DNA of 64,000 nt, taken from positions 1-64,000 of the IMG/VR virus record IMGVR_UViG_3300045970_000027; one strand, written 5' to 3'. The notes beneath the pieces are model-generated. The model was not told where the DNA came from. It did no database searches and saw nothing but the letters and a program-made list of their open reading frames with translations. This DNA comes from a virus. The translations under genes and the position numbers were made by a program. Below are positions 1 to 64,000 of the stretch, one piece after another. Within the stretch, counting starts at the first letter, position 1. Every line of letters begins with the position of its first letter.

Positions 1-286
1 TGATCAGCGAGCACTGGCAGACGTCGCCGTCGAGGTAGCAGCGCATCTCGGCTGAGATGTCCTTCATCCGAAGGAGGTAGGCCTCATCTACGGCGGGGCA
101 CAACTCGTCGTGTACCGGTCGCGGCCCCCAGAGGAGGGTATGCGTGCTGATGTCCTCCCCCTTCACATCGTCCAACGGGCAGGACGTATGCACGAAGACA
201 CCGAGGCGGGAGTGGTAGACCCACCCCAGTGACTCCCGCATCGGCTTCTCACAAACGGCACAGTTGTCATTCTCGTTAGGCTGCAT
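1..286 (-). CDS. Small Cys-containing protein, 3' end outside window
   Basis: The frame opens at an ATG at 286 and stays open for 95 codons to the window edge, so the C-terminus is missing. The product begins MQPNENDNCAVC and has several cysteine pairs (CAVC near residues 9-12, later CQC), which suggests a metal-binding fold. Its start overlaps the end of the preceding gene by 11 nt, so it belongs to the same leftward operon. No family is recognised. Confidence 0.6.
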   Translation of the reverse strand, partial: MQPNENDNCAVCEKPMRESLGWVYHSRLGVFVHTSCPLDDVKGEDISTHTLLWGPRPVHDELCPAVDEAYLLRMKDISAEMRCYLDGDVCQCSLI

Positions 287-473
287 CAGCCTTCCTTTCG
301 GCGGCGCGATAGTCGGTGAACGCTTGGTCGATGAAGGTGTTCGGGCAGGACGTCACGGACGGCTGGTACGTATTACCGCAGTCTCCGCACTCCCACGACA
401 CCGCGAGGATGCCCTGCAGGTAGCCGTCGGAGTAGCCGTGCGCGAACGCGATGATCTCGGGGGTCTGCTTCAC
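276..473 (-). CDS. Small hypothetical protein with CxxC
   Basis: 65 codons from a GTG at 473. The GTG overlaps the TGA of the upstream gene (GTGA), and this junction lies inside the 13-bp palindrome at 469-481. The product has one CGDC motif near residue 30 and a later single Cys. An upstream in-frame start would run deep into the previous gene, so the overlapping GTG is preferred. Function unknown. Confidence 0.55.
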   Translation of the reverse strand: MKQTPEIIAFAHGYSDGYLQGILAVSWECGDCGNTYQPSVTSCPNTFIDQAFTDYRAAERKADAA

Positions 474-481
474 GGTGTGAA
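469..481. promoter_or_regulatory. 13-bp palindrome TTCACGGTGTGAA
   Basis: Perfect palindrome of the dispersed family, lying exactly on the stop/start junction of two leftward genes. Confidence 0.7.
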
Positions 482-859
482 GACCACCACCAGTTCGCCA
501 CACGACGAGTCCTCGTTGAGGACCGTCCACGGACTGAACGTCCCGTTGTCCTCGGAGACCCAGCAGTATGTCGGGTCGGGGACCACACCGTCCTTGCGTG
601 TGACACGGTGGTGCCTACTGCCACAGCCCTCACACCTGATGATGCTGCCGATGGGAGGCTCGGGGATCGGTGCCCTCTTGAGGACCTTGATGTCCCAGAC
701 GTCGGTCGCGTGGTAGTGGTCCATGAAGCCGTCGTCACAGGTGATCCGGAGAGTGTTAGGCGTCCTGCCCTGCTCCTCGGTGACGAAGCCACGGTAGACG
801 ACCTCAACGAAGTCGCCCTGCTTCAGGCCGCCGATAGCGGCCACGATGTTGGCGCTCAC
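470..859 (-). CDS. Hypothetical protein with zinc-ribbon-like cysteines
   Basis: 129 codons from a GTG at 859 that overlaps the stop of the small membrane gene upstream by 4 nt. A CEGCGS pair near the middle plus two later single cysteines suggest a zinc ribbon. The N-terminal part (GDFVEVVYRG) looks like a small beta-barrel. Member of the leftward operon at the window edge. No family recognised. Confidence 0.6.
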   Translation of the reverse strand: MSANIVAAIGGLKQGDFVEVVYRGFVTEEQGRTPNTLRITCDDGFMDHYHATDVWDIKVLKRAPIPEPPIGSIIRCEGCGSRHHRVTRKDGVVPDPTYCWVSEDNGTFSPWTVLNEDSSCGELVVVFTP

Positions 860-1023
860 TTGACCACCAGAACGATCTGCCCGTTGACGTTGCAGAGGGA
901 GGTGCTGATGACGGTCCCGCTGATGGCGGCGCAGTAGCCGTTCGTGTAGCCCTGCATGAGGCCGACCCATCCGATGAAGGCGGCGAGGGCGAGGGCGAGG
1001 ATGATCACGACGAGGCCGCCCAT
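856..1023 (-). CDS. Small membrane protein (55 aa)
   Basis: 55 codons from ATG 1023, with an N-terminal hydrophobic segment (about residues 3-22) followed by a short polar tail with two cysteines. Start and stop overlap both neighbours (TGATG upstream, GTGA downstream), which is strong evidence for a translated member of a coupled operon. One membrane segment with the tail outside is likely. It could be a holin-like or moron protein; the sequence alone does not say. Confidence 0.6.
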   Translation of the reverse strand: MGGLVVIILALALAAFIGWVGLMQGYTNGYCAAISGTVISTSLCNVNGQIVLVVK

Positions 1024-1118
1024 CAGAGTCCCCTCCCTGCGCGGAAGCCGATGAGGTAGGAGACGAGGGCGATCCCGAAGCCCGTGAAGAAGAAGGGCCA
1101 GTTCACGTCAGCGGCCAT
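1023..1118 (-). CDS. Tiny membrane peptide (31 aa)
   Basis: 31 codons from ATG 1118; residues about 8-26 form one hydrophobic helix, ending in a basic tail. It overlaps the secreted-protein gene upstream by 11 nt and shares TGATG with the membrane gene downstream. Operon packing and the clean hydrophobic profile are the only support. Function unknown. Confidence 0.5.
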   Translation of the reverse strand: MAADVNWPFFFTGFGIALVSYLIGFRAGRGL

Positions 1119-1389
1119 GCCTTGCGTGCGTACGACCGCCGCCGACGGCGTTACGACGCCATCCCTGCGGGTAGTAGCCGAGGCCGAAGTCGGGGGTGAC
1201 CCCGTACGCCGACGGGTCGAACGTCGCAGGGAAGCGAGCGGTCGCTGCGTCCAACCGGTGAGGCTTCGTCTGGCACTGCCAGAGGTTGGCGTAGTGGGGG
1301 GCCGTACACGTCCCCGTGGTGGCAGCCTGCGCGGGTGTAGCGGCGGTGAGCAGCCCTAGCGTCAGGGCTGCGGCTAGCAGAAGTTTCAT
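1108..1389 (-). CDS. Secreted small protein with Sec signal peptide
   Basis: 93 codons from ATG 1389, preceded by AAGGGGAA. Residues 1-22 (MKLLLAAALTLGLLTAATPAQA) have a basic start, a hydrophobic core and an AQA cleavage site, a typical Sec signal peptide. The mature part has two cysteines that could form a disulfide and no recognised domain. It is the first gene after the regulatory region 1390-1596. A phage-made exported protein may act at the cell surface; this is inference. Confidence 0.65.
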   Translation of the reverse strand: MKLLLAAALTLGLLTAATPAQAATTGTCTAPHYANLWQCQTKPHRLDAATARFPATFDPSAYGVTPDFGLGYYPQGWRRNAVGGGRTHARHGR

Positions 1390-1596
1390 GGTTCCCCTTG
1401 GTAGAGAGACTGTTGTCTCGACGTACAGCAAAGGCTACATGATGACTGCTCGTAGTGCAACCACTGCGACACCGTGTCGTGGTATCGGCTGGTCGTATAG
1501 GGGAGACTTAGTCGCCCGTTAGTCAGGCTCCACGCTACTGGCGGTAGAAGTACGGGATACCCCGCAGAAGTACGGGATCGTTAGTCAGACTCTCTC
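1390..1596 (-). promoter_or_regulatory. Regulatory intergenic region with promoter and paired repeats
   Basis: No gene seen. On the reverse strand TTGCAC (1455-1460) and TAGCCT (1432-1437) are 17 bp apart, a fair promoter for the secreted-protein gene. The region also holds GAAGTACGGGAT twice (1547-1558 and 1567-1578, exactly 20 bp apart) and two copies of the TTAGTCAG element (1519 and 1581). A short hairpin GACTC/GAGTC (1588-1607) covers the end of the next gene. Confidence 0.5.
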
Positions 1597-2577
1597 TTAC
1601 CAGAGTCCGGCCTGAGTCGCCTTCGGGGCGGGGGCCTGCTTGCTTCTCGCGTCTATCTCCTGCGAGTGGGTGAACTCATGGAAGCGTCCGGCCTGACTAC
1701 GTGCGTTGACGAGTGGCTGCCGCTCGGAGAGGGACTCATTCGTCCACTTCTCGGGCTTCGGCTTGGCTGCTCGCAGGGCACCACGGATGAAGTTGCCTCC
1801 ACGCTGGAGGTCGGCGTCAGTCAGACCCTCCGACCCCCCCGTCCGGTGAGCATCGGAGAGGAAGTCGTGGTCGGCAACCGCGTTGTCGTGGCCGCCGTCG
1901 AAGCCGTACGTATTCCGGTACTCGTTCTTCGGGGCCTTGATGAGGCCCTTGTCAGCCAGATTGTGGACGAGTCTGGTCGAATGCTCGCTGAGGTCGCCTG
2001 ATGCCTTCGGTGGCTTCCCTGTCGTACGCAACGAGTGCTCGCTCAGGACGCCGAGGAGAGAGGTCGCCATATGCTTCCCCTCCTTGGACGCCCATAGGGT
2101 GTCGACCTTCCACGGCTTGGCAGGCTCCGACTCGACCATGTAGCCCTGCTGGTTGCCGTGGTTGTCCGTGTCGTAGTTGTATGAGGCATCGGGGTCGGCT
2201 ACCTGATGCCGGTCGCGGCGACGGATCATCGAGGCAGACGCGACCTCGGACCCCTTCCCTCTCCATGCGACCGTCGTGGTATCGCTGATGATGCCGCGAC
2301 GTTCGCGCTTGAAGGCGTCGAACTGCTGCGACTTCGGGCTGGAGGTCTGGGCAGTCTGGGCGGCGTGAGTCCCGAGGAGTTCGTGCTCCCAGTCGGCCAA
2401 CTCGGGACCGTCAGCGGTCGGGAGACCGGCGTGCGGGTCGAGGCCGAGTCGCGGACGGGCGGGGGCTACAGAGCGGACGGCCCCACGAACCGTCCCCGTA
2501 CCGGCAGGCGGCTGGCTGAACCGTGCCTGACCGTTCTCGTCTATCCAGCGAGCAGCCGGACGTCGCGTCTCAGTCAC
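1597..2577 (-). CDS. Large hypothetical protein, possible virion or ejected protein
   Basis: 326 codons from a GTG at 2577 that overlaps the upstream stop (GTGA). The product is hydrophilic and rich in Pro, Arg, His and Gln, has no membrane segment and no recognised motif; a charged His-rich C-terminal stretch (FHEFTHSQE) stands out. It follows a 91-aa linker-like gene and a metallopeptidase in one operon. Similar low-complexity proteins occur at 29358-31250. A role as an internal virion protein is only a guess. Confidence 0.6.
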   Translation of the reverse strand: MTETRRPAARWIDENGQARFSQPPAGTGTVRGAVRSVAPARPRLGLDPHAGLPTADGPELADWEHELLGTHAAQTAQTSSPKSQQFDAFKRERRGIISDTTTVAWRGKGSEVASASMIRRRDRHQVADPDASYNYDTDNHGNQQGYMVESEPAKPWKVDTLWASKEGKHMATSLLGVLSEHSLRTTGKPPKASGDLSEHSTRLVHNLADKGLIKAPKNEYRNTYGFDGGHDNAVADHDFLSDAHRTGGSEGLTDADLQRGGNFIRGALRAAKPKPEKWTNESLSERQPLVNARSQAGRFHEFTHSQEIDARSKQAPAPKATQAGLW

Positions 2578-2849
2578 TTGACGTTCCCGCCATCGAACTC
2601 GTCACGACGGGTGACGGTGACCTCCCCGAACCGCTTCCCCTCGTAGCCACCGGTCGGGCGTTCTACTGGTGCCTTCTTGAGGTCGGGGATGTTCTTGGCT
2701 TGGGCGGCCCGCTTGTTGACCGGCTTCGGTCCCTTCGCTACCTGCTTCTGCCGCTTGGCTACTCTGGCTAGCCGCTCCTGCTCCTGACGGGCGTACATCC
2801 CCTTCGCGACGGCTGAGTTCATCTGCCCGATGGTCGGATCGAAGGTCAT
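2574..2849 (-). CDS. Small basic hypothetical protein
   Basis: 91 codons from ATG 2849, overlapping both neighbours by 4 nt. Very Lys/Arg/Gln-rich, with a predicted long charged helix (residues 20-45). Codons for LARVA at 2758-2773 include the rare CTA, AGA and GTA in a row; this is where one copy of the TCTGGCTA element sits on the opposite strand, suggesting selection on DNA rather than protein. Function unknown. Confidence 0.6.
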   Translation of the reverse strand: MTFDPTIGQMNSAVAKGMYARQEQERLARVAKRQKQVAKGPKPVNKRAAQAKNIPDLKKAPVERPTGGYEGKRFGEVTVTRRDEFDGGNVK

Positions 2850-3838
2850 GAGGCTCCCTTGATGGCAGCGTCCTGCCGGTTGATGACGCGGTTCTCGTAC
2901 TGGCGAACGCCTTCGAAGTGGGGTGCCCCGTACTCCGTCCGGAGGAAGCGACGGCCGGGAGCCGCGAACTGGCGGGCGTTCTCCATTCCGGGGAGGGACG
3001 GGTTCGCGTGCTGGAAGGCGGCCTTCGTCTCGTCGGTATCCACATGCCCGCCACCGGGGAGGTTCGGGTTATGGACGGCAGCGGCCAACGCGGAGTCCAA
3101 GGACGTATGCGTCTTCCTCGCCCCGTCGTACGACTGCCGGAAGCCGTCCCCCCTCGTCAAGGTCGGGTAGGGGGTCTGGTAGTTCGGCAACTGCTTCAGG
3201 CGGCGGGGAGTGTGCTTGACGGAGAAGTCGTCGGCGTACGCCTCCTCGACCCCCTGCTTCTCAGGCGTGTCGTAGATAGAGGAGGGCTGGTACTTGTCCC
3301 AAGAGTCGGCATGCCCCAACTCATGGGTGAGGACGTGCGACCGCTTCTCGTCACGGTTGATGGCACCGAGGGCGACCATGATCTGCGAGTGGCCACCACC
3401 CGAGACCGGGTTGATGTACGTCCCGGCCGCCCTGCCGTCCCCCCGCTTGAGGGCGTGGTCGTCGTCCTGCACGACCTTCACGTCGACCTTCTCGTTCTTC
3501 GGCATCGGGGCGGTCGTCCGAGAGATGAGGTCGTGGACCTCCCGCCTCGCGGCTGCCCGCCTACCCTTCGTCTCCCCGGTAGACGTCCCGTCAGGGTTGC
3601 TCGTCAGCCAGCCCTTACCGTCATCCATCGCGAGTGCGTCCGCGTGGACGAAGTCGACCGCTCCTCGGACCTCGTCCTGCCTCGCTGGCGAGAAGCCCTT
3701 AGGACCCGCCTGAGTGCGGGGACGCTGGCTGACCCCGAAGAGGGTCCCCTGAGAGCCGTGCTGCTGGCCGATGTTGGATCGGAGGTCGTACTTGAAGCCG
3801 CGATCAGCCGGTTCGGCGTCTTTCGGGGCTGCAGTCAT
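2846..3838 (-). CDS. Putative zinc metallopeptidase (HELGH)
   Basis: 330 codons from ATG 3838. Around residues 170-200 it has HELGHADSW followed about 25 residues later by EEAYADD. HExxH plus a downstream ExxAD is the zinc-site pattern of gluzincin peptidases. No signal peptide or membrane helix is visible, so the enzyme acts in the cytoplasm or is packaged in the virion. It heads a three-gene leftward operon. Known phage enzymes of this type process virion proteins or degrade host regulators; which applies here is unknown. The start has a weak ribosome-binding site. Confidence 0.7.
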   Translation of the reverse strand: MTAAPKDAEPADRGFKYDLRSNIGQQHGSQGTLFGVSQRPRTQAGPKGFSPARQDEVRGAVDFVHADALAMDDGKGWLTSNPDGTSTGETKGRRAAARREVHDLISRTTAPMPKNEKVDVKVVQDDDHALKRGDGRAAGTYINPVSGGGHSQIMVALGAINRDEKRSHVLTHELGHADSWDKYQPSSIYDTPEKQGVEEAYADDFSVKHTPRRLKQLPNYQTPYPTLTRGDGFRQSYDGARKTHTSLDSALAAAVHNPNLPGGGHVDTDETKAAFQHANPSLPGMENARQFAAPGRRFLRTEYGAPHFEGVRQYENRVINRQDAAIKGAS

Positions 3839-4065
3839 GTAACAAGGATCGCAACAGGGAGAGACAGAGTCTGGCTAAAAGGAGGGCTACTGCCTCAGGA
3901 CGGGAGACCTCAACCCTGATCTGCTAGGGGAGGTAGGTGGCTCTGTGGGCCTGCCTGACTGGCGGCTCCGCATGGTTGCCGCCACAAGCATAACCTGCTT
4001 GTCTGGCTAGAACATGCTCAAGTAAGCGACGGCATTTCACCTCGCCTAACCACCTATACCCTATA

Positions 4066-4092
4066 GGAGGGGTATGGAGGGGTAGGAGGGGT
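4066..4092 (+). repeat. Three tandem GGAGGGGTA repeats
   Basis: GGAGGGGTAT, GGAGGGGTA and GGAGGGGT follow each other without gaps, next to the AT-rich hairpin CCTATACCCTATAGG. The layout is iteron-like. Confidence 0.6.
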
Positions 4093-4359
4093 CACTTCTC
4101 ATCCTAGACTCCGATGGCCCCGATGTCTAATCGGCTGCAAGTAGGGGCTACTACGGCCTCGTTGGCTCGTTTGCCCCCTTGGCGCGTGGGCTACTGCCTT
4201 CGGGTCGGGGGGCTGTCTACGGCTGCGCTCTGGCCAGACCATGCGTGCGGGCGACTTAAGGGTGGGGGGCCTCGCGATTCCTCATACATACCAAGCCTTC
4301 TGACTCGCAGTCAGATGGTCGAGGGCTGAGAGTTGTTGCAGCGCAACGACTTTCGGCTG

Positions 4360-4495
4360 CTGGCTGGCTGGCTTGGTGGTCGCGTGGTGGCAGGCTCGGC
4401 TACTGGGCTGGCGGTGGCTGGGCCTGTGGGAGTACGGCCAGAGCAGGGAGGCATGGCCGAGATGTGAGCAAGTGACCAGCAGGCCAGCCAGCCAG
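4360..4495. repeat. 13-bp inverted repeat CTGGCTGGCTGGC with 110-nt spacer
   Basis: Arms 4360-4372 and 4483-4495 are perfect reverse complements built from GGCT units. They could form a long-range stem in RNA. Confidence 0.5.
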
Positions 4496-4844
4496 CCGAG
4501 TGATCAGCCAGCCCGATGGCCCGATGAGCCGTGAGAACGAGGTACCCAACTCTCAACCTGTAGTCGAGACTTGTAGCAGGAGAGACAGACATACCGGACA
4601 CCTGTCCCGCATAGAGGAACGGGTAGATGTGGCCTGCGTCACATTGTGTACCCCGAGTTACAGGCTGATCAGCCATCCGAGGCCTGAGAGGGCCTACATC
4701 GGCAGTTTCAGGGGCCTGAGAGGGAGGCAGTACCCACCGAGGGTGGCTAGATGGCGACAGGAGCCACGCTGACAGTCTGGCTAGAGGGGAGGGTCTCTCT
4801 CTACCTCTCTACTCTCCTATCCCCTTAGAGACCCTTACAGGGGC

Positions 4845-4857
4845 TTCACAGTGTGAA
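4845..4857. promoter_or_regulatory. 13-bp palindrome TTCACAGTGTGAA
   Basis: Perfect member of the palindrome family, in the gene-free divergent region, 0.86 kb before the first rightward gene. Confidence 0.75.
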
Positions 4858-5719
4858 CGGCCCACCCCCGACGCCCTCCCGGCGCGGGAGGGCTCCCACT
4901 CATGAGGCCTGCAGGAGGGACACGGGCTGCATATGGGAGTTGCACCTGTCACGGGTACGTGGTTCGATTCTCTTGTACGACAGAGCAGCGCCAGCGCCGC
5001 CCCCCACTCGCGGGGATGACCTCAGGCCAGCGCCCCGCTCACCAGCACCGCCGGGTACGCCACCACCACACGGGGCCGGATGAGGGCACGGGCCTCCTCT
5101 CCGAGACACCACCGCCAGCGTGGCCCCGAGTATGGACGGTGAAGGACCAAGCGAGAGCCTGTTAGTGGCTCGCCAGCCGAGTACGACAGACGGCAGGGGT
5201 CTCCGAGAGGTAACCGAGGCAGCAGCAAGCCAGCCCAGCAAGACGGGGCAGGGGAAGCAGCGGAGCCGAGGGTAGGGGTAGGAGGCGCTGAGTGAGAGGC
5301 CACAGCGACTACAGGATGCAGCGAGGTTGAGTCACCGGGAACCTCCGCAAGGGATACGGCCTTGCGAGCGACTCCAGCAGCGGGACGAACAGCAACGAGA
5401 GCCATGCGCTCACGATCCCGAGCATGACCCGAGGGGTACGACCTAGTACGACAGAGAGGCCAGCACGACCGGCAGCCACCTTGGGCGACAGGCCAGACCA
5501 ACGCACCGTGTCTGAGACAACGGGCGAACACCACCAGAGAGGCCAAGCCTCACCAGCGCCTTCGGGCCAACACTCGCACCGGTTCGCGAGGGTGGAACAC
5601 CTACAGCAACGTGGCAGGGGCTGGCCTTCCGGCTGGCCCCTGCCCGCTGCGGTGGCTCTCTGACACTTCAGAGGGCGACCGGAGCGACAGACCACACACA
5701 CCAAACAGAGGGAGTCACC

Positions 5720-6373
5720 ATGACCACGACCACCACGACCACGACCGAGACCGACCTCTTCGCCCGCGCCACGCTCGCCGCCCTCCTCTTCAAGAACACC
5801 AAGAGCGCGAACCGCGAGGCAGCCGAGGCAGCCTTCCGCGAGTCAGCCGTCGCGACCTACAACGCGCTGGCTGGCAAGTCAGCCAAGAGCGCGTCCAAGT
5901 TGGCCGAGGCCAACAAGGCTGCAGGCGCTGGCTACGGCTCGCCCGCCGCCATCGGCTTCCACTCGATGACCGGACGCGCGCTGACCCACCTCTCGGCCCC
6001 GGTCGATGAGGACGGCAACGAGGGCACGTTCTCAGCCCAGCGCATCCAGACCCTCATCAAGAAGGTCGGACAGGAGACCGCGAAGCGCCTCATCGGCAAG
6101 GCGTCCGATCTCGGCGACCTCGCCACCAAGTTGGGCGAGGCGTACGAGGCCCCGACCGTCGACATCGTCAAGGCGCTGCAGGCCGCACTCGACCTCATTG
6201 CCAGCGTCGAGGAGCAGCGCCTCCTTGGTCACGCTCTCCCGGCTACCGCCGACGCCATCGTCGCCGCCTGCCAGACCTCGCTCGACAACGTCGTGCTGGG
6301 TGCGACCCCGATCCAGACCGAGATCGTCGGCAGCGTGTCCGAGGAGTTCCTCGCCGCCCTCTCCTCCAACTAG
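5720..6373 (+). CDS. First rightward gene, hypothetical alanine-rich protein
   Basis: 217 codons from ATG 5720 with GAGGGAG eight bases upstream. After a low-complexity run of eight threonines the protein is mainly alanine-rich helix, soluble, without cysteine clusters or known motifs. It is the first gene of the rightward block and is followed by a hairpin (CCCCGGTG/CACCGGGG, 6383-6414), so it may be expressed early and strongly. No function assigned. Confidence 0.7.
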   Translation: MTTTTTTTTETDLFARATLAALLFKNTKSANREAAEAAFRESAVATYNALAGKSAKSASKLAEANKAAGAGYGSPAAIGFHSMTGRALTHLSAPVDEDGNEGTFSAQRIQTLIKKVGQETAKRLIGKASDLGDLATKLGEAYEAPTVDIVKALQAALDLIASVEEQRLLGHALPATADAIVAACQTSLDNVVLGATPIQTEIVGSVSEEFLAALSSN

Positions 6374-6382
6374 CAAGGATCG

Positions 6383-6414
6383 CCCCGGTGTGCGCTCACA
6401 GATCGGCACCGGGG
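6383..6414 (+). terminator. Hairpin after first rightward gene
   Basis: CCCCGGTG and CACCGGGG pair across about 16 nt; no U-run follows. It directly precedes a 13-bp palindrome, a pattern repeated after other units. Confidence 0.5.
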
Positions 6415-6425
6415 CACGTCAGTCG

Positions 6426-6438
6426 TTCACACCGTGAA
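6426..6438. promoter_or_regulatory. 13-bp palindrome TTCACACCGTGAA
   Basis: Immediately followed by AGGGAG and, 12 nt later, the ATG at 6450. A bound protein would cover the ribosome-binding-site DNA of that gene. Confidence 0.8.
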
Positions 6439-6449
6439 AGGGAGTCACC

Positions 6450-6557
6450 ATGACCACACTCGCCGCCGCCTTCGCCGCCGCCTTCGAAGCCAAGACAGGC
6501 AAGACCTCGTCCGAGGCCAACGCCGCCGTCCTCCGCGCCATGCACGGTGCCAAGTGA
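6450..6557 (+). CDS. Small hypothetical protein (35 aa)
   Basis: ATG 6450 with AAAGGGAG upstream; 35 codons, Ala-rich amphipathic helix. The stop overlaps the GTG of the next gene (GTGA). Function unknown. Confidence 0.55.
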   Translation: MTTLAAAFAAAFEAKTGKTSSEANAAVLRAMHGAK

Positions 6558-6736
6558 CGGCCCGTCCTGCCCTCGTCAACGTCACCGGGCACACTCGCGC
6601 CGGGGATGAGGGTCGCGAACTCGTCTGCCCAGACTGCGGCAGCACCTGCCGCGTCTACCACTTCTCATGGTCAGCCATCTGGTGCGTGACCTGCGACCAG
6701 ATGGTCGTGAAGACCGACTGGCTCACCACCTCCTGA
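6554..6736 (+). CDS. Zinc-ribbon small protein
   Basis: 60 codons from GTG 6554, coupled to the previous gene. Two Cys pairs, CPDC (about residues 27-30) and CVTC (about 45-48), separated by 14 residues with Trp and Tyr, form a classical zinc ribbon. Such small phage ribbons often bind nucleic acid or partner proteins. No specific family. Confidence 0.6.
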   Translation: MTARPALVNVTGHTRAGDEGRELVCPDCGSTCRVYHFSWSAIWCVTCDQMVVKTDWLTTS

Positions 6737-6746
6737 AGGGACCAGC

Positions 6747-7193
6747 ATGAGCAAGCAGACCGCCGTCATCTTCGACATGGACGGCACGCTCGCCGACGTC
6801 CGGAGCATCCGGCACTTCGTCCTGACCAAGCCGAAGGACTTCACCTCGTTCCACAACGAGAGCGTGACCGTCCCGCCGCACGACTGGGTGGTCGATGCCG
6901 CCAAGGCGTGTCATGCCAACGGGGTCGCCGTCATCATCGTCACCGCTCGCCGGTCGATCTGGGCGCGACAGACAGGCATGTGGCTCGCTCTCAACGACGT
7001 CCCGAGTGACGCCATCTTCATGCGTCCCGAGTGGGACCACCGTCCCGACGTCGAGGTCAAGCGCGACATCCTCGCGGAGATCCGCGAGAGGTGGGACGTC
7101 GTCCACGCGTTCGATGACAACCCCAGCATCATTGCCCTCTGGAGGTCGGAGGGTATCGGAGTCACCACCGTCCCCGGTTGGAGTACAGAGTGA
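6747..7193 (+). CDS. HAD-family phosphatase, polynucleotide 3'-phosphatase-like
   Basis: 148 codons from ATG 6747. Motif I is FDMDGTLAD (residues 9-17), motif II IVTARRS (about 67-73), then FDDNPSII (about 127-134) as motif IV. Length and motif spacing resemble the phosphatase half of T4 polynucleotide kinase/phosphatase; no kinase P-loop is present. A nucleic-acid or nucleotide 3'-phosphatase role is likely, and an RNA ligase at 39995-40555 could complete a repair pathway. Soluble and cytoplasmic. Confidence 0.75.
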   Translation: MSKQTAVIFDMDGTLADVRSIRHFVLTKPKDFTSFHNESVTVPPHDWVVDAAKACHANGVAVIIVTARRSIWARQTGMWLALNDVPSDAIFMRPEWDHRPDVEVKRDILAEIRERWDVVHAFDDNPSIIALWRSEGIGVTTVPGWSTE

Positions 7194-7474
7194 GCACCGC
7201 AACAAACAACCGCCCCATCGACACCAGCCGCAAGATGCAGGAGTGGGTCCTCCCCAAGGGCGACACCCACACCTTCATGCAGGCATACGTCGGCGAGACC
7301 CACTCGACGGTCGTCTTCTTCACCCGTGAGCGTGCGTCAGCCATACGCGTCCCCTTCTTTGAGGACCGCTGCAGCGACCTGCAGGATGACGGCTTCGTCG
7401 TCTTCTACCACCGTGTCAGCAACGCCGACATCACCGCCTACCTCACCGACGTTCACACCGTGAAAGGAAACTAG
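7190..7474 (+). CDS. Hypothetical protein whose C-terminus is encoded by the palindrome
   Basis: 94 codons from GTG 7190, which overlaps the TGA of the HAD gene. No known motif. Its last residues, VHTVKGN, are encoded by the 13-bp palindrome 7452-7464 and the following AAGGA of the next gene, so the gene end was shaped around the DNA site. Confidence 0.6.
   Translation: MSTATNNRPIDTSRKMQEWVLPKGDTHTFMQAYVGETHSTVVFFTRERASAIRVPFFEDRCSDLQDDGFVVFYHRVSNADITAYLTDVHTVKGN
7452..7464. promoter_or_regulatory. 13-bp palindrome TTCACACCGTGAA
   Basis: Inside the 3' end of the preceding gene and followed by AGGAAA and ATG 7477. Confidence 0.8.
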
Positions 7475-7476
7475 CC

Positions 7477-7854
7477 ATGCGTCCTGAGTTCCTCATCCAG
7501 CAACTGGTCGACCCGCAGGTCATCATCTCCGACCTGATGGCACACGCCGTCGTCGCCGCCATGCTCAAGGACGATGACATTGCCGAGCGTACGACGGCAG
7601 CCATCGTCGCCATGACCGGCTTCTCCGACCAGCAGGTCAGGCATGCCGTCCTCACACAGGCTCGCGCGCTGGCTGAGATGCCCGAGCCGGACGACGGCAA
7701 CGGGGACGGCGAGGACTGCGAGACCTGCCCGGTCAAGGACCTCTGCCCCGACTCGACCGCCGAGAAGGATGCGCTCGCCGCTGACTTCGATTTCGCCGCC
7801 TTCGCCGCCGACGTGCTGGACGACATCGACAACCTCCCCGAGGTGACCGAGTGA
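7477..7854 (+). CDS. Hypothetical protein with CxxC..C cluster
   Basis: 125 codons from ATG 7477 with AAAGGAAA upstream. Helical N-terminus, then an acidic linker (DDGNGDGED) and a CETCPVKDLC cluster near residues 82-91, which could hold a metal. The C-terminus is acidic. Overlaps the next start (GTGA). No family recognised. Confidence 0.6.
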   Translation: MRPEFLIQQLVDPQVIISDLMAHAVVAAMLKDDDIAERTTAAIVAMTGFSDQQVRHAVLTQARALAEMPEPDDGNGDGEDCETCPVKDLCPDSTAEKDALAADFDFAAFAADVLDDIDNLPEVTE

Positions 7855-8198
7855 AGCCGCGCTACACCGTCGCCAAGCCTCCCCGCGTCCATGAGGTCGC
7901 CAAGGCCGTTCACTGGGCGAGCAAGGACATGATGAACTTCCTCCGCTACAAGTACGGCCTGACGATCCTCTCGGCCAGCAGCCCCGTCCCCCTCCCCGTC
8001 GCCATCGACCTCGTCAACAACGTCTGGAGGGAGAGGAGCGCCCCTCAGCGCCACATCACTCTGGCTGGCACTCAGGCTGATGGCACCATCGGTGCCGACT
8101 GCTCCTGTGGCTGGTCGGTCCGAATCGACTCGCTCACCTACGCCGCAGAACACGCCAACCTTCACCTCACCCTCTCCAACAACAGGGAGTCGCAATGA
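7851..8198 (+). CDS. Hypothetical protein with IF2-N-like N-terminus
   Basis: 115 codons from GTG 7851. Residues about 12-45 (RVHEVAKAVHWASKDMM) resemble the small helical IF2-N module used for nucleic-acid or ribosome contacts; this is a pattern impression only. The second half has a CSCGW motif and several His residues. Coupled to both neighbours by 4-nt overlaps. Confidence 0.55.
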   Translation: MKPRYTVAKPPRVHEVAKAVHWASKDMMNFLRYKYGLTILSASSPVPLPVAIDLVNNVWRERSAPQRHITLAGTQADGTIGADCSCGWSVRIDSLTYAAEHANLHLTLSNNRESQ

Positions 8199-8779
8199 CT
8201 GAGTACCTCGTCACCTACCGGAACGTCATGAAGGCCGTCACCGGGATGCCGAACGTCGGCCCCGAGCGCCAGATGGTCTTCAACGTGGTCTCCATGGCTG
8301 CCCTCTTCGCCGAGATGCGTATGTACGAGCGGGTCGTGGTCGACGTCGTCCTCTACGAGGACAGCGACGACAAGCCGGTCGTCCATGCCTCCCCGAGGCC
8401 AGCCGCCACAAACACGCCGCCTGCCCCGACCCCGCGCGACGTCCTCCACGCCATCGTCAAGTTCGTAGAGGTGCTCGATACCAACACGGCCGAGCGCTTC
8501 TCGACTGCCTACCCCAACCTCAAGCCGCCCACTCACGGCACCGAGCGTGGTCGTCGCTTCGTCAAGGTCGTACGGTCAGACGCTGGAGGTCAAGGCCAGC
8601 GCTTCGCGGAGTGTTTCGTAGACCTCACCAACGGTGACGTCATCAAGGCCGCTGGCTGGGCTGGCCCACAGCGTGACCGTGAAGGCAACCTCGCCGTCCG
8701 GTACAACCTGCTGGACGACGCAAGCCGCGACAGCCTGTACGCCAAGGCTGGCAAGGTCAGTGGCTACCTCTACGCCTGA
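8195..8779 (+). CDS. Hypothetical two-domain protein
   Basis: 194 codons from ATG 8195. An N-terminal beta-rich part is joined by a Pro/Ala/Thr linker (residues 68-85) to a C-terminal domain with FVDLTNGDVIKAAGW, as found in phage proteins of unknown function. No catalytic motif seen. It ends before a short gap with a palindrome. Confidence 0.6.
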   Translation: MTEYLVTYRNVMKAVTGMPNVGPERQMVFNVVSMAALFAEMRMYERVVVDVVLYEDSDDKPVVHASPRPAATNTPPAPTPRDVLHAIVKFVEVLDTNTAERFSTAYPNLKPPTHGTERGRRFVKVVRSDAGGQGQRFAECFVDLTNGDVIKAAGWAGPQRDREGNLAVRYNLLDDASRDSLYAKAGKVSGYLYA

Positions 8780-8811
8780 CCCTGTCACTCCAACTAACAC
8801 TCCGACTGACA

Positions 8812-8824
8812 TTCACACTGTGAA
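8812..8824. promoter_or_regulatory. 13-bp palindrome TTCACACTGTGAA
   Basis: Intergenic; the SD sequence AAAGGAAA starts within its last bases and ATG 8834 follows. Confidence 0.85.
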
Positions 8825-8833
8825 AGGAAACTG

Positions 8834-9070
8834 ATGGTTGACACCGAGACCACACCCAAGCCGAGCCTGACCGCACACGACAGGTGCTGCGCTACCGCGA
8901 ACGGGACCGAGGCCGCACAGGTCATCGTGACCATCGGTGAGGGTGAGCCGCTCCTCTTCTGCGGCCATCACTACGACAAGCATGCAGCCGCGCTGGACAC
9001 CTTCGGCGCGGTCGTCATCGACACCCGCAACACGACGCCGACCAACCGGCAGCAGGGAGACCACCAGTGA
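8834..9070 (+). CDS. Small CC/CGHH-motif protein common in actinophages
   Basis: 78 codons from ATG 8834. Contains DRCC near residue 18 and LLFCGHHYDKH near residues 41-51, a metal-binding layout typical of a small conserved actinophage protein family of unknown function. Coupled to the next gene by GTGA. Confidence 0.6.
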   Translation: MVDTETTPKPSLTAHDRCCATANGTEAAQVIVTIGEGEPLLFCGHHYDKHAAALDTFGAVVIDTRNTTPTNRQQGDHQ

Positions 9071-9648
9071 CCTACAACCGATTCGCCAAGCGCCGTGTCA
9101 TCCCTGCGGCTGAGATCGTCGCCTACCTCGACGCCAACCCCGAGTTCAAGGCTCTGGAGAAGAGCGGCGTCGGCATCCTGCAGGACTTCTGGTTCAACAT
9201 CCACAAGTGGGGGAAGTTGACGCCGAAGCAGGAGGAGGTCGCCCGCCGCATCCTGACTGAGAACGCCGAGAAGGAGGCGAACAAGGAGACCAAGCGCGCC
9301 GAGGTCATCGAGGCCATCCGTACGGGCGCGATCCAAGGCGTGCCAGCCGGTCGTGAGCGTCGTGTCGAGGGCGAGGTTCTCGGCATGAAGTGGCGCGACA
9401 CCGCGTTCGGGACCGTCCTCAAGATGAGGGTCAAGGCCGACGAGGGATGGACTATCTACGGGACCGTCCCCGCTCGCTGGCACGACAACCCCGACGAGGA
9501 CGAGAACCTCCACCCCGGCGACAAGGTCGCCTTCTACGCAGAACTCAGCGCTGCCGAGGACGACCCGTCCTTCGGCTTCTACAAGCGACCGAAGATGTTC
9601 AAGCGAACCTTCGCCGCTCCCTTCGTCAAGGAAGAGGTAACAGCGTGA
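9067..9648 (+). CDS. Hypothetical protein with possible OB-like C-terminal domain
   Basis: 193 codons from GTG 9067. The N-terminal half is a charged helix, with a long run of Glu/Lys/Arg (residues 60-85). The C-terminal half (RVEGEVLGMKW ... GDKVAFYAEL) reads like a small beta-barrel that may bind nucleic acid. Coupled to the next gene. Confidence 0.6.
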   Translation: MTYNRFAKRRVIPAAEIVAYLDANPEFKALEKSGVGILQDFWFNIHKWGKLTPKQEEVARRILTENAEKEANKETKRAEVIEAIRTGAIQGVPAGRERRVEGEVLGMKWRDTAFGTVLKMRVKADEGWTIYGTVPARWHDNPDEDENLHPGDKVAFYAELSAAEDDPSFGFYKRPKMFKRTFAAPFVKEEVTA

Positions 9649-9821
9649 CCGAGCAGGACGAGTACAACTACCCCGAGTACGGACAAGGCTGGCGGTCCAT
9701 CCTCTGCCGTGTCTACAACGGCAACATCGGCTGGCGCATCCTCTCGCTCGTCCGACTGGACAGTGCGTTCTACGACCTCCACCGGAAGTACTGCCCAGAC
9801 CTTGAGGACTGGGAACGGTGA
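9645..9821 (+). CDS. Small hypothetical protein (58 aa)
   Basis: GTG 9645 overlaps the previous stop (GTGA); 58 codons, aromatic-rich and acidic at the N-terminus with two cysteines. Its TGA overlaps the GTG of the next tiny gene. No family recognised. Confidence 0.55.
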   Translation: MTEQDEYNYPEYGQGWRSILCRVYNGNIGWRILSLVRLDSAFYDLHRKYCPDLEDWER

Positions 9822-9916
9822 GCCGCAACAAACTCACCCGCGCCGACCGTCAGGCCGCGTGGGCCATCCCGCTGCTGGTACTCACCGCAGCGTTCCTCAC
9901 CTACCTCTGGAGGTAG
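9818..9916 (+). CDS. Tiny single-pass membrane protein (32 aa)
   Basis: GTG 9818 overlaps the preceding TGA. A basic N-terminus (SRNKLTRADRQ) is followed by a hydrophobic helix from residue 15 to 30 and ends LWR. The layout predicts a cytoplasmic N-terminus. Stop codon sits inside the SD (GGAGGTAG) of the next gene. Confidence 0.5.
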   Translation: MSRNKLTRADRQAAWAIPLLVLTAAFLTYLWR

Positions 9917-9918
9917 CA

Positions 9919-10245
9919 ATGACCACCATCTACACCGTCGTCCTGCGGGTCGACAAGCACGACGACTTCAATGACATCGTCCCCGGCTACGACAGCGAGG
10001 ACTGCATCGAGGTCTGGGGCATCTTCACCAACCGCGAGGATGCCTACGCCTTCCGCGCCGAGTGCGACAAGGTCTACGTCGAGCGGCTCAAGGCATACGG
10101 TCGCTTCTCGCCCTACGGCCACATCACGTTCGATGTGCAGATCCCCCGCTGGGATGACAGCCGCTCCACCGAGGTCGGCTACAACCGCGTGTACAACGCC
10201 CAGCGCGCCGTCCTCAACTACTTCCCCGAGGACGACGATGACTGA
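9919..10245 (+). CDS. Hypothetical acidic protein
   Basis: 108 codons from ATG 9919 with GGAGGT upstream. Starts with a beta strand (TIYTVVLRVD) and ends in an acidic tail EDDDD; no catalytic motif. Overlaps the next gene by 8 nt. Confidence 0.6.
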   Translation: MTTIYTVVLRVDKHDDFNDIVPGYDSEDCIEVWGIFTNREDAYAFRAECDKVYVERLKAYGRFSPYGHITFDVQIPRWDDSRSTEVGYNRVYNAQRAVLNYFPEDDDD

Positions 10246-10588
10246 GACCATCACGGTCATCCAACTCACCACGCCGTGTGGGTTCTGCATGACAGGAGCG
10301 CACACCAACTGCCGCATCGAGACCAGCCCGTGGTTCGGGAAGGTCTGGCGCTGCGGCTGCGAGTGTGACAAGTCGAAGGTCGAGCGCGTTCACACTGTGA
10401 ACGTTCCGACCATGCGGCCTGCTCGCGTGGTCGCCCTCCCCGAGGTCGAGCCAGCACCAGCACCAGTCAGCAAGCGACAGCGCCGCAAGGATGCCAAGGT
10501 CACCGCCGCAGCACAGGAAGTGCTGGACGAGATCATGGCGAGCGACGAGGTCCAAGACGAACTGAGGAAGTTCGATGATCAGCCCTGA
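10238..10588 (+). CDS. Zinc-ribbon-like hypothetical protein
   Basis: 116 codons from ATG 10238. N-terminal Cys residues CGFC and CGCEC with intervening His form a likely zinc site; the C-terminal half is a charged helix. The codons for VHTVNV are the 13-bp palindrome 10389-10401, so the protein tolerates the site in the middle of the chain. Confidence 0.6.
   Translation: MTETITVIQLTTPCGFCMTGAHTNCRIETSPWFGKVWRCGCECDKSKVERVHTVNVPTMRPARVVALPEVEPAPAPVSKRQRRKDAKVTAAAQEVLDEIMASDEVQDELRKFDDQP
10389..10401. promoter_or_regulatory. 13-bp palindrome TTCACACTGTGAA, intragenic
   Basis: In the middle of a coding sequence, far from a start codon, as expected of a stoperator rather than a simple promoter operator. 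Confidence 0.75.
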
Positions 10589-10772
10589 GGAACAGATCGA
10601 CCTCCGGATGCTCTCCATCCTCGCCTTCACGGCGAGAGAGGGTCCACTCCACTCCGAGTTGGAAGACTTCCCAGTCTGGAAGCGAGCAGCCGTAGCGGTC
10701 ACGCCACGGCAGCACCGCTGGCGGTGGTCGGTGTACGCACCGATCATCTCCTGCCTGTACGACACGCTGTAA
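10575..10772 (+). CDS. Small hypothetical protein (65 aa)
   Basis: 65 codons from ATG 10575, overlapping the previous gene by 14 nt, with CTGAGG-type purines upstream. Soluble, rich in Arg and Trp near the C-terminus. Last gene before the promoter of the MoxR/VWA pair. Confidence 0.55.
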   Translation: MISPEEQIDLRMLSILAFTAREGPLHSELEDFPVWKRAAVAVTPRQHRWRWSVYAPIISCLYDTL

Positions 10773-10856
10773 CTCGCACGGCACTTCTCAATGTCAGATC
10801 ACCCTGCTAGGGTGTAACTCCTCCCACACACCGAGCACACACGACAGGAGCACCAC
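10773..10856 (+). promoter_or_regulatory. Candidate promoter/operator before the MoxR-VWA genes
   Basis: TTCTCA and TAGGGT are 17 bp apart (about 10784-10812), matching the loose actinobacterial pattern TAnnnT for the -10. The -10 lies inside the inverted repeat CACCCT-GCT-AGGGTG, which could be an operator. An ACAGGAG ribosome site follows before ATG 10857. Confidence 0.45.
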
Positions 10857-12302
10857 ATGTCATTCGCCCTCTTCATCGAGACCGAGGCCACCCCACAGGG
10901 CAAGCCGCAGTACCTCGTCTTCCCGGCCAAGCCGGACGAGGCCGTCATCTTCTCCCGCATCACCGATGGCGGCAAGAAGGGCCTCAACGTCTGGAGGCCT
11001 GCCACCGCTATCAGCGAGACCCTCACGCTCACCCGTGAGCCGGTAGCCGTCGTCGTGACGAGCGCTGACGTCCTCCAGTACACGGTGACCGGCTTCCCGA
11101 AGGGGACGGCCACCAAGGCGCTCGCCGCCTTCCCGAGGTCACCCGAGACCACGGTCACGGTCGCCGATCTCGGTGACATCGTCCAGCGGGTGGCGACCTC
11201 CGACCTCACCCTGAACGCGTACATCCTCGACGGTCGCCGCGTGCGTCCGGTCGTCTTCGCGACCACACCGACACCGACCCCGTCCGGTGTCGTCACCCCT
11301 GCTGGTGCTGCCACCCCGGCCCCGCCCATCGAGGTCATCGTGCAGGACCCCGAGACGAAGGTCACCACGATCACCGTGCAGGCGACCCAGCCGACGCACG
11401 TCGTCCGGATGGCGCTCGTCCCCGACATCAAGGAGGCCAAGCGGTACATCCACCGCAAGGTCTCCGGTGTCTCGGACTTCTCGATCCTCGACTACGCCCG
11501 AGCGAACGGCCTCAACTGCCTCCTCTACGGACCGACTGGCTCTGCCAAGACGACCGTCGCGCGAGCGTTCGCGGCCAAGAACAACATGCCCGTCTTCATG
11601 GTCTCGGGGACGGTCTCACTTGAGGCATCGGCTCTCTTCGGTCGGTACATCCCCGACGGTGTCGGCGGCTTCGTCTGGCAGGACGGTGGCGTCACCGAAC
11701 TCGCCCGCAATGGTGGGATGCTGATTCTGGATGAGGTCAACTTCATCCCCAGCAAGATCGCCACGGTCCTCTTCAGCCTTCTGGCCGAGACCACCCGCTC
11801 GCTGACCCTGCTCGACCATAAGGGCGAGACCATCATGGCTCACCCCGATCTCATGATCGTCGCGACGATGAACCCGAACTACGTCGGGACGCAGGAGATG
11901 AACCAAGCCTTCCGCAACCGCTTCTCGTTGCAGATGGCGTGGGGCTACGACGACAAGGTCGAGAAGGTCCTCGTCCCCTTCAAGGCCCTCCGCGAACTCG
12001 CTGCCCAACTCCGTGAGTCGGAGGCAAAGCAGGAGATCATGACGCCGATCCCGACCAACGCGCTCATGGACTTCATCGAGATCAGCAAGGGTCTCGGCCT
12101 CGACTTCGCCATCAGCAACTTCCTCGCGAGGTTCGCTGATGACGAGATCAAGAAGGTCACCCTCGTCGTGGACGCACACCGCCTCAACATCGAGTCCGAC
12201 CTCTCCAAGGTCGCCCTCCCCGATGTCGAGGTCGATGAGGAAGAGGCAGCCGTCACGGTCGACCCCCTGCGCTCGCTGGCAGACATCGACCTCTCCCTCT
12301 AG
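10857..12302 (+). CDS. MoxR-type AAA+ ATPase
   Basis: 481 codons. An N-terminal region of about 190 residues with a Pro/Thr/Ala linker precedes the AAA+ core. Walker A is GPTGSAKTT (about residue 225), Walker B LILDEVN (about 289) and a sensor motif ATMNPNYVG (about 339), the layout of MoxR/CbbQ ATPases. Family members work with VWA-domain proteins as chaperones that activate or remodel target proteins; such a partner lies directly downstream. The two genes probably share a promoter. A hairpin containing a 13-bp palindrome follows. The N-terminal extension is unusual for the family and may choose the target. Confidence 0.85.
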   Translation: MSFALFIETEATPQGKPQYLVFPAKPDEAVIFSRITDGGKKGLNVWRPATAISETLTLTREPVAVVVTSADVLQYTVTGFPKGTATKALAAFPRSPETTVTVADLGDIVQRVATSDLTLNAYILDGRRVRPVVFATTPTPTPSGVVTPAGAATPAPPIEVIVQDPETKVTTITVQATQPTHVVRMALVPDIKEAKRYIHRKVSGVSDFSILDYARANGLNCLLYGPTGSAKTTVARAFAAKNNMPVFMVSGTVSLEASALFGRYIPDGVGGFVWQDGGVTELARNGGMLILDEVNFIPSKIATVLFSLLAETTRSLTLLDHKGETIMAHPDLMIVATMNPNYVGTQEMNQAFRNRFSLQMAWGYDDKVEKVLVPFKALRELAAQLRESEAKQEIMTPIPTNALMDFIEISKGLGLDFAISNFLARFADDEIKKVTLVVDAHRLNIESDLSKVALPDVEVDEEEAAVTVDPLRSLADIDLSL

Positions 12303-12311
12303 CACGACCGG

Positions 12312-12347
12312 GGGCGTTCACAGTGTGAAAGCCGTGAGCGCCCCCGC
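12312..12347 (+). terminator. Hairpin enclosing a palindrome between MoxR and VWA genes
   Basis: GGGGGCGTTCAC pairs with GTGAGCGCCCCC (one G-U) around a short loop; no U-run. It may cut transcription between the two genes or control the second. Confidence 0.45.
12317..12329. promoter_or_regulatory. 13-bp palindrome TTCACAGTGTGAA
   Basis: Embedded in the 5' arm and loop of the intergenic hairpin, 46 bp before ATG 12375. Confidence 0.75.
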
Positions 12348-12374
12348 CACAAACTCCTGACAGGAAGGCACACC

Positions 12375-14366
12375 ATGACTCAGTACGCCCCAATGCACAA
12401 CAGCCACTGGAAGGCTGGCAAGCAGTCGGAGGAGGAGATCCTCACCAAGCAGCAGCAGATCCGCGAGCGGCTCCTCTCAGTGACGGGGATCTACCAAGGT
12501 GCCGACCGCATCCTGACCGGCGAGAGGCTGCAGGTATGCCTGCAGGACGCCCCCGGCTCCCCGGCCGCATGGACTGACGGGACGACGATCTTCTTCAACA
12601 CGTCGGTCATCGAGAGTGTCGACGCCAACTCGATCCCCCGCATGCACGGGATGAACTTCCATGAGTTGGCCCACGTCCTCTACTCCCCCCGCAAGGGGAC
12701 CTCGCTCGTCTTCTGGATCATGGACAACGGCTACAAGCGTGCGGCCAACGTCCTTGAGGACCAGCGGATCGAGACCCTGCTCACCACCCGCTACCCGAGC
12801 ACGTCACCTTGGCTTCAGGCGACCGTGCTTCGGTGGGTACTGGTCGGTGGCGTAACCGATACCGGCTACCTCTGGGTGCGTGGACGCAAGTACCTCGACG
12901 GTCGCGTGCGTGGCGCTCTCCGCGCTGCCTTCGCCCGTCAGGATCTCCTCCCCGAGGTCGACGCCATCGTGGACGAGTACCGCACTCTCGCCTTCCCGGC
13001 CGACTACGAGAAGGCCAAGCCCCTCATCGAGCGCTACGCCGAGATCCTCCGCGAGGTCAACCCGCCTCAGAACGAAGACGGCCCCAGCGGTTGTGAGGGT
13101 CGCCCCGTCGACATCGACAAGGGACGCCCGAAGGGGCAGACCGAGCAGAAGCAGACCCGCGACAAGGCGAAGGATGGTGAGGACGAGGTCGAGCCTCAGC
13201 CGAAGCCTGAGTCGAAGGATGAGGACGCCGACGAGGCTGACGAGTCCGAAGGTCAAGGCGACGAGCAGGGCGACGAGTCCGATGAGGGCGACGAGTCCGA
13301 GGGTCAGGGTCAGGGCGACGCCGAGGGCGACGAGGCAGGAGAGGCTGGCGAGCCCAGCGACTCCGGCGAGTCTGACTCAGAGTCTGGCAAGGGTGAGCAG
13401 TCTGGCAAGGGCCAGAAGGGTCAGTCCGAGTCGGCCGACGCCAACGATGCCGAGCCTTCGGGTAACGCTGCTGGCAACGGGGCTGGCTCCAAGGAGAACA
13501 TCCTCAGGAACATCTGCGAGGACGTCCTCGATGAGATCCTCAACAGCGACGTCGTCAAGGAAGACATCCGGCAGACCCAGCGCACCCTGCGTGGGCTGAC
13601 CGGCTCCGACATCCTTGAGCGTGCGTCGTGGACTCCGCAGGAGCCGAACGTCGAGTTCGGTCTCAAGTTCGGGGAACTCTTCCGCTCCCTGAGCCGCCTC
13701 CTGCAGCAGGCCGATCCCGGCTGGCACGACCGTCAGGCGTCCGGCCGGATCAACGTCGACCGCTTCACCCGTGAGAAGGATTACGGGTCGGCGTTCGATA
13801 CGTGGGACGACGGTGTCCATGAGGCGTCCTCACTTGAGGTCGTCATTGCGGTTGACGAGTCGGGTTCGATGAACTCAGTTCGCAACCAGTCGATCTCGGC
13901 GATGTGGGTTCTCAAGCGCGCACTCGACAAGATCGGTGCGTCGGCGACCGTCCTCACGTTCGATGACTCCTCTCGCATCCTCTACCACCGGACCGAGCGG
14001 GCGACGACCGACGTGCGGTACTCGTTCCACGCTGGTGGGACGAACCCGGTCGACGCCTTCTCGCAGGCCGCTCGCATCTTCGCTGGCTCCGACAAGGCCC
14101 AGAAGGTGCTGATCGTCTTCACCGATGGTGAGTGGTACGCCGACTCCGATGAGGACGGCGTGTCGAGCGAGGAGTACATAGCGCGGCTCAACAGCGCTGG
14201 CGTCATCACCGCTCTCGGCTTCATCAAGTCGGGTGGCTACGGGAACTACGGGTCCAACAACAGCCACGGTGTGCAGATGCACCAGTCGGTGACTGTGGAC
14301 GACCTCGTCCCCTTCGTCAGCGGGATCGTCACCGAGTCGATCCGGCGCACGATGCGTCGTCGCTAG
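12375..14366 (+). CDS. VWA-domain protein with HELAH metalloprotease-like motif
   Basis: 663 codons from ATG 12375 with ACAGGAAGG upstream. Near residue 95 is MNFHELAHVL, an HExxH zinc motif. Residues about 250-370 are a long acidic Glu/Asp/Ser/Gly linker. The C-terminal third is a VWA domain with the MIDAS motif DESGSMNS (about residue 494) and a later FTDGEW. The arrangement (metal-site domain, acidic linker, VWA) resembles CobT-like partners of MoxR ATPases. Together with the ATPase upstream it forms a two-gene system. Target and peptidase activity are unknown. A perfect terminator hairpin follows. Confidence 0.8.
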   Translation: MTQYAPMHNSHWKAGKQSEEEILTKQQQIRERLLSVTGIYQGADRILTGERLQVCLQDAPGSPAAWTDGTTIFFNTSVIESVDANSIPRMHGMNFHELAHVLYSPRKGTSLVFWIMDNGYKRAANVLEDQRIETLLTTRYPSTSPWLQATVLRWVLVGGVTDTGYLWVRGRKYLDGRVRGALRAAFARQDLLPEVDAIVDEYRTLAFPADYEKAKPLIERYAEILREVNPPQNEDGPSGCEGRPVDIDKGRPKGQTEQKQTRDKAKDGEDEVEPQPKPESKDEDADEADESEGQGDEQGDESDEGDESEGQGQGDAEGDEAGEAGEPSDSGESDSESGKGEQSGKGQKGQSESADANDAEPSGNAAGNGAGSKENILRNICEDVLDEILNSDVVKEDIRQTQRTLRGLTGSDILERASWTPQEPNVEFGLKFGELFRSLSRLLQQADPGWHDRQASGRINVDRFTREKDYGSAFDTWDDGVHEASSLEVVIAVDESGSMNSVRNQSISAMWVLKRALDKIGASATVLTFDDSSRILYHRTERATTDVRYSFHAGGTNPVDAFSQAARIFAGSDKAQKVLIVFTDGEWYADSDEDGVSSEEYIARLNSAGVITALGFIKSGGYGNYGSNNSHGVQMHQSVTVDDLVPFVSGIVTESIRRTMRRR

Positions 14367-14372
14367 CAGTCA

Positions 14373-14398
14373 GGGGGTGCGTCAACCGGCGCACCCCC
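14373..14398 (+). terminator. Terminator hairpin after VWA gene
   Basis: GGGGGTGCG pairs perfectly with CGCACCCCC over an 8-nt loop; a 13-bp palindrome follows six bases later. Confidence 0.6.
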
Positions 14399-14403
14399 AA
14401 CCC

Positions 14404-14416
14404 TTCACAGTGTGAA
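14404..14416. promoter_or_regulatory. 13-bp palindrome TTCACAGTGTGAA
   Basis: Between a terminator hairpin and ATG 14426; AAAGGAA begins in its last bases. Confidence 0.85.
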
Positions 14417-14425
14417 AGGAATGTC

Positions 14426-14647
14426 ATGTCAGACCCGAGGTACGCCGATAGGTACGCGTACGACTACATCCCATCCATCCAGCCGCTGCCTACTGACAAC
14501 GCGCAGCAGTTCACCGTCCCGTTCAACGACCCGCGCTCGTTCGGGCGACCGACCGGGGATCCGTACCACAACAGCGGGGTCGACCCCGTCATGTTCGGTC
14601 TCGGGTTCTTCACCATGACCGCGATCATCAACTCCTTCCGTAGATAG
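14426..14647 (+). CDS. Small hypothetical protein with C-terminal hydrophobic helix
   Basis: 73 codons from ATG 14426, SD AAAGGAA. The N-terminal half is Tyr/Pro/Asp-rich and residues about 53-68 (PVMFGLGFFTMTAII) could insert in a membrane. Function unknown. Confidence 0.6.
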   Translation: MSDPRYADRYAYDYIPSIQPLPTDNAQQFTVPFNDPRSFGRPTGDPYHNSGVDPVMFGLGFFTMTAIINSFRR

Positions 14648-14716
14648 CCGCCACAAACGCGCCGCTCCAGCGGGGTCATCAGGGGCAGCACCTGACGGCG
14701 CACCATACGTAAGCCA

Positions 14717-14729
14717 TTCACACTGTGAA
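14717..14729. promoter_or_regulatory. 13-bp palindrome TTCACACTGTGAA
   Basis: Follows a hairpin-forming stretch (14660-14700) and precedes GAGAGGGAG and GTG 14748. Confidence 0.8.
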
Positions 14730-14747
14730 CGAAAGAGAGGGAGCATC

Positions 14748-15497
14748 GTGAAGATCGCAGAACTGAAGGTCGGGGACATCGTGCAGGTCTCCGGTACCGC
14801 GTCCAACTACAACTGCATCATCCTCGCCATCGGCCGCTGGGAGGCAAAGCCGTGGGAGGCCGACCCCAAGAGTGGTGGCTACGTCAAGCATACGTTCGCC
14901 GTGCGCGGCCGTGAGTACACGACCCAGCAGTGGTTCACCCACGACGCCAGCCTGACCCGCGACCGAGTGGTCTTGGCCGAGATGCGCGATGGTGGGTACG
15001 TCATCTCCAAGTCTGCCGCCGTAGTCCGCTACCCCGTCACCGATGACGACCGCATCCATACGATCCTGCATGGGGAGGCTGCGGCCAACGCGGAGGCGCT
15101 GAAGAACGATGCGATCAACGAAGTCCTCAGGTCGATGGTCAGCACCAAGATGGAGGTCCTCGCGGCCGTCGCAGGCTTCTCCAATAGGGATGCCGAGGGT
15201 TGGATGCACCGGTACAACAACCCGTTCTACGAGTTCCTGTCCGCCCTCAGGACGAAGGAGGACTTCATCCAGCAGATGTTCCTCCTCTGGATGAAGTACT
15301 CGCAGGCACGCGGGGAGACCATCAACGGGCTCGACCCGGCCGACCTCATCGAGCAGTACACCGATGTGATCAAGGAGCACCGGGCCATGACGGCCGAGCG
15401 GCCAGCCCTACTACAGAAGGCACGCGAGACCGCTGGCGTGCAGATCGGCTCAGACGAGTGGAACGCCCCCCTCACCCTCGATGGAGTAGCAGCATGA
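14748..15497 (+). CDS. Hypothetical protein with N-terminal beta domain
   Basis: 249 codons from GTG 14748 with GAGAGGGAG seven bases upstream. The opening AELKVGDIVQVSG is typical of a small SH3- or OB-like barrel; the rest is helical (RYNNPFYEFLSALRT). No catalytic motif. First gene of a run of four coupled genes to 16730. Confidence 0.6.
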   Translation: MKIAELKVGDIVQVSGTASNYNCIILAIGRWEAKPWEADPKSGGYVKHTFAVRGREYTTQQWFTHDASLTRDRVVLAEMRDGGYVISKSAAVVRYPVTDDDRIHTILHGEAAANAEALKNDAINEVLRSMVSTKMEVLAAVAGFSNRDAEGWMHRYNNPFYEFLSALRTKEDFIQQMFLLWMKYSQARGETINGLDPADLIEQYTDVIKEHRAMTAERPALLQKARETAGVQIGSDEWNAPLTLDGVAA

Positions 15498-15838
15498 ACG
15501 ACGACATCTTCGATCCATGGCCTACGACCGACAGCCTCGCGGAGTACAGGACCGTGATCGCCGCCATTGGTGCGTACAAGACCCCAGATGCCGGGAACGC
15601 CCTGCCTCCCCGCCAACTGCGGAAGTCACCGGACGACGAGTTCAACATCACCTTCATCGTCACCGTCAAGCGTGGGGACAAGAAGGGTGGCGTGGTCGAC
15701 CTCAACAACCGTCTAGTCAGGGAGGCACTCTCCACTCTGGCTAACGCCTACTTTGAGGGTGGGGAGACCATCGAGGGACTCGATAGCCACCCGTCGATCC
15801 TCGACACGCGGGTCTTCCCGGCGGGGCGTACGTCGTGA
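15494..15838 (+). CDS. Hypothetical protein
   Basis: 114 codons from ATG 15494 (ATGA overlap with upstream). Soluble, with a beta strand FNITFIVTVKRGDKK. The LAN codons at 15734-15744 carry a copy of the ACTCTGGCTAA element. No family recognised. Confidence 0.55.
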   Translation: MNDDIFDPWPTTDSLAEYRTVIAAIGAYKTPDAGNALPPRQLRKSPDDEFNITFIVTVKRGDKKGGVVDLNNRLVREALSTLANAYFEGGETIEGLDSHPSILDTRVFPAGRTS

Positions 15839-16344
15839 GCAGGGAGGTGGTCATCAAGTTCACCGTCTCCTTCCCTGAGGACGCGTTCTACGACTCGGAT
15901 GACAAGGAGATGTACGAGTACGCGCTACGGCACCTCGCCCGTTCGTTCTTCGATGCCGAGGGTGACATCCGAGCCGCCATGGCTAACGATAGGTGGGGTG
16001 CCGAGTGGTCGTGGCGGGAGGCCGACCGGTATACGTACGAAGAACTCGACCGAACGCCTCCACAACCACCGGCCGTCCTCACCACCTCAGCGGTGCAGAG
16101 CGCCGTCCAGAAGTTGAGGCAGCAGTCGTACGCCCAGATGTACCAACCCGCTGTCATCGGTGCCGACTTGTCGCACCTCATCGGGCACAACATGAGCGTC
16201 TACCTCGACCAGTACTCCGCTGCCGTCGAGCGCGAGGCCCCACCTGTCTTCGACCCGAACCGTATCGGTGAACTACTGGCCGAGAAGAAGGGGAAGACCT
16301 ACCCCGGCAAGACCGTCAAGTTCAACAGGAAGGGAAGCAAATGA
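15835..16344 (+). CDS. Hypothetical protein
   Basis: 169 codons from GTG 15835 (GTGA overlap). Acidic N-terminal half and a basic Lys-rich C-terminus (KKGKTYPGKTVKFNRKGSK). No motif recognised; the basic tail could contact nucleic acid. Confidence 0.55.
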   Translation: MSREVVIKFTVSFPEDAFYDSDDKEMYEYALRHLARSFFDAEGDIRAAMANDRWGAEWSWREADRYTYEELDRTPPQPPAVLTTSAVQSAVQKLRQQSYAQMYQPAVIGADLSHLIGHNMSVYLDQYSAAVEREAPPVFDPNRIGELLAEKKGKTYPGKTVKFNRKGSK

Positions 16345-16730
16345 GCGAGCGACCAGAAGTAGACCCAATCGACTACCTGCTGGCTGACCTCCACCGCGTC
16401 CTCTGCGGAGAGGGTGTCCACATGGGGCCGTGCCCCAACCCGCTGGCAGAGCAGGTCCTGCACAGGCCGTCCACGCGAATCTGGCTGGAGCGCGTCGTGT
16501 CCGGTGCCCGTGCTGATGAGCGTGAGAACTGGGAGCCGATGGTCCAAGCCCTGACCGACGAACTGCTGGCTAAGGATCAACCGCCAGATCCGAGCATGGG
16601 CGCTCAGTACCTCGCTGGCGTCAAGGCTGCGCGCGACGCGGTGGCTGCCACTGAACTGCGGGTGTTACACGCCAAGGGTGACGCCCTCGCCGCTATCGAC
16701 GGCCTTGGGGCTAGCGAGTCGCCTCTGTGA
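16341..16730 (+). CDS. Small protein of the ALAAID-tail family
   Basis: 129 codons from ATG 16341. Has CGEGVHMGPC (two Cys, one His) and a C-terminal DALAAIDGL. The tail recurs in the products at 18572 and 21092, so these are probably distant paralogues. Its 3' end overlaps the antisense Lsr2-like gene by 20 nt. Confidence 0.55.
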   Translation: MSERPEVDPIDYLLADLHRVLCGEGVHMGPCPNPLAEQVLHRPSTRIWLERVVSGARADERENWEPMVQALTDELLAKDQPPDPSMGAQYLAGVKAARDAVAATELRVLHAKGDALAAIDGLGASESPL

Positions 16731-17049
16731 ACTGGACGATGAGGGCCTCAGGTACACGACCCTTCTCGTTGACCTCGATCCCGTTCCTCTTCGCCCACTC
16801 CCGCACGTCCTTGGTGTCAACCTTCACACGACGAGGGGAAGGCGCACTGAGCGCCTCAGGTCTCGGTGAGGTGTCGGCACCAAGGCGGCGGGCTTTGGGG
16901 ATGAACGACTCGATCAGGTCGATCAGGTCACCACCATGCTTCTCGCATAGGTCGGCCTCGTAGAACGCCGACTGCCAGCCCAGCCTCACGGGATCCCGGT
17001 TAGTGGGGGCCTCGCATACGTCACAGATTCTCATCAACCTAGTAGCCAT
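16711..17049 (-). CDS. Lsr2-like DNA-binding protein with zinc-ribbon N-terminus, antisense in lysogeny module
   Basis: 112 codons from ATG 17049. Residues about 8-40 contain CDVC and CEKHG, a Cys/His metal site. The C-terminal 36 residues (VREWAKRNGIEVNEKGRV) match the Lsr2 DNA-binding module, where an RGR/KGR tip enters AT-rich minor grooves. Lsr2 proteins silence foreign DNA, and a prophage Lsr2-like protein (CgpS) keeps its prophage silent. This is the only leftward gene among rightward neighbours, starts 15 bp from the excisionase-like gene and has no clear ribosome-binding site. It is a strong candidate regulator of lysogeny. The usual Lsr2 N-terminal oligomerisation domain is not seen. 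Confidence 0.75.
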   Translation of the reverse strand: MATRLMRICDVCEAPTNRDPVRLGWQSAFYEADLCEKHGGDLIDLIESFIPKARRLGADTSPRPEALSAPSPRRVKVDTKDVREWAKRNGIEVNEKGRVPEALIVQFTEATR

Positions 17050-17064
17050 AAAGGAGATCAAACC

Positions 17065-17274
17065 ATGTCCGACCTCATGGATACGACCGCAGTAGCAAAC
17101 TACGTCGGTCTGAAACGAGAGACCGTCCGCTGGTACCACAAGTTCGACAAGATGCCGCCAGCCGACAAGTACTTCGGCCGCTCCCCCGTCTGGGAGAAGA
17201 CGACCATCGACCAGTGGGTAATCGACCGCGACACCGTTCACACCGTGAACGACAACGAGGAGGAGGAGTCATGA
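17065..17274 (+). CDS. Excisionase-like helix-turn-helix protein
   Basis: 69 codons from ATG 17065 with AAAGGAGA upstream. The sequence TTAVANYVGLKRETVRWYHK is a MerR/Xis-type winged helix, followed by a wing and an acidic tail. Size and place beside the integration genes fit a recombination directionality factor. Codons for VHTVN are the palindrome 17237-17249. It could instead be a Cro-like regulator. Confidence 0.7.
   Translation: MSDLMDTTAVANYVGLKRETVRWYHKFDKMPPADKYFGRSPVWEKTTIDQWVIDRDTVHTVNDNEEEES
17237..17249. promoter_or_regulatory. 13-bp palindrome TTCACACCGTGAA
   Basis: In the 3' end of the excisionase-like gene, just upstream of GAGGAGGAG and the lipoprotein start codon. Confidence 0.8.
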
Positions 17275-17609
17275 AGAAGTTCGTAATCGCTGTAGCACTC
17301 GCCGCTGCCTCTCTGACGGCCTGCGCTGGAACACCGACTGCCACCGTGACAGTCACCGAGACGGCCGCGCCTGTTCCTGACGCCCCTGTCTACACCGAGG
17401 AGCCGTTCACTCTGGAGTACATGGAGCGGCTCTGGCAGTACTCCAACGACGACGACCGTACTGGGGTATGCGCCAGTTTCATCATGACGCCCGAAGATGC
17501 GTGGGCTGGCTTCGATACCAAGCAGCGCTCGATCCAGCCACCGCCCTACATCACCATCGACCAGTTCTACGACTTCTTCAATAGAAAGTGTGGTGTCAGC
17601 AATGAGTAA
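17271..17609 (+). CDS. Phage lipoprotein
   Basis: 112 codons from ATG 17271 (ATGA overlap, strong SD GAGGAGGAG). Residues 1-18 form a signal peptide ending in the lipobox LTAC, so Cys18 would be lipidated and the protein anchored outside the membrane. The mature part is Thr/Pro-rich, then acidic, with two further Cys. Lipoproteins in lysogeny modules of Gram-positive phages can block superinfection; the position fits but function is not shown. Confidence 0.75.
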   Translation: MKKFVIAVALAAASLTACAGTPTATVTVTETAAPVPDAPVYTEEPFTLEYMERLWQYSNDDDRTGVCASFIMTPEDAWAGFDTKQRSIQPPPYITIDQFYDFFNRKCGVSNE

Positions 17610-18015
17610 CCATGTTGGTCTCCCAGTCATCGAGGTCACCGATACCGTCATCCCGGTAGGTAAGCCGAAGGGGAAGGTCACCTCGCTCGTCAAGACCGTC
17701 CTCTACTCCAACGGGGATACCGTCTACCGGTGTTCCGAGTGCGAGCGGGAGTTCCCGAAGTACATCTCCGTCATCGGGCACCTCAAGGCCCACCGCGACC
17801 GTAAGAGGTTGCGGGAGACGAGCGAGGTCCGGAAGGCCATCGAGATCCTGCAGAAGGTGGCCGAGCAGCCGACTCCGTCCGAGATCGCGAAGGTCATGAG
17901 GGAGAACAACAGCCTCAAGACCCGCCTCCGGAAGGAGCAGGCGGCTCGTCGTCAGGCCGAGAAGGATCTCCGCTACCTGCGGTCGTTCCTCCGTCAGGCG
18001 GTGGAGGCGGCATGA
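17602..18015 (+). CDS. C2H2 zinc-finger protein with coiled coil
   Basis: 137 codons from ATG 17602, overlapping the lipoprotein gene by 8 nt. Residues about 48-68 read CSECEREFPKYISVIGHLKAH, an exact C-x2-C-x12-H-x3-H finger. A charged helix with heptad pattern follows (about 95-130) and would allow dimerisation. Classical single C2H2 fingers are rare in phages. A DNA-binding regulator in the lysogeny module is likely. Confidence 0.7.
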   Translation: MSNHVGLPVIEVTDTVIPVGKPKGKVTSLVKTVLYSNGDTVYRCSECEREFPKYISVIGHLKAHRDRKRLRETSEVRKAIEILQKVAEQPTPSEIAKVMRENNSLKTRLRKEQAARRQAEKDLRYLRSFLRQAVEAA

Positions 18016-18575
18016 GTGAGATGTTCGTAGACGGACGTGACGATGGTCCGTGGGTCAAGGCCAAGGACGCCGAGGCCGCTGTCGCAGCAGCCCGACTAGA
18101 GGGTCGCAAGATGGCGATAGAGGAGAACCTTCCGATCTGGGAAACCGATGTCGCAGCAGCCCGAGCGGAGGGGCCAAAGGTCGGATACCACTCGCAGCGA
18201 TGTCAGCACTGCGATCACATCAGAGCAGCACACGCGCTGACCGCGAGCGGGTGTCTCGGTCACGCCCTGCCCGGTAGGCCGGGAGCCGAGTGCCCGTGCA
18301 GCGAGTTTGAGGGAGACAGCAGAATGAGTAAGCATCTGCCCGAGTGCCCTTGCGATATCTCGCTGAGCCAGTTCTGCATCTGTGATCGTCTGCGTACAGC
18401 CGAGCAGCGGGGCTACAAGCGCGGCATGGACGTGAACTACGACGGCAACATCAAGGCCGCGTTCGCTGACGGTCTGGAGGCTGCGCTGGAAGTTATCAGC
18501 CCGTGGGCCGATCTTGGACCCGCTGGGGCGCAGGCGTATCTCGATGTCGCCAAGTTGTTGGAGGGGAAGCCATGA
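18012..18575 (+). CDS. Cys-rich protein of the HLPEC family, two-module
   Basis: 187 codons from ATG 18012 (ATGA overlap). The first 95 residues have CQHC and CPC motifs. From residue 105 a second module begins MSKHLPECPCD ... CICDRLRTAEQ; this repeats in the products at 18572, 20532 and 21092. An internal ATG at 18324 with GAGGGAG upstream suggests the second module may be a separate gene or a recent fusion. Function unknown. Confidence 0.6.
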   Translation: MSEMFVDGRDDGPWVKAKDAEAAVAAARLEGRKMAIEENLPIWETDVAAARAEGPKVGYHSQRCQHCDHIRAAHALTASGCLGHALPGRPGAECPCSEFEGDSRMSKHLPECPCDISLSQFCICDRLRTAEQRGYKRGMDVNYDGNIKAAFADGLEAALEVISPWADLGPAGAQAYLDVAKLLEGKP

Positions 18576-18781
18576 GCGACCATCTGCCCGAGTGCAGTAG
18601 GCACGGGCTTGCCGAGGACTATCTGCGCGGAAACCAGTGCATCTGTGCCCGACTACGTTGGGCCGAACAACGCACGTTGAAGGCTGCTCGGGAAGCCGTC
18701 GCCGTCGCACTCGCATCTGGCTACCCCGACCCCGAGGCCATGCGCCAAGCCCTTGCCGCTATCGACGCGGTCGTCCCGTAG
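18572..18781 (+). CDS. Small Cys-rich HLPEC-family protein
   Basis: 69 codons from ATG 18572 (ATGA overlap). Contains HLPEC near the start, CICARLRWAEQ in the middle and ALAAIDAVV at the end, the fullest form of this local family. Spacing of Cys and His suggests a zinc finger. Confidence 0.6.
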   Translation: MSDHLPECSRHGLAEDYLRGNQCICARLRWAEQRTLKAAREAVAVALASGYPDPEAMRQALAAIDAVVP

Positions 18782-18792
18782 CCCCGGTGGCA

Positions 18793-18841
18793 GGTCGCGG
18801 CAATGGTCTGGTGGTTCGCCATCTGACTATTGCCGCCGACC
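18793..18841 (+). terminator. Imperfect hairpin after the HLPEC gene
   Basis: GGTCGCGGCAAT pairs with ATTGCCGCCGACC with one bulge. It may end transcription before attP or be part of the attachment region. Confidence 0.45.
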
Positions 18842-18872
18842 TGTGGAGAACCTACCATCAGGGTGCCACCTT

Positions 18873-18914
18873 GGTGGTGAGGCGTTGGGCATGCGGAAGC
18901 GAGAGGTGGTGAGG
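18873..18914. repeat. Two direct copies of GGTGGTGAGG near attP
   Basis: Copies at 18873-18882 and 18905-18914 are 32 bp apart, about three helical turns, just beside the attP core. They could be integrase arm-type sites. Confidence 0.4.
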
Positions 18915-18923
18915 GGATGAACC

Positions 18924-18983
<60 letters not shown>

Positions 18984-19100
18984 CAACCAACCCATACCCA
19001 ATGGCGTTCCACCCGGTCGGAGGCACCTTCCGGTGTCTACGGCTGGACAACGAGTCTCGCCACCATGGTGACGAACCCACGATAATAGGAGTGAAGTCAC

Positions 19101-20234
19101 ATGGTCTACACAGCAGCACGTAACGGTCGCTACACCGCGTACTACCTCGACGCCCTAGGTCGTCGTCGGTCTGCCGGTACGTTCGACACGGAGGGTGAGG
19201 CCCTCATCAGGGCAGCCGATGCCGAACGCAACCCCGGCACTCCTACCCACGGTGTGGCCAGCCAGAGGTACGCCGACTACATCGAGGCGTGGTTCCTGAC
19301 CGACTCCGTCCTCCCGGTCACGATGAACGGGTATGAGACCCACCTGAGGAAGCACGTCCTCCCCCTCATCGGGCACATGCCGGTCGGGGCGATCACCATT
19401 CACACTGTGAAAGGGGCTCTGGCTGACATCCGTAGTAAGGGGGCCAGTTCTCATACGGTGGCTCAATGCAAGGCGGCCATCGGCTCGTCATTCAAGCCTC
19501 TCGTCCCTACCGTCGTACTGGCCAACCCGACCCACGGCATCAAGATCCCGATCCCGCCGTCGAAGCCGTTCGACCTCGTTGACGAGGAGACGTTCGGTGC
19601 CATCCTCGCCAACCTCCCTACTCAGGGTTCCCGCCTCTTCGCCCTCTTCCTCGTCGCTACCGGCACACGGTTCGGGGAGGCGTCCGAGGTCCGCGTCCGC
19701 GACTTCAACTTCCGGACGAACGAGGTGGCCATCGTCCGTCGTGCGTCACAGGTCGGCTCTCGTCGGAACCGGGGCTCCCGCTACGCGGTGGTCGAGGGGA
19801 CGAAGGGTGGCATCTCCCGTGGCCGCTACCTCCCCGTCCCAGCCGAGGTCGCCACCATGATCGAGGACTGGGTCCGAGGTCTATCTGCCGACTCCCTCGT
19901 CTTCCCGAAGGACCGTGTCCTGTCGAACGCCCGTGCGAGGCGGTCTGCCACAAACGTGACCGGCCACCTCCCGAACGATAGGTGGAGGAAGGTCTGGAGG
20001 AAGGCCATCGAGGCTGCCGGTCTCGACTGGTACCCGAGGACGCACGACCTACGGCATGCCTACGCGACCAATCTGGTTGCGGAAGGTGTGAGCCTCCCCG
20101 AGACGAAGGACCTACTTGGCCACGCCAACATCATCACGACCATGAAGTACCAGCACGCAGTCGACCGCCAACGGAGCAAGGCCAGCAAGGCCGTCTCCGA
20201 CTTCATCCGAAAGGCAAACCATGGCACCCCGTAA
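19101..20234 (+). CDS. int: Tyrosine integrase
   Basis: 377 codons from ATG 19101 with AGGAGTG upstream. The N-terminal part resembles an arm-binding domain, a SAM-like core-binding domain follows, and the catalytic domain has Arg in TGTRFGE (about 190), HDLRHAY (about 315), LLGHAN (about 341) and the nucleophile in MKYQHA (about 351), i.e. the R-H-R-H-Y set. Length is normal for actinophage integrases. attP lies just upstream. A palindrome occurs inside the gene at 19399-19411. Confidence 0.95.
   Translation: MVYTAARNGRYTAYYLDALGRRRSAGTFDTEGEALIRAADAERNPGTPTHGVASQRYADYIEAWFLTDSVLPVTMNGYETHLRKHVLPLIGHMPVGAITIHTVKGALADIRSKGASSHTVAQCKAAIGSSFKPLVPTVVLANPTHGIKIPIPPSKPFDLVDEETFGAILANLPTQGSRLFALFLVATGTRFGEASEVRVRDFNFRTNEVAIVRRASQVGSRRNRGSRYAVVEGTKGGISRGRYLPVPAEVATMIEDWVRGLSADSLVFPKDRVLSNARARRSATNVTGHLPNDRWRKVWRKAIEAAGLDWYPRTHDLRHAYATNLVAEGVSLPETKDLLGHANIITTMKYQHAVDRQRSKASKAVSDFIRKANHGTP
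19399..19411. promoter_or_regulatory. 13-bp palindrome TTCACACTGTGAA inside int
   Basis: Encodes IHTVK in the core-binding part of the integrase; intragenic site. Confidence 0.75.
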
Positions 20235-20535
20235 GCAGAAGGTCGAGCACCGCTTCGTCATCATCAAGGAGAACCTGCCGGGGTCGGCATACCTCCTACT
20301 TCACAACCTCAGCGTCCCACTGGTGAGAGACGTCAGTGGGGTACTTCGGCTAGACCTAGACGAGTTGGACAAGTCGTTCCAGATGTCGGCGTGGACTAGT
20401 CTGGCTAACGCCAAGCGGTATGCGGCACAGCAGGTCAACCGGAAGTCCCTCCGCTGGGAGGAGACAGACGACGTCGTACACGCCCCAGACGCCGAGGTCT
20501 GGAAGGTCACGTTCATCGAGAAGGTGGAGTCATGA
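20221..20535 (+). CDS. Hypothetical protein after int
   Basis: 104 codons from ATG 20221, overlapping int by 14 nt, so probably co-expressed. Mixed alpha/beta, no motif. SLANAK at 20398 carries the AGTCTGGCTAA element. Confidence 0.55.
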   Translation: MAPRKQKVEHRFVIIKENLPGSAYLLLHNLSVPLVRDVSGVLRLDLDELDKSFQMSAWTSLANAKRYAAQQVNRKSLRWEETDDVVHAPDAEVWKVTFIEKVES

Positions 20536-20861
20536 CCTACACGGCTGATTCACCGCTCATCCCCGAGCATCTGCCCGACTGCCTGATGACGACACCGGGC
20601 GAGCATGGGGACTTCTACGCCGAGTGCATCTGCGACCGTCTGCGTGCAGCCGAGCAACAGGCAACTGCGAAGGCGCATGAGTTCTGCTTCCAGAAGGACA
20701 ACCATGAAGCCTTTGACGCTGGCGTGAAGGCGGAACGGGACCGCATCCGTAAGGGCGTGGACGAGTTGCAAACACCGTTGTGGTTTGAGTCGGTTATGGC
20801 CGTGATCGACGGTCCACATTGGGCGCCAACACCGAAAGTGAGAGGGAGCAGGGATGACTGA
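20532..20861 (+). CDS. HLPDC/CICDRLR-family protein with duplicated tail
   Basis: 109 codons from ATG 20532 (ATGA overlap). N-terminal HLPDC and CICDRLRAAEQ place it in the local Cys-rich family. The last residues WAPTPKVRGSRDD are identical in the next gene because of a 46-bp direct repeat. Confidence 0.6.
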   Translation: MTYTADSPLIPEHLPDCLMTTPGEHGDFYAECICDRLRAAEQQATAKAHEFCFQKDNHEAFDAGVKAERDRIRKGVDELQTPLWFESVMAVIDGPHWAPTPKVRGSRDD

Positions 20862-21102
20862 GCACGGAGCAGAAGAGGACATCACCGTTGAGGAACTGGT
20901 CGCTGGGGTGATCGGTGAGACAGCCGGATATGTGTCGCTGTGCTGGGACCCGAAGCCGACTGGCGTGTTCGACAGCACCTTGGCGAGTGCCGCCGTGGAC
21001 AAGGCCGTTCAGCGCATCCTGTCGCTGCTGGCAGAGGCCGAAGCACGGCCTTCCGTTTGGGCGCCAACACCGAAAGTGAGAGGGAGCAGGGATGACTGAG
21101 CA
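20819..21102 (+). repeat. 46-bp perfect direct repeat (20819-20864 and 21057-21102)
   Basis: Both copies run from TTGGGCGCCAACACC to GATGACTGAGCA without a mismatch and cover a gene end, the SD (GAGAGGGAGCAGG) and the next start. They point to recent tandem duplication. Confidence 0.9.
20854..21099 (+). CDS. Small acidic protein with duplicated tail
   Basis: 81 codons from ATG 20854 (8-nt overlap). It lacks the HLPEC motif of its neighbours but ends in the same WAPTPKVRGSRDD. Probably a member of the duplicated array. Function unknown. Confidence 0.55.
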   Translation: MTEHGAEEDITVEELVAGVIGETAGYVSLCWDPKPTGVFDSTLASAAVDKAVQRILSLLAEAEARPSVWAPTPKVRGSRDD

Positions 21103-21376
21103 TCTGCCAGAGTGCCCATACTCTGCGCCTTGCCCCGCTGAGTGGCGCAACGCTCAGACGATCAAGGCCGAAGGGTTGCCCGTCCCGCATCGGATCGTTT
21201 CGGGATCGTCCGGTCGGTGCGTGGAGTGTGACGCGGGCGACTGCATCTGCTACGAGACTCGTCAGGCGTTCGCTGCTGGCGTGCAGGCTGCCCATGACGC
21301 GGTGGACAACGCACTCCGACCGGGGGCAGTAGGACGACTGACAGCCCTTGCCGCTATCGACGCACTCAAGCAGTGA
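21092..21376 (+). CDS. HLPEC-family protein, last gene of rightward block
   Basis: 94 codons from ATG 21092. Has HLPECPYSAPC, a CVECDAGDCIC cluster and the tail ALAAIDALK. It ends seven bases before a strong bidirectional terminator. Confidence 0.6.
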   Translation: MTEHLPECPYSAPCPAEWRNAQTIKAEGLPVPHRIVSGSSGRCVECDAGDCICYETRQAFAAGVQAAHDAVDNALRPGAVGRLTALAAIDALKQ

Positions 21377-21382
21377 GACAGC

Positions 21383-21422
21383 AAAGCCCCCCAGCCCTGA
21401 GCAATCGGGACTGGGGGGCTTT
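21383..21422. terminator. Strong bidirectional terminator
   Basis: AAAGCCCCCCAG and CTGGGGGGCTTT pair perfectly over 12 bp with a 16-nt loop, with A/T runs at both ends. It separates the converging rightward and leftward blocks. Confidence 0.9.
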
Positions 21423-21429
21423 CCTGTTT

Positions 21430-23367
21430 CTACTCCTTGATCAGGTCTACGACCTCACACCCATCAGCGCTGCAGGCCAGCGTCTGGTTCCCGACCGTCC
21501 CGTCCACCGTCTCGTAGAACCCGAGGTCTGCCCAACGGATCTCCTTCGGGAAGGCGGTCTTCGCCTTCGCGTACTGCTCGATGTCGATGGGCTGGTATGG
21601 AGCCTGAGCGTACGTATGGTCGCTGAACGGGAGGAACGAGATGCCGGTCACCTTGTCGAAGTTGCGGTAGACCCACGATGCAACGTCCAGCCACTCGTCA
21701 TCCCTGACGTTGACCGTCACGCTGACCGAGTGGTCGGCCCAGAACTCACGGTAGACCAGCCAGAGTGCCAGATGGTCGAGCGCGGAGACCTCGTCTCTCG
21801 TCACTGCTCCCTTCGGTGCTGCAACTGGGAATGAGAAGACCATCGTGTCGTCAGGCTTCATGACGTCAGGCTCGCAGGGGACTCCCGACTCCTTCATCAA
21901 CTGGGTGATCGGGTCGGTAGTCGATCCGCGAACCGTGCGGGTGTAGTACTCGCTATGCCACGGGTGGATACCCGAGGATACCCCCGTCAACTGGCTGACC
22001 GTCCCGCTCGGCTTGACCGTCGTCACTGCGACTGACGGGTTGATGCCGACCTTGACCGACTCCTTCTGGTTCACCTTCTGGGCCAACTTGCGGAGTTCGG
22101 TCAGGCGATGTGGTAGCCGGACGTCGTTCGGGTTGTTCATCATCTTGTTCCCGTAGATCCCGGTCAGGCTCACACCGAGGAGACGCTCCTCCTCCGCATT
22201 CTCCTTCCAGTCGTCACGGATGCCGTGGAAGTCAGTCAGAGTAGACTGCCACGTTCCCAGAATGGCGGCGATCCTCACCTTCCGTCTCAGGTCGGAGAGA
22301 CTGTCCTCACCCCGTATAACGACTTCCGTTAGATTGCAGACCCCCATATCGCGGAGGGTGATCTCAGCGCACGGGTTCGTACCCTCGATCTTGGATCCGT
22401 CGCGTCCGATCTTGTCTGCTGCCGCCCGCGCGCCAGCCAGATTGAAGATGCCGCGCTCCCCCGACTGCGACTCGATGAGGTTGCGCCACTCGCGCAGGAA
22501 CTGCGGCATGCTCGGCCGCTCGACGTACGTAGCCGAGTTGTTAGCCAGAGCGCGCTCGCCGTGGTTCTCCCACCAGTTTCCTGACTTAGCCTTCGCCATC
22601 TCAAAGTCGTTGAGGTCGGAGAGGCTGATCAAGGCAGACCGACGCACGCCACCCGAGACGACGATGTCGCCGACCTTGCACATCAGGTCGTGGCACTCGA
22701 TGGGAGAGAGTCGGCGACCCTTCGCCTTCTTGAACGTATCCACCGTGAACCGGAACAGTTGGTCGAGAGGACCGGGGCCAGAGGCTCGGCCTCCGAACGT
22801 CTTGAGGCGTGCCCCCTTCGGACGGATGAGGCCGAGATCCCATGTCATCTCATTGCCTTGGTATAGGTTCGCCAGCAAGGCAGCGTAAGCGGACGCCCAT
22901 CCCTCCTTGCTGTCATCCACGATGATGCAGCCACCGGGTGCCCAGTTCTCAGGGATGATCGGCAACTGCTCGGTGTGACGGCGAGCGACGGAGAAGCCGA
23001 CTCCGGTCCCGTGGGTCAGGATGAGGAGGGCCTCGCTGAACGCGTGCAGGTCGTTGACGGCGATGAAGGAGCAGTTGTACGCCGCGATGTGGTTGCGGGT
23101 GAGCGCGGGACCGGCCGTCATCAGGGCGCGCATGCTGGGCATGACTTCCAGATTCAGGATCGCGTCCTCGACCTCACAGAAGACCGAGTCGTTCGCGTCG
23201 TACCCGTAGTTCTCGACCAGATGCCACCGCATGAAGTCGATGTAGCGGGCGACCGTCTCCGACCACGTCTCGCGGCGGTTGAGGTCTTCACGCCAGCGGG
23301 CGTAGCGACTGAGCGCAATGAAGTTGGAGTACGGGTTGGACAGGGAGCCAGAAGGGTCAAGTGTCAT
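21430..23367 (-). CDS. nrdJ: Adenosylcobalamin-dependent (class II) ribonucleotide reductase
   Basis: 645 codons from ATG 23367 with GAGGTAAGG upstream. The ten-stranded-barrel family is shown by EGTNPCAEITL with the DMGVCNLTE follow-up, and by PSGTVSQLTG. The C-terminal CSADGC (about residues 632-637) is the redox Cys pair that reduces the active site. No class I Tyr/metal subunit or class III glycyl motif is present, so the monomeric B12-dependent type is indicated. It converts ribonucleoside triphosphates to deoxy forms for phage DNA synthesis. No cobalamin riboswitch is visible upstream. Confidence 0.9.
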   Translation of the reverse strand: MTLDPSGSLSNPYSNFIALSRYARWREDLNRRETWSETVARYIDFMRWHLVENYGYDANDSVFCEVEDAILNLEVMPSMRALMTAGPALTRNHIAAYNCSFIAVNDLHAFSEALLILTHGTGVGFSVARRHTEQLPIIPENWAPGGCIIVDDSKEGWASAYAALLANLYQGNEMTWDLGLIRPKGARLKTFGGRASGPGPLDQLFRFTVDTFKKAKGRRLSPIECHDLMCKVGDIVVSGGVRRSALISLSDLNDFEMAKAKSGNWWENHGERALANNSATYVERPSMPQFLREWRNLIESQSGERGIFNLAGARAAADKIGRDGSKIEGTNPCAEITLRDMGVCNLTEVVIRGEDSLSDLRRKVRIAAILGTWQSTLTDFHGIRDDWKENAEEERLLGVSLTGIYGNKMMNNPNDVRLPHRLTELRKLAQKVNQKESVKVGINPSVAVTTVKPSGTVSQLTGVSSGIHPWHSEYYTRTVRGSTTDPITQLMKESGVPCEPDVMKPDDTMVFSFPVAAPKGAVTRDEVSALDHLALWLVYREFWADHSVSVTVNVRDDEWLDVASWVYRNFDKVTGISFLPFSDHTYAQAPYQPIDIEQYAKAKTAFPKEIRWADLGFYETVDGTVGNQTLACSADGCEVVDLIKE

Positions 23368-23398
23368 AGGAGCCTTACCTCGGAGTTACGGAAGGGGA

Positions 23399-23578
23399 TC
23401 AGGCAGAGCGGAGAGAGTCCGCAAACTGCTGCAGTGCGGCGGCGCTATACGTATCGCCTACGGTGGTCAGGATCGCTGCGTCACCCTCAAGCCTCTTGAT
23501 GATCCGGTCGCGCTCGGAACGTCGTACTGACGACTCATCGGTCTCAATATCGTTACCGCAGTTCCAGCACCGGATCAC
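23399..23578 (-). CDS. Small CxxC protein
   Basis: 59 codons from GTG 23578, which overlaps the stop of the upstream gene (GTGA). Begins IRCWNCGND, a single zinc knuckle half, then a charged helix. Function unknown; it is transcribed with the RNR. Confidence 0.55.
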   Translation of the reverse strand: MIRCWNCGNDIETDESSVRRSERDRIIKRLEGDAAILTTVGDTYSAAALQQFADSLRSA

Positions 23579-23691
23579 AGTAAGGCCCAATCGTCGCAGG
23601 TATCACACCACCACTCGCCGGTCTCGGCATCGAAGTCCCACGTCCGCTCCCCGCAGAGTCTGCAGGTCTTGAACGATCCGTAGTTCTTCAT
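23575..23691 (-). CDS. Tiny zinc-ribbon protein (38 aa)
   Basis: ATG 23691 to 23575; CRLC and CDTC pairs around an aromatic-rich loop make a complete zinc ribbon. Coupled to both neighbours by 4-nt overlaps, which supports translation. Confidence 0.55.
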   Translation of the reverse strand: MKNYGSFKTCRLCGERTWDFDAETGEWWCDTCDDWALL

Positions 23692-24293
23692 GATGTCTCT
23701 TCCGGAGCCCTTACAGTAGACGGATTGGGGCGTGGAGTAAAGCCGGACAGGGAAGAAGTCTTCTCCAAGTAGTTGGCAAGTGCTCGGAGAGTGGCTGGAT
23801 CGTCCTTGGCACACCCGAGTGCTACGTTGCAGGACCGGCACAACAGCCCCCGTACGCACTTGCCGCACGACTTCTGGCCGGGGCAGCAGGCGTGGTCGTG
23901 GTCGATGTGGCACGAATCGTTGATCGGTGTGTGACAGGTGGCGCACTGGTGGTTCTGGTCAGCCAGCATCTGGTCGAAGTCCTCTCTCGACAGGTGGTAC
24001 TTGCTGAATCGGAGGGCCTCCCCGTACGACCGGTACTTGGCCTTGGAGTACTTCCGTGTCGATGTGAAGTGGGTGCCCCCGCTGTTGAGTGCCTTGCGGC
24101 TGTCTGGGTGGAAGCCTCGACCGTACTTGGCGACGTGCTCTCTGACAGCATCGTTGCGTTCACGGTGTGAACACTTCTTGCAGACTTCCTTCGACCAGAG
24201 GTCGTCAAACTTGGACTCCAACAGGGCCAGTCCGCAGGACTGACACGTTCGACGCGCCAGAGTCACTATGAACAACTCCACACCGTCGCTCAC
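23688..24293 (-). CDS. Endonuclease VII-like HNH nuclease
   Basis: 201 codons from GTG 24293 (overlaps upstream stop). N-terminal Cys pairs (CQSC, CKKC) form a zinc ribbon. The C-terminal half has CATCHT, CHIDHDHACC and CRSCNVALG, the His-Me finger with zinc-binding cysteines of recombination endonuclease VII. The T4 enzyme resolves branched DNA before packaging. A palindrome at 24159-24171 is inside the gene, encoding SHRER. Confidence 0.8.
   Translation of the reverse strand: MSDGVELFIVTLARRTCQSCGLALLESKFDDLWSKEVCKKCSHRERNDAVREHVAKYGRGFHPDSRKALNSGGTHFTSTRKYSKAKYRSYGEALRFSKYHLSREDFDQMLADQNHQCATCHTPINDSCHIDHDHACCPGQKSCGKCVRGLLCRSCNVALGCAKDDPATLRALANYLEKTSSLSGFTPRPNPSTVRAPEETS
24159..24171. 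promoter_or_regulatory. 13-bp palindrome TTCACGGTGTGAA, intragenic
   Basis: Inside the endonuclease VII-like gene. Confidence 0.7.
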
Positions 24294-25816
24294 TTGTCGT
24301 CTCCTAGGAACTGCTGGATGACCGTCGTGGACTCAATCTGCGGAATCTGAGCCTCCTGCTCCTTGAGGTTGGCGACCCGATCACCGAAGATCGCGCTCAG
24401 TACGCCAGCACTCCCCGACCTCTCCATCGTGATCTTCATGATGTCCTTGTTCTCTTCCAACTTCTTGAGTGATTCGACCATCTTGAAGAGCCGATCCATC
24501 TCTTGACCGACGTTCGGGTCTGGGTATCCACCATTCAGTTCTTCACCAAAACGAGCGAAAGCGACCCTAGAACCCTGCATTTCGATAAGTGCTTGGAGGA
24601 GAGAGGCCAACTGCTCCCTAGTCTGGATGGAGACAGGTAACTTGAACGCGCAGGCCGAGTTGGCCTTGAAGGCAGGACAGTTGGCGGCTACGAAGCATGT
24701 ATTGCACTGCCGGAACGACGCCTCTGAGGATGTGATAAAGGGTGCGTAGCCAACGACATCTCGGCCATCCTCGTCCTTTACAACTACCTCCCTAGCCTCG
24801 ACCCCAAGGACCGGAAGATAGGCCGTCTCCGAGGCTGTGCGAGGCTCGGGGACCCTGCTGACGTTCCTACTGTCGGGGTCCCTATGACCAACACCCGCGA
24901 CCTCGGATCCGCTTTGGCCGCTCATACCCCCCATCCCTGTGAACAACATCTCCGACAGGTCTGAGTTGTCATCCGGCTGGCCACCACCCTCGATCACGCG
25001 GAACGGGCGGGTGGTCGGCTTCTTCTTGTCCATGTCGATCTCCAGTTGCTGGTACGACCAAATGGCGAGGCGGGTGACCTCCTTGTTGTCGTCGGCCATG
25101 ATCGCCTCGTAGTCGAGACCGGCCTGCTCGATGACCGCCTTGTAGCGGGGGCGAGCCTGTTCCTTCATCTTCGCCGGGTAGCGAACGAGACGCGTTCCGT
25201 CCCAGACGATGGTCTCCCCACGCCGCATGCCGCTCTGCCAAGAACCGGTAGCAGCCGTCGTCAGCGGGCTCTGGCTGAGTGACTCTGGTGACGCGATGCC
25301 GATCCCATGCCACGACGTCCCCAGCCTCGCTGTCGCACTCCGCATGTGGCCGCTGATCTGGTGGCTCGGGGTGAGGAGGGCATCGAAGTTCGGGACGGCG
25401 ATCTCGGCGTACTCCTCGGTCAGTTCGACCAGATCGCGGAAGCCTAGGTCGGGACGCCAGATAGGCCAGAACCTCTCCTCCAACTCCAACCAGAACGGGC
25501 GCTGCTGGCGAACGAAGTCGGGGTCGATGTCAGGGCCGTTGAACTCGACCGCAGCAGCAATGTCATCCATGTTGCTGATGACGAAGTCTTGGTAGTCGGC
25601 TGCGAAGGTCTCATGGTCGTCCTTCACCTCCGTGATGCCGGGGTGGACGACAATCAGACTGTTCTCTGGGAAGTAGTCTGAGAAGGAGAACTTCTTGGTC
25701 TTCGGGAAGCCGCGTGCTACGGCTCGCGAGTACGAGAAGCCGAACGTGGTCACGCCCATATCGACCAGCAACTTCTTGTTAGACCCGACCTCCGCGCCGA
25801 GCCAGACTAGTTTCAT
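24290..25816 (-). CDS. Unknown two-domain protein; N-terminus possibly TGT/DpdA-like, C-terminus Cys cluster
   Basis: 508 codons from ATG 25816. The first 270 residues resemble phage tRNA-guanine-transglycosylase-like proteins in pattern (SWQSGMRRGETIVWDGTRL), which would imply a base exchange in DNA; this is a weak impression. After a Gly/Ser linker the last 170 residues hold CNTCFVAANCPAFKANSAC, four cysteines suited to a metal or Fe-S cluster, and a long helix. No 7-deazaguanine synthesis genes are seen in the window. Neighbours are an HAD-like and a nucleotidyltransferase-like gene. Confidence 0.5.
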   Translation of the reverse strand: MKLVWLGAEVGSNKKLLVDMGVTTFGFSYSRAVARGFPKTKKFSFSDYFPENSLIVVHPGITEVKDDHETFAADYQDFVISNMDDIAAAVEFNGPDIDPDFVRQQRPFWLELEERFWPIWRPDLGFRDLVELTEEYAEIAVPNFDALLTPSHQISGHMRSATARLGTSWHGIGIASPESLSQSPLTTAATGSWQSGMRRGETIVWDGTRLVRYPAKMKEQARPRYKAVIEQAGLDYEAIMADDNKEVTRLAIWSYQQLEIDMDKKKPTTRPFRVIEGGGQPDDNSDLSEMLFTGMGGMSGQSGSEVAGVGHRDPDSRNVSRVPEPRTASETAYLPVLGVEAREVVVKDEDGRDVVGYAPFITSSEASFRQCNTCFVAANCPAFKANSACAFKLPVSIQTREQLASLLQALIEMQGSRVAFARFGEELNGGYPDPNVGQEMDRLFKMVESLKKLEENKDIMKITMERSGSAGVLSAIFGDRVANLKEQEAQIPQIESTTVIQQFLGDDK

Positions 25817-26301
25817 TCGAAGTTCGCCAAGTCTGGGTCCTTGATCCGGTAGTCGACCGCCTTCATGGCCTGCTGGCGGTTGGTCTCAGCCACGATCTCT
25901 CCCCAAGGCCGGACACCCTTCGGTGCGTCTGGCCGGAACTCTGGCCGGATGTATGCCGGGGTCGTGACGAGGATGGCCGGGATCCCGAGACGCATGGCCT
26001 CGGCCACCATCATCGGGTCGGCATCGACGTAGAACTCGATGCTCCCCCTAGTTCTGGCTACCTTGATCTGGCGCGACCTGAGTTGCTCATCGGGGTCGAG
26101 ATTGACGTTGCTGTCGATGAGGTCGTCAAAGTCGGGCATCTTGTTCATGGCCATCCACGTCTCGGCGTTCTTCCGCTCCATGTCGGAAATGATGACGACT
26201 CTGGCTATCGACTTGAATGCCCTGTAGACGATCAGTCCATCAGGAAGGAACTCTCCGGTGTCGCTGCGGAGCACACCAGTCATGTTCATGACGATGTTCA
26301 T
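25813..26301 (-). CDS. HAD-like hypothetical protein
   Basis: 162 codons from ATG 26301. Pattern of short strands with IISDMERKN (about 37-45) and FYVDADPMM (about 88-96) resembles an HAD-like or Rossmann fold, but the first catalytic DxD is not intact (MNMTG in its place). May be a degenerate phosphatase. One DNA element copy (26198) forces the rare codons ATA and AGA. Confidence 0.5.
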   Translation of the reverse strand: MNIVMNMTGVLRSDTGEFLPDGLIVYRAFKSIARVVIISDMERKNAETWMAMNKMPDFDDLIDSNVNLDPDEQLRSRQIKVARTRGSIEFYVDADPMMVAEAMRLGIPAILVTTPAYIRPEFRPDAPKGVRPWGEIVAETNRQQAMKAVDYRIKDPDLANFE

Positions 26302-26304
26302 GGC

Positions 26305-27264
26305 TCAGTAGGCCGACCTAGGATTGCTGGCTCGGCGAATGAGTGTCTCGGTGTCGGGAAGTTCCATCCCGTACGTCTCAAAGTCCTCGCGGTCTTTGGC
26401 CGAGTCGGCGTACTGCTTGAGCCGCCGCATCGAGTGGACGACACCGTTCGCCTTGCCAGACTGCCAGCGGTAGTTGGCAAAGTCAGAGTAGCCGTGGCCA
26501 GCCGGACTGAAGGCCGCCTTACGACCTGCGTGGATCTCTTCGAAGAGACCGGACGCAGCACCGAGTACGACGTTCAGGTTGTTCTCCGCATTGGTGCGAT
26601 GAGCCGGGTTCTGCGCGCCACGGATCTGGCGAAGGATGTCGCCGTACGTACGGACGATCTTCTCCCCGCGTGCGCGGTCGGCCTCGATGGACATCTCCCA
26701 CGACGGGTGGACGTAGTGGTGGGGGTTCCTCTGGGGGACCTTGGCCCACTCGTCCTCGGTGCAGTCGTACGCCGCGTACGGGTTGATGAAGTTGATCCCG
26801 TTGGTGGATGCGGTCACGCCTGCGTTGACGTAGATGGTGACCTCGTACGTTCCGACGCCTAGTGCAACGGCAGCGACCTCGGGGTACAACTCATGGACGA
26901 AGTCCTCGTTGAGCGTTCTGGCAATCTCAGAGTCGCTGTGCCCGGTGTATGACGGATTAGCGTGCCTAAACTCAATGTAGTTGAGGCCAAGCAGGACGTC
27001 GAGGTCACCCGGCTCGCGGGCGGCCGACCACTGGTAGGAGACACCTGAGCCAGCGATCCAGACGCGGCACCACGTCTCGGACGAGTTGAAACGCTCCCGC
27101 AGGAAGTCGTGGACGGTCTGCAGGATGAACATGCGGATCTGGGGCTTGAGGTGGCTGCCTTCGAAGAGGCTGGGGTCGAGACCGTCATCTGGGTCTGCGA
27201 AGTACGACGTCGAGCCAGCGGTCATCTCCTCTGGTGCGAGATCGTCGTAGTCGTAGGAAGCCAT
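26305..27264 (-). CDS. Nucleotidyltransferase-like protein
   Basis: 319 codons from ATG 27264. GSGVSYQWS ... GDLDVLLGLN (about residues 68-92) matches the GS-x(n)-DxD site of nucleotidyltransferases. The C-terminal half is helical. Substrate unknown: adding nucleotides to RNA, proteins or small molecules is possible. The start was chosen because the upstream stop lies five bases before this ATG. Confidence 0.65.
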   Translation of the reverse strand: MASYDYDDLAPEEMTAGSTSYFADPDDGLDPSLFEGSHLKPQIRMFILQTVHDFLRERFNSSETWCRVWIAGSGVSYQWSAAREPGDLDVLLGLNYIEFRHANPSYTGHSDSEIARTLNEDFVHELYPEVAAVALGVGTYEVTIYVNAGVTASTNGINFINPYAAYDCTEDEWAKVPQRNPHHYVHPSWEMSIEADRARGEKIVRTYGDILRQIRGAQNPAHRTNAENNLNVVLGAASGLFEEIHAGRKAAFSPAGHGYSDFANYRWQSGKANGVVHSMRRLKQYADSAKDREDFETYGMELPDTETLIRRASNPRSAY

Positions 27265-27268
27265 GTCC

Positions 27269-27478
27269 CTAGGATTCCTCAGTTTCACCCGTCAGTCTGG
27301 GCCTAATGATCTTCTTGGTGGTCGAATCCCCACCATCACCGGGTGCCAGTGGTGTCATATACCCGCAGTCGGCGTGTGCTGCTGCGAAGCGCGTGGTGAG
27401 CATCCAGACCGCGTTGTCGTCCTCGCTGTCGATGGAGAGGATGGACTCGCAGAAGCCGCAGTTCATCTCGGCGTACAT
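27269..27478 (-). CDS. Small protein with CxxC
   Basis: 69 codons from ATG 27478 (TGATG overlap). CGFC near residue 7 and a later Cys/His could bind zinc. Function unknown. Confidence 0.55.
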   Translation of the reverse strand: MYAEMNCGFCESILSIDSEDDNAVWMLTTRFAAAHADCGYMTPLAPGDGGDSTTKKIIRPRLTGETEES

Positions 27479-27738
27479 CAGTCGGCTCTCTTAGCCAGAG
27501 CGTCGGCAACCCGCTCGGAGACGGTCGGTGGGATGGGCTGCGCGAGGGCTGACTCAATCAACATTCGGCTTGCTAGGCGTGAGACAGCCGCTCCGTAGAT
27601 CTCGACGTCAGTCAGAGTAGCCTTATGCTTCACGACAACCGACGGGATGCTGTCTCCATGGACGCTGATGTTGCCGGTCTCGTCTACTACGACGTAGAAG
27701 GCGGTGATGACGGAAGTCGGGACGGGCTGCTCAGTCAT
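27478..27738 (-). CDS. Hypothetical protein (86 aa)
   Basis: ATG 27738 to 27478, overlapping both neighbours. N-terminal beta strands, C-terminal helix; no motif. Carries two copies of the TCTG(A/G)CT element (27491, 27606). Confidence 0.55.
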   Translation of the reverse strand: MTEQPVPTSVITAFYVVVDETGNISVHGDSIPSVVVKHKATLTDVEIYGAAVSRLASRMLIESALAQPIPPTVSERVADALAKRAD

Positions 27739-28276
27739 TGTAATCTCCACGCTTGGCACGGGCCTTCTGCATGACGGTCGACTGGACCGGGCAGAACTGG
27801 CAGAGGTAGTTCTTCGGACCGGGGGCGCTCTTCGGATCAGGCAGGCCTGCATCCTTGCGCTCGGCTTTCGTGTTCGGGAGGAGGATCTTCTTGTCAGACA
27901 TCCAGTCAGGACATCCGTTGTCTGGCCGAAGGTGCTTCTGGTAGCAGACCATGGCGTCTTCTTTGAAGGTGTCCTTGGTCGCGTAGAACTCCTTGTCGAA
28001 CTCATCGAGTCCCTTAGAGCCGCCGCCGAGGATCTGGTTGACGATCTGCTTACGGGTGCTCTCGTTCTCCCACGCCATCTTGGGGACACGGAAGAGGTGG
28101 CCCTTATGGGGCTCACCGGACGGGAAGATGTGGCGCTCTACGAGGATGTCCAGCAGGACGTCCTTCTCGACAGGGCCGTTGTAGAGGGGTAGTTCCTGAA
28201 ACGTCTTGCAGACGAGACAGAAGAGGACCCTGATCTCTGGGCTGTTCTTTACACCGGGTGGAGTGATCAGCGACAT
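27731..28276 (-). CDS. Cys-pair hypothetical protein
   Basis: 181 codons from ATG 28276. CLVC near residue 20 and YLCQFCP near 160 may come together as one zinc site. Looks like a conserved actinophage protein, but no function is known to me. Confidence 0.6.
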   Translation of the reverse strand: MSLITPPGVKNSPEIRVLFCLVCKTFQELPLYNGPVEKDVLLDILVERHIFPSGEPHKGHLFRVPKMAWENESTRKQIVNQILGGGSKGLDEFDKEFYATKDTFKEDAMVCYQKHLRPDNGCPDWMSDKKILLPNTKAERKDAGLPDPKSAPGPKNYLCQFCPVQSTVMQKARAKRGDYND

Positions 28277-28327
28277 GTAGTTGCTCCTGCTAGTAGCGGT
28301 TACACCTGACCCTATGACGCCAAGAAC

Positions 28328-28351
28328 GGCCCGTCTCGGTAAAGACGGGCC
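28328..28351 (-). terminator. Terminator hairpin
   Basis: GGCCCGTCT and AGACGGGCC pair perfectly around CGGTAA; on the reverse strand GTTCTT follows. It ends the unit 28375-29197. Confidence 0.75.
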
Positions 28352-28374
28352 GCGCTTGTCCTAAGGCAGGAAGA

Positions 28375-28593
28375 TCAGAACAGGGTGTTAGTCACCTTGT
28401 CGGGGGCCTCCGAGTTCGGGAAGCCGTAGCCCCAGAACGGGTGGAGAGTGGCGCGCTCACGCTGGGTAAGGGCGGTACCCTCAGCGTTACGCTCTTCGGC
28501 CAGAGCCGTGTTCGGACGGACCTTACGGTAGCGGCCGTCGGTCGTACCCTCGCGGAGGTTTGCGTTCATGGAACGCGAAGAGTTGACAGCCAT
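28375..28593 (-). CDS. Small basic hypothetical protein
   Basis: 72 codons from ATG 28593 with GGAAAG upstream. Arg/Asn-rich, no Cys, no motif. Lies just before a terminator. Confidence 0.55.
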   Translation of the reverse strand: MAVNSSRSMNANLREGTTDGRYRKVRPNTALAEERNAEGTALTQRERATLHPFWGYGFPNSEAPDKVTNTLF

Positions 28594-28595
28594 GG

Positions 28596-28805
28596 TCACT
28601 TTCCAATCATGTCGACGGAGTGCTTCTTCTTCTTGTCAGAGAAGCAGTCTGGGCAGATGCTTCCGAGGTAGAGGGCGACAGCCGGGTTGATCAGGCTGCC
28701 GCAGTCGGTGCAGGTCTGGGACCCGTTGTAGATGGTTGCGAGGATCTGGTCGTACGGCTGGCCCCCCATGAGGTCAACCGGGAAACTCGGATCGTCTGTA
28801 TCCAT
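28596..28805 (-). CDS. Small zinc-ribbon protein
   Basis: 69 codons from ATG 28805. CTDC and CPDC are 18 residues apart, a clear zinc ribbon; Lys-rich C-terminus. Function unknown. Confidence 0.6.
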   Translation of the reverse strand: MDTDDPSFPVDLMGGQPYDQILATIYNGSQTCTDCGSLINPAVALYLGSICPDCFSDKKKKHSVDMIGK

Positions 28806-28813
28806 GCCACCTC

Positions 28814-29197
28814 CTAGCCAAGCGCGTTACGACTGGAACCTTCGTAGCCAGCCGGACCGCCAGAGAACCACGCGGTACGCGGCTCGGTGTAGTTACGGTC
28901 TACGTCGATGATGTCAAGAATCCCCGGCACGTAGGGGTCATACCCGAAGCGGGGAGGGAAGAGGTCTACCTGTGGGAGTGGGGTCCTGACTATCCCCAAC
29001 AGTTCACTGCCGGGGAGTGTGTTAGCCGCGATGGCCTGTTGGCAGAGGCGCTCCTGATTGGAGGCGAACGGGCCTAGGTACGACCAGCGTGGGCCTAACG
29101 GTCGGGGCTCGATCTCAGGGACCCACGGCCGCTCTCGGTTGTACGCGCCATCATTGCCGCTGCCACGGACCTTGCGGCTGTCGTCTACGCCTGCCAT
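28814..29197 (-). CDS. Hypothetical Pro-rich protein
   Basis: 127 codons from ATG 29197. Rich in Pro, Gly and Arg, with no motif. Starts 27 bp from a rightward gene, so the short gap holds divergent signals. Confidence 0.55.
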   Translation of the reverse strand: MAGVDDSRKVRGSGNDGAYNRERPWVPEIEPRPLGPRWSYLGPFASNQERLCQQAIAANTLPGSELLGIVRTPLPQVDLFPPRFGYDPYVPGILDIIDVDRNYTEPRTAWFSGGPAGYEGSSRNALG

Positions 29198-29224
29198 ACT
29201 TGTTACACCACCTTAGGAGACATC

Positions 29225-29416
29225 GTGATCGAACTGACCGCAGAAGAGTACGCGACCATCTACGAGGCTCTTCGCCTTGTCAACGCGCCGTACGGCAACG
29301 ACGAGGTCGCTCACATCGTCGCCATGGAGGCGAAGGCGTGGACCGCCATCAAGACGGCTACACATAGGGCTGGCCTTGACGATGTATCCCGACCTTCCGG
29401 GGCTTACCAGTCTTAG
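29225..29416 (+). CDS. Small helical protein on forward strand inside leftward block
   Basis: 63 codons from GTG 29225 with TTAGGAGA upstream. Acidic amphipathic helices (LTAEEYATIYEALRLV). A possible promoter, TTGCGG-N18-TACTTG, precedes it. The 3' end overlaps the oppositely directed gene by 59 nt. It may be a moron-like gene. Confidence 0.5.
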   Translation: MIELTAEEYATIYEALRLVNAPYGNDEVAHIVAMEAKAWTAIKTATHRAGLDDVSRPSGAYQS

Positions 29417-30137
29417 TCGGAGTCGACTTCTCAAACGCCTTCCCGCTCTCCCAGTTCACGCTCTGAACTTGGAACGGCTTGAGGTTGAGGCCGTGCTCCT
29501 CGTTGATCGACTGGGTAGCGCCACGGTAGGCGTCCTCAAAGTGCTCGTACCGCGTCGGCTTCCCGGTCTTGAGTGCCGCGCTCCCGATACCGCGATCCAT
29601 CTCCCACGGCTGCATCCGGTTCGCTGCCATGTCATGGGCGCGGCCGTCGATGGTGACGTGGGTATCCTCCAGCGCGATGTTATGCGCGAACGAGTTCGTC
29701 TTCGGTGCCGAGTTGCGCGGGAGGACGGTGTCCACATGCTCACCCTGCATGATGCGGTGGGCCTTGAGGAGGTTGCCCTGACCGGCGCGGCTGATGCTCA
29801 TACCGGCTAGCGGGGAGCGGTCGCCGTTGGCGATGTCCTTCCACTGCGCCGACTTGATGTGCTTCAGTTCGCTGAAGGCGTCGATGTTGTGGTTGTCCCA
29901 GTCCATGTTGGGAGACACAGCCGCAACGACACCAGCGCCACCGAGTTCGGTCATCGACGTCCCGCGAATGCCCTTCCGGACAGCGTCGTTGACGGCGGGG
30001 TACCAGTCGGGGGCGGTATGCCGGATGTGCTCGGGCGCTTGGTTGTACGCCGTATGGACGTTCTGCACCAACTGCTTGAACTGACGCGGGTCACCGCTGT
30101 CGATGTTCGGGTAGTCGGACTTCTGAGACTTAGCCAT
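29358..30137 (-). CDS. Hypothetical protein, possible DNA-associated or virion protein
   Basis: 259 codons from ATG 30137. Begins with Lys/Ser and has a central AAVSPNMDWDNHN motif; helical and basic. The style is similar to the next two genes upstream. No family named. Confidence 0.55.
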   Translation of the reverse strand: MAKSQKSDYPNIDSGDPRQFKQLVQNVHTAYNQAPEHIRHTAPDWYPAVNDAVRKGIRGTSMTELGGAGVVAAVSPNMDWDNHNIDAFSELKHIKSAQWKDIANGDRSPLAGMSISRAGQGNLLKAHRIMQGEHVDTVLPRNSAPKTNSFAHNIALEDTHVTIDGRAHDMAANRMQPWEMDRGIGSAALKTGKPTRYEHFEDAYRGATQSINEEHGLNLKPFQVQSVNWESGKAFEKSTPTKTGKPRKVGIHRQGQPYV

Positions 30138-30142
30138 CTACA

Positions 30143-30658
30143 TCACACCCACGTAGGTCGGAGTCGGGAGAACTGACCACGTCGCTGGGGGTTGATGGTG
30201 TTCGGAATGAAGTTGGGGATGTCGGCCTTGCCGTCATTCACTAACTTCGTGGGAGGGGTAGTGATGCCGGTAGCGACGGTCTTGCGGCCTTTCAGTTCGT
30301 TCTTGATGCCGGTCTCGTTGCTCCAGATCGACGGCCATACGTAGTCGCCGGGGTCGATGCGCTCACCCTTGTGAACGCCTCTCTGGTAAGAGCGCTGGTT
30401 GACACGCGACTTGACGGTGTCGAGGACCTCATCGGAGATCGCGTACGGCTTCCCCTTGTCATCCCGCCGAGAGCGGATCGTCCCGAGGTAGCCATCGGGG
30501 TACTGCGCGTGGGGAGTCGACCCCGTTCCCATGCGAGCGCCGTCGATGTCGGAGCGGGCAGACGCAACACCGCCGCCGCCGTAGTTGAAGGATCCAAAGA
30601 CGCCGCCAGCACCCAACGATTGCCAGTTCTGGCTGGCACTCAAGTTATTGTATGGCAT
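30143..30658 (-). CDS. Hypothetical Gly/Arg-rich protein
   Basis: 171 codons from ATG 30658, which lacks a clear ribosome site. Gly-rich N-terminus, basic middle. The region upstream has AGTCTGGTTAAAG and CCAGAGT facing each other, a variant of the oriented element. Confidence 0.55.
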   Translation of the reverse strand: MPYNNLSASQNWQSLGAGGVFGSFNYGGGGVASARSDIDGARMGTGSTPHAQYPDGYLGTIRSRRDDKGKPYAISDEVLDTVKSRVNQRSYQRGVHKGERIDPGDYVWPSIWSNETGIKNELKGRKTVATGITTPPTKLVNDGKADIPNFIPNTINPQRRGQFSRLRPTWV

Positions 30659-30701
30659 GACTACATGGTCGCAAGCCAGAGTAACGGAGTCTGGTTAAAG
30701 G

Positions 30702-31250
30702 CTAGACGTACGTCTCTTCGATGTTCTTGGCGTCGAAGATGGCGCGCTCACCGCGCTGCTTGGCGTACTTGACCGCAGACCTCTTCGCAGTCTCCCCGCC
30801 ACGGAAGACGGACGATGCGTCCATGACGGCGTTCCCATCCTCAGCCCAACCACCAGCGTAGGCGGCAGGCCACTTCTTCCCGTCGGTAGTCTGACCAGCC
30901 TTGCGGTCGATGTTGTTGCCTTCGACGCTGAGGAGGTGGCCGAGCGCGTGGTTGTCGTTGAACTGGGCACCCATGAGATGGCTGTTGATCGGGACCGACT
31001 TCTCGGGTACGCGGGTTCCCGTGCGCGGGTCTGCTGCTCCCCCGACGCCGTACCACTGGGACTCACCGACAGGGAGCGGCTTGTTACCCGGCTCCGGTCG
31101 CATGGTCACGCCGCCGCCCTTGACAGCCTCAGCGTATGTGTGCGCGTGGTCTACATACTTCTGCTCAACCGCCGGGTCGTAAGACTTCTGCAGCGGGGAG
31201 TCGATATGGGCGCTAGCCAGCGCGGTCAGACGAGATCCTTCAACGGCCAT
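30702..31250 (-). CDS. Hypothetical protein with HALGH motif
   Basis: 182 codons from ATG 31250. HALGHLL (about residue 105) looks like an HExxH zinc site in which the catalytic Glu is Ala, so it may be an inactive relative of a metallopeptidase. Compare the intact HELGH protein at 2846-3838. Stop codon TAG next to the TTAAAGG stretch. Confidence 0.55.
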   Translation of the reverse strand: MAVEGSRLTALASAHIDSPLQKSYDPAVEQKYVDHAHTYAEAVKGGGVTMRPEPGNKPLPVGESQWYGVGGAADPRTGTRVPEKSVPINSHLMGAQFNDNHALGHLLSVEGNNIDRKAGQTTDGKKWPAAYAGGWAEDGNAVMDASSVFRGGETAKRSAVKYAKQRGERAIFDAKNIEETYV

Positions 31251-31310
31251 ACCACAATGGTGCGACAATCTATACTTGGAAACAGCCTAAAGGTGTGGCA
31301 CCATGTACAC
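31251..31310. promoter_or_regulatory. AT-rich divergent promoter region
   Basis: A 60-bp gap between oppositely directed starts contains TATACT on the forward strand (31271-31276) and the overlapping TATAGA on the reverse strand, good -10 boxes for both genes; -35 boxes are weak. Confidence 0.45.
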
Positions 31311-31514
31311 ATGGTCATTACAACGGTGCATCCGACAGACAAGGGCGATGAGATCTTCGCGAACTGCACTAAGTGTGGGGTGTACGAGCCGGTGGGTCCG
31401 TTATTGACTGACCCAGACTGGATAATCGAGTGGGCCACCGACGACTGGACTGAGTCCCACGTCTGTGAGGGCACGCAGCCGTCAGGCTTCGCTGCCGCCG
31501 AGTTCCCCGTGTAG
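31311..31514 (+). CDS. Small CxxC protein on forward strand inside leftward block
   Basis: 67 codons from ATG 31311. FANCTKCGVYEPVGP is a zinc-knuckle-like start and a third Cys follows (HVCEG). Overlaps the opposing gene by 33 nt at its 3' end. A second isolated forward gene like 29225-29416. Confidence 0.5.
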   Translation: MVITTVHPTDKGDEIFANCTKCGVYEPVGPLLTDPDWIIEWATDDWTESHVCEGTQPSGFAAAEFPV

Positions 31515-31844
31515 GTAGTACCAGCCGTACGAGTTGCTCCAGCCAGTCTGCACACTGTGCATCCCGTCATACGTGATCCGTGTGGCGAAGATGGAGGACT
31601 CGTAGTAGTGGGGTGGATAGTCCTCTGGGTCAACGAGTGAGCCGTCGTCGTAGTAGAGCGCGAACGTCGGAAGCGTCCCTCTCTCCTTGATCTCGCAGAC
31701 GGCATCGTCAGGGAATCCGTATGTGGCCTTGGCCAGCGTGAACGCGAGTAGAAGTCTGCCCTTGGTGGACTCGACCAGTGAGGGGTCTGGTCCCGTGTCC
31801 TCTAGTGGGAATCGCAAGTTGAGAGCCTGACCATACTCAGGCAT
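31482..31844 (-). CDS. Hypothetical protein
   Basis: 120 codons from ATG 31844, overlapping the metallophosphoesterase gene by 8 nt. Aromatic-rich C-terminus (YGWYYLHGEL). Function unknown. Confidence 0.55.
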   Translation of the reverse strand: MPEYGQALNLRFPLEDTGPDPSLVESTKGRLLLAFTLAKATYGFPDDAVCEIKERGTLPTFALYYDDGSLVDPEDYPPHYYESSIFATRITYDGMHSVQTGWSNSYGWYYLHGELGGSEA

Positions 31845-32805
31845 CGGCGGCTACGAACTCTTGTCCTTGGTACACGGCCCAGCCCGCCTGAATGTGGATC
31901 GTATCGAGCACGTACTTCGGGTCGCGGTCGTTGAAATGTAGGACGAGCATTCCCTGCTGCCAGTCTTCCCAGTTCGTGATGACCTTCCCGTTGAGATCGA
32001 CCGCACCCTTCACACCGGGGACGGCACCATCGACGCGGCAGAGGCAGCCGGGAGTGGCGGCGAACATTCTGACTGGGCCGTGCCGGTCCTGCTGCGTGGT
32101 GTGATGAACCTCGATGCGGTGGATATGGCCGAAGATCGTGGAGGTCCGGTCGCCTCTCGCGTAAGCGCTAGCAGTAGACGCCGAAGACCTCACGATGCTC
32201 CCGTGAACGGCCTTGATGTGGTCGTTGAACCAGTACTTCCGAGCCGGGTAGCCGTCGAGGTACTTGACCCCTAAGTCGTCTGTCCGCAGCAGGAACGGGG
32301 CGGTGACGACCGCGAACTCGTCAGGCATGTTGGCCCGCTTGAGTCCGGCCGACTGCATGTTGAACTTCATGACTGAGTCGGAGATCCGCTTGTCGTGGTT
32401 CCCCTCCAGTACGACGATCTCCGACCGGGGGGCCGTCGCGCGCTGCTTGGCTAGCCAGAGATGCCCAGCGTCGATGGCGGCCTGTGTCGTCTGCTGCCAC
32501 GCCGTGTGCTGGTCGTACCGGCTGTGTGCGGGGAGGTCGAGGAAGTCCCCCAGATTGAGGACGGTATCGACATGGGTCTCGTTGACGACAGCCGCGAGGA
32601 TCTGAGTGGCGACGTCGATGGCGTACGGATCGTGGAACGGGTCGAGGACACCGTCCACGTTTCGGTAGCCGAACTGCGGGTCTGGGAGGACGACCGCAGT
32701 CTTCCAGCCCTTGAGCAGGACTGGGACCTTCTTGGGAGCCTTGGCAGGCTGGACGACAGTGGGCTTGGCGTTGTTGACGAACGCTTGTGAGTACATGTGA
32801 TCCAT
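31837..32805 (-). CDS. Metallophosphoesterase
   Basis: 322 codons from ATG 32805. Motifs in order: LPDPQFG (about 39), NLGDFLD (about 84), LEGNHDKR (about 133), a His in VHGS (about 200) and FGHIHR (about 222), the calcineurin-like two-metal site. Such phage enzymes act on nucleic acids or phosphate esters; it could remove phosphates in RNA or DNA repair. Cytoplasmic. Confidence 0.85.
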   Translation of the reverse strand: MDHMYSQAFVNNAKPTVVQPAKAPKKVPVLLKGWKTAVVLPDPQFGYRNVDGVLDPFHDPYAIDVATQILAAVVNETHVDTVLNLGDFLDLPAHSRYDQHTAWQQTTQAAIDAGHLWLAKQRATAPRSEIVVLEGNHDKRISDSVMKFNMQSAGLKRANMPDEFAVVTAPFLLRTDDLGVKYLDGYPARKYWFNDHIKAVHGSIVRSSASTASAYARGDRTSTIFGHIHRIEVHHTTQQDRHGPVRMFAATPGCLCRVDGAVPGVKGAVDLNGKVITNWEDWQQGMLVLHFNDRDPKYVLDTIHIQAGWAVYQGQEFVAADA

Positions 32806-32827
32806 TCAGTGGGGTCCGTGTGTGTAC

Positions 32828-33100
32828 TTACGAGTCGAAGTTGTAGACGCTTCCGGCATTTCGCTTTGTGTATGGCTGCGGCAGTGATGCGCCGTTGCGG
32901 TGGGTGCGCCATGAGGTCGTGACGCTGACGCTGTCGGCGGTCTTCGCGCTGTAGGGGGCGACGTCGGAGACACCCTGATGTACGGGGTGAGCCGCGCCCA
33001 TCTGGTTGACGTTCGGGCTGTCGTCGTCAGACCACGCACCTACGGACGGCTCGGTGTGGTGAGCCGTACCGAACTGCTGTGCTGATCCGGAGCCGGACAT
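32828..33100 (-). CDS. Hypothetical Ser/His-rich protein
   Basis: 90 codons from ATG 33100 sharing a base with the upstream stop. Low-complexity with repeated GAAHPV/GTAHHT-like pieces that also occur in the next protein (GAAHTV). Disordered; possibly virion-associated. Confidence 0.5.
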   Translation of the reverse strand: MSGSGSAQQFGTAHHTEPSVGAWSDDDSPNVNQMGAAHPVHQGVSDVAPYSAKTADSVSVTTSWRTHRNGASLPQPYTKRNAGSVYNFDS

Positions 33101-33549
33101 CAGTAGCCTGCGTAGGCCCCGCTGGAGCCATCAACGAACGAGTCGCCACGCTGGATGGCAGACGGGACGATGTGGCCGTTCGCGGTGGTAGCGCCTGCCG
33201 ACGGGTCGATCATCGGAGGCGTAGACGAGGTGACCGTATGGGCCGCACCGAGGGTCTCCTGCGAGACGTTGGCGCGGTGGCCGGTCGGAGGGGTCGGGTC
33301 GCCAGCAGCCGTGTTCCCCTTGACGCGGAGGTCTCCCCGCAGGGGCGGGACGGCCGGGGCGTGCGCGAAGGCCTCGATGGCGCTGTTGCCCATCGGGACT
33401 CGGGGGGAGCCAATGCGAGCCATGCCAGCAAGGGCCTCTTCGGGGGTGGGGAGATTCACGCGTCCTCCTTTAGGAGCAGACCAGATGTGCGCCGAGGGAG
33501 CGCCCATGCGACGTCGGATTGCATGTCCTGCACTACGCCAATCAGCCAT
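33100..33549 (-). CDS. Hypothetical disordered protein
   Basis: 149 codons from ATG 33549 with AAAGGAG upstream. Basic N-terminus, then Pro/Ala/Gly/Thr-rich sequence with GAAHTV similar to its downstream neighbour. No fold recognised. Confidence 0.55.
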   Translation of the reverse strand: MADWRSAGHAIRRRMGAPSAHIWSAPKGGRVNLPTPEEALAGMARIGSPRVPMGNSAIEAFAHAPAVPPLRGDLRVKGNTAAGDPTPPTGHRANVSQETLGAAHTVTSSTPPMIDPSAGATTANGHIVPSAIQRGDSFVDGSSGAYAGY

Positions 33550-33610
33550 GGGAAGGCTCCTTTCGCACTACCACCACGGTAGGTACGAGAGGTCGTGCTG
33601 TCTGGGCTAA

Positions 33611-33904
33611 CTAGTGAACAGTCACCGAGAAGAGAATCGCCGAGATCGTGCCGTCCCGAGACTCGATGCTGGTGAAGCCGGGGACGCAGGAGAGGTCGTA
33701 CCCGCGAGGAGCCACGTACCCCCGCGCGATGGCGATGGCCTTGACTGCCTGATTCACGGAGCCTGCGCCGACTGCTCGCAGTTTGACGCTCTTCGTCTCG
33801 TACAGTGCGTGAGCAATCGCCGAGGCGACTGACTGGGGATTCGATCCCGCGCTGACGCGGAGTGGCTGATCCTCGGAGGAACCAGCAGCGGTTGATTCGG
33901 TCAT
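33611..33904 (-). CDS. SpoVS-like protein
   Basis: 97 codons from ATG 33904. After a short disordered start, LRVSAGSNPQSVASAIAHAL and VNQAVKAIAIARGYVAPRG match the SpoVS family almost through its whole length. SpoVS proteins are small Alba-like dimers that affect sporulation and septation in Bacillus and probably bind nucleic acid or regulate gene expression. In a phage it may alter host development. The start is preceded by a 9-bp inverted repeat (33909-33949). Confidence 0.85.
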   Translation of the reverse strand: MTESTAAGSSEDQPLRVSAGSNPQSVASAIAHALYETKSVKLRAVGAGSVNQAVKAIAIARGYVAPRGYDLSCVPGFTSIESRDGTISAILFSVTVH

Positions 33905-33908
33905 GTCG

Positions 33909-33949
33909 ATACCTTGGGGTCCGTTGGGTGTTCGGTTCTACCAAGGTAT
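33909..33949. promoter_or_regulatory. 9-bp inverted repeat and DNA element before spoVS gene
   Basis: ATACCTTGG (33909-33917) and CCAAGGTAT (33941-33949) are perfect inverted repeats across 23 bp; a TTAGTCAGAGT element overlaps the outer end. Likely operator pair. Confidence 0.5.
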
Positions 33950-33972
33950 TAGTCAGAGTTGGCATGGTCAGG

Positions 33973-34557
33973 CTAAACCCTCGCCGCGTCGCGGAACTTC
34001 GGATCCTGCATCTTCTCGATTGACTCCCGCTGGGAAGCGGTATCCCATCCTCCACGGGCGATTCTGGCGATGACGTATGAGTCGGCCATGTTGTCATCCG
34101 AGAACTCCACGCCCCACCGCTTGTACACCGCGAGCATGACCTCGCTCTTCTTGGCGGTCCCCTTATCGGTGGCGTACTTCTTGACCACAGTTGGGGGGAC
34201 CATCAGCGGGAAGCGGTGGTCAAACGGCATGTTCTGGTAGCACCACAATTTGACGACGGCTGCCAGTTCACCAAGAACCGCAGCACTCTGGCTGTGGAAC
34301 ACCCCAGACTCGATAGCGATGTTGAGTGGGTGGTGCCCAGCATCGGTGATTGTGGAGTACTTCTCCGACAGCCAGTTACTGATGTCGATGAGGCGTTCGA
34401 TACCCCGATGCTCGGAGGTGTAGACCCACGACTCAAAGTGATCGCTCTTGGCAGCGATAACCGTTAGGGCGAAGCCAGTCAGGCTTGGGTCGATGCCGAT
34501 GTAGACCGGTGACGGAAGTTGGGTCAGCAGGCCGCCGTCTACGTGGTTCCTAGCCAC
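33973..34557 (-). CDS. RuvC-like Holliday junction resolvase
   Basis: 194 codons from GTG 34557. IGIDPSLTGFAL near the start carries the first catalytic Asp, IAIESGVF (about 82) the Glu, and DNMADSYVIA (about 162) the last Asp pair, as in the RNase H-like RuvC fold. It resolves four-way junctions made by phage recombination. A longer upstream frame was rejected because the GTG overlaps the previous stop. Confidence 0.8.
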   Translation of the reverse strand: MARNHVDGGLLTQLPSPVYIGIDPSLTGFALTVIAAKSDHFESWVYTSEHRGIERLIDISNWLSEKYSTITDAGHHPLNIAIESGVFHSQSAAVLGELAAVVKLWCYQNMPFDHRFPLMVPPTVVKKYATDKGTAKKSEVMLAVYKRWGVEFSDDNMADSYVIARIARGGWDTASQRESIEKMQDPKFRDAARV

Positions 34558-35131
34558 GGGCTTCCTTCCATCGAGCGATGACGTCGAGGGCGAGGTAGCC
34601 CATGAGGTCGAGGCCGGGGTACTCGCCGTCTCCCCCATCGTCAGCCATACCGTTCTTGAGGCGGTTGACCTTGTCGTCCATCCGTACCGCCATGCGCTGC
34701 CGCGTGGTCAGTCCGGTAGTGAAGACCTCGATGGGGTTGAGTGCCGAGTCGCCATACCGCTGGTTCTTCAGCAGGAGGAGGGTTGTCAGGGCGATCCCGA
34801 CCTCAGCGATCTGGCGCTGCGTGCTGTCTCCCCCGAGAAGGAGGACACCGCCTATCGCCTCAAGACCCTGCTGGGGGGTCCACCCATCGGGCAGACCCTC
34901 CCAGTCAGAGTAGGGACGGGACTCGTTACTGAGGACGGGGGCGACCTGCGTCTCCTTCATGGTGTGAACGACGCTGGTCAGTTTGCCGAGGATGCGGGTC
35001 ACCTTGGTGCCGCACTCAGGGCAGGTTCCCTTGGCGAAACGTCGACCGTTCGTCTCTTCTACACGGCGGTCCTCGATGTACCAGACCTCCTTGCACTTGA
35101 CGCAGTAGGCCTCGTCCTCAGTGCTGCTCAT
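34550..35131 (-). CDS. Zinc-ribbon (DUF5679-like) fused to a nucleotide-modification-type domain
   Basis: 193 codons from ATG 35131. Residues 9-45 (YCVKCKE ... CPECG) are a zinc ribbon. From about residue 90 the sequence has LLLKNQRYGDSALNP and MDDKVNRLKNG, the pattern of the all-alpha DUF1599/Nmad1-type family. The two domains join at VVHTMKE, whose DNA is a near copy of the 13-bp palindrome and contains an ATG, so the gene may be a fusion at an old gene boundary. Confidence 0.65.
   Translation of the reverse strand: MSSTEDEAYCVKCKEVWYIEDRRVEETNGRRFAKGTCPECGTKVTRILGKLTSVVHTMKETQVAPVLSNESRPYSDWEGLPDGWTPQQGLEAIGGVLLLGGDSTQRQIAEVGIALTTLLLLKNQRYGDSALNPIEVFTTGLTTRQRMAVRMDDKVNRLKNGMADDGGDGEYPGLDLMGYLALDVIARWKEARG
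34956..34968. promoter_or_regulatory. Near-palindrome TTCATGGTGTGAA
   Basis: One base away from the consensus palindrome; located at the domain junction of a fused gene. Confidence 0.45.
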
Positions 35132-35505
35132 GCCGCGATGGCCACCGTGTTCAGGTTCTCCGCTGCACCGAGCGTGCGCCATATGGCGACCGGACGGCTG
35201 CCACCGCCAGTACGGGTCGCCTTCGTGAAGTAGCCGGTCGTGTCGACCAGACCGTTCTTCGCCATATGGCGCAGCATCGGGCCGAGGATGCGGTGGTCGA
35301 TCTGGGCCTTCGGGAGGGTGCCCTTCTCAACGGCCTTGTCGATCTCGGCCCAGATGTGGTCCATCGTGAAGGTCGAGTGGCGGCGGGTGGTCCGGTTGAT
35401 CGCCGTGAAGACGACGCGGAGCCACTCCTGCTGGACGGCATCGTACGAGCCGTACTTGTGCTTGTTCGCGTGGATGAACGACTTGGTAAGCATGGAAGGG
35501 GTCAT
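35128..35505 (-). CDS. Hypothetical protein, winged-helix-like
   Basis: 125 codons from ATG 35505 with CTAGGAGAA upstream. Helices followed by LGPMLRHMAKNGLVDTTG suggest a winged helix with DNA-reading helix and wing. May be a regulator; not assigned. Confidence 0.55.
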   Translation of the reverse strand: MTPSMLTKSFIHANKHKYGSYDAVQQEWLRVVFTAINRTTRRHSTFTMDHIWAEIDKAVEKGTLPKAQIDHRILGPMLRHMAKNGLVDTTGYFTKATRTGGGSRPVAIWRTLGAAENLNTVAIAA

Positions 35506-35518
35506 GGTGCCAGTTCTC

Positions 35519-35680
35519 CTAGTACTCGTAGTTTTCGTAGTTGAGGCTGCGAACGATGCCGATCTTGGAAGCGATGGCCATGATCTTCTTGAGGTCGGGC
35601 TCCTCGGAGACCTCGACTCGGAGGTTGAGGTACATCGTGGTCTTGCTCTCTGTCGGTTCTTCGATGGGTGAGACGGTCAT
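35519..35680 (-). CDS. Small hypothetical protein (53 aa)
   Basis: ATG 35680 with AAGGAGAAC upstream to a TAG at 35519. Acidic start, beta strand MYLNLRVEV, then a helix. Found by reading the gap between two genes; strong ribosome site supports it. Confidence 0.55.
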   Translation of the reverse strand: MTVSPIEEPTESKTTMYLNLRVEVSEEPDLKKIMAIASKIGIVRSLNYENYEY

Positions 35681-35692
35681 GCGTTGTTCTCC

Positions 35693-36166
35693 TTAGAAGG
35701 TTCTGCGACGGGTTGTATTCGATGTGCGACGGGTTAGTTCCCGACTGACGAGCGCAGTGTCACGCTCGATGTTGTTGGCCATGGCCTCGATCAACTTGCG
35801 GTATGCGTGTAGTTCCTCGACCGACTCTTTGAGAGCCAAGACGTCAGGGTCGGTAGCGACCTCAGCGCGAGCGAACGTCACGCGGTTCTCGCTCTTGCCC
35901 GTCCCCCGCAGCATCTTTGTCTGCTCCAAGATGGACAAGCGCTTCTCATACGAGCGCTCGTCCACTTGGGAGCAGGAGACCTGCACGGCGATGAAGTCGG
36001 CGTAGGCGGTTAACTTGCTGTAGAGGACCATCAGGGCCTCATCACCCAGATCCGTGATGTCGGCTGGGAGACTGGGGATGTCGTACAGAGGCTTAGCCGG
36101 GACCTTGATGCCCTGAGACTCAAGGGCGCTCACGGCTGCCTGCGACTGGGTGTTGGCGTACAGCAT
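35693..36166 (-). CDS. Hypothetical helical protein
   Basis: 157 codons from ATG 36166, sharing one base with the upstream stop. Mostly long helices (LMVLYSKLTAYADFIAV; LKESVEELHAYRKLI), with an Arg-rich C-terminus. Coupled to the Cas4-like gene, so perhaps a partner. Function unknown. Confidence 0.6.
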   Translation of the reverse strand: MLYANTQSQAAVSALESQGIKVPAKPLYDIPSLPADITDLGDEALMVLYSKLTAYADFIAVQVSCSQVDERSYEKRLSILEQTKMLRGTGKSENRVTFARAEVATDPDVLALKESVEELHAYRKLIEAMANNIERDTALVSRELTRRTSNTTRRRTF

Positions 36167-37047
36167 CAGCCCACCAACTCTGAGAAGGGAGCGCACGCCT
36201 TGCAGGAGCCGGTGGTGCTCTGGCTGCAAGTCGGGGCTACATGTGACGTCCTGACGGCGTACTGGATGTCGAACGCGGTATCCAGCATGTCCTTGGCGAT
36301 GTCGGCGTTCCGCTGGACGACGAACTCCTTGTAGGCCTGATTGAGTTTCAGTTCCATGATGAAGACGATCTCGTTGGGTGCCGGGTACTCCAGTAGGCCC
36401 TTCGCCTCCATCATGTGGGCGATCTCAAGGTAGAGGAAGCCCTGACGGAGGTAGGTCGGGAATGGGCGACGGATGTTCTTCCATGCCGTCTCAACGTCGG
36501 TGTCGATGATGAGGGCTGGCTGCTCCATCCGGATCGTGCCGGGGCCGACGCTCTTGACCTCTAGGAAGAAGTCGGCACCGAGACCGCGCACCCAGCCGTC
36601 AGCGTGACCGGCCAGCAGGAGGTCGTCGTCAATGAGTCCGACCTCGGCGTACTTGAGGAGGTCAGAGCCGCAGGAGTGGCAGTGGAACGGGGACTGCGCC
36701 CAGAACGTGTGGTGGCAGTTCAGGCACTTCCACTTCCCGTAGAGGTTTCCCATCTCACCGATACGACTCTGCCACTTCGCGTGGATGGCGTGGCCCTCAT
36801 CGAAGATGTTCTGCAGCCGAAGGTTCGGGTTGTCCTCGACCGGGGCCTTGCCGACGACCTTGAAGTAGTAGGCGCGAGCGCAGAAGTCGCGCTTGCAGAG
36901 ATCGGAAGGATGGATGACGTCAGTGCGACGGTCTTCCTTCGGCCGAGAGATGAGGTACCTCTCGATGGGTCCGATCAGCCGTGTGTCGTGCTTCTTAGTG
37001 TCGAGGTACTTGCTTAATGAACTGCTTGGCTTTGAGGCCGCCATCAT
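36166..37047 (-). CDS. Cas4/RecB-like PD-(D/E)XK exonuclease
   Basis: 293 codons. DLCKRDFCARAYYF (about 50-63) gives the first Cys of the family; CLNCHH and CHSCG (about 109-128) add a zinc ribbon; AGHADGWV and FLEVKSV (about 146-165) are the nuclease motifs; the tail has three more Cys (C, CKAC) as in the Fe-S clasp of Cas4 and AddB. It probably trims DNA ends for recombination. Its start overlaps the WhiB-like gene by about 50 nt; a start three bases in is possible. Confidence 0.75.
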   Translation of the reverse strand: MMAASKPSSSLSKYLDTKKHDTRLIGPIERYLISRPKEDRRTDVIHPSDLCKRDFCARAYYFKVVGKAPVEDNPNLRLQNIFDEGHAIHAKWQSRIGEMGNLYGKWKCLNCHHTFWAQSPFHCHSCGSDLLKYAEVGLIDDDLLLAGHADGWVRGLGADFFLEVKSVGPGTIRMEQPALIIDTDVETAWKNIRRPFPTYLRQGFLYLEIAHMMEAKGLLEYPAPNEIVFIMELKLNQAYKEFVVQRNADIAKDMLDTAFDIQYAVRTSHVAPTCSQSTTGSCKACAPFSELVG

Positions 37048-37522
37048 TCTCCATCACCCATTGTTTGAACGTGGTGTTCTTGAGTCGAAGTGCCTTGAAC
37101 TTACGGAGGAGGTGGGATCGTTCACGGTGTGAAAGGCCGCCCCAGATCCCGTGGGTGTCTTCCATCTGGACGGCGTGCAAGAGGCACTCCTTGCGTACGG
37201 AGCACTCTGGGTCCCCCTCGCCGGTCCCCCAGCAGATGGCCTTGGCCTCGTCTGCGATGGTCTTGTAGAGGGCCTTGTCACGGGGCGGGTAGAAGATGTC
37301 GCCGACCTGCGGCGTCCCGTCTTCCCCGGCGTAGAGGTAGGTCGTGTCCCGGCTGATGCACTTGGAGGTGTATCGCCATGCCCATTCTGGCTCGTAGTCC
37401 ACTGGTCTCCCATTGAAGTCGCGTATATGGCGGCATCGGCAGGGCAGTAGGACTGGCGTCCTGTGTAACACGGGGTGGCAGTAGGGGTCACAGACCCTCA
37501 CCTGTTTCAGTGAGGTAGTCAT
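36995..37522 (-). CDS. WhiB-family transcription factor, atypical cysteine spacing
   Basis: 175 codons from ATG 37522; a GTG at 37501 is also possible. The signature GIWGGLSHRER (about residues 138-148) and the charged basic tail are those of WhiB proteins. The Fe-S cysteines are ICWGTGEGDPECSVRKEC, i.e. C-x9-C-x5-C where the family has C-x2-C-x5-C, so seven residues are inserted. The codons for SHRER coincide with the 13-bp palindrome at 37121. Phage WhiB proteins can override host regulators of division and exclusion. Confidence 0.75.
   Translation of the reverse strand: MTTSLKQVRVCDPYCHPVLHRTPVLLPCRCRHIRDFNGRPVDYEPEWAWRYTSKCISRDTTYLYAGEDGTPQVGDIFYPPRDKALYKTIADEAKAICWGTGEGDPECSVRKECLLHAVQMEDTHGIWGGLSHRERSHLLRKFKALRLKNTTFKQWVMENDGGLKAKQFIKQVPRH
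37121..37133. promoter_or_regulatory. 13-bp palindrome TTCACGGTGTGAA in whiB-like gene
   Basis: Sits on the codons of the conserved SHRER signature. Confidence 0.7.
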
Positions 37523-37799
37523 CCTCAAGAAGGATGAAGTAGTTCTTGCCGCCGAGGGCGACAGCGAAGAGCGGGATGCGACTGGCCATGATGGCCTGCT
37601 TCTCCAGTTTGACGAGGTCCTCAGCCTTCAGGCTGTACGACTTGGCAGCAGTGAACTTGTGCTCCACCAAGTACTTCTCGGACCTCACGTCGCCCTTCCT
37701 CGACCAGAACGCACCTGAGGCGGCGACGGTAGTTCCACCAAGAGTCTTGGCGAGCCGCTTCTCATGCTTCTGACTCTCCTTGAGTCCTTGGGGCTTCAC
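37488..37799 (-). CDS. PD-(D/E)XK nuclease, Holliday junction resolvase-like
   Basis: 103 codons from GTG 37799. GDVRSEKYLVEHKFTAAKSY carries the acidic residue and E-x-K of the PD-(D/E)XK core. Length fits small phage resolvases. A promoter TTGCAT-N17-TACAGT lies upstream inside an inverted repeat. Confidence 0.65.
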   Translation of the reverse strand: MKPQGLKESQKHEKRLAKTLGGTTVAASGAFWSRKGDVRSEKYLVEHKFTAAKSYSLKAEDLVKLEKQAIMASRIPLFAVALGGKNYFILLEDDYLTETGEGL

Positions 37800-37802
37800 G
37801 TA

Positions 37803-37871
37803 CGGAGGCCTCGGGTCATGGCGCTAACTGTAGTACAGACTTGCACCACATGCAACACCCCGAGGCCTCCG
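37803..37871 (-). promoter_or_regulatory. Promoter flanked by 13-bp inverted repeat
   Basis: CGGAGGCCTCGGG (37803-37815) and CCCGAGGCCTCCG (37859-37871) are perfect inverted repeats, each holding the palindrome GAGGCCTC. Between them, on the reverse strand, are TTGCAT (37855-37850) and TACAGT (37832-37827) with 17 bp spacing. It could be two operators around a promoter or, in RNA, a stem after the lysin gene. Confidence 0.6.
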
Positions 37872-37881
37872 CGTGTCGTGA

Positions 37882-38301
37882 TTACGTGCCGCTGCAGTAC
37901 GTCCCGTGCCACGCTCTAATCCCGCCACGCTCGATGCTGTGTATGAAGACAGCGTCTTGTGCGTACGGTGGCGCAGCAGACGCAGGCATGTACGCCCACG
38001 GCTTTGCGAGTGGTGTGAATCGAGCATTGCCAGTCCACGTCGACTGGATCATTTGGTAGGCCCCGGCGGCCGATGAGACACGGCGGTTTGGGTAGCGGGC
38101 CTTGTAGTGCCCCGCGTTGATCGACTCATGCCGACGAATGCAGTACCCGAGGTCTCGGATCCATTTCGGCTTACCGTGCCACACCTTGGTGGCTCCGGAG
38201 TCGTTCCACATGTTGGGGGTGCTAACTACGACAGGTTGACTTTCGTGTGCGACCTGCGGCGCGAATATGAGACTTGCTGTGAAGAACAGTGGTGCCCACA
38301 T
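37882..38301 (-). CDS. Secreted Rpf/lysozyme-like cell-wall hydrolase
   Basis: 139 codons from ATG 38301 with AAAGGTGAG upstream. Residues 1-20 form a signal peptide (WAPLFFTASLIFAPQVAHES). The domain YCIRRHESINAGHYKARYPN ... SSAAGAYQMIQSTW has the catalytic Glu and fold signature of Rpf/transglycosylase enzymes of actinobacteria and their phages. It would cut peptidoglycan from outside. It lies in the replication block, not in a lysis cassette. A longer frame upstream is a shadow of recA. Confidence 0.75.
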   Translation of the reverse strand: MWAPLFFTASLIFAPQVAHESQPVVVSTPNMWNDSGATKVWHGKPKWIRDLGYCIRRHESINAGHYKARYPNRRVSSAAGAYQMIQSTWTGNARFTPLAKPWAYMPASAAPPYAQDAVFIHSIERGGIRAWHGTYCSGT

Positions 38302-38347
38302 AGGCTCACCTTTCGTCAGACGACAGGGACAAGGGTTCGGATTCCGA

Positions 38348-39397
38348 TCATGCAGCCACCTCCTCTGGGGTACGGGGTTCATCGGGGGTCGTGAGGGCCA
38401 ACTGGCGCAGTTCCTCAGCAAGAGTGATGTCCTCGCGGACGGCGTTGATGATGCCGTCGACGCCCTGCCACTTGTCGTCCTTGTAGTAGTACCAAGCACC
38501 CCTTCGGGTGATGATCTCCTTGACGAGGCAGAGGGCGACGATCTCCTTGCCGAAGTCGATCTCACCGGGAAGGCACTGCCCACCCTCATCGAAGTACATG
38601 TCGATGAAGGCGACACGGTGGGGCGGGGCCGACTTGTTCTTGAGAGTCCGAAGACGCATACTCTGGCCAATCCGCTTCTTGTTGCCTGACGGGCCGATCT
38701 CGATCCACTCGTCGCGCTTGACCTCAGTACGGGTGAAGTAGGCGTAGTCCTTTCCGACACCACCGGGAGTCGTACGGGGGTCGCCATGCATGACGCCGAT
38801 CTTGAAGCGCCACTGGTTGACCATGATGCCGATGATCGGCCGCTCTGACTCGGTCAACGAGCGCTGCATGGCCGCGCCGACCTTACGGAAGAACTTGTTG
38901 GTCAGCATGGCCCCACGACCGATGGTCAGTTCGTCCATCCCCTTGGCGACCTCAGGAGAGGGTGTCAGGGCGGGGTAGGAGTCGATGACGATGCAGTCGA
39001 CCGCCTTACTCTCCGCGAACGCGAGGCAGGCATCGTAGGCCTCCTCCATGACGGTTGTCTCAACCACGATCACGCGAGTTGGGTCGACCCCACAGGTGAT
39101 GGCCCAGTCGGCTACCCACGGCTCTGCCGCTACCCAGACTGCGGTGTAGTCGGGGTCCTTAGCCTGATTGTGGGCGATCATCTTCATGGCGAGGTACGAC
39201 TTACCGTGACTCGGCTCTCCTACGAGTTCATGCCATTGGTTGACAGGGAAGCCTCCACCAAGGATGTAGTCGTAGGTTACGGATCCAGTACTGACACGAC
39301 CACCGAACTCTGTGATGTCGGACGCCACGACGAGGACGTCGCCACCCAACTTCTTGTTGAGGTCGGCGATGATCTTCTTGGCCTCTGGGCTGATCAC
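38348..39397 (-). CDS. RecA-like recombinase
   Basis: 349 codons from ATG 39397. Walker A GEPSHGKSYL (about 62-71), Walker B CIVIDSYPAL (about 133-142) and later GIMVNQWRFK match the RecA/UvsX fold. It drives strand exchange and replication restart. Overlaps the next gene by 4 nt. Confidence 0.85.
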   Translation of the reverse strand: MISPEAKKIIADLNKKLGGDVLVVASDITEFGGRVSTGSVTYDYILGGGFPVNQWHELVGEPSHGKSYLAMKMIAHNQAKDPDYTAVWVAAEPWVADWAITCGVDPTRVIVVETTVMEEAYDACLAFAESKAVDCIVIDSYPALTPSPEVAKGMDELTIGRGAMLTNKFFRKVGAAMQRSLTESERPIIGIMVNQWRFKIGVMHGDPRTTPGGVGKDYAYFTRTEVKRDEWIEIGPSGNKKRIGQSMRLRTLKNKSAPPHRVAFIDMYFDEGGQCLPGEIDFGKEIVALCLVKEIITRRGAWYYYKDDKWQGVDGIINAVREDITLAEELRQLALTTPDEPRTPEEVAA

Positions 39398-39639
39398 TTG
39401 ATGTCCTCCACGGTGATGGCTCCTTCTGGGATGGTCGCGCTTATGAGTGCGTCGCTGACCTTGAAGTTCACGGTCTTGACGAGGCCTGACGGGAGGTTGA
39501 TGTCGATGTTCAGGGTCACCGTGTCGTTCTCGTAGACGTACGTCTTGTAGTTGGTCAAGAGCCAGCCCGTTCGGGGATCACCGTTAGACAGTCTCTTCTT
39601 ACGCTCTCGCTTGGTCTCCTTTCGGAGGTGGATGATCAT
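39394..39639 (-). CDS. Small hypothetical protein
   Basis: 81 codons from ATG 39639. Basic N-terminus (RKETKRERKKRL) and beta-rich remainder. Coupled to recA. Function unknown. Confidence 0.6.
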   Translation of the reverse strand: MIIHLRKETKRERKKRLSNGDPRTGWLLTNYKTYVYENDTVTLNIDINLPSGLVKTVNFKVSDALISATIPEGAITVEDIK

Positions 39640-39998
39640 GGGGTCGGTAGTCCTTGCATCTCTCGTCCTTCGGTGTAGCCGCAGGAGTAACAGCGCGGGG
39701 GAACCTTCGCCATCCCGGTCTGGCTAACCACTGCGGCGCTATTGGCTCGGGAGAAGAAGAGGTCGCTCCCGCACATCGGGCAGTTGGACGACTCCGTACG
39801 AGCCGCCTCTCCACCCCTCCACTGCATGGCGGCATCGAACGTGTTCTCGATGGTCACTTGGATGTCCTGCTGCCTCTGCTGCGGCTGTGCTGGGGGCTGG
39901 TACTGGGGCCGCTGGGTTACCGGAGGTCCCGGTCGGTACGCAGGGGGCGCTGCAGGCTGCGGGTTCCCCATCTTGTTGGCCCACCAACTACTGCTCAC
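39636..39998 (-). CDS. Zinc-ribbon protein with Pro/Gln-rich start
   Basis: 120 codons from GTG 39998 (GTGA overlap). Disordered Pro/Gln stretch (10-45), then CPMCGSD and CYSCGYT, a zinc ribbon. Possibly a partner of the RNA ligase or RecA. Confidence 0.6.
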   Translation of the reverse strand: MSSSWWANKMGNPQPAAPPAYRPGPPVTQRPQYQPPAQPQQRQQDIQVTIENTFDAAMQWRGGEAARTESSNCPMCGSDLFFSRANSAAVVSQTGMAKVPPRCYSCGYTEGREMQGLPTP

Positions 39999-40555
39999 GC
40001 TGCCCGCCCCTTCGGCTTCTCGTCGTCCTTGACAGTCGCCTTGAAGAGGCTGTTGGAGGCTGTATGGAAGACGACGACACCTTCGGGGTCCATGAAGCCG
40101 GGAGAGGCCACCGAGCCGAACTCAGACAGGAGGTCGAGTTGGTGGTCCACGGCCCCCGTGGTGAACGGTCCCTCGTACAGGATGGGGACTGCACGGAGGC
40201 ATGGGACGAGGTGGCCGATGGTCTCAGGGGTCCACCGAGACACGTTGAAGAGCGAGAACCGCTTCTCCGTCAGGCCGTACCCGCGCTGGACACCCTGACC
40301 CCACCACTCTCCGAAGTGGAGTCCTTCACCCAGAGTCTCAGCCAGTTCCCAGCGATTCTGGTCGACCCACTTCGCGAACCCGTGGTTGTCGTCGGACGGA
40401 GTGATGATCCGCTTGCGGGACTGGGCTACCACGATGGGGAAGCCGCCCTGATCGTAGGTGATGTTGATCGCGGCGTTCGTGCCGTCGATCTTCTCGGTGA
40501 TAACGATCTCCCGGTTGAGGCGGGGGATCTTAGGGAATGGAACGAAGTCAGTCAT
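39995..40555 (-). CDS. RNA ligase (T4 Rnl2-like)
   Basis: 186 codons from ATG 40555. The nucleotidyl motif EKIDGTNAA (about 21-29) has the lysine that takes AMP; GEWWGQG (about 80), PEGVVVFH (about 159) and FKATVKDDE (about 173) match motifs III, IV and V. The protein is short, only the catalytic core. It could seal RNA breaks, including tRNAs cut by host defence, after end healing by the HAD phosphatase. Confidence 0.8.
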   Translation of the reverse strand: MTDFVPFPKIPRLNREIVITEKIDGTNAAINITYDQGGFPIVVAQSRKRIITPSDDNHGFAKWVDQNRWELAETLGEGLHFGEWWGQGVQRGYGLTEKRFSLFNVSRWTPETIGHLVPCLRAVPILYEGPFTTGAVDHQLDLLSEFGSVASPGFMDPEGVVVFHTASNSLFKATVKDDEKPKGRAA

Positions 40556-40980
40556 GCTGTCGCCTTGTCGTATGAGTAGGAGATGAGGCCGAGGTCGTGC
40601 AGTTGGGTGAGCGTGCCGCGTAGGGTCGCCATCGTGACCTTTGAGAAGAGGTCGACCATGTGCTCGGTCTCCTCTGGATCGGCACTCTGGTCAGACATCG
40701 TCATGTAGTACTGGATGACGCTGTCGGACATGACACTCGCGAAGACGGCTAGCAGAGGTGCGAGAGGAGTGAGGCTGAAGATCCTCTCGGAGGACTCCTC
40801 TATCTCGACCTCGACGTCGTCCAGTGGTGGGAGGCCCATCAGTGTGCTCAACTGCTGCGCTTCCGAGATCCCGCTGTCGAGCAGGAAGCGGTGCAGCATG
40901 AGGGGAACGTTGACCTGCTTGACGACGTGGGCCGCCTGCACGGCCGTTATGGGCTTGGCCTTGCGCTTGAAGATACTCAT
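40552..40980 (-). CDS. Hypothetical protein next to DNA polymerase
   Basis: 142 codons from ATG 40980, coupled to the polymerase gene. Basic start (FKRKAKP), then helical with MFSLT-like hydrophobic patches. No motif; perhaps a replication accessory factor. Confidence 0.55.
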   Translation of the reverse strand: MSIFKRKAKPITAVQAAHVVKQVNVPLMLHRFLLDSGISEAQQLSTLMGLPPLDDVEVEIEESSERIFSLTPLAPLLAVFASVMSDSVIQYYMTMSDQSADPEETEHMVDLFSKVTMATLRGTLTQLHDLGLISYSYDKATA

Positions 40981-42995
40981 TTTCCTTTACCCCAAGTCTC
41001 TGCGATCTTGACGTCTGCGATGAGTGGGACCTTGAGGAAGGTGATTCCCTCCATGGCCTTACGGATGGCCTCTGCGGTCTCGTCCGCGAGGTGGGTCGGA
41101 GTGGTCGTAACCAACTCGTCATGGATCGTCAGAACGAGGTGAGCCTCGTCTGGGATCATCTTGCTAGCGCGTACTAGTGCCATCTTCATGATGTCGGCCG
41201 CGCTGCCTTGGATCAGCGTGTTGAAGCACTGACGCTCGGCCTTGGCTACCTGCCACCAGACGTCGCTCTTGAGGTCGGGGAGGTAACGACGGCGACCGGT
41301 GATCGTGGCGACGAACGGGACGGGGATCTGCTTCTTGGCCGTACGAATGCTAAGGGCCTTGAGCATGTCGATGTTCTTGAACTTGTGCGAGAACTCGTAT
41401 AGGAGTTCCTTAGCCTCATCGACAGAGCAGCCGATCTGGCTGGCGATCTTGTCGGGGCCGACTCCGTACGCGATGGAGAGGACGAGGACCTTGCCAGCCT
41501 TTCGGTCGACCCCCATCGTGTCGCCGATGGTCGTGTAGATGTCACCACCCGACATGTAGTTCTCGACCATGATCGGGTCCTTGCTGAAGGAGGCGATGAT
41601 GCGTGGCTCGATCTGGCTGTAGTCGGCGACGACCAGCGTCTCCCCCTCGGGAGCGATGAAGAGGTTGCGGATCAACTTCCCGTAGTCCGTGCTGGCGTTG
41701 GGGACGTTCTGCAGGTTCGGGTTCCGGCTGGAGAAGCGGCCGGTCGCCGCACCGATCTGGTTGAAGTCGGTATGCAGGCGGCCACGGTCGAGCAGTGCGT
41801 CCTGAATGGACGTGCGTGACTTACCGTTCACAGTGTGAATGCGGGTACCCCCGAGGTAGGGGATGACGTACGTACTGCTGAGTTTGGCGAGGTCGGAGTG
41901 CTCCAGCATGGCGTCAACGAGGATGTCTGTATCCCGCAAGGCCTCCAGCGCTTCCGCAGACGTGCTGTAGTCGTGCAGGGTGAGCGTCTCCTTGTTGCGC
42001 TTCCTCTCCCGGCCTTTGTCAGTCAGGATCTTCGCCTGCAGACCACGACCACCCTCCTTCTTCGGGAGGAAGAGGAGTTCGCCCTTCTCCTTGGTCGCAT
42101 TGAGGTTGAACTGCCTACCGGCGATGCGGAAGACCTTCTCCTTCGCCTGTGCGATGTCGATCTCCAACCGCTTGGCCAGATCCTCAAGAGACTCGGTGTC
42201 GAGAGGTGTTCCGGTCAGTCTCATCAGGGTGACGACGGGGAGGACGTCCATCTCTAGCGCGAAGACCTTGCGTAGGCTGTCGCGCTCGATGAGAGGCTCC
42301 ATGGCCTGCCACGCCTTGACGGTGGCGACGACGTCGAGGTGTGCGTACTTGGCTACCTCAGTGAAGCCGTGCGCCTCGATCTCCTTGCCGACGCCCTTGA
42401 CCATCTCGACCCCGGCGTACTTCTTGGCTACATCCTTGAGGTTGAAGCCGTACCCCTTGTCGGAGTCGATGAGGAAGGCAGTGACCATCGTGTCGGCATA
42501 CGGTCCGGCTGGGATGCCGCCGATGTACTTGGCAACCGAGCCAAGGTCGAACGCGAGGTTGTGGCCGACCTTCAGCATGTCCGACATGAAGAGAGGCTTG
42601 AGGGCGGTGAACGTCTCCGTACGGGTCAACTGCTCGGGGGCGTCAGTCCAGACCGTCTGCGCCTTCTTGATGTCGGTGCTGTAGTCGGTCTTGCGGGGGT
42701 CGAGTCCACGCGACATGCGGTCGCGGAGGTCCTGCGAGTCCTTGAGAGCCATGATGTGCTCAACGAACTCACCGTGGGGATGCCCCATCGGGATGACGCA
42801 GGAGAAGAAGTCGTTTGCGAGGGCGATCCATGTGACGTTGTTACGCCACGTATCACCACGGTGGTCGCCCATCGTCTCGACGTCGAACGCCAAGAACTGG
42901 CCGGTTGAGAGTAGTTCGACTGCGCGGTCTAGGCCAGCGCGGTCGGTGACGAGGACGTAGTCCTCAAGTCGAGTCGGTTCAAGAACAGCAAGCAC
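40977..42995 (-). CDS. polA: DNA polymerase I (family A) with 3'-5' exonuclease
   Basis: 672 codons from GTG 42995, which has AAAGGAAA just upstream; a longer frame was rejected. Exonuclease motif FDVETMG (about 37-43) and later DLGS; polymerase motif A VVADYSQIEPR, motif B region SIAYGVG and motif C TIHDELV. No 5'-3' exonuclease domain, as usual in phages. A palindrome inside (41827-41839) encodes IHTVN in the region between the two domains. Confidence 0.95.
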   Translation of the reverse strand: MLAVLEPTRLEDYVLVTDRAGLDRAVELLSTGQFLAFDVETMGDHRGDTWRNNVTWIALANDFFSCVIPMGHPHGEFVEHIMALKDSQDLRDRMSRGLDPRKTDYSTDIKKAQTVWTDAPEQLTRTETFTALKPLFMSDMLKVGHNLAFDLGSVAKYIGGIPAGPYADTMVTAFLIDSDKGYGFNLKDVAKKYAGVEMVKGVGKEIEAHGFTEVAKYAHLDVVATVKAWQAMEPLIERDSLRKVFALEMDVLPVVTLMRLTGTPLDTESLEDLAKRLEIDIAQAKEKVFRIAGRQFNLNATKEKGELLFLPKKEGGRGLQAKILTDKGRERKRNKETLTLHDYSTSAEALEALRDTDILVDAMLEHSDLAKLSSTYVIPYLGGTRIHTVNGKSRTSIQDALLDRGRLHTDFNQIGAATGRFSSRNPNLQNVPNASTDYGKLIRNLFIAPEGETLVVADYSQIEPRIIASFSKDPIMVENYMSGGDIYTTIGDTMGVDRKAGKVLVLSIAYGVGPDKIASQIGCSVDEAKELLYEFSHKFKNIDMLKALSIRTAKKQIPVPFVATITGRRRYLPDLKSDVWWQVAKAERQCFNTLIQGSAADIMKMALVRASKMIPDEAHLVLTIHDELVTTTPTHLADETAEAIRKAMEGITFLKVPLIADVKIAETWGKGK
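41827..41839. promoter_or_regulatory. 13-bp palindrome TTCACAGTGTGAA in polA
   Basis: Intragenic; encodes IHTVN. Confidence 0.75.
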
Positions 42996-43030
42996 ACGAT
43001 TTCCTTTGGCAGGGTGGCAGATGGAGGGGT

Positions 43031-43069
43031 GGGTGCGGGGACTGGACAGGGGGGGCAGCCCCCGCACCC
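43031..43069 (-). terminator. GC-rich hairpin between ssb and polA
   Basis: GGGTGCGGGG and CCCCGCACCC pair perfectly across a 19-nt G-rich loop. It could reduce read-through from the ssDNA-binding gene into polA. Confidence 0.65.
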
Positions 43070-43096
43070 GTGCAGCGCGGCTAGGGAAGGGGGTAC

Positions 43097-43759
43097 CTAG
43101 CGGCTGCTGACCTCACTCGCGATCTTCTCTAGTTCGCCCCGAGAGGTGAACGAGATGACCGCAGAGGTGAGGGGTTCGAAGGTGTCGACAACCTGCTCGA
43201 CCTCGACCTGATCGACACCCCAGTCCTCGCCAAGATCGCGAGCCTTGACCGGAAGGGTCTGGTACGACGTCTGCTTGTTGTCTCCGGTCTTGGAGCACGA
43301 CCAGTAGATACGGTCGAGCGGACCGGTCTTCGGGTCCTTATCAAGGCTGGCCAACTGCTTGACCAGAGTGGGGCTGGCGACCAGCGATTCGACAACGGCC
43401 TCCTCAGCGGAGAGGTTGACGACGCTGAAGGCGATCTTCGGGCGCGGGATGTCACCGATCTTGCAGAGCGGGCAGTCGGCACCGAGGCAAGTGAACGACT
43501 TCTTGCCCTTCCGCTCGATCCAGTGCTGGTCGTACACGGCGAACGGCTTGGAGTCGAGGAACTTCACCAACTGCTTCTGCTCGGTGAACTTGAACTCGTT
43601 GGTGAACTTTCCGGTCGACTCGGACGCCTTGAGAGCGGCCTCCCAGCCGGACTGGATGATGCCGGGACGCTCGGTGGACTCGTTCTCGTTCTCGTCAAGG
43701 AACAGTTCGGTATCGGCGACGTAATCGTCGCCCTTGTTGATGTACTGGGCAAGGGCCAT
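43097..43759 (-). CDS. Putative ssDNA-binding protein
   Basis: 220 codons from ATG 43759. Acidic N-terminus, a zinc-like CLGADCPLCKIGD near residue 96, and an acidic/mixed tail; size and place beside polA fit phage ssDNA-binding proteins of the T4/T7 style, though the OB fold cannot be proven by eye. Confidence 0.55.
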   Translation of the reverse strand: MALAQYINKGDDYVADTELFLDENENESTERPGIIQSGWEAALKASESTGKFTNEFKFTEQKQLVKFLDSKPFAVYDQHWIERKGKKSFTCLGADCPLCKIGDIPRPKIAFSVVNLSAEEAVVESLVASPTLVKQLASLDKDPKTGPLDRIYWSCSKTGDNKQTSYQTLPVKARDLGEDWGVDQVEVEQVVDTFEPLTSAVISFTSRGELEKIASEVSSR

Positions 43760-43771
43760 GGTGCGTATCTC

Positions 43772-44215
43772 CTAGTTGGCAGTATCGGTAAGGGCAGTCC
43801 ATCGCTCAAAGATGGCGATGGTGAGGTCGTCGTGCTGGTTCCACTCGACGCGAGCGGCACCGAGGAGGCCACGCTTGTGGAACTCCTGCACTGCTATGTC
43901 GATCAGGCCCCGTGTAAAGACGCGCTTACCGGGGACGGTCTTACCAGCGCGGGCGGCACTGGGAAGTCTGTAGGGACTCTTCGGGATGTACGCCTTGCGC
44001 TCCCAGAGTCGGATGGTGACGGGTGACTTTCCGAGGGCGTTAGCCAGAGCGCCGAGCAGGAAGAACTCGGTGTCCACCCCGCCCAACTTCTTGATGATCG
44101 GCTTCGCGTCCCACGCAGGCTCCTCGACGCTGGCGGTCGCCTCACGGCGAGTCTTCTTGCTACCGGGGTAGCGGGAGTCGAGGTCTGCGAACTCCTTGTC
44201 GATGTCGTAGGTCAC
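43772..44215 (-). CDS. MerR-type helix-turn-helix protein
   Basis: 147 codons from GTG 44215 (GTGA overlap). GALANALGKSPVTIRLWERK and GKRVFTRGLID form a MerR-like winged helix with wing. A phage regulator or replication initiator is possible. Confidence 0.6.
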   Translation of the reverse strand: MTYDIDKEFADLDSRYPGSKKTRREATASVEEPAWDAKPIIKKLGGVDTEFFLLGALANALGKSPVTIRLWERKAYIPKSPYRLPSAARAGKTVPGKRVFTRGLIDIAVQEFHKRGLLGAARVEWNQHDDLTIAIFERWTALTDTAN

Positions 44216-44409
44216 GCGCAGTCAGCCCAGATGAGAAGACCGCCGCCACCGACTACTGCGGTGATGAGCGCGGTGACCAACGAGACCTGAACGAGGTTGG
44301 AAGCCGTCTGGGACTCGGTGACGGCCCATGTGTACCCGGCGGCAAGGCCGACCAGAACGTTGACCGCCAAGATGGCGGTAACGACCCAGAGGGCGACTTT
44401 GAATGCCAT
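44212..44409 (-). CDS. Small two-pass membrane protein
   Basis: 65 codons from ATG 44409, directly after the preceding stop. Hydrophobic segments at about 5-28 and 41-60. Could anchor replication proteins or act in lysis; not known. Confidence 0.6.
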   Translation of the reverse strand: MAFKVALWVVTAILAVNVLVGLAAGYTWAVTESQTASNLVQVSLVTALITAVVGGGGLLIWADCA

Positions 44410-44844
44410 CTACTTGACCTTCAATGCCCAGACGACCTTCTTGGGGAAGATCGCGTCGACGTCGTCCTCGGTCAGTTCGTCAGCGAAGACGGCCGCGTAG
44501 ACGGCGTCCTGATCAACGACCTGAACGGTCTTGTAGCAGGTATCCTCGACCCCGCGAGCGGCGAAGATGTCAGCAGCCGCTTCCTCGTCAAGGCCACGGG
44601 AGACGCGGCACTCGCCCTGCAAGGCAGTGACGCCGTCGATCTCCTCACCGAGTTCCAGCCAGTAGTGGCCCTGATCGTCCACGTACCCGGCGTACTTGAT
44701 CGTCTCCATGAGAGCGTCGCGGAGTTCCTTCTGACGCTTGGATGCACGGTCGGCCTCAGCCTTGACCATGTTGTACTCACGGATCTGTGCGGCCGTGATG
44801 TCGACCGGCTTTGCCTCTCGGCTGGTGTTCGAAACGCGTGCCAT
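44410..44844 (-). CDS. Hypothetical protein
   Basis: 144 codons from ATG 44844 with AAAGGGAG upstream. Charged helix (20-50) then acidic alpha/beta part. First gene after a good promoter (44872-44900). No motif. Confidence 0.6.
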   Translation of the reverse strand: MARVSNTSREAKPVDITAAQIREYNMVKAEADRASKRQKELRDALMETIKYAGYVDDQGHYWLELGEEIDGVTALQGECRVSRGLDEEAAADIFAARGVEDTCYKTVQVVDQDAVYAAVFADELTEDDVDAIFPKKVVWALKVK

Positions 44845-44871
44845 GCTCTCCCTTTCGTTTCTGTAACCCAG

Positions 44872-44900
44872 ACAGTACACGCTGGTGCCAGATCATGCAA
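44872..44900 (-). promoter_or_regulatory. Promoter TTGCAT-N17-TACTGT
   Basis: On the reverse strand TTGCAT (44900-44895) and TACTGT (44877-44872) with 17 bp spacing, 28 bp before the start codon; same pattern as the promoter at 37827-37855. Confidence 0.6.
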
Positions 44901-44958
44901 GTCTTTGGGGGGTGTGTCTTTCGTTCGTGTACCCCACGCTACAGGAGGGGTCTGACAG

Positions 44959-46536
44959 TCAGGGCTGGACGTCTCGCAGGAACTGGGCGAGAGCGCCGAC
45001 AGTCATATCGACGCCGCCCTCCTCGTTGATGCCTTCCCCGTCCACCACGGCGCTCGCTACAGCGTTCTTCTGCTGGAGCATCGCGTACTGCCGCTCCTCG
45101 ATGGACTCGCTGATGAGGAGGTCCTGAATGACGATGCTGGGCCACTTGGATGAGGCGCGTTTGATGCGGCCGTTCCTCTGGGTAGCGAGACCCGCGCTCC
45201 ACGGGAGGTCGTAGTTGATCAGCATGTTGGCCTGTGGGAGGTCGACCCCGTACCCACCCGCGTCGGTACTGACTAGCACTCTGACAAGGGGGTCTGTCTG
45301 GAACTCGACCTTCGCGGCCTCTTTCTCCTTGGCCGACATCTTGCCGGTGTAAACGACCCCACCTACGGTCTCACGGATCGTGTCAGCCATCTGGACGTAC
45401 GAGCAGAAGATGACGACCTTCGCGTCTGGGTCGGAGTCGAGGTGGTCCTCTACTAGACCTTTCAGGACCGGTAGTTTCACGGCCTTCGCCTTATCCACCG
45501 CGATAGCCAGACTCTCGTCCTCGTCCAGCAACTCCCAGAGGAACCTCGACCCTTCATCGCGTCTCATCGGGTCGTAGATGGACGCACTGTGCTCCAGAAG
45601 ACGGGGGTCGTCGCAGAGCATCTTGAGTGCGGTCACCTTAGCCATGATCCGACCCATGGCCTCATCCCCCGGCGTGAACCCAGATCCACCATGCCCGTAG
45701 TGGGCCATGACGTCGAACGACGAGCCGAACGTCCCCTGAACGTCCTGCAGGTCGTCCTCCAGCATCGTGGCGATGTGTCGGTAGACGCGAGCGGAGTTCC
45801 GGTCCAGCGGGACGAAGATCGGATCCTTGTGGATCGTGTCGGGGAGGTAGGGGGCGACATCAGGGTCGGTCTGCGACTTCCTGACTAACGCGTCCTTGAG
45901 CCGCTCATGCAACTTGGAGAGGTTGCGGTACCGCTCGACCGCTCCCCACTTGTTCCGGACGATGAAGGTAGAGTCGAAGAGGTCGAACCGCGAGCCGAGG
46001 ACCGTGGGGTCGATGGCCTGAAACAGACTGTAGAGTTCCTCGGGCTTCCCATTCTCAATCGGAGTACCCGTCAGGCCGTACCGGATCGGGATGCTCTTGA
46101 CGAGGTCCTTGACGTGCTTGGATCGCTTGGAGCGGAACGCCTTGATGGCGGTGGCCTCGTCCAGAACGATGGCGTCGTAGTTCTGCTTCTTGATGATGTC
46201 CCAGTCGTTGACGACCTGCTCGTAGTTGACGATGGTGTAGTCGTACGTCGGGGCGATCACGTACTGGGTCTCGCGGGTCATCTTGCTGCCGTCGATGACG
46301 ATGGAGCAGGAGTCGGAGAACTTGGCGATCTCCTTCTGCCACTGGAACTTCAGGCTGGAGAGGGCTACAACTAGTACGGCACCGCTGATCTGGTTTTCGT
46401 CTCGCAACTGCTCCAGTGCGGCGATAGTCAGGACCGTCTTACCGAGGCCGAGGTCGTAGGCGACGAGGACCTTCTTCCGGTCGACCATCTTGTCGACGGC
46501 CTCATTCTGGTACGGGAGCAGGGTGCCTGTGAACAT
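44959..46536 (-). CDS. SNF2-family DNA helicase/ATPase
   Basis: 525 codons from ATG 46536. Motifs: LLPYQNEAV, Walker A AYDLGLGKTV (about 29-38), IVLDEATAIK (about 128, motif II), YGLTGTPIENG (motif III), and in the second lobe VIFCSY and QRNGRIKRAS. SNF2 proteins in phages help replication, repair or removal of bound proteins. Confidence 0.9.
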   Translation of the reverse strand: MFTGTLLPYQNEAVDKMVDRKKVLVAYDLGLGKTVLTIAALEQLRDENQISGAVLVVALSSLKFQWQKEIAKFSDSCSIVIDGSKMTRETQYVIAPTYDYTIVNYEQVVNDWDIIKKQNYDAIVLDEATAIKAFRSKRSKHVKDLVKSIPIRYGLTGTPIENGKPEELYSLFQAIDPTVLGSRFDLFDSTFIVRNKWGAVERYRNLSKLHERLKDALVRKSQTDPDVAPYLPDTIHKDPIFVPLDRNSARVYRHIATMLEDDLQDVQGTFGSSFDVMAHYGHGGSGFTPGDEAMGRIMAKVTALKMLCDDPRLLEHSASIYDPMRRDEGSRFLWELLDEDESLAIAVDKAKAVKLPVLKGLVEDHLDSDPDAKVVIFCSYVQMADTIRETVGGVVYTGKMSAKEKEAAKVEFQTDPLVRVLVSTDAGGYGVDLPQANMLINYDLPWSAGLATQRNGRIKRASSKWPSIVIQDLLISESIEERQYAMLQQKNAVASAVVDGEGINEEGGVDMTVGALAQFLRDVQP

Positions 46537-46772
46537 CAGGCTGTCTCCCTAGGGTCTTCGGTTACTCCATGGACAAGTGCGCCGCAGGAGACGCAGGCCA
46601 TCTCAGTGAAGCGGCCTGCGATCTCCCTCTCCTCTGCCTCGGGGTCGAACCAGACGATGGCGTGGAAGACGTTGCTCCCGCACGCGCACTCCTTGGTCGG
46701 ACCGAGGAATAGGAGGTCGGGACCAGTAGTGGCCGTCTCGTAGAAGAGGTCGTAGATCGGCTTCGGTGTCAC
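46536..46772 (-). CDS. Zinc-ribbon hypothetical protein
   Basis: 78 codons from GTG 46772 with GAGGATGAA upstream. CACGS and CVSCG make a zinc ribbon. The longer ATG frame upstream is a shadow. Coupled to both neighbours. Confidence 0.6.
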   Translation of the reverse strand: MTPKPIYDLFYETATTGPDLLFLGPTKECACGSNVFHAIVWFDPEAEEREIAGRFTEMACVSCGALVHGVTEDPRETA

Positions 46773-46843
46773 TTCATCCTCATTGCGACTGCCGTAAGGA
46801 CTGCTCCGACAGTGACGGCTACTACGAAGATGAAGGCGGTCAA
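46769..46843 (-). CDS. Tiny membrane peptide (24 aa)
   Basis: TTG 46843 overlaps the primase stop (TTGA) and the TGA overlaps the next GTG. The peptide is one hydrophobic helix (TAFIFVVAVTVGAVLTAVA) with a basic end. Two exact 4-nt couplings support translation. Confidence 0.45.
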   Translation of the reverse strand: MTAFIFVVAVTVGAVLTAVAMRMK

Positions 46844-47778
46844 GAGATCGCTCGCTCACCGTACGCGCGGGACTTGGCGTTCTTGATCCCGTGCTCGATC
46901 TCAGTCAGAGTCATGTCGCCGGGGTCCTTGGCGGTTGTCTGGCTGTAGTCGAAGAAGCGGACGTTGCGGAGGATTCCCTTTGACGCGCTCAGCATGAACA
47001 GCGCGGCGCGCTTGCCAGCCGGGTCGATGAACGGGTTGTCGAGGGCGAAGATGGTCTCCTCGGCAGCGCTCATCAGCGCGATCTGCGCGAGGGATAGGTG
47101 GGCACCGTACGTGGAGACCGCTCCCGTCACCCCGGCACTGGCCAGCCGGACTGCGTCGAGAGGGGACTCGACCACGATCAACCGGCCGCCCGTGAAGACG
47201 TCGTAGCCGAACAGCGAGCGCGACTTCTTGACGTTGGTCGGGTAATTGCGGAAGACCCGCTCGGTCTCACTCTTCTCCTGCCAACCCATGAGGTGGCCGT
47301 GGTAGGGGTCTCTGATCGGGGTTATCCAGAGTTCGTTGCGGTAGTCCCACTTCACGCCGTACAAGTCGCAGGCGGCTGCTGACAATTGGCGACGATGGCG
47401 TGCCCACTTCGGCGGCTCGTTGAAGCCTGCCAGCCGTGTCTCGCTCATGATCGCCGGTCGGGGGACGTAGATGTCCGCACCGGGGACCCGTGCGAGGGAC
47501 GTCACCAGATCGGGCTTGATCGTCAGTGTCTTCGCGGTGTCGAAGTCGACTCCCTTGATGTCGGCGATGAGCGTGATGATGCTGCCCTTATAGCCGCAGG
47601 AGAAGCAGTTGAAGAGGCCTGTGATGACGTTGACCGACCACGACGGGTGGGCATCCTCGCGGCCCGTCCGCTGGAGGTGCATCGGGCATGCCGCCGTCAA
47701 CTCGTCACCGTAGACGTTACCGGTGATGCCTAGGGCGTCCAGTGTGCTCTCGACGTCGATCACCGGGGACCCCACCAC
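46840..47778 (-). CDS. DNA primase (DnaG-like)
   Basis: 312 codons from GTG 47778. An N-terminal CHC2-type zinc site (CPMH ... CFSCG, about 31-63) and a TOPRIM domain (VVESPLDAVRL, FALDNPF, about 205-255) identify a DnaG-type primase. Shorter than bacterial DnaG and without the helicase-binding C-terminus. Confidence 0.85.
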   Translation of the reverse strand: MVGSPVIDVESTLDALGITGNVYGDELTAACPMHLQRTGREDAHPSWSVNVITGLFNCFSCGYKGSIITLIADIKGVDFDTAKTLTIKPDLVTSLARVPGADIYVPRPAIMSETRLAGFNEPPKWARHRRQLSAAACDLYGVKWDYRNELWITPIRDPYHGHLMGWQEKSETERVFRNYPTNVKKSRSLFGYDVFTGGRLIVVESPLDAVRLASAGVTGAVSTYGAHLSLAQIALMSAAEETIFALDNPFIDPAGKRAALFMLSASKGILRNVRFFDYSQTTAKDPGDMTLTEIEHGIKNAKSRAYGERAIS

Positions 47779-47921
47779 TCGGACGCCGATGGTAGGTGCG
47801 AGGGTGGCTTGCGAAGACGGCTGATGATGTTCTGCTCCATGTTGTTCAGCCGCTCGGCCACGATCAGTGAGAGGTCGGCAACGATGGCGGTCTTGAGGCG
47901 GTTCAACTCCTCGTCAGTCAC
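47760..47921 (-). CDS. Small helical protein (53 aa)
   Basis: GTG 47921 overlaps the upstream TGA; ends at 47760 within the start of the primase gene. TDEELNRLKTAIVADLSLIV is an amphipathic helix similar to the C-terminal helix of the upstream protein (ELTRIETLIERLMERD). May form a coiled-coil pair. Confidence 0.5.
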   Translation of the reverse strand: MTDEELNRLKTAIVADLSLIVAERLNNMEQNIISRLRKPPSHLPSASEWWGPR

Positions 47922-48447
47922 GCTCCATCAGCCTCTCGATGAGCGTCTCGATGCGGGTCAACTCGTCTGCGACCTGCTGGACGATCTCCTGCCTCAACTG
48001 GATGAGGTCGTCCTTGGTCACCGAGGACTTGTCTGCCACCGTGTTAGGGATGATCGGGTTCTTGGACTGCGTGATGGGGAGAGTTGGCTGGCTGTAGACG
48101 GTGGTGTGGTTGGCGGCGGTGGTGTACCCCGAGGTTGAGTTGTTCCCCGACTGCGTATACGTGTACGTGGGGGTGTCGGTTAGCCAGTGGCTCCTCTGTG
48201 GGTGCGACGACTTGGGGGAAGGGGGGCCGATGTAGTTGGCCACCTGATCGCAGAGGTCGGAAAGTCGCTTGGACTGGTGGATCATCTCTACGGTGATGTA
48301 GGTACCCGTCATGTTCTCGGCTGCCGAGACCTCGACACAGCGCCTCTTGGTGTCTATGAAGGTGACATACCCCTTGCGGGCCATCTCCGAGCAGAAGTAC
48401 TTGACAAGGAGTTCCTCGGGGGACTCCGTACGGATGAACGGCTTCAC
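47914..48447 (-). CDS. Hypothetical protein with Thr/Ser linker
   Basis: 177 codons from GTG 48447 (GTGA overlap). An N-terminal alpha/beta domain (1-75), a Thr/Ser/Tyr-rich linker (90-130) and a C-terminal amphipathic helix. Sits in the primase-helicase operon. Confidence 0.6.
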   Translation of the reverse strand: MKPFIRTESPEELLVKYFCSEMARKGYVTFIDTKRRCVEVSAAENMTGTYITVEMIHQSKRLSDLCDQVANYIGPPSPKSSHPQRSHWLTDTPTYTYTQSGNNSTSGYTTAANHTTVYSQPTLPITQSKNPIIPNTVADKSSVTKDDLIQLRQEIVQQVADELTRIETLIERLMERD

Positions 48448-48683
48448 CGCTGTCTCCGCAGTCGGCCGATCTCAGACTCGATGTCGAGAACTGTGATCGC
48501 GGTATGCAGGCCTCCTACAAACTCACGGTCCTTGACGCGGAGGTAGGAGACGACCGTGTCGATGACGACGTCGGCCACTCTCTCGTAGTGATCTCTGTCC
48601 TCAGGAAGGCAGGATGACCAGTCTGTCATCTGTGCGCCATCTGCGATGTACAGGACTTCGGCAATTTCGTTGGAAAGACTCAT
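48444..48683 (-). CDS. Small helical hypothetical protein
   Basis: 79 codons from ATG 48683 with CAGGGAGAA upstream. Two acidic helices, no motif. Overlaps helicase and next gene by 4 nt each. Confidence 0.6.
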   Translation of the reverse strand: MSLSNEIAEVLYIADGAQMTDWSSCLPEDRDHYERVADVVIDTVVSYLRVKDREFVGGLHTAITVLDIESEIGRLRRQR

Positions 48684-49990
48684 GATTCTCCCTGATCTGT
48701 AGCATCGAGTACCAGCCCATGGTACTGGGTCGGCAATGACGGTGTCCAGTGGCTCGCCGTAGCGCATCCCGTGCATGTGGTCTGGTCGATGTCGTCATCG
48801 TGGAAGCAGCCGGTATCCCAGCGCCAGACAAGAGTGACGGCCTCCTTGCCGCAGTGACGGCTCTCCTCGACCCGTAGTTCTCGGTGCTCCTCATCCCCGT
48901 CAATCGGCTGCAGAGCCAGAATGACGTCAGAGTCCTGAAAGAAGGAGGATGAGTAGCCGATGGAGTCGGCGGTCACCTTCCCGCCCTTCATCTTCCAGAG
49001 CAGGGTCTGCGTCGAGACGACGATGGGGATGTCGATACGGAGGGCGAGGTTCTTGAGTGACCGCGTGATGTTAGTCAGAGCCTGCGGCGTGTTCGACTCG
49101 TTCGTCTGCTCGTCCAGCATTAGGTAGACGCCGTCCACGAAGACCAGTTCGGGCTTTACCTTCTCGATCTTGGCGGCGAGCGCGGAGACCGTGATCCCCG
49201 ACTTGGCGTCGGAGAGCGTGAACTTGTTGGCCATCCCCATCGTGCGGGAGAGCATCGACTTGTAGTTGTTCTTCTCCCCCGCTGTCAGGTTCGCGCGCCG
49301 CATGCGCTGGAAGGAGATACGCGACCGCATGGCGTCATGCCGGATCTGCTGCTCGCTGTTCCTCATCTCAAACGACTGGAAGAGGATCGAGTGTCCGGCT
49401 TCGTGCATGTTGACGGCCATGGAGAGCGCCAACTGGCTCTTGCCAGTCTTCGGTGGCGCGATGATGGTGATCAACTGGCCACCACTCAGGCCTGCGGTCG
49501 CCTCGTCAATCTTCTTGAAGCCGGTAGGCAGCCCGAGTAGGCCACCACCGTGCGACTCCCGGTCCTCGTACTCCTTGAAGCGCTCCATCGGGTCTTTCTC
49601 AAGACTCATGTCGCTGGTGCCGGGAGTCGACTCGATATGGATCTCCGAGATCTGCTTCTCCAGCAGGACGATCACGGACTCATGGTCGTTGGTCGTCTGC
49701 AGTACCTCGATGGCAGCCTGCAGCGTGTCCTCGACGCGGACAGCGCGGCGGTGCTCAACGAACTTGTCGAGGATGTAGTCGAGGCTGTCCTCGACGTTCA
49801 GGAGGGCCAGCGTCGGGAACTCGGACTTCACCGAGACCGCAGTGGCGACCTCACCGTACTTGTTCCAGTGATCGACCGTCCACTTCCAGACCGCCTTGCA
49901 GTCGGGGTTCGTGAACCAGTCGGCTGTAACTCCAGCCTCCAGCAGGGATGTAATCGTCCTCTCCCTGATGGCCTTGCTGATTAAGCGCAA
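48680..49990 (-). CDS. Replicative DNA helicase (DnaB-like)
   Basis: 436 codons from TTG 49990; no ATG or GTG is available before the stop in frame. An N-terminal helical domain, Walker A IAPPKTGKSQ (about 186), Walker B LVFVDGVYLM (about 282) and VSTQTL (about 325) match the RecA-like motor of DnaB. The C-terminal 35 residues are Cys/Thr-rich and unlike DnaB. Confidence 0.85.
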   Translation of the reverse strand: MRLISKAIRERTITSLLEAGVTADWFTNPDCKAVWKWTVDHWNKYGEVATAVSVKSEFPTLALLNVEDSLDYILDKFVEHRRAVRVEDTLQAAIEVLQTTNDHESVIVLLEKQISEIHIESTPGTSDMSLEKDPMERFKEYEDRESHGGGLLGLPTGFKKIDEATAGLSGGQLITIIAPPKTGKSQLALSMAVNMHEAGHSILFQSFEMRNSEQQIRHDAMRSRISFQRMRRANLTAGEKNNYKSMLSRTMGMANKFTLSDAKSGITVSALAAKIEKVKPELVFVDGVYLMLDEQTNESNTPQALTNITRSLKNLALRIDIPIVVSTQTLLWKMKGGKVTADSIGYSSSFFQDSDVILALQPIDGDEEHRELRVEESRHCGKEAVTLVWRWDTGCFHDDDIDQTTCTGCATASHWTPSLPTQYHGLVLDATDQGES

Positions 49991-50009
49991 CTCCCACTCA
50001 GCCGCGATG

Positions 50010-50429
50010 TCAGATCACCCTCTCTAGTGTCCCCTTGTCAATGCCCCTGCTGCCGTACATGAGTTGGCGCTCTGGGATGTCCAGAACACCAAGAACGTCT
50101 GGCCTCCAAGGGAGTTCGTCCAGCAACTCGGCGACGTCCATGAAGGATGTCGAGTAGTTGATGGGGTGTGATCCCCGGCGGTCGAGTTCGTCAAGCCTTC
50201 GGTCTGCCTCCGACTGGTCTACCCCGAAGTTGACGAGTTCGACGCGGAGTGGTGCGCGCTGAGTGTAGCGCCAAAGCCAGTTCAAGGCTACACGGTCGAA
50301 TACACGGCGTGTCGTAACGCCGGTCGTAACTCCGAGGAACTTGCGAGGGACTTCTTCGACTACAGTCAGAGCGTCGTACGTCACCATGAGTCGGCGAGGA
50401 CTCTCGTTGGAGATATCACCATGCTCCAT
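50010..50429 (-). CDS. Hypothetical protein
   Basis: 139 codons from ATG 50429 (TGATG). Rossmann-like strand pattern ([20 protein letters not shown]) but no catalytic site recognised. It is in the replication operon. Confidence 0.6.
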
Positions 50430-50719
50430 CAGATAACTTCAACCTTCCCGTACTTGACGACGAACTCGCGGAACTTGTCGGGCGTGCTCATCACGTCTTC
50501 GATGCTCTCGGCCTCGGCGGTCTCATGGACCATGAGCGGGTAGTTGCCATCGTTTCCGTCCATGCGGGCCTTGACGAACTTGAGATGGCGGCAGGACTTT
50601 CGGCCCTTGTAGGTCGGGCATGAGCACCGGACCTCTTGGCTATCGAGGTTGAGTTCGACCTCGTAGATAGCAGGCTGACGAGAGGACAGGAATACCTGAA
50701 GGATGCGCCAACCGGTCAT
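50429..50719 (-). CDS. SWIM-type zinc-finger protein
   Basis: 96 codons from ATG 50719 with AAAGGAG upstream. [14 protein letters not shown] fits the SWIM pattern CxC-x(n)-CxH. SWIM fingers bind DNA or proteins; a stand-alone small form is uncommon. Confidence 0.65.
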
Positions 50720-50724
50720 GATGC

Positions 50725-51342
50725 TCACTCCTTTGTCCACGTTACCTCGGAGAAGGCCGACCGCATCTGGTAGTCGTCGGGTAGGCCCGAGAGGGAACGC
50801 GCAACTGGAGTCGAGATCACCGTGGGCAGGCCTCTGTCGTACCTGCGGCTCAGTACTCCTGAGATCAGGTTATCCGACCATCCGGATGCTGACTGGTGAT
50901 GCGTGCCGACGTCTTGGATCACCATGAGGTCTACCCAACGGTGGTCGCCCAGCCGCTCATCGGCGTTCGGGGACTCGGCCTCGACTAGGTCGTTCACCGT
51001 GAGGTAGAGCCCGCTCTTCGCCGCCCCCAAGACGAGCGCGGTCTGCAGGAGGGTGGCCGCGTAGAAGTGGCCACGGTCGTCGGGGGTGGTGAGCCATAGG
51101 CCCTTACCGACATGGTCGCGGATCTCGACGGCCTTGGCCGGGTCCTGTGTGACGATGAAGTTCCCCTGCATGAACATCTGGAAGTACGTCTTCAAGAAGT
51201 CCTTCGGGGTAGACGCCGCCATGGTCTTCTTGATCCTTGCCTCGTCTGCCCCACCCGCGTAGACGAACCTCGGCGGGATGTTCGCCTGTCGGACCAGTGA
51301 TACGACGCGAGCGTCTGTCGTGACTGCTACTTCTTGAACCAT
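50725..51342 (-). CDS. Putative helicase loader (DnaC-like ATPase)
   Basis: 205 codons from ATG 51342, overlapping the upstream gene by 16 nt. WVDLMVIQDVGTHHQ (about 145) resembles the Walker B of DnaC/DnaA-type ATPases, and GLPTVISTPVARS a sensor. No clear Walker A is present, so it may be a degenerate ATPase. Position between DnaD-like and DnaB genes supports loading. Confidence 0.55.
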   Translation of the reverse strand: MVQEVAVTTDARVVSLVRQANIPPRFVYAGGADEARIKKTMAASTPKDFLKTYFQMFMQGNFIVTQDPAKAVEIRDHVGKGLWLTTPDDRGHFYAATLLQTALVLGAAKSGLYLTVNDLVEAESPNADERLGDHRWVDLMVIQDVGTHHQSASGWSDNLISGVLSRRYDRGLPTVISTPVARSLSGLPDDYQMRSAFSEVTWTKE

Positions 51343-52202
51343 GAGACCTCCTGCTCCTGTAGGTGCTCGATGTACGCGGTAGACAGGCTGGCCTGCTTCC
51401 CGCGAAGAGTGTCGATGTTGCGCTGGATGTACGAGAGGAACAACTTGTAGGCCGGGAAGTCGTTGGAGATCTTGGCCGTCTCTCGGCTGTCGGCGAAGAA
51501 CTGGTCGAGCAGGGTGGCGCAGTCCTGAGGCGTGAGGCCTTCCTTCGCCCAGACCTTCAGCGCGAACATCAGGCTGTTGCCGCCAGTGTGGTTCCCCCGC
51601 AGGTTGGGTAGGTCGTGCCATGAGGCCGTTGTGGGCAGGTAGGCCTGAGAGACCCGCTGCCGGAAGTCGGCTACGACGTCGTCCATCGTCCACTGCTCGC
51701 GTGGGACGAGGTTGCGGAACTTCTGAGGCTTCTGCTTGACCGCCTTCGACTTCGGCTGAGGTCGCTCACCGATGAAGCCGACCCCGCCGATGTCATCCCC
51801 GTCGTCCTGCCACCGTGCCACGGTCGTCTCCTTGATCACTTCGATACCCTTGACGGGGGCAGCGCCCCCTACTACTGATTCTTTAGAATCAGTAGGAGCA
51901 TGACTAGTAGTCTGAGTAGTAGGTAGGTAGACCGAAGAGTTTCGCGCCATATCAGGCGCGACTCGCGCCACATTCGACTCATCTCGCGCCAGCACTTGGT
52001 ACGTCCCACGGACGATTACGGTCAGGATTCCGGCCTCAACGAGGGTGGAGATCACCCTCTGGGTAGCCCTCAGGGACATGCCGAAGTACTCGGCTACCTC
52101 AGCCGATCTGACGTTGAGAGGCTGGTCACCAGCCATGTCGAGCAGGATGTGCGCGACCTTGTAGGCGTCCCCCGGCAGTGCTGCCAGAGCAGGGTTGATC
52201 AT
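51327..52202 (-). CDS. DnaD-like replication protein with N-terminal winged helix
   Basis: 291 codons from ATG 52202. Residues 1-75 are a winged helix (VRSAEVAEYFGMSLRATQRV). The C-terminal part has a helical region with WHDLPNLRGNHTGG and helices suited to DnaD or helicase-loader proteins. First gene of the replication-start operon. Confidence 0.6.
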   Translation of the reverse strand: MINPALAALPGDAYKVAHILLDMAGDQPLNVRSAEVAEYFGMSLRATQRVISTLVEAGILTVIVRGTYQVLARDESNVARVAPDMARNSSVYLPTTQTTSHAPTDSKESVVGGAAPVKGIEVIKETTVARWQDDGDDIGGVGFIGERPQPKSKAVKQKPQKFRNLVPREQWTMDDVVADFRQRVSQAYLPTTASWHDLPNLRGNHTGGNSLMFALKVWAKEGLTPQDCATLLDQFFADSRETAKISNDFPAYKLFLSYIQRNIDTLRGKQASLSTAYIEHLQEQEVSWFKK

Positions 52203-52249
52203 CTAGTAGTCCTTGTTGTGTCGTCTGTCGCGAGCGTTGCTTGTAGAGG

Positions 52250-52735
52250 TTACACCTTCTTGGCAGTCGAACGCGACCTACGGCGTGTCGTGAGTTCCGC
52301 GATCTCTGCGCGGACGGTCCGGAGGACGCGCTCGGTGACCGACTCGATGATGGCCTCGACGTCTACTTCCGGCTTCCCGATCTCCAGTTCCTTGAAGTCG
52401 TCTTCCATGTCGTAGACCGGGATGCCTCGGGCATTGAACCACTGGAGGTGGCGGTACATCTCGTCGGACTCGTCCCACGCCATGAAGACCATGTCGTCAA
52501 GTGACGCCATGATGGACATGCGGGTGTACGGGTCGGGGTCTTCAATGACCTCGGCGGCAGCCTCAAGTACATCGTCGCTAAGTTGAGCAATAACTCTTGT
52601 AATGACGATAACTGAAGCAGGAAGTTCGGGGATCCCACTAGTCAGACTCTCGTCAGACAAGACAATCTGGTTAAAGGAATCGGGCAAATAGGGCAGACCC
52701 GCCTCATCTAGTACTCCGTAGATGTAAAGCCTCAC
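52250..52735 (-). CDS. Hypothetical nucleoside-binding-like protein
   Basis: 161 codons from GTG 52735. Start RLYIYGVLDEAGLPYLPDSF resembles a small Rossmann nucleotide-binding fold; C-terminus basic (TRRRSRSTAKK). Codon use near the start is richer in A/T than neighbours (52580-52740). Confidence 0.55.
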   Translation of the reverse strand: MRLYIYGVLDEAGLPYLPDSFNQIVLSDESLTSGIPELPASVIVITRVIAQLSDDVLEAAAEVIEDPDPYTRMSIMASLDDMVFMAWDESDEMYRHLQWFNARGIPVYDMEDDFKELEIGKPEVDVEAIIESVTERVLRTVRAEIAELTTRRRSRSTAKKV

Positions 52736-52765
52736 TATGGGTTCCTATACTTTTAGTGTTGTTAG

Positions 52766-53005
52766 TTACCGGACCCGTGCGACTACCGAGATAGCGCGGT
52801 CGATAAGTGAGATCACGCTGATCGTCGTGAACGACGCGGCGGCGGCGAAGATTGGGATGTCCCAGCCGGTGAAGCCGAACGCCCAGAGGCTGAGGGCTGA
52901 GACGACGAACGCGATGACCCCACGGTAGATCGAGAGGTACTGCCAGTAGTCGATTGCCGAGACTACGAAGCCTGCGGTGAGTGCTGCGATGAGAATCTGC
53001 TCCAT
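52766..53005 (-). CDS. Small three-pass membrane protein, holin candidate
   Basis: 79 codons from ATG 53005. Three hydrophobic stretches (about 3-22, 28-46, 49-68). Length and topology fit a class I holin; it lies next to tail genes rather than a lysin, so the call is tentative. Confidence 0.55.
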   Translation of the reverse strand: MEQILIAALTAGFVVSAIDYWQYLSIYRGVIAFVVSALSLWAFGFTGWDIPIFAAAASFTTISVISLIDRAISVVARVR

Positions 53006-53050
53006 GGTTCCAACCTTATGAACGTAGTCTTAGTCGGAAAGCGCTAAACC

Positions 53051-55063
53051 TCAGGAGTTCGCTGCGAGTGCGGTGACTGCGGCCCTGACCAGCGGGTCCT
53101 TGGAGTCCCAGAGCATGACTCTCCAGTCGACGCCGAGCGGGACGTAGTAGTCGAGGGTCTCGATCAGGCGTGCCAACTTGGTCGGTCGGCCGGGGTAGAG
53201 GATCGAGATCGACTTCGCGGCGACGTTAGACCAAGAGCCTTCGTTGCCCGTAGCATCGGCGACCGTCCCAGAGAAGAAGAGTGGGGAGTGGTCGGCCTGC
53301 TCGAAACAGATAGCGTCGAGGTTCACCGTCCCGGTACCAGTGAAGAGGACCTGCGCCTTGGCGGCTGTGGCCGGTGCCGTGAACGAGGACTCGTACCGCT
53401 GGAAGGTCGCCGTCAGCGCGGTGAGCGGGAGGGTCGACGTAGAGATCGTCACACCCCCACTCGTCTTCCAGACGATGCTGGCCGTACCTGTCGCCCCCAG
53501 ACCCTTAGCCCAGAGGGAGAGGGTGTACGGGACGAGTGGGGTTACCCCGACGTCGCCTTGACTAAGTGAGTACGCGGTAGTTCCCACAACACCGACGATC
53601 TTCCCGCAGCCTGTCCCGTAGACGTGAGACGTGCTGTCGATGGTGAGTGTCCCGGTGAGGGCTACCCAGTTCGCGAATGTCGCATCCTCAAACGAGGGGT
53701 CGTATATCAGGTTCACCCGTGCCGGGTCGCAGATGATGTTGACGGTCTGCGGGTCACGGTAGGCGAACACACCACCCACATAACTGGTGGTGCTAGTGAA
53801 CGACATCAGGTCGAGGTGGAGAGCATTGGTACTGGCACCCGTCAGCGTGATGGTCAACTTCGCGAAGGCGGCAGTGGCGGGGGCAACCGCCGTGTACGTG
53901 AGAGCGGCCCATGCTGCACTCGACGCCCGAGCGGTGTCGGTCGACGTCGAGACGGCGGCCCCGGTCTGGGTTAGCCACGTCACAGCCAGAGTTACAGTGG
54001 GAGTGCCTGAAACCCGCTTGTTGGGGACTTCGAACCTATACGTATGATTCCCTACAACAGGGATACACCGGAGTACGTCGGTGTTACTCGGGAGTGTGAT
54101 GACCTGTGATGCCGACGTAAGTGTGGCCAGTCCGACCCCGGCTTGGTTCCACGCCGAGGTAGACGACTCGTAGTTGTACAGACCTGACGGGTAGGTGACT
54201 GTCGTACCATTGACGACCGCCCTAGCCAGCGTCCCACCCGTGGTCGACCAGTTCCCGATGCTGGTCTCAAAGGAGGAGTCGTCCCTACTGAGGAACTTGT
54301 TCGGGCTGTCGGTGACGGTCGTCTGCCATCCGGTCAGGGCTTCGACGTAGGTGGCTATCCCGTTGAGGGTCCCCTTGTTCCGGTAGATGTACCCACCCTC
54401 GCGATGGAGTCTGGCAGAGGCGGCCGTCCCGATGGTGTACTCGGACGACATGCCGATGCCTTCGGCGTACGCGTTGTGCAGGCGGCGAATCGTCTGCTTC
54501 TCCCTCTTGTCGGGGAGGATCGAGTCGACTGCCGAGGCGAGTTCGTCGTACGTCAGCGTGAGCCCTGACAGGAAGCGGACGAGGTCGGAGTTCGGGTCGT
54601 GCGGAGTGATCGGGTTCCCGTCTGCAGACGTGTACACCGACGGGATCGCGTTGATCAGGTAGTCGGACGTCCCACGGTCGTACGGCAGGAGGACGGAGGT
54701 TGCCGCATCCTTGAACCACAGACCAGCCGAGTCCACCACAAACAGCGTGTAGTAGACCCATCCCGGTGTGAGCGGGACGTCGTTGTAGGTGATCGTGTCG
54801 GCGTAGTTGGTTACCCCGTCGGTGACGACGAACTCGGTAGCCGTGATGAGACCGGTGGAGACCGTGACCCCCGACATCGGGTGCTCGGCAGCACCGTTGT
54901 ACGTCCTGATCAGGTAGTACGTCTTCCCGACCTCAGCCGGGACACCGACGTTCACTTCGATCTTCGTGTAACTGATCGCTGTCGCGAGGAGGGTCGACCG
55001 CGTGATGCCCCGACCGCCGCCGTACTTGTAGTCGGAGTAACTGAACGTCCCATACCTAGCCAT
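53051..55063 (-). CDS. Tail fibre/baseplate protein
   Basis: 670 codons from ATG 55063. Residues about 150-240 (LTYDELASAVDSILPDK ... GGYIYRNKGTLNGIATY) resemble tail protein I of myoviruses. The rest is beta-rich with two or three jelly-roll-like modules (SLWAKGLGATGTASIVW), typical carbohydrate binding. Last large gene of the tail operon; likely receptor binding. Confidence 0.75.
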   Translation of the reverse strand: MARYGTFSYSDYKYGGGRGITRSTLLATAISYTKIEVNVGVPAEVGKTYYLIRTYNGAAEHPMSGVTVSTGLITATEFVVTDGVTNYADTITYNDVPLTPGWVYYTLFVVDSAGLWFKDAATSVLLPYDRGTSDYLINAIPSVYTSADGNPITPHDPNSDLVRFLSGLTLTYDELASAVDSILPDKREKQTIRRLHNAYAEGIGMSSEYTIGTAASARLHREGGYIYRNKGTLNGIATYVEALTGWQTTVTDSPNKFLSRDDSSFETSIGNWSTTGGTLARAVVNGTTVTYPSGLYNYESSTSAWNQAGVGLATLTSASQVITLPSNTDVLRCIPVVGNHTYRFEVPNKRVSGTPTVTLAVTWLTQTGAAVSTSTDTARASSAAWAALTYTAVAPATAAFAKLTITLTGASTNALHLDLMSFTSTTSYVGGVFAYRDPQTVNIICDPARVNLIYDPSFEDATFANWVALTGTLTIDSTSHVYGTGCGKIVGVVGTTAYSLSQGDVGVTPLVPYTLSLWAKGLGATGTASIVWKTSGGVTISTSTLPLTALTATFQRYESSFTAPATAAKAQVLFTGTGTVNLDAICFEQADHSPLFFSGTVADATGNEGSWSNVAAKSISILYPGRPTKLARLIETLDYYVPLGVDWRVMLWDSKDPLVRAAVTALAANS

Positions 55064-55066
55064 GGA

Positions 55067-55606
55067 TTACCACTTGCCGATTGGGCAGGCCGCCCGTGCG
55101 AGGGACGTCTTCCACTTGGTCACACAGCCACACGCCGTGCAGATACCCAGTTTCAGGGATGGGCAGGGGGCGCAGATGTCAAGCCGGGACTGCTGGAGTT
55201 CGGCTGACGACTTCTCCTCGTTCGGGTTGAGGAGGTCCCACGGACGGACAGGCTTCGCAGTCGACACTGTGGTCGGTGAGGTGACCGTGATGAAGCCCTC
55301 CTCCTCCAGCATCACGAAGCCGTTGATGTGCGCGAACTTCGCCGTGTACTTCGTACGGCCGACTGGAATCCCCCACGTATCGGGTAGGTGGATCTCGGCA
55401 GTCATATTGGCGTCCCACTGACGGTTGACCAGAGTTACCTGAGTCCCGACCAAGAGACGATCAGACGTACCGTCGGGGTACTCAAGCAGGACGCTCGACT
55501 CGGGGAAGTCAAGCGTGAGACCATCACTCGTCGGGTAGAGACCGATGGGCGTCCACACGATGTCGAGCGGGTCGCCCTGCACCACTGCGTAGTGGTTCTT
55601 CTTCAT
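55067..55606 (-). CDS. Tail-associated protein with zinc ribbon
   Basis: 179 codons from ATG 55606. Beta-rich first 125 residues, then CAPCPSLKLGICTACGC, a dense Cys cluster. The gene overlaps the upstream tail gene by 4 nt. The Cys cluster is unusual for a tail protein. Confidence 0.65.
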   Translation of the reverse strand: MKKNHYAVVQGDPLDIVWTPIGLYPTSDGLTLDFPESSVLLEYPDGTSDRLLVGTQVTLVNRQWDANMTAEIHLPDTWGIPVGRTKYTAKFAHINGFVMLEEEGFITVTSPTTVSTAKPVRPWDLLNPNEEKSSAELQQSRLDICAPCPSLKLGICTACGCVTKWKTSLARAACPIGKW

Positions 55607-56202
55607 GAGACCTTCCACCATTCGTTTGTTCCTTGGGTATACCCACTGCCTTGCGGCGTGTAGTTGAGCGTGTAGTAGTTGTTGTAGTACCCCGCGTGGC
55701 AGACCCAGCCGCAGCAGTTGACTCCATCGCCGCAGCCGTTGAACGTCCCACAACCGCACTGCTGACCGGGAGGGCCGCAGTTGTCGAACGTCTGGTTCGT
55801 GCAGACGTAGTCACTGTGGTAGACGTCGTTGACGAGAGGCTGGTGGTCCATGTATGCCGCTGTCGACTGGGGCGCGTTGGACGCCCACCCTGCCGTGACA
55901 CTGAAGCGTGCGGTGGCCCCGGTGAGGGTGAACTGGTTGAGGGTCCCGTTCCACGTTGCCGTACCAGTACCGGTTAGGAGGGTCGGTGTGTAGACCGCGT
56001 TGGCTACCGGGTTGGTGACGCTGAAGACCAAGTTGCTGACGTACCCCGTGATGGGGGCGGTCGGCGGGATGCCGAGAGTGGTGACCCGCCAGACACCCGC
56101 CACCTTCTCGTAGACGGTCCCACCTGTATGCCAGACGCCACCGACCTTGGCGTAGACGTTTCCCGGCGTATGCCAGACGCCACCGACTTTGACGTAACTC
56201 AT
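55603..56202 (-). CDS. Tail fibre protein with KVGGVWH repeats
   Basis: 199 codons from ATG 56202. Starts with three copies of a 16-residue unit YxKVGGVWHTxG, then a beta domain and a Cys-rich insertion (CGPPGQQCGCGTFNGC). Repeats are visible in DNA at 56100-56200. Likely receptor-contacting fibre. Confidence 0.7.
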   Translation of the reverse strand: MSYVKVGGVWHTPGNVYAKVGGVWHTGGTVYEKVAGVWRVTTLGIPPTAPITGYVSNLVFSVTNPVANAVYTPTLLTGTGTATWNGTLNQFTLTGATARFSVTAGWASNAPQSTAAYMDHQPLVNDVYHSDYVCTNQTFDNCGPPGQQCGCGTFNGCGDGVNCCGWVCHAGYYNNYYTLNYTPQGSGYTQGTNEWWKVS

Positions 56203-57293
56203 CAGACGTACACGATCCAGAGGTCTCCATCAGCCCCGGTCGCATTGGACGGAGCACCGGCAACGCTGGTGATCCAGACCTGACGTACGCCCGCGCTGAT
56301 GGCCGCAGTTGGGGATACGACGGTGACGGCACCCGTGAAGGTTGCTCCAGCCAGCGGTGCATATGTTCCAGAGAGGCCGGTGACCGCCGTCTGTGGGATG
56401 TTGGAGAGTGTGTTCAGCGAACCGTTGATCGTCTTGTTGGTCAGGGCCTGCGCGTCGGAGATGGTTGCTGCCTGCACACCCGCCTGCTGCAGTGTGGTCG
56501 CGTTGACTGTCCCACCACTGATCGTTGCACCAGTAGCCGTGAGGGTTCCTGTGAGCGTCCCTGCCGCGATGGCCGGTGCGGTCAGCGTCTTGTTAGTCAG
56601 GGTATCCGTGGTGGCCTTGCCTACGAGGGTATCTGTGGCTGCGGGGAGCGTGAGGGAAGTAGTCCCAGCAGCGGCTGTGGCCAGAAGTGTGGTCGTCCCT
56701 GATACCGAGCCGTTGAACTTCGCGCCCGTACCGCCGATGGTTGGCAGGGTCAGCGTCTTGTTGAGCAGGGTATCCGTGGTGGCTAGCCCTACCAGAGTGT
56801 CCGTGCTAGTAGGCAGCGTGAGGGTGGCTGCTCCCGCGTTGGTGAGGATAGTCGCGATCTTCGGCGCGGTCAGCGTCTTATTGGTCAACGTGTCGGTCGT
56901 CGCCTTGCCTACCAGCGTGTCGGCCGTTAAGGGGAACGTGACCGTGGCAGTTCCCGTGTTGGTCAAGACACTGTCGATCTTGGGGGTCGTCAGGGTCTTG
57001 TTGGTCAGGGTCTGCACCCCAGCCAGAGTCACCCCGGTAGACGCCGACGCCGTAGTGCTGCTCAGGAAGCCGAGGTTCGACTCGATGTTGGTCAGGCGCG
57101 CAGAGACCGACGCGTGTGTCGCCGGTACGGCCCAAGTGCTCCCCCATGCGGAAGAGAGGAGGCCAAGCCCGAGGGTGGACTGAGTCGCGTTGACCTCGTC
57201 CTGCAGGACGTTGACGTGGTCAGCCAGAACGGAGTCGACAAGGTCGGTCTTGGCGACGAAGACCTTCACCGAGGAAGGGAAGACTGCAGCCAT
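56202..57293 (-). CDS. Tail fibre protein with TNKTLT repeats
   Basis: 363 codons from ATG 57293. After a helical start it has at least five copies of a 25-30-residue unit with DTLVGKATTDTLTNKTLTAP, a known style of phage tail-fibre shafts (triple beta-spiral). Ends with a GDLWI motif. A palindrome lies upstream. Confidence 0.8.
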   Translation of the reverse strand: MAAVFPSSVKVFVAKTDLVDSVLADHVNVLQDEVNATQSTLGLGLLSSAWGSTWAVPATHASVSARLTNIESNLGFLSSTTASASTGVTLAGVQTLTNKTLTTPKIDSVLTNTGTATVTFPLTADTLVGKATTDTLTNKTLTAPKIATILTNAGAATLTLPTSTDTLVGLATTDTLLNKTLTLPTIGGTGAKFNGSVSGTTTLLATAAAGTTSLTLPAATDTLVGKATTDTLTNKTLTAPAIAAGTLTGTLTATGATISGGTVNATTLQQAGVQAATISDAQALTNKTINGSLNTLSNIPQTAVTGLSGTYAPLAGATFTGAVTVVSPTAAISAGVRQVWITSVAGAPSNATGADGDLWIVYV

Positions 57294-57339
57294 CTGAACC
57301 GCCTAGTGGTCTGGGTATCTACCCCATTGTCGTGGACCG

Positions 57340-57352
57340 TTCACAGTGTGAA
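57340..57352. promoter_or_regulatory. 13-bp palindrome TTCACAGTGTGAA in tail operon
   Basis: Intergenic, 47 bp before the tail-fibre start; on the reverse strand a possible -10 TAGATA lies downstream. Only site of the family in the late block. Confidence 0.75.
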
Positions 57353-57383
57353 AGGGCTAAACCTCGGGGCTAGAAGGTCTCGC

Positions 57384-57704
57384 CTAAATGCCGTGCGCGG
57401 TGAGTCTCGCGAGGGCCGATGTCATCTGGGACTCCAAGGTCGTCAGACGGGTAATGAGGTTGTCGTACGCAGCGTCTCGCTTCACTGCTCCCAGCCAGAC
57501 TGGGTTGTCGTGGTCCCCCGCCTCAAAGAGGACCCAGACCTGCTGACCCGGCTTGGGTAGGACGACATACCCTGCCGGGACGACCGGCCAGACCCAGTCT
57601 GTTTCTGAGTCCCCCGATACTGCCGGGATGATGACCTTGATCCGGCCACTCGACGCGGGGTCACGCACGTCTCTGACTATGGCGCGGTAGACGCCAGACG
57701 TCAT
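57384..57704 (-). CDS. Baseplate spike OB-fold protein (gpV/gp5-like)
   Basis: 106 codons from ATG 57704. VRDPASSGRIKVIIPAV and PKPGQQVWVLFEAGD match the OB-fold of gpV/gp5 spike proteins. A helix at the C-terminus follows instead of the beta-helix needle. Confidence 0.75.
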   Translation of the reverse strand: MTSGVYRAIVRDVRDPASSGRIKVIIPAVSGDSETDWVWPVVPAGYVVLPKPGQQVWVLFEAGDHDNPVWLGAVKRDAAYDNLITRLTTLESQMTSALARLTAHGI

Positions 57705-59254
57705 TAGGCACCACCTGTGGCCGTGACAGTGATCGTGCTCTCAGTCATCAGGAAGATCTCGGACTCGCCAGCGACGAGGTTGGTGACACCATCGGCGTCG
57801 GCAGTCTTCTTGAGGACGGTGACCACCACACTCTGGGTTACCCCGAGGGAGGAGACCAGCGCGATCAGGTCGGTAGTCAGGATCGTCGCCCCGAACCCGA
57901 TATTGCTGTAGTCGAACCGGTCGGCGATGGCCTGCCTGACGATGGTGACGACATCGGTGTTCAGGACACTTGTAAGAGAGGTGACCGTCAAGGTGACGCT
58001 CACCGGGGTGTACACCGGGTCAGTCAGTGTGAGCGCAGTTCCTGCCAGCATCCTGCCGGTGATGTAGGAAGACACCGCCGTCTTGAGGGTGGTGTACTCC
58101 GTCGTGATCGTCCACGGACCGGTTCCCACTCCACTGGCGTCGAGGTAGCCGGGTCGCAACTCGGCAGCCCCAGCATTCCGGCTAGGGGCGACGGTCAGGA
58201 TGACCGAACTGGGGACGGTTGACTGCGCGCTCGCCTTCCCACAGCCGGGAACCGAGAGAGCGAGATTCTGGTAGTCCTCTAGGGAGACCGCCCTGTTGTT
58301 AGAGCGGTACGCCTGCGCCGCGTTGAACCGGATAGACGAGAGGTCCTCAGGGTTCGCACCGCCAGTAGCCGCTACATCGTTGGTCACCGAGAGCGTTCCG
58401 ACGAGGACGGCTACCTGACCAGCGTTGAGGCCGGGGACTGACGTGACCTCGGTGACCGTCGTGCGTGAGACGTTTCCGTTCGTACCGTCTACCTTGCGGT
58501 AGGTCGTGTAGACGACGTGCCCCTGCGACGGAACCGCACCGGAGACTCCGTCCCCGAACTGGACGTACAGACCGCCGTACCCGTCGTCCACAACGCGGTA
58601 GACCCGGCTGGTCGGGCTGTAGTCGGCGAGGTGGGAGACGCGGGTCCATGGGTAGTAGTTGACGCCGTCGTAGATGTACACGCTGACGGAGTCCTTGACG
58701 ACGGTGTCACTCGGAAGGCGCAGGAACTGACTGGGAGCGCCCGTGCTGAGACCGAGGGAGTCTCCGTACCCGGTCGACCCGGTGACAGTCACCCCCTGCT
58801 GTGCCGCCACTGTGTTGGCCGAGGTTGCAGCCACAGTTACAGCAGCGGTCGTCTCAAACGGGATGTACAGGAGGACGTCACCCTTCTCGACTGCTGCCGT
58901 GACAACCGTCCCGCTAGGGATGGTGACAGGGGAGGCCGACGAGTTTGAGAACGTGAGGGTCACCGTGCTCCCGGTATACCCCGAGGGGTCGTACCCGAGG
59001 TCGCGAGCGAGTGCGAGGACAGAAGCGCGACGGGTCGCGGTTGACAGGGTTGACTCATTGGCTGCCCGGTCGATGTAGTAGGACAGGATGTCCCCGAGAT
59101 GGGCGAACGCCTCGACCATGACGACACCGAAGTCGGACGGGTCGGTAGCCTGCCACTCTGGGACGGCAGACTTGACGCGGGCGGTGAGGTCAGACCTCAG
59201 CGAGGCGAAGTCCCTCGATGTGTAGTCGATCTGGGTAGGAAGAATCTCAGCCAT
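57704..59254 (-). CDS. Baseplate J-like protein
   Basis: 516 codons from ATG 59254. The start IDYTSRDFASLRSDL and DFGVVMVEAFAHLGDILSYY, plus ANPEDLSSIRFNAAQAYRSN, fit the baseplate J/gp6-like family, which forms the wedge ring of myovirus baseplates. Overlaps both neighbours by 1 nt. Confidence 0.85.
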   Translation of the reverse strand: MAEILPTQIDYTSRDFASLRSDLTARVKSAVPEWQATDPSDFGVVMVEAFAHLGDILSYYIDRAANESTLSTATRRASVLALARDLGYDPSGYTGSTVTLTFSNSSASPVTIPSGTVVTAAVEKGDVLLYIPFETTAAVTVAATSANTVAAQQGVTVTGSTGYGDSLGLSTGAPSQFLRLPSDTVVKDSVSVYIYDGVNYYPWTRVSHLADYSPTSRVYRVVDDGYGGLYVQFGDGVSGAVPSQGHVVYTTYRKVDGTNGNVSRTTVTEVTSVPGLNAGQVAVLVGTLSVTNDVAATGGANPEDLSSIRFNAAQAYRSNNRAVSLEDYQNLALSVPGCGKASAQSTVPSSVILTVAPSRNAGAAELRPGYLDASGVGTGPWTITTEYTTLKTAVSSYITGRMLAGTALTLTDPVYTPVSVTLTVTSLTSVLNTDVVTIVRQAIADRFDYSNIGFGATILTTDLIALVSSLGVTQSVVVTVLKKTADADGVTNLVAGESEIFLMTESTITVTATGGA

Positions 59255-59622
59255 CAGTCAACCTCAATCACGATGCTTACAGAGTTGTCGGAGACACTGG
59301 AGTCGGGGATGCCGTACTTGATCTGAACCTCGACCTCGCCCGTATTGGAGGTCTCGGTCAGTTCCAGACCGAGGTACCTCAACTGGGGCAGCCACGTCTG
59401 GAAGGCAGAGGCGACATCGACATCGAGGACAGACTCGATAGCGTCAGTAGACCGGAAGAGGTGGATCGGGGTGGGGGTCCCGTAGTCTGGACGGTGCAGC
59501 CTTTCCCCAAGCGCGGTCGCCATGACGCTACGTACCCGGTCGGCCCAGATACGGCTCATGCTCGTCGTCGTCGCGATGTTCCCGTACCCATCGAGCCGGA
59601 AGGGGAGGCTAATCGTTCTCAT
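59254..59622 (-). CDS. Baseplate wedge protein (gp25/gpW-like)
   Basis: 122 codons from ATG 59622. RVRSVMATALGERLHRPDYG matches the gp25-like signature, followed by a short lysozyme-like fold. Next to J-like gene, as in T4-type baseplates. Confidence 0.8.
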   Translation of the reverse strand: MRTISLPFRLDGYGNIATTTSMSRIWADRVRSVMATALGERLHRPDYGTPTPIHLFRSTDAIESVLDVDVASAFQTWLPQLRYLGLELTETSNTGEVEVQIKYGIPDSSVSDNSVSIVIEVD

Positions 59623-59658
59623 GCTGTCATTCTTTCGTTTAATGGGGGGTTCTATCTG

Positions 59659-60879
59659 TTATACGGCTACCCATTGGGCTACCTTGCCGTCGGGGCGGTA
59701 CGTCATCCCCACCACAAACGACGGGCTGAGGATCTTCAACCGGCTGGCAGACCCAGTCATCGGGGACCAGCCCTGCTGCGCTTCCTGCGCGAGGTTCCGG
59801 TATCGGGTCGTGGGTGGGACGGACCTCTGAGGGCTGACCTCATCTGTGCTGATGATCGTCTCGCATGTGTATTCACCACGGGTGATCCGATGCGTGACAC
59901 TCTTGACGATCCAGTAGCCGGTAGCCGTCTTATCGTTAGTCGCCAAGTAGACCGGTCGGTACGGCGCGATGAAGGGGTCACCCTTACCGAAGACCCGTCC
60001 GTCGTACGCCATCATCCCTTGGTCGGCCATCCCCTTGGCGAGTAACTGTGCGTCGGCTCGACTATGCGCGATGATACTTGGGTTGTACTTCTCGTACGCC
60101 GGGATGGATGCCTTGCTCGACCGGACAGCCGAGCGAGGGGACTCTCGTACGGCTACTGGCTCTGTGTCATTTGGTCCAAGCGAGACCACGACAGCGGTAT
60201 CGGACTCATCATCTTCGTCGTCCGAGGTATTCCCGAGAAGGGTGTCGACATCGAGTACGGTCGTCGGGTACTGAGTTGCGACCGACGCGGTTGCCAGTAT
60301 GGGGGCGACACTGGAGAACGCCTTGATCATCTCCTTGAGCGGGAGGAAGTAGAGGGTCGTCCCTTCCGCACGCAGGACGTACCCGGTCGTCTTAGCCAAC
60401 TTGGTCAAGACTTCCCAGTACGTCTCCCCACCCTGAACGATCTGCTTCTTGCGTAGTCCGTGCTGCTTCGTGACGACCTTGAACCCCAGTCGCTTCCCGA
60501 TGTCCTGCGCTATCTCAGGTGCGGTGTGGTTCCTCCAAGTGTTCCTTGCCGTCGCCCTGAACTCTCGGCTGGCGGCAACACAGGTGATCTCTCGCTCGTA
60601 GTGGCTATCCTCTACGTGGGTGACCGGAGCGACCTTGCTGACGTAGCCCAAGAACATGGCTGACATCCCGTCCCCATCCCGGTATACGACCTGAATGGGG
60701 GTGTTCGGGTAGAGCGTGTCGAAGTACTCCGTAGACCGGGACCGGACAGTCAGGGTCAGGAGGTCGTGCTTGCGGATCTCTTGGTGTAGACGGAACTCGC
60801 GCCAGTCCATGGTGGCCGACGTATCGCTGAGAGGGAGGGTCACGCTGAACCCACCCTTGAACGTGGAGGTACGGCTCAT
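59659..60879 (-). CDS. Baseplate hub protein (gpD/gp27-like)
   Basis: 406 codons from ATG 60879. FRLHQEIRKHDLLTLTVRS near the start and RHNTWRNHTAPEIAQDIGK-like phrases fit late-control protein D. It forms the hub over the spike. Overlaps the LysM gene by 4 nt. Confidence 0.75.
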   Translation of the reverse strand: MSRTSTFKGGFSVTLPLSDTSATMDWREFRLHQEIRKHDLLTLTVRSRSTEYFDTLYPNTPIQVVYRDGDGMSAMFLGYVSKVAPVTHVEDSHYEREITCVAASREFRATARNTWRNHTAPEIAQDIGKRLGFKVVTKQHGLRKKQIVQGGETYWEVLTKLAKTTGYVLRAEGTTLYFLPLKEMIKAFSSVAPILATASVATQYPTTVLDVDTLLGNTSDDEDDESDTAVVVSLGPNDTEPVAVRESPRSAVRSSKASIPAYEKYNPSIIAHSRADAQLLAKGMADQGMMAYDGRVFGKGDPFIAPYRPVYLATNDKTATGYWIVKSVTHRITRGEYTCETIISTDEVSPQRSVPPTTRYRNLAQEAQQGWSPMTGSASRLKILSPSFVVGMTYRPDGKVAQWVAV

Positions 60880-61145
60880 CCGACAACTACCGAGGTACCG
60901 GCAACCAGACTAAGGGGGTCGATGGTCTCCCCGTTCGCATCGAGGATCATCCACCAGTTGCTCGACTTGTCAGCAAACCTTCTTCCCAGAGTGTCCAGCC
61001 GGTCACCCTCCCGCCAGTGGTAGACGCGGCTAGCCGCTATTGGGGTAACCGCCTCACGCATGACGGTAGGCCGGGTAACCCCAGACCGCTCGTCAAGGAT
61101 GAACTGGGCAGGGGTGGCCGCGTACCGGCTAGTCAGGTAGATCAT
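60876..61145 (-). CDS. LysM-domain baseplate protein (gp53-like)
   Basis: 89 codons from ATG 61145. VYHWREGDRLDTLGRRFADK and NWWMILDANGETIDPLSL form one LysM repeat, common in myovirus baseplate/hub proteins. The longer upstream frame is a shadow. Confidence 0.75.
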   Translation of the reverse strand: MIYLTSRYAATPAQFILDERSGVTRPTVMREAVTPIAASRVYHWREGDRLDTLGRRFADKSSNWWMILDANGETIDPLSLVAGTSVVVG

Positions 61146-61153
61146 GGGTAGTC

Positions 61154-62515
61154 CTAACTGGGCTCGGGGAAGCGGGCTGGGTGAACGTTCGGGTTGATCC
61201 TGCTGGAGTCCCACACGACAGGACTCTGTGCCGGAATCGTGAATGAGTTGAGCGGGTAGGCCACGCCAGACGCACTGGGCACCACGGTCGTGACCCCGTT
61301 CGATGTGGAGATGTAACCGTTCGGTTTTGGTGCGTACCCAGCAGTCGGAGTTCCCCCGAAGTAGGGGAGCGACCCCGGTCCGGTGTACGACCCGCCGCCG
61401 TCACTGGGGTACTCCGCGATGTCCTGCGTCGTAGTGTCCAGAGCCGGGTTGTTCGTACCGTCTGGGTACCTAGCGAAGGTGACTGAGACCTGCGTCCACA
61501 TTGGCACCATGCGAGTGTTGAACGAGAGGTGCTGGTACGAGATGCTCTGGACACGACCGAGGTAGCGCTGGCCGTGCCTGACCTTGCCGGGTGAGGCCCC
61601 CGCGTTGAAGTCGAGGATAGTGGGGACCCCGAAGGCAATGCCGACGTCTGCGGTCGTCCCACGGAGGAGGGTCTCCCACGGCTTCCCAAGGAGGGTACGG
61701 AAGAGGTACTCCATGTCGTAGAGCGTGCCTCGGGTGTAGATCCCCTCGATCTCCTCGTCGGTCAGTGGGCGGCCGTAGAAGTACGACATCGTGTCACGGT
61801 CGGGAACGTACAGGCCGGTATTGCTGAGGAACCACGCCTTCTTAGGTTCGTTCGCCAGTGCATTCTGGTAAGCACTCCAGTTCCTAGCCTTCCGGAGGCT
61901 GTTAACAAGTTTCTGCCACTTCGCGTGCTCCTTCTGGAATCGGGAGTTGGCGTTCTCACCGTACGCGAACCTCTGGATCAAGGCCATGTCCTCGATGCGG
62001 TTGAGGAAGATCGTGAACGAGACCACGGGCTGGCTATCGGCCGAGGGTGTGATCGGCATCGACTGGTCTGCCCCAGTCATGATGACGGTCGGGTTGATCT
62101 GAGTACTGCTGATCCCCATGGCGTGCTCGATGGTCGACGGGTTGTAGTGGAACCGGAAGCCGTACCTGTTCCCATCCCTGCCGGACGCCGACGGGTCCGT
62201 TGAGAGCGCGTAGTCCTTAGGGAACTGGACGTGCTGGAAGAGGACGCCCTTCCGCTCCCGACGCAGGCTCGCCCGGTCGGGACCCATGACCTGTGACCGG
62301 TGCGCGCTACCACTCCCCTCACTGAGAGTCGGGTCAGTAGTGTCGTCGTCTACGTAAGCGCCGGATGCAGCCCGGTGCATCGGTGGGTTGAAGAGGACTT
62401 CCTGCCACGACTTCGGCCACGCGCTAGCCGCCTTAACCGGGCGCTTAGCCGCGTTGGCCACAGTGGACGACGTAGACGACGCTGCCCCACTGCTAGGCGG
62501 CTCTGGGGCTCTCAT
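61154..62515 (-). CDS. Tail/baseplate protein
   Basis: 453 codons from ATG 62515. Ala/Ser-rich start, then beta-rich core (GRVQSISYQHLSFNTRMVPM) and Pro/Gly tail. Position between tape measure and LysM protein fits a hub-adaptor protein. No family recognised for certain. Confidence 0.65.
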   Translation of the reverse strand: MRAPEPPSSGAASSTSSTVANAAKRPVKAASAWPKSWQEVLFNPPMHRAASGAYVDDDTTDPTLSEGSGSAHRSQVMGPDRASLRRERKGVLFQHVQFPKDYALSTDPSASGRDGNRYGFRFHYNPSTIEHAMGISSTQINPTVIMTGADQSMPITPSADSQPVVSFTIFLNRIEDMALIQRFAYGENANSRFQKEHAKWQKLVNSLRKARNWSAYQNALANEPKKAWFLSNTGLYVPDRDTMSYFYGRPLTDEEIEGIYTRGTLYDMEYLFRTLLGKPWETLLRGTTADVGIAFGVPTILDFNAGASPGKVRHGQRYLGRVQSISYQHLSFNTRMVPMWTQVSVTFARYPDGTNNPALDTTTQDIAEYPSDGGGSYTGPGSLPYFGGTPTAGYAPKPNGYISTSNGVTTVVPSASGVAYPLNSFTIPAQSPVVWDSSRINPNVHPARFPEPS

Positions 62516-62727
62516 ACGTGACCTCCATTCAGGTAGCGGAGGTAGGTCAGGTCACCGGGGAACTCGTAGACCGACGTGTCAGCGCGAGTGGTGGAGAGTC
62601 CGGCTGCCATGTTCGCACCCGAGCGGTGGAGCGCCTCCAGAACAGCCTTGCTTCTCTGCGAGTAGAGGACCCCCGACAACGGGCTGGCTGGGCGGCGGGA
62701 TAGATCAACGATGTCAACCGTCTTCAT
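62512..62727 (-). CDS. Small tail-operon protein
   Basis: 71 codons from ATG 62727, overlapping both tail neighbours by 4 nt. Mixed alpha/beta, no motif. Probably a baseplate or assembly factor. Confidence 0.6.
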   Translation of the reverse strand: MKTVDIVDLSRRPASPLSGVLYSQRSKAVLEALHRSGANMAAGLSTTRADTSVYEFPGDLTYLRYLNGGHV

Positions 62728-64000
62728 CGGGTACGCATCCTCTCGTTCTTGGAGTCCTTCTTGAGTTCGCGCTTGACGATGTTCACAAGCCGCATGGCTT
62801 CATCGTTCGACGCGTTAGTCAGACTGACGTTGATAGTGACGTCCCCACCCCGCTTAGTACCCGAGAGCGCCTCATCGAGCGCCGCTCTGAACTGCTGGCC
62901 TTGGTACGCCGGGAGGACGGTCTCCCCAGCATGGAGTTGGGCGGTCTGGTCGTTGGTCACGTTGTACGCACCCTGCGAGTAGCCGGGGAGGTTGTGCTTG
63001 GTCCCCCACTTAGACGCGACGATGGCGTCGTACACCGCCTGCTGGTTACCACCAGACTTGAAGGCGTTGACGATCTCGTCGTAGCCGTATGCAGTGTGGT
63101 TCCCGCTAGTGAGCGTGTTCACCGTGGCGGTGATCCCAGAGTTCCAGTCGGAGTACGCCTTGATGCTCTTCTGGCTTGTTCCGGCCGAGCGTGACCCCGG
63201 CATGGACAACGTGGTGTTGAGCGGGTTGTACTTCGCGCTGTTGTGCCAGTTACCACCTTCGGCGGCCATCCACTTGAGCATGGCGGCCACGTTCGACTTC
63301 GACGTCGGGGCACCTATTCCGGAAAGGATGGCGGCAGCCACCTTCCTCTCCGACGCGCTCCCCTTGACGTTGGTTGTAGCCCCCGTCGTTCCTCCGAGAT
63401 CGCTGCCACCAGCAGACGTGGTGTTACCTGCCTCCCCCGTCTTGTTGGAGAGGGGGTCTATCTGACGGTAGTTGGGGGAACCAAAGATGCTCGACCCAGA
63501 CCCCAGCATGTTGGTCGACATCGGGTTAGCCATCGCGCTAGCCGACAGTCCGAGACCTTCAGGAAGGACGGGAGTTCCACTGGTCGTCGCAGGGGTAGCG
63601 CTCGCCGAACTGGCTGCCTGAGACGAGCCACCCACGGCTCCTGTAGCCGTCGTACGGCCTTGGAAGTACGGGGTGGTCCATCCGTAGTACTTACCGCCTA
63701 ACTGCCGTGACGCGTCCGACAGTGGCATGACGGTGGGGGTTCCACCGCCCTTGTGGGTGGTCGAAACCATGGCACCCTTAGCGCCGTATCCAGTGACGAT
63801 GGCGACGTGCCCACTCTTGCCGGTATCCCAGAAGACGAGTGACCCAACAGGAGGGTTGGTATCCCCCTGATGCCGGTAGCGGTCGGGCGTTGCCTGCCAG
63901 TGAGTGCGTGCGTCGGCATAGCCAGAGTGCTCAAGGCCGTACGCGTTCGCGACGTAGTGGTCGCAGAGGCCGGGGAACTTACCCTTCATGTTCTGCGAAG
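62724..64000 (-). CDS. Tape measure protein C-terminus with CHAP and lysozyme-like domains, 5' end outside window
   Basis: Open frame of 425 codons to the window edge. GLCDHYVANAYGL and SGHVAIVTG (first 70 residues) are the Cys and His motifs of a CHAP/NlpC-P60 peptidase. Further on AAMLKWMAAEGGNWHN with NPLNTT looks like a lysozyme-like domain. The end has LHAGETVLPAYQGQQF, typical of tape-measure C-termini. Such domains open peptidoglycan during DNA injection. Confidence 0.75.
   Translation of the reverse strand, partial: SQNMKGKFPGLCDHYVANAYGLEHSGYADARTHWQATPDRYRHQGDTNPPVGSLVFWDTGKSGHVAIVTGYGAKGAMVSTTHKGGGTPTVMPLSDASRQLGGKYYGWTTPYFQGRTTATGAVGGSSQAASSASATPATTSGTPVLPEGLGLSASAMANPMSTNMLGSGSSIFGSPNYRQIDPLSNKTGEAGNTTSAGGSDLGGTTGATTNVKGSASERKVAAAILSGIGAPTSKSNVAAMLKWMAAEGGNWHNSAKYNPLNTTLSMPGSRSAGTSQKSIKAYSDWNSGITATVNTLTSGNHTAYGYDEIVNAFKSGGNQQAVYDAIVASKWGTKHNLPGYSQGAYNVTNDQTAQLHAGETVLPAYQGQQFRAALDEALSGTKRGGDVTINVSLTNASNDEAMRLVNIVKRELKKDSKNERMRTR

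Follow-up and report, generated by a model that had tools for sequence, protein, structure and literature searches.

Among pairs that combine an AAA+ motor with a VWA adaptor, NorQ-NorD serves nitric oxide reductase and CbbQ-CbbO serves rubisco. Neither of the two is known to carry an HExxH peptidase. In viruses, a MoxR AAA+ gene beside a gene for a vWA protein with an N-terminal metallopeptidase domain has been described in the group 2.2 jumbo phages (Iyer et al. 2021, PMC7824862). For these tailed phages, a role in virion assembly and peptidolytic processing was proposed, with the tail-development chaperones of the Acidianus two-tailed virus as the analogue (PMC7824862). The pair is also known as 'cobST' in tailed viruses, where cobalamin synthesis and hijacking of the host CobN were proposed and the 'peptidase' annotation in cyanophages was deemed mistaken (Liu et al. 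2021, PMC8651126). This 'cobST' is likewise a two-gene module of homologous proteins in phages and archaeal viruses, and its haloarchaeal and cyanophage members carry HExxH. Its function label derives from cellular CobS/CobT and appears in databases as 'CobT-like' (GenBank) and 'porphyrin biosynthesis' (PHROG 249). In addition, the same AAA-vWA neighbourhood was noted by the authors of Hardycor1 (PMC7911831), and a cyanophage MoxR was assigned to the CGN subfamily (PMC9964418). A family that is widespread in phages, archaeal viruses, and plasmids carries two incompatible annotations, cobalamin synthesis and chaperone-protease. The preliminary description of the locus analyzed here saw no clear known role for such a phage pair, which is right experimentally, but the pair had already been published with proposed roles (PMC7824862, PMC8651126).

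The locus lies in the IMG/VR virus record IMGVR_UViG_3300045970_000027 (84,305 bases), of which we analyzed positions 1 to 64,000, referred to as the window. The gene for a MoxR/NorQ/CbbQ-like AAA+ ATPase of 481 aa (10857-12302, plus strand) is followed on the same strand by that of a 663-aa protein with an HExxH-linker-VWA layout (12375-14366), recognized from its open reading frame, Pfam, and an AlphaFold model. Both reading frames and the domains expected of a motor and its VWA partner were thereby confirmed. The genes are 72 bp apart; most relatives have a narrower gap (-7 to 16 bp). As expected of a pair of the jumbo-phage kind, the genes are adjacent on the same strand, the ATPase residues are intact, the VWA protein has an N-terminal HExxH domain of consistent fold that would bind zinc, and its MIDAS is complete. 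The likeness is one of architecture; the record of 84 kb is not that of a jumbo phage, and its ATPase is extended by a further N-terminal domain. The closest deposited pairs are those of the Gordonia phages DalanDe, Gray, GMA6, and relatives and of the Brevibacterium phage Cantare, which share the gene order, intact HExxH and MIDAS motifs, and 40-47% (ATPase) and 30-34% (VWA protein) identity. The window pair is thus a known phage module that is widespread in viruses and not a new system.

The label 'phage' given in the preliminary description was borne out by genes for a tail sheath, a baseplate wedge, an N4-gp56-type capsid, a DNA polymerase, a DnaB-like helicase, and an integrase beside a tRNA-Pro. 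Given these structural, replication, and integrase/tRNA-Pro genes, the phage is likely temperate and its tail likely contractile. The tRNA-Pro gene (18924-18994) adjoins the phage integrase gene (19101-20234), which suggests a temperate phage, and this neighbourhood may be an attachment site. In the window, the plus-strand arm carries the pair, on the side opposite to the genes for tail and capsid and 40-50 kb away from the polymerase and helicase genes. Further along, positions 24290-25816 on the minus strand match a PHROG annotated as 'queuine tRNA-ribosyltransferase', and a family of about 490 aa is similarly placed in 70 of 92 related loci. A known anti-phage defence system was considered and rejected, as PADLOC returned no match for the VWA protein and weak matches only for the AAA protein.

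The ATPase matches Pfam AAA_5 (E=2.6e-24). In its AAA+ core (about residues 186-450), Walker A (G225PTGSAKT232), Walker B (E293), sensor (N339), and arginine (R355) residues are all intact. G225, K231, T232, E293, N339, and R355 are invariant across 46 relatives. Multi-domain midasin aside, NorQ and CbbQ are the top solved sequence matches (70 and 65 bits), with CobS far behind (22 bits), and they are also the top fold matches in a structure search (E 1.7e-16). The core is preceded by a confidently predicted N-terminal domain (about residues 1-135) and a linker predicted with low confidence (residues 135-177). The domain belongs to no Pfam family and is common to many virus relatives; its description as a long unique N-terminus did not hold, since at least 45 IMG/VR relatives align across this part. 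The 185-residue N-terminal part is missing from the cultured Gordonia and Brevibacterium relatives. A WGR-like identity of this domain was discarded, as there was no Pfam match and just a weak DUF7572 hit in one relative (E 0.023).

The VWA protein carries HELAH at residues 96-100 (codons at 12660-12674) on the helix formed by residues 87-103 of its N-terminal domain, and H96, E97, and H100 are invariant across 46 relatives. According to the AlphaFold model, which is of high confidence except for the linker, this domain consists of a small sheet, the HELAH-bearing helix, and a later helix (residues 121-139). The latter bears LEDQRIE (residues 127-133), of which E128 and D129 (12756-12761) are invariant in the 46 sequences; E128 is a candidate third zinc ligand. 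The zinc-protease site is probably active. A structure search with the model gave no independent fold match for the zincin domain because the VWA matches dominated the search. Residues 255-370 (13137-13484) form a low-complexity linker rich in D, E, G, and S. The preliminary description called it a 120-residue acidic linker; in the window protein this part has 34% D+E and is mostly predicted to be disordered, but the acidity is not conserved: net acidity per residue ranges from about 0 to 0.44 among relatives, which rules out an acidic linker as a functional signature. The VWA domain itself matches PF00092 (E=3.6e-5, above its cut-off), and the top fold matches of the model are NorD and the MIDAS domain of midasin. 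Its MIDAS, reported earlier as intact, is indeed complete, with D494, S496, and S498 of DESGS (residues 494-498, 13854-13868) as well as T556 and D584 invariant in all 46 sequences.

In order to assess how far pair and motif are conserved, we counted partners in loci fetched by the ATPase alone (74 loci with 60 distinct partners). The counts were restricted to this set because LEDQRIE and HE had served as search patterns for the set obtained by VWA alignment, which is therefore biased. A search of viral contigs with single-protein patterns found no close relatives, and alignments were required. When the pair was sought in other phages, as had been suggested, 68 of the 74 virus loci had a same-strand VWA partner no more than 300 bp from the ATPase gene, typically at -7 to 16 bp. 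Each of the six loci without a partner ends at most 1.9 kb from the ATPase gene. HExxH is present in 60/60 distinct partners and MIDAS DxSxS in 59/60. An E[DE]xR[AI]E-type motif follows HExxH in all 60, 46 of them detected by the coded pattern and the other 14 reading E[DE]xRAE. Among 19 deposited virus relatives, the window counted, 18 have HExxH; they include viruses of Gordonia, Brevibacterium, cyanobacteria, Rhizobium, Ochrobactrum, and haloarchaea, and the motif is still there in deposited relatives at 15-20% identity. A lack of conservation of HELAH in relatives, named in the preliminary description as grounds for giving up its reading, was not what we found. Although a five-residue motif may arise by chance in a single protein, its retention in every partner argues against chance in the family.

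The pair is nearly absent from cells: 84,980 prokaryote genomes yielded two related loci, compared to 158 related stretches in viral contigs. Searching plasmids with the window VWA protein yielded nothing, while CobT-like matches were present in 994 plasmid records. HExxH is present in the plasmid versions of the pair from E. coli, Aeromonas, and Pararhizobium. It is lost in the CobT-like protein of an Acinetobacter baumannii plasmid (DQEVAK), which adjoins a MoxR ATPase (locus L186:4001-5923), and the VWA open reading frame of HHTV-2 is without the HExxH domain. The Microbacterium phages Zooman (L025:4728-9149) and Pumpernickel (L017:4680-9407) have a related AAA-ATPase followed by proteins with neither an HExxH nor a MIDAS motif, which in Zooman are annotated as rIIA-like and rIIB-like.

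In the limited number of genomes examined, the structural gene block does not include the pair, which often neighbours replication genes. In Gordonia and Brevibacterium phages, it is followed downstream by genes for a ssDNA-binding protein and/or DnaE. A Rhizobium phage and plasmids of Acinetobacter, Pararhizobium, and E. coli have dnaE or a sigma factor gene close to it, and in T4-like phages the genes for the clamp and its loader are nearby.

Overall, the reading we favour, with a probability of about 0.48, is that of a protein remodeller driven by ATP and guided by its MIDAS, to which a zinc peptidase is attached and whose genes belong to the non-structural part of the genome. The two genes would make one machine. 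Its ATPase, with NorQ and CbbQ as the closest folds, would assemble into a hexameric ring of the MoxR type, onto which the VWA domain would dock in the manner of NorD, CbbO, or the MIDAS domain of midasin. The MIDAS metal would grip an acidic residue of the client, the ATPase would pull or remodel it, and the zincin-type N-terminal domain, tethered by the flexible linker, might cut it. The likeliest client would be a host or phage protein of the takeover or replication stage rather than a capsid part, because the pair lies outside the structural block and often near replication genes; this is an argument from gene order in a limited number of genomes, and in the window itself the distance to the polymerase and helicase genes speaks against it. 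Direct support for the reading comes from the gene pairing, the conserved ATPase, HExxH, and MIDAS residues, and the predicted folds; zinc binding, protease activity, docking, and the timing of the pair are what we infer. The anatomy and the conservation of HExxH best back the earlier proposal, a pair that remodels proteins and perhaps also cleaves them, with cleavage itself the conjectural part.

According to another explanation, the pair is a virion assembly chaperone-protease that assembles and processes structural proteins. This is the published proposal for the same architecture in the group 2.2 jumbo phages (PMC7824862), and in a virus structure library ORF892 of the two-tailed virus matched our VWA model (E 3e-7). 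However, the pair belongs to a non-structural, often replication-side module away from the head and tail genes in the genomes examined, which makes a role in virion assembly less likely, and we consider it possible but unlikely.

We regard as distinctly improbable that the pair is a viral CobST that forms a cobaltochelatase with the host CobN and raises the cobalamin supply, for example for a B12-dependent ribonucleotide reductase of the phage. The proposal has been published for tailed viruses (PMC8651126), and CobT is truly related to part of the family, with matches to Pfam CobT in 1/19 and to CobT_C in 2/19 members. The window phage also has a gene for a class II ribonucleotide reductase of the adenosylcobalamin type (21430-23367, minus strand; best model TIGR02505), as have 27 of the 28 large IMG/VR contigs examined when the window's record is included. 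A 676-aa family, by sequence class II reductase, occurs in 77 of 92 non-redundant loci, about 10-13 genes downstream of the pair on the other strand. Yet this co-occurrence reflects shared descent and is not obligatory: all five Gordonia and Brevibacterium phages tested have the pair but no class II reductase. The reductase is present in 985 phage records of Mycobacterium and Streptomyces, two genera that can account for at most two records among the ATPase matches. Missing from five phages with the pair and present in hundreds without it, the reductase is ruled out as proof of a cobalamin role. CobN was found in none of the 28 viral records, although a host could supply it.

The proteins themselves also differ from cellular CobS-CobT, with which they share the combination of AAA+ and VWA partners. 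HExxH is missing in the CobT of Sinorhizobium, Cereibacter, and Pandoraea but kept in the phages; Sinorhizobium CobT has VEQARVE, a degenerate remnant of the second motif (LEDQRIE in the window). The phage and plasmid members closer to CobT (Rhizobium phage, Pararhizobium, E. coli, and Aeromonas) have HExxH. No match to PF06213 (CobT) was obtained in the record, and CobT_C scored 14.6 bits against a cut-off of 21. The window ATPase is closer to NorQ and CbbQ than to CobS, as given above, and in a tree of 32 ATPase sequences (midpoint root, with long branches for HCTV-16 and LP-114) cellular CobS clusters with sequences of Rhizobium-phage and plasmid origin (support 96/93), whereas the window falls into a separate clade of 13 (support 96/99). 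With the CobS clade being separate, the tree places the window pair outside CobST by membership, within a wider family that includes both. A label of 'cobalamin biosynthesis' for it appears weakly based, because the three CobT lack HExxH and the window ATPase is outside the CobS clade. HExxH, kept in viral members and missing in three cellular CobT, provides a simple handle for deciding function, and this contrast could correct the common label 'auxiliary metabolic gene'. What this study adds is a conservation count in an unbiased set of partners, a comparison to cellular CobT, the finding of a separate clade, and that of the near absence in prokaryote genomes.

Very doubtful in our view is a pure remodelling chaperone, in which the zincin domain binds the client or a metal without cutting and HExxH is structural, because H, E, H, and E128/D129 are strictly kept at about 30% identity, as catalysis predicts, even if the pair persists without HExxH in cellular CobT and in the Acinetobacter plasmid version. 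These losses, together with HHTV-2, suggest that catalysis is dispensable in some versions. A broader generalization would be that viruses are the main vehicle of another kind of protease powered by ATP, in which the zinc peptidase sits on a MIDAS adaptor and is driven by a MoxR ring, and that cellular cobaltochelatase CobT is a derivative with a dead protease; we put this forward tentatively and think it rather unlikely.

Regarding regulation, the preliminary description assigned the pair its own promoter and a terminator behind it. A sigma-70 scan, which covers promoters of the sigma-70 type, revealed none upstream. Right behind the VWA gene there is indeed a strong GC hairpin (14373-14398, plus strand; MFE of 14366-14425 -30.1 kcal/mol, z -4.9), but it has no T-run and is no canonical U-tract terminator. 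An equally strong GC hairpin, also without a T-run, lies between the genes (12309-12346, plus strand; MFE -29.4 kcal/mol, z -4.8) and includes TTCACAGTGTGAA at 12317-12329. The hairpin behind the pair may be a U-less terminator. The same 13-bp palindrome, TTCACAGTGTGAA, recurs at 14404-14416 before the next ATG and is one of 19 window sites that match TTCACAnTGTGAA with at most two mismatches, compared to 1.4 expected. Examples are 4845-4857, 8812-8824, 12317-12329, 14404-14416, 14717-14729, and 57340-57352. Several copies directly precede a ribosome-binding site and start codon, and one lies behind each gene of the pair; the palindrome resembles an operator or stoperator used throughout the genome.
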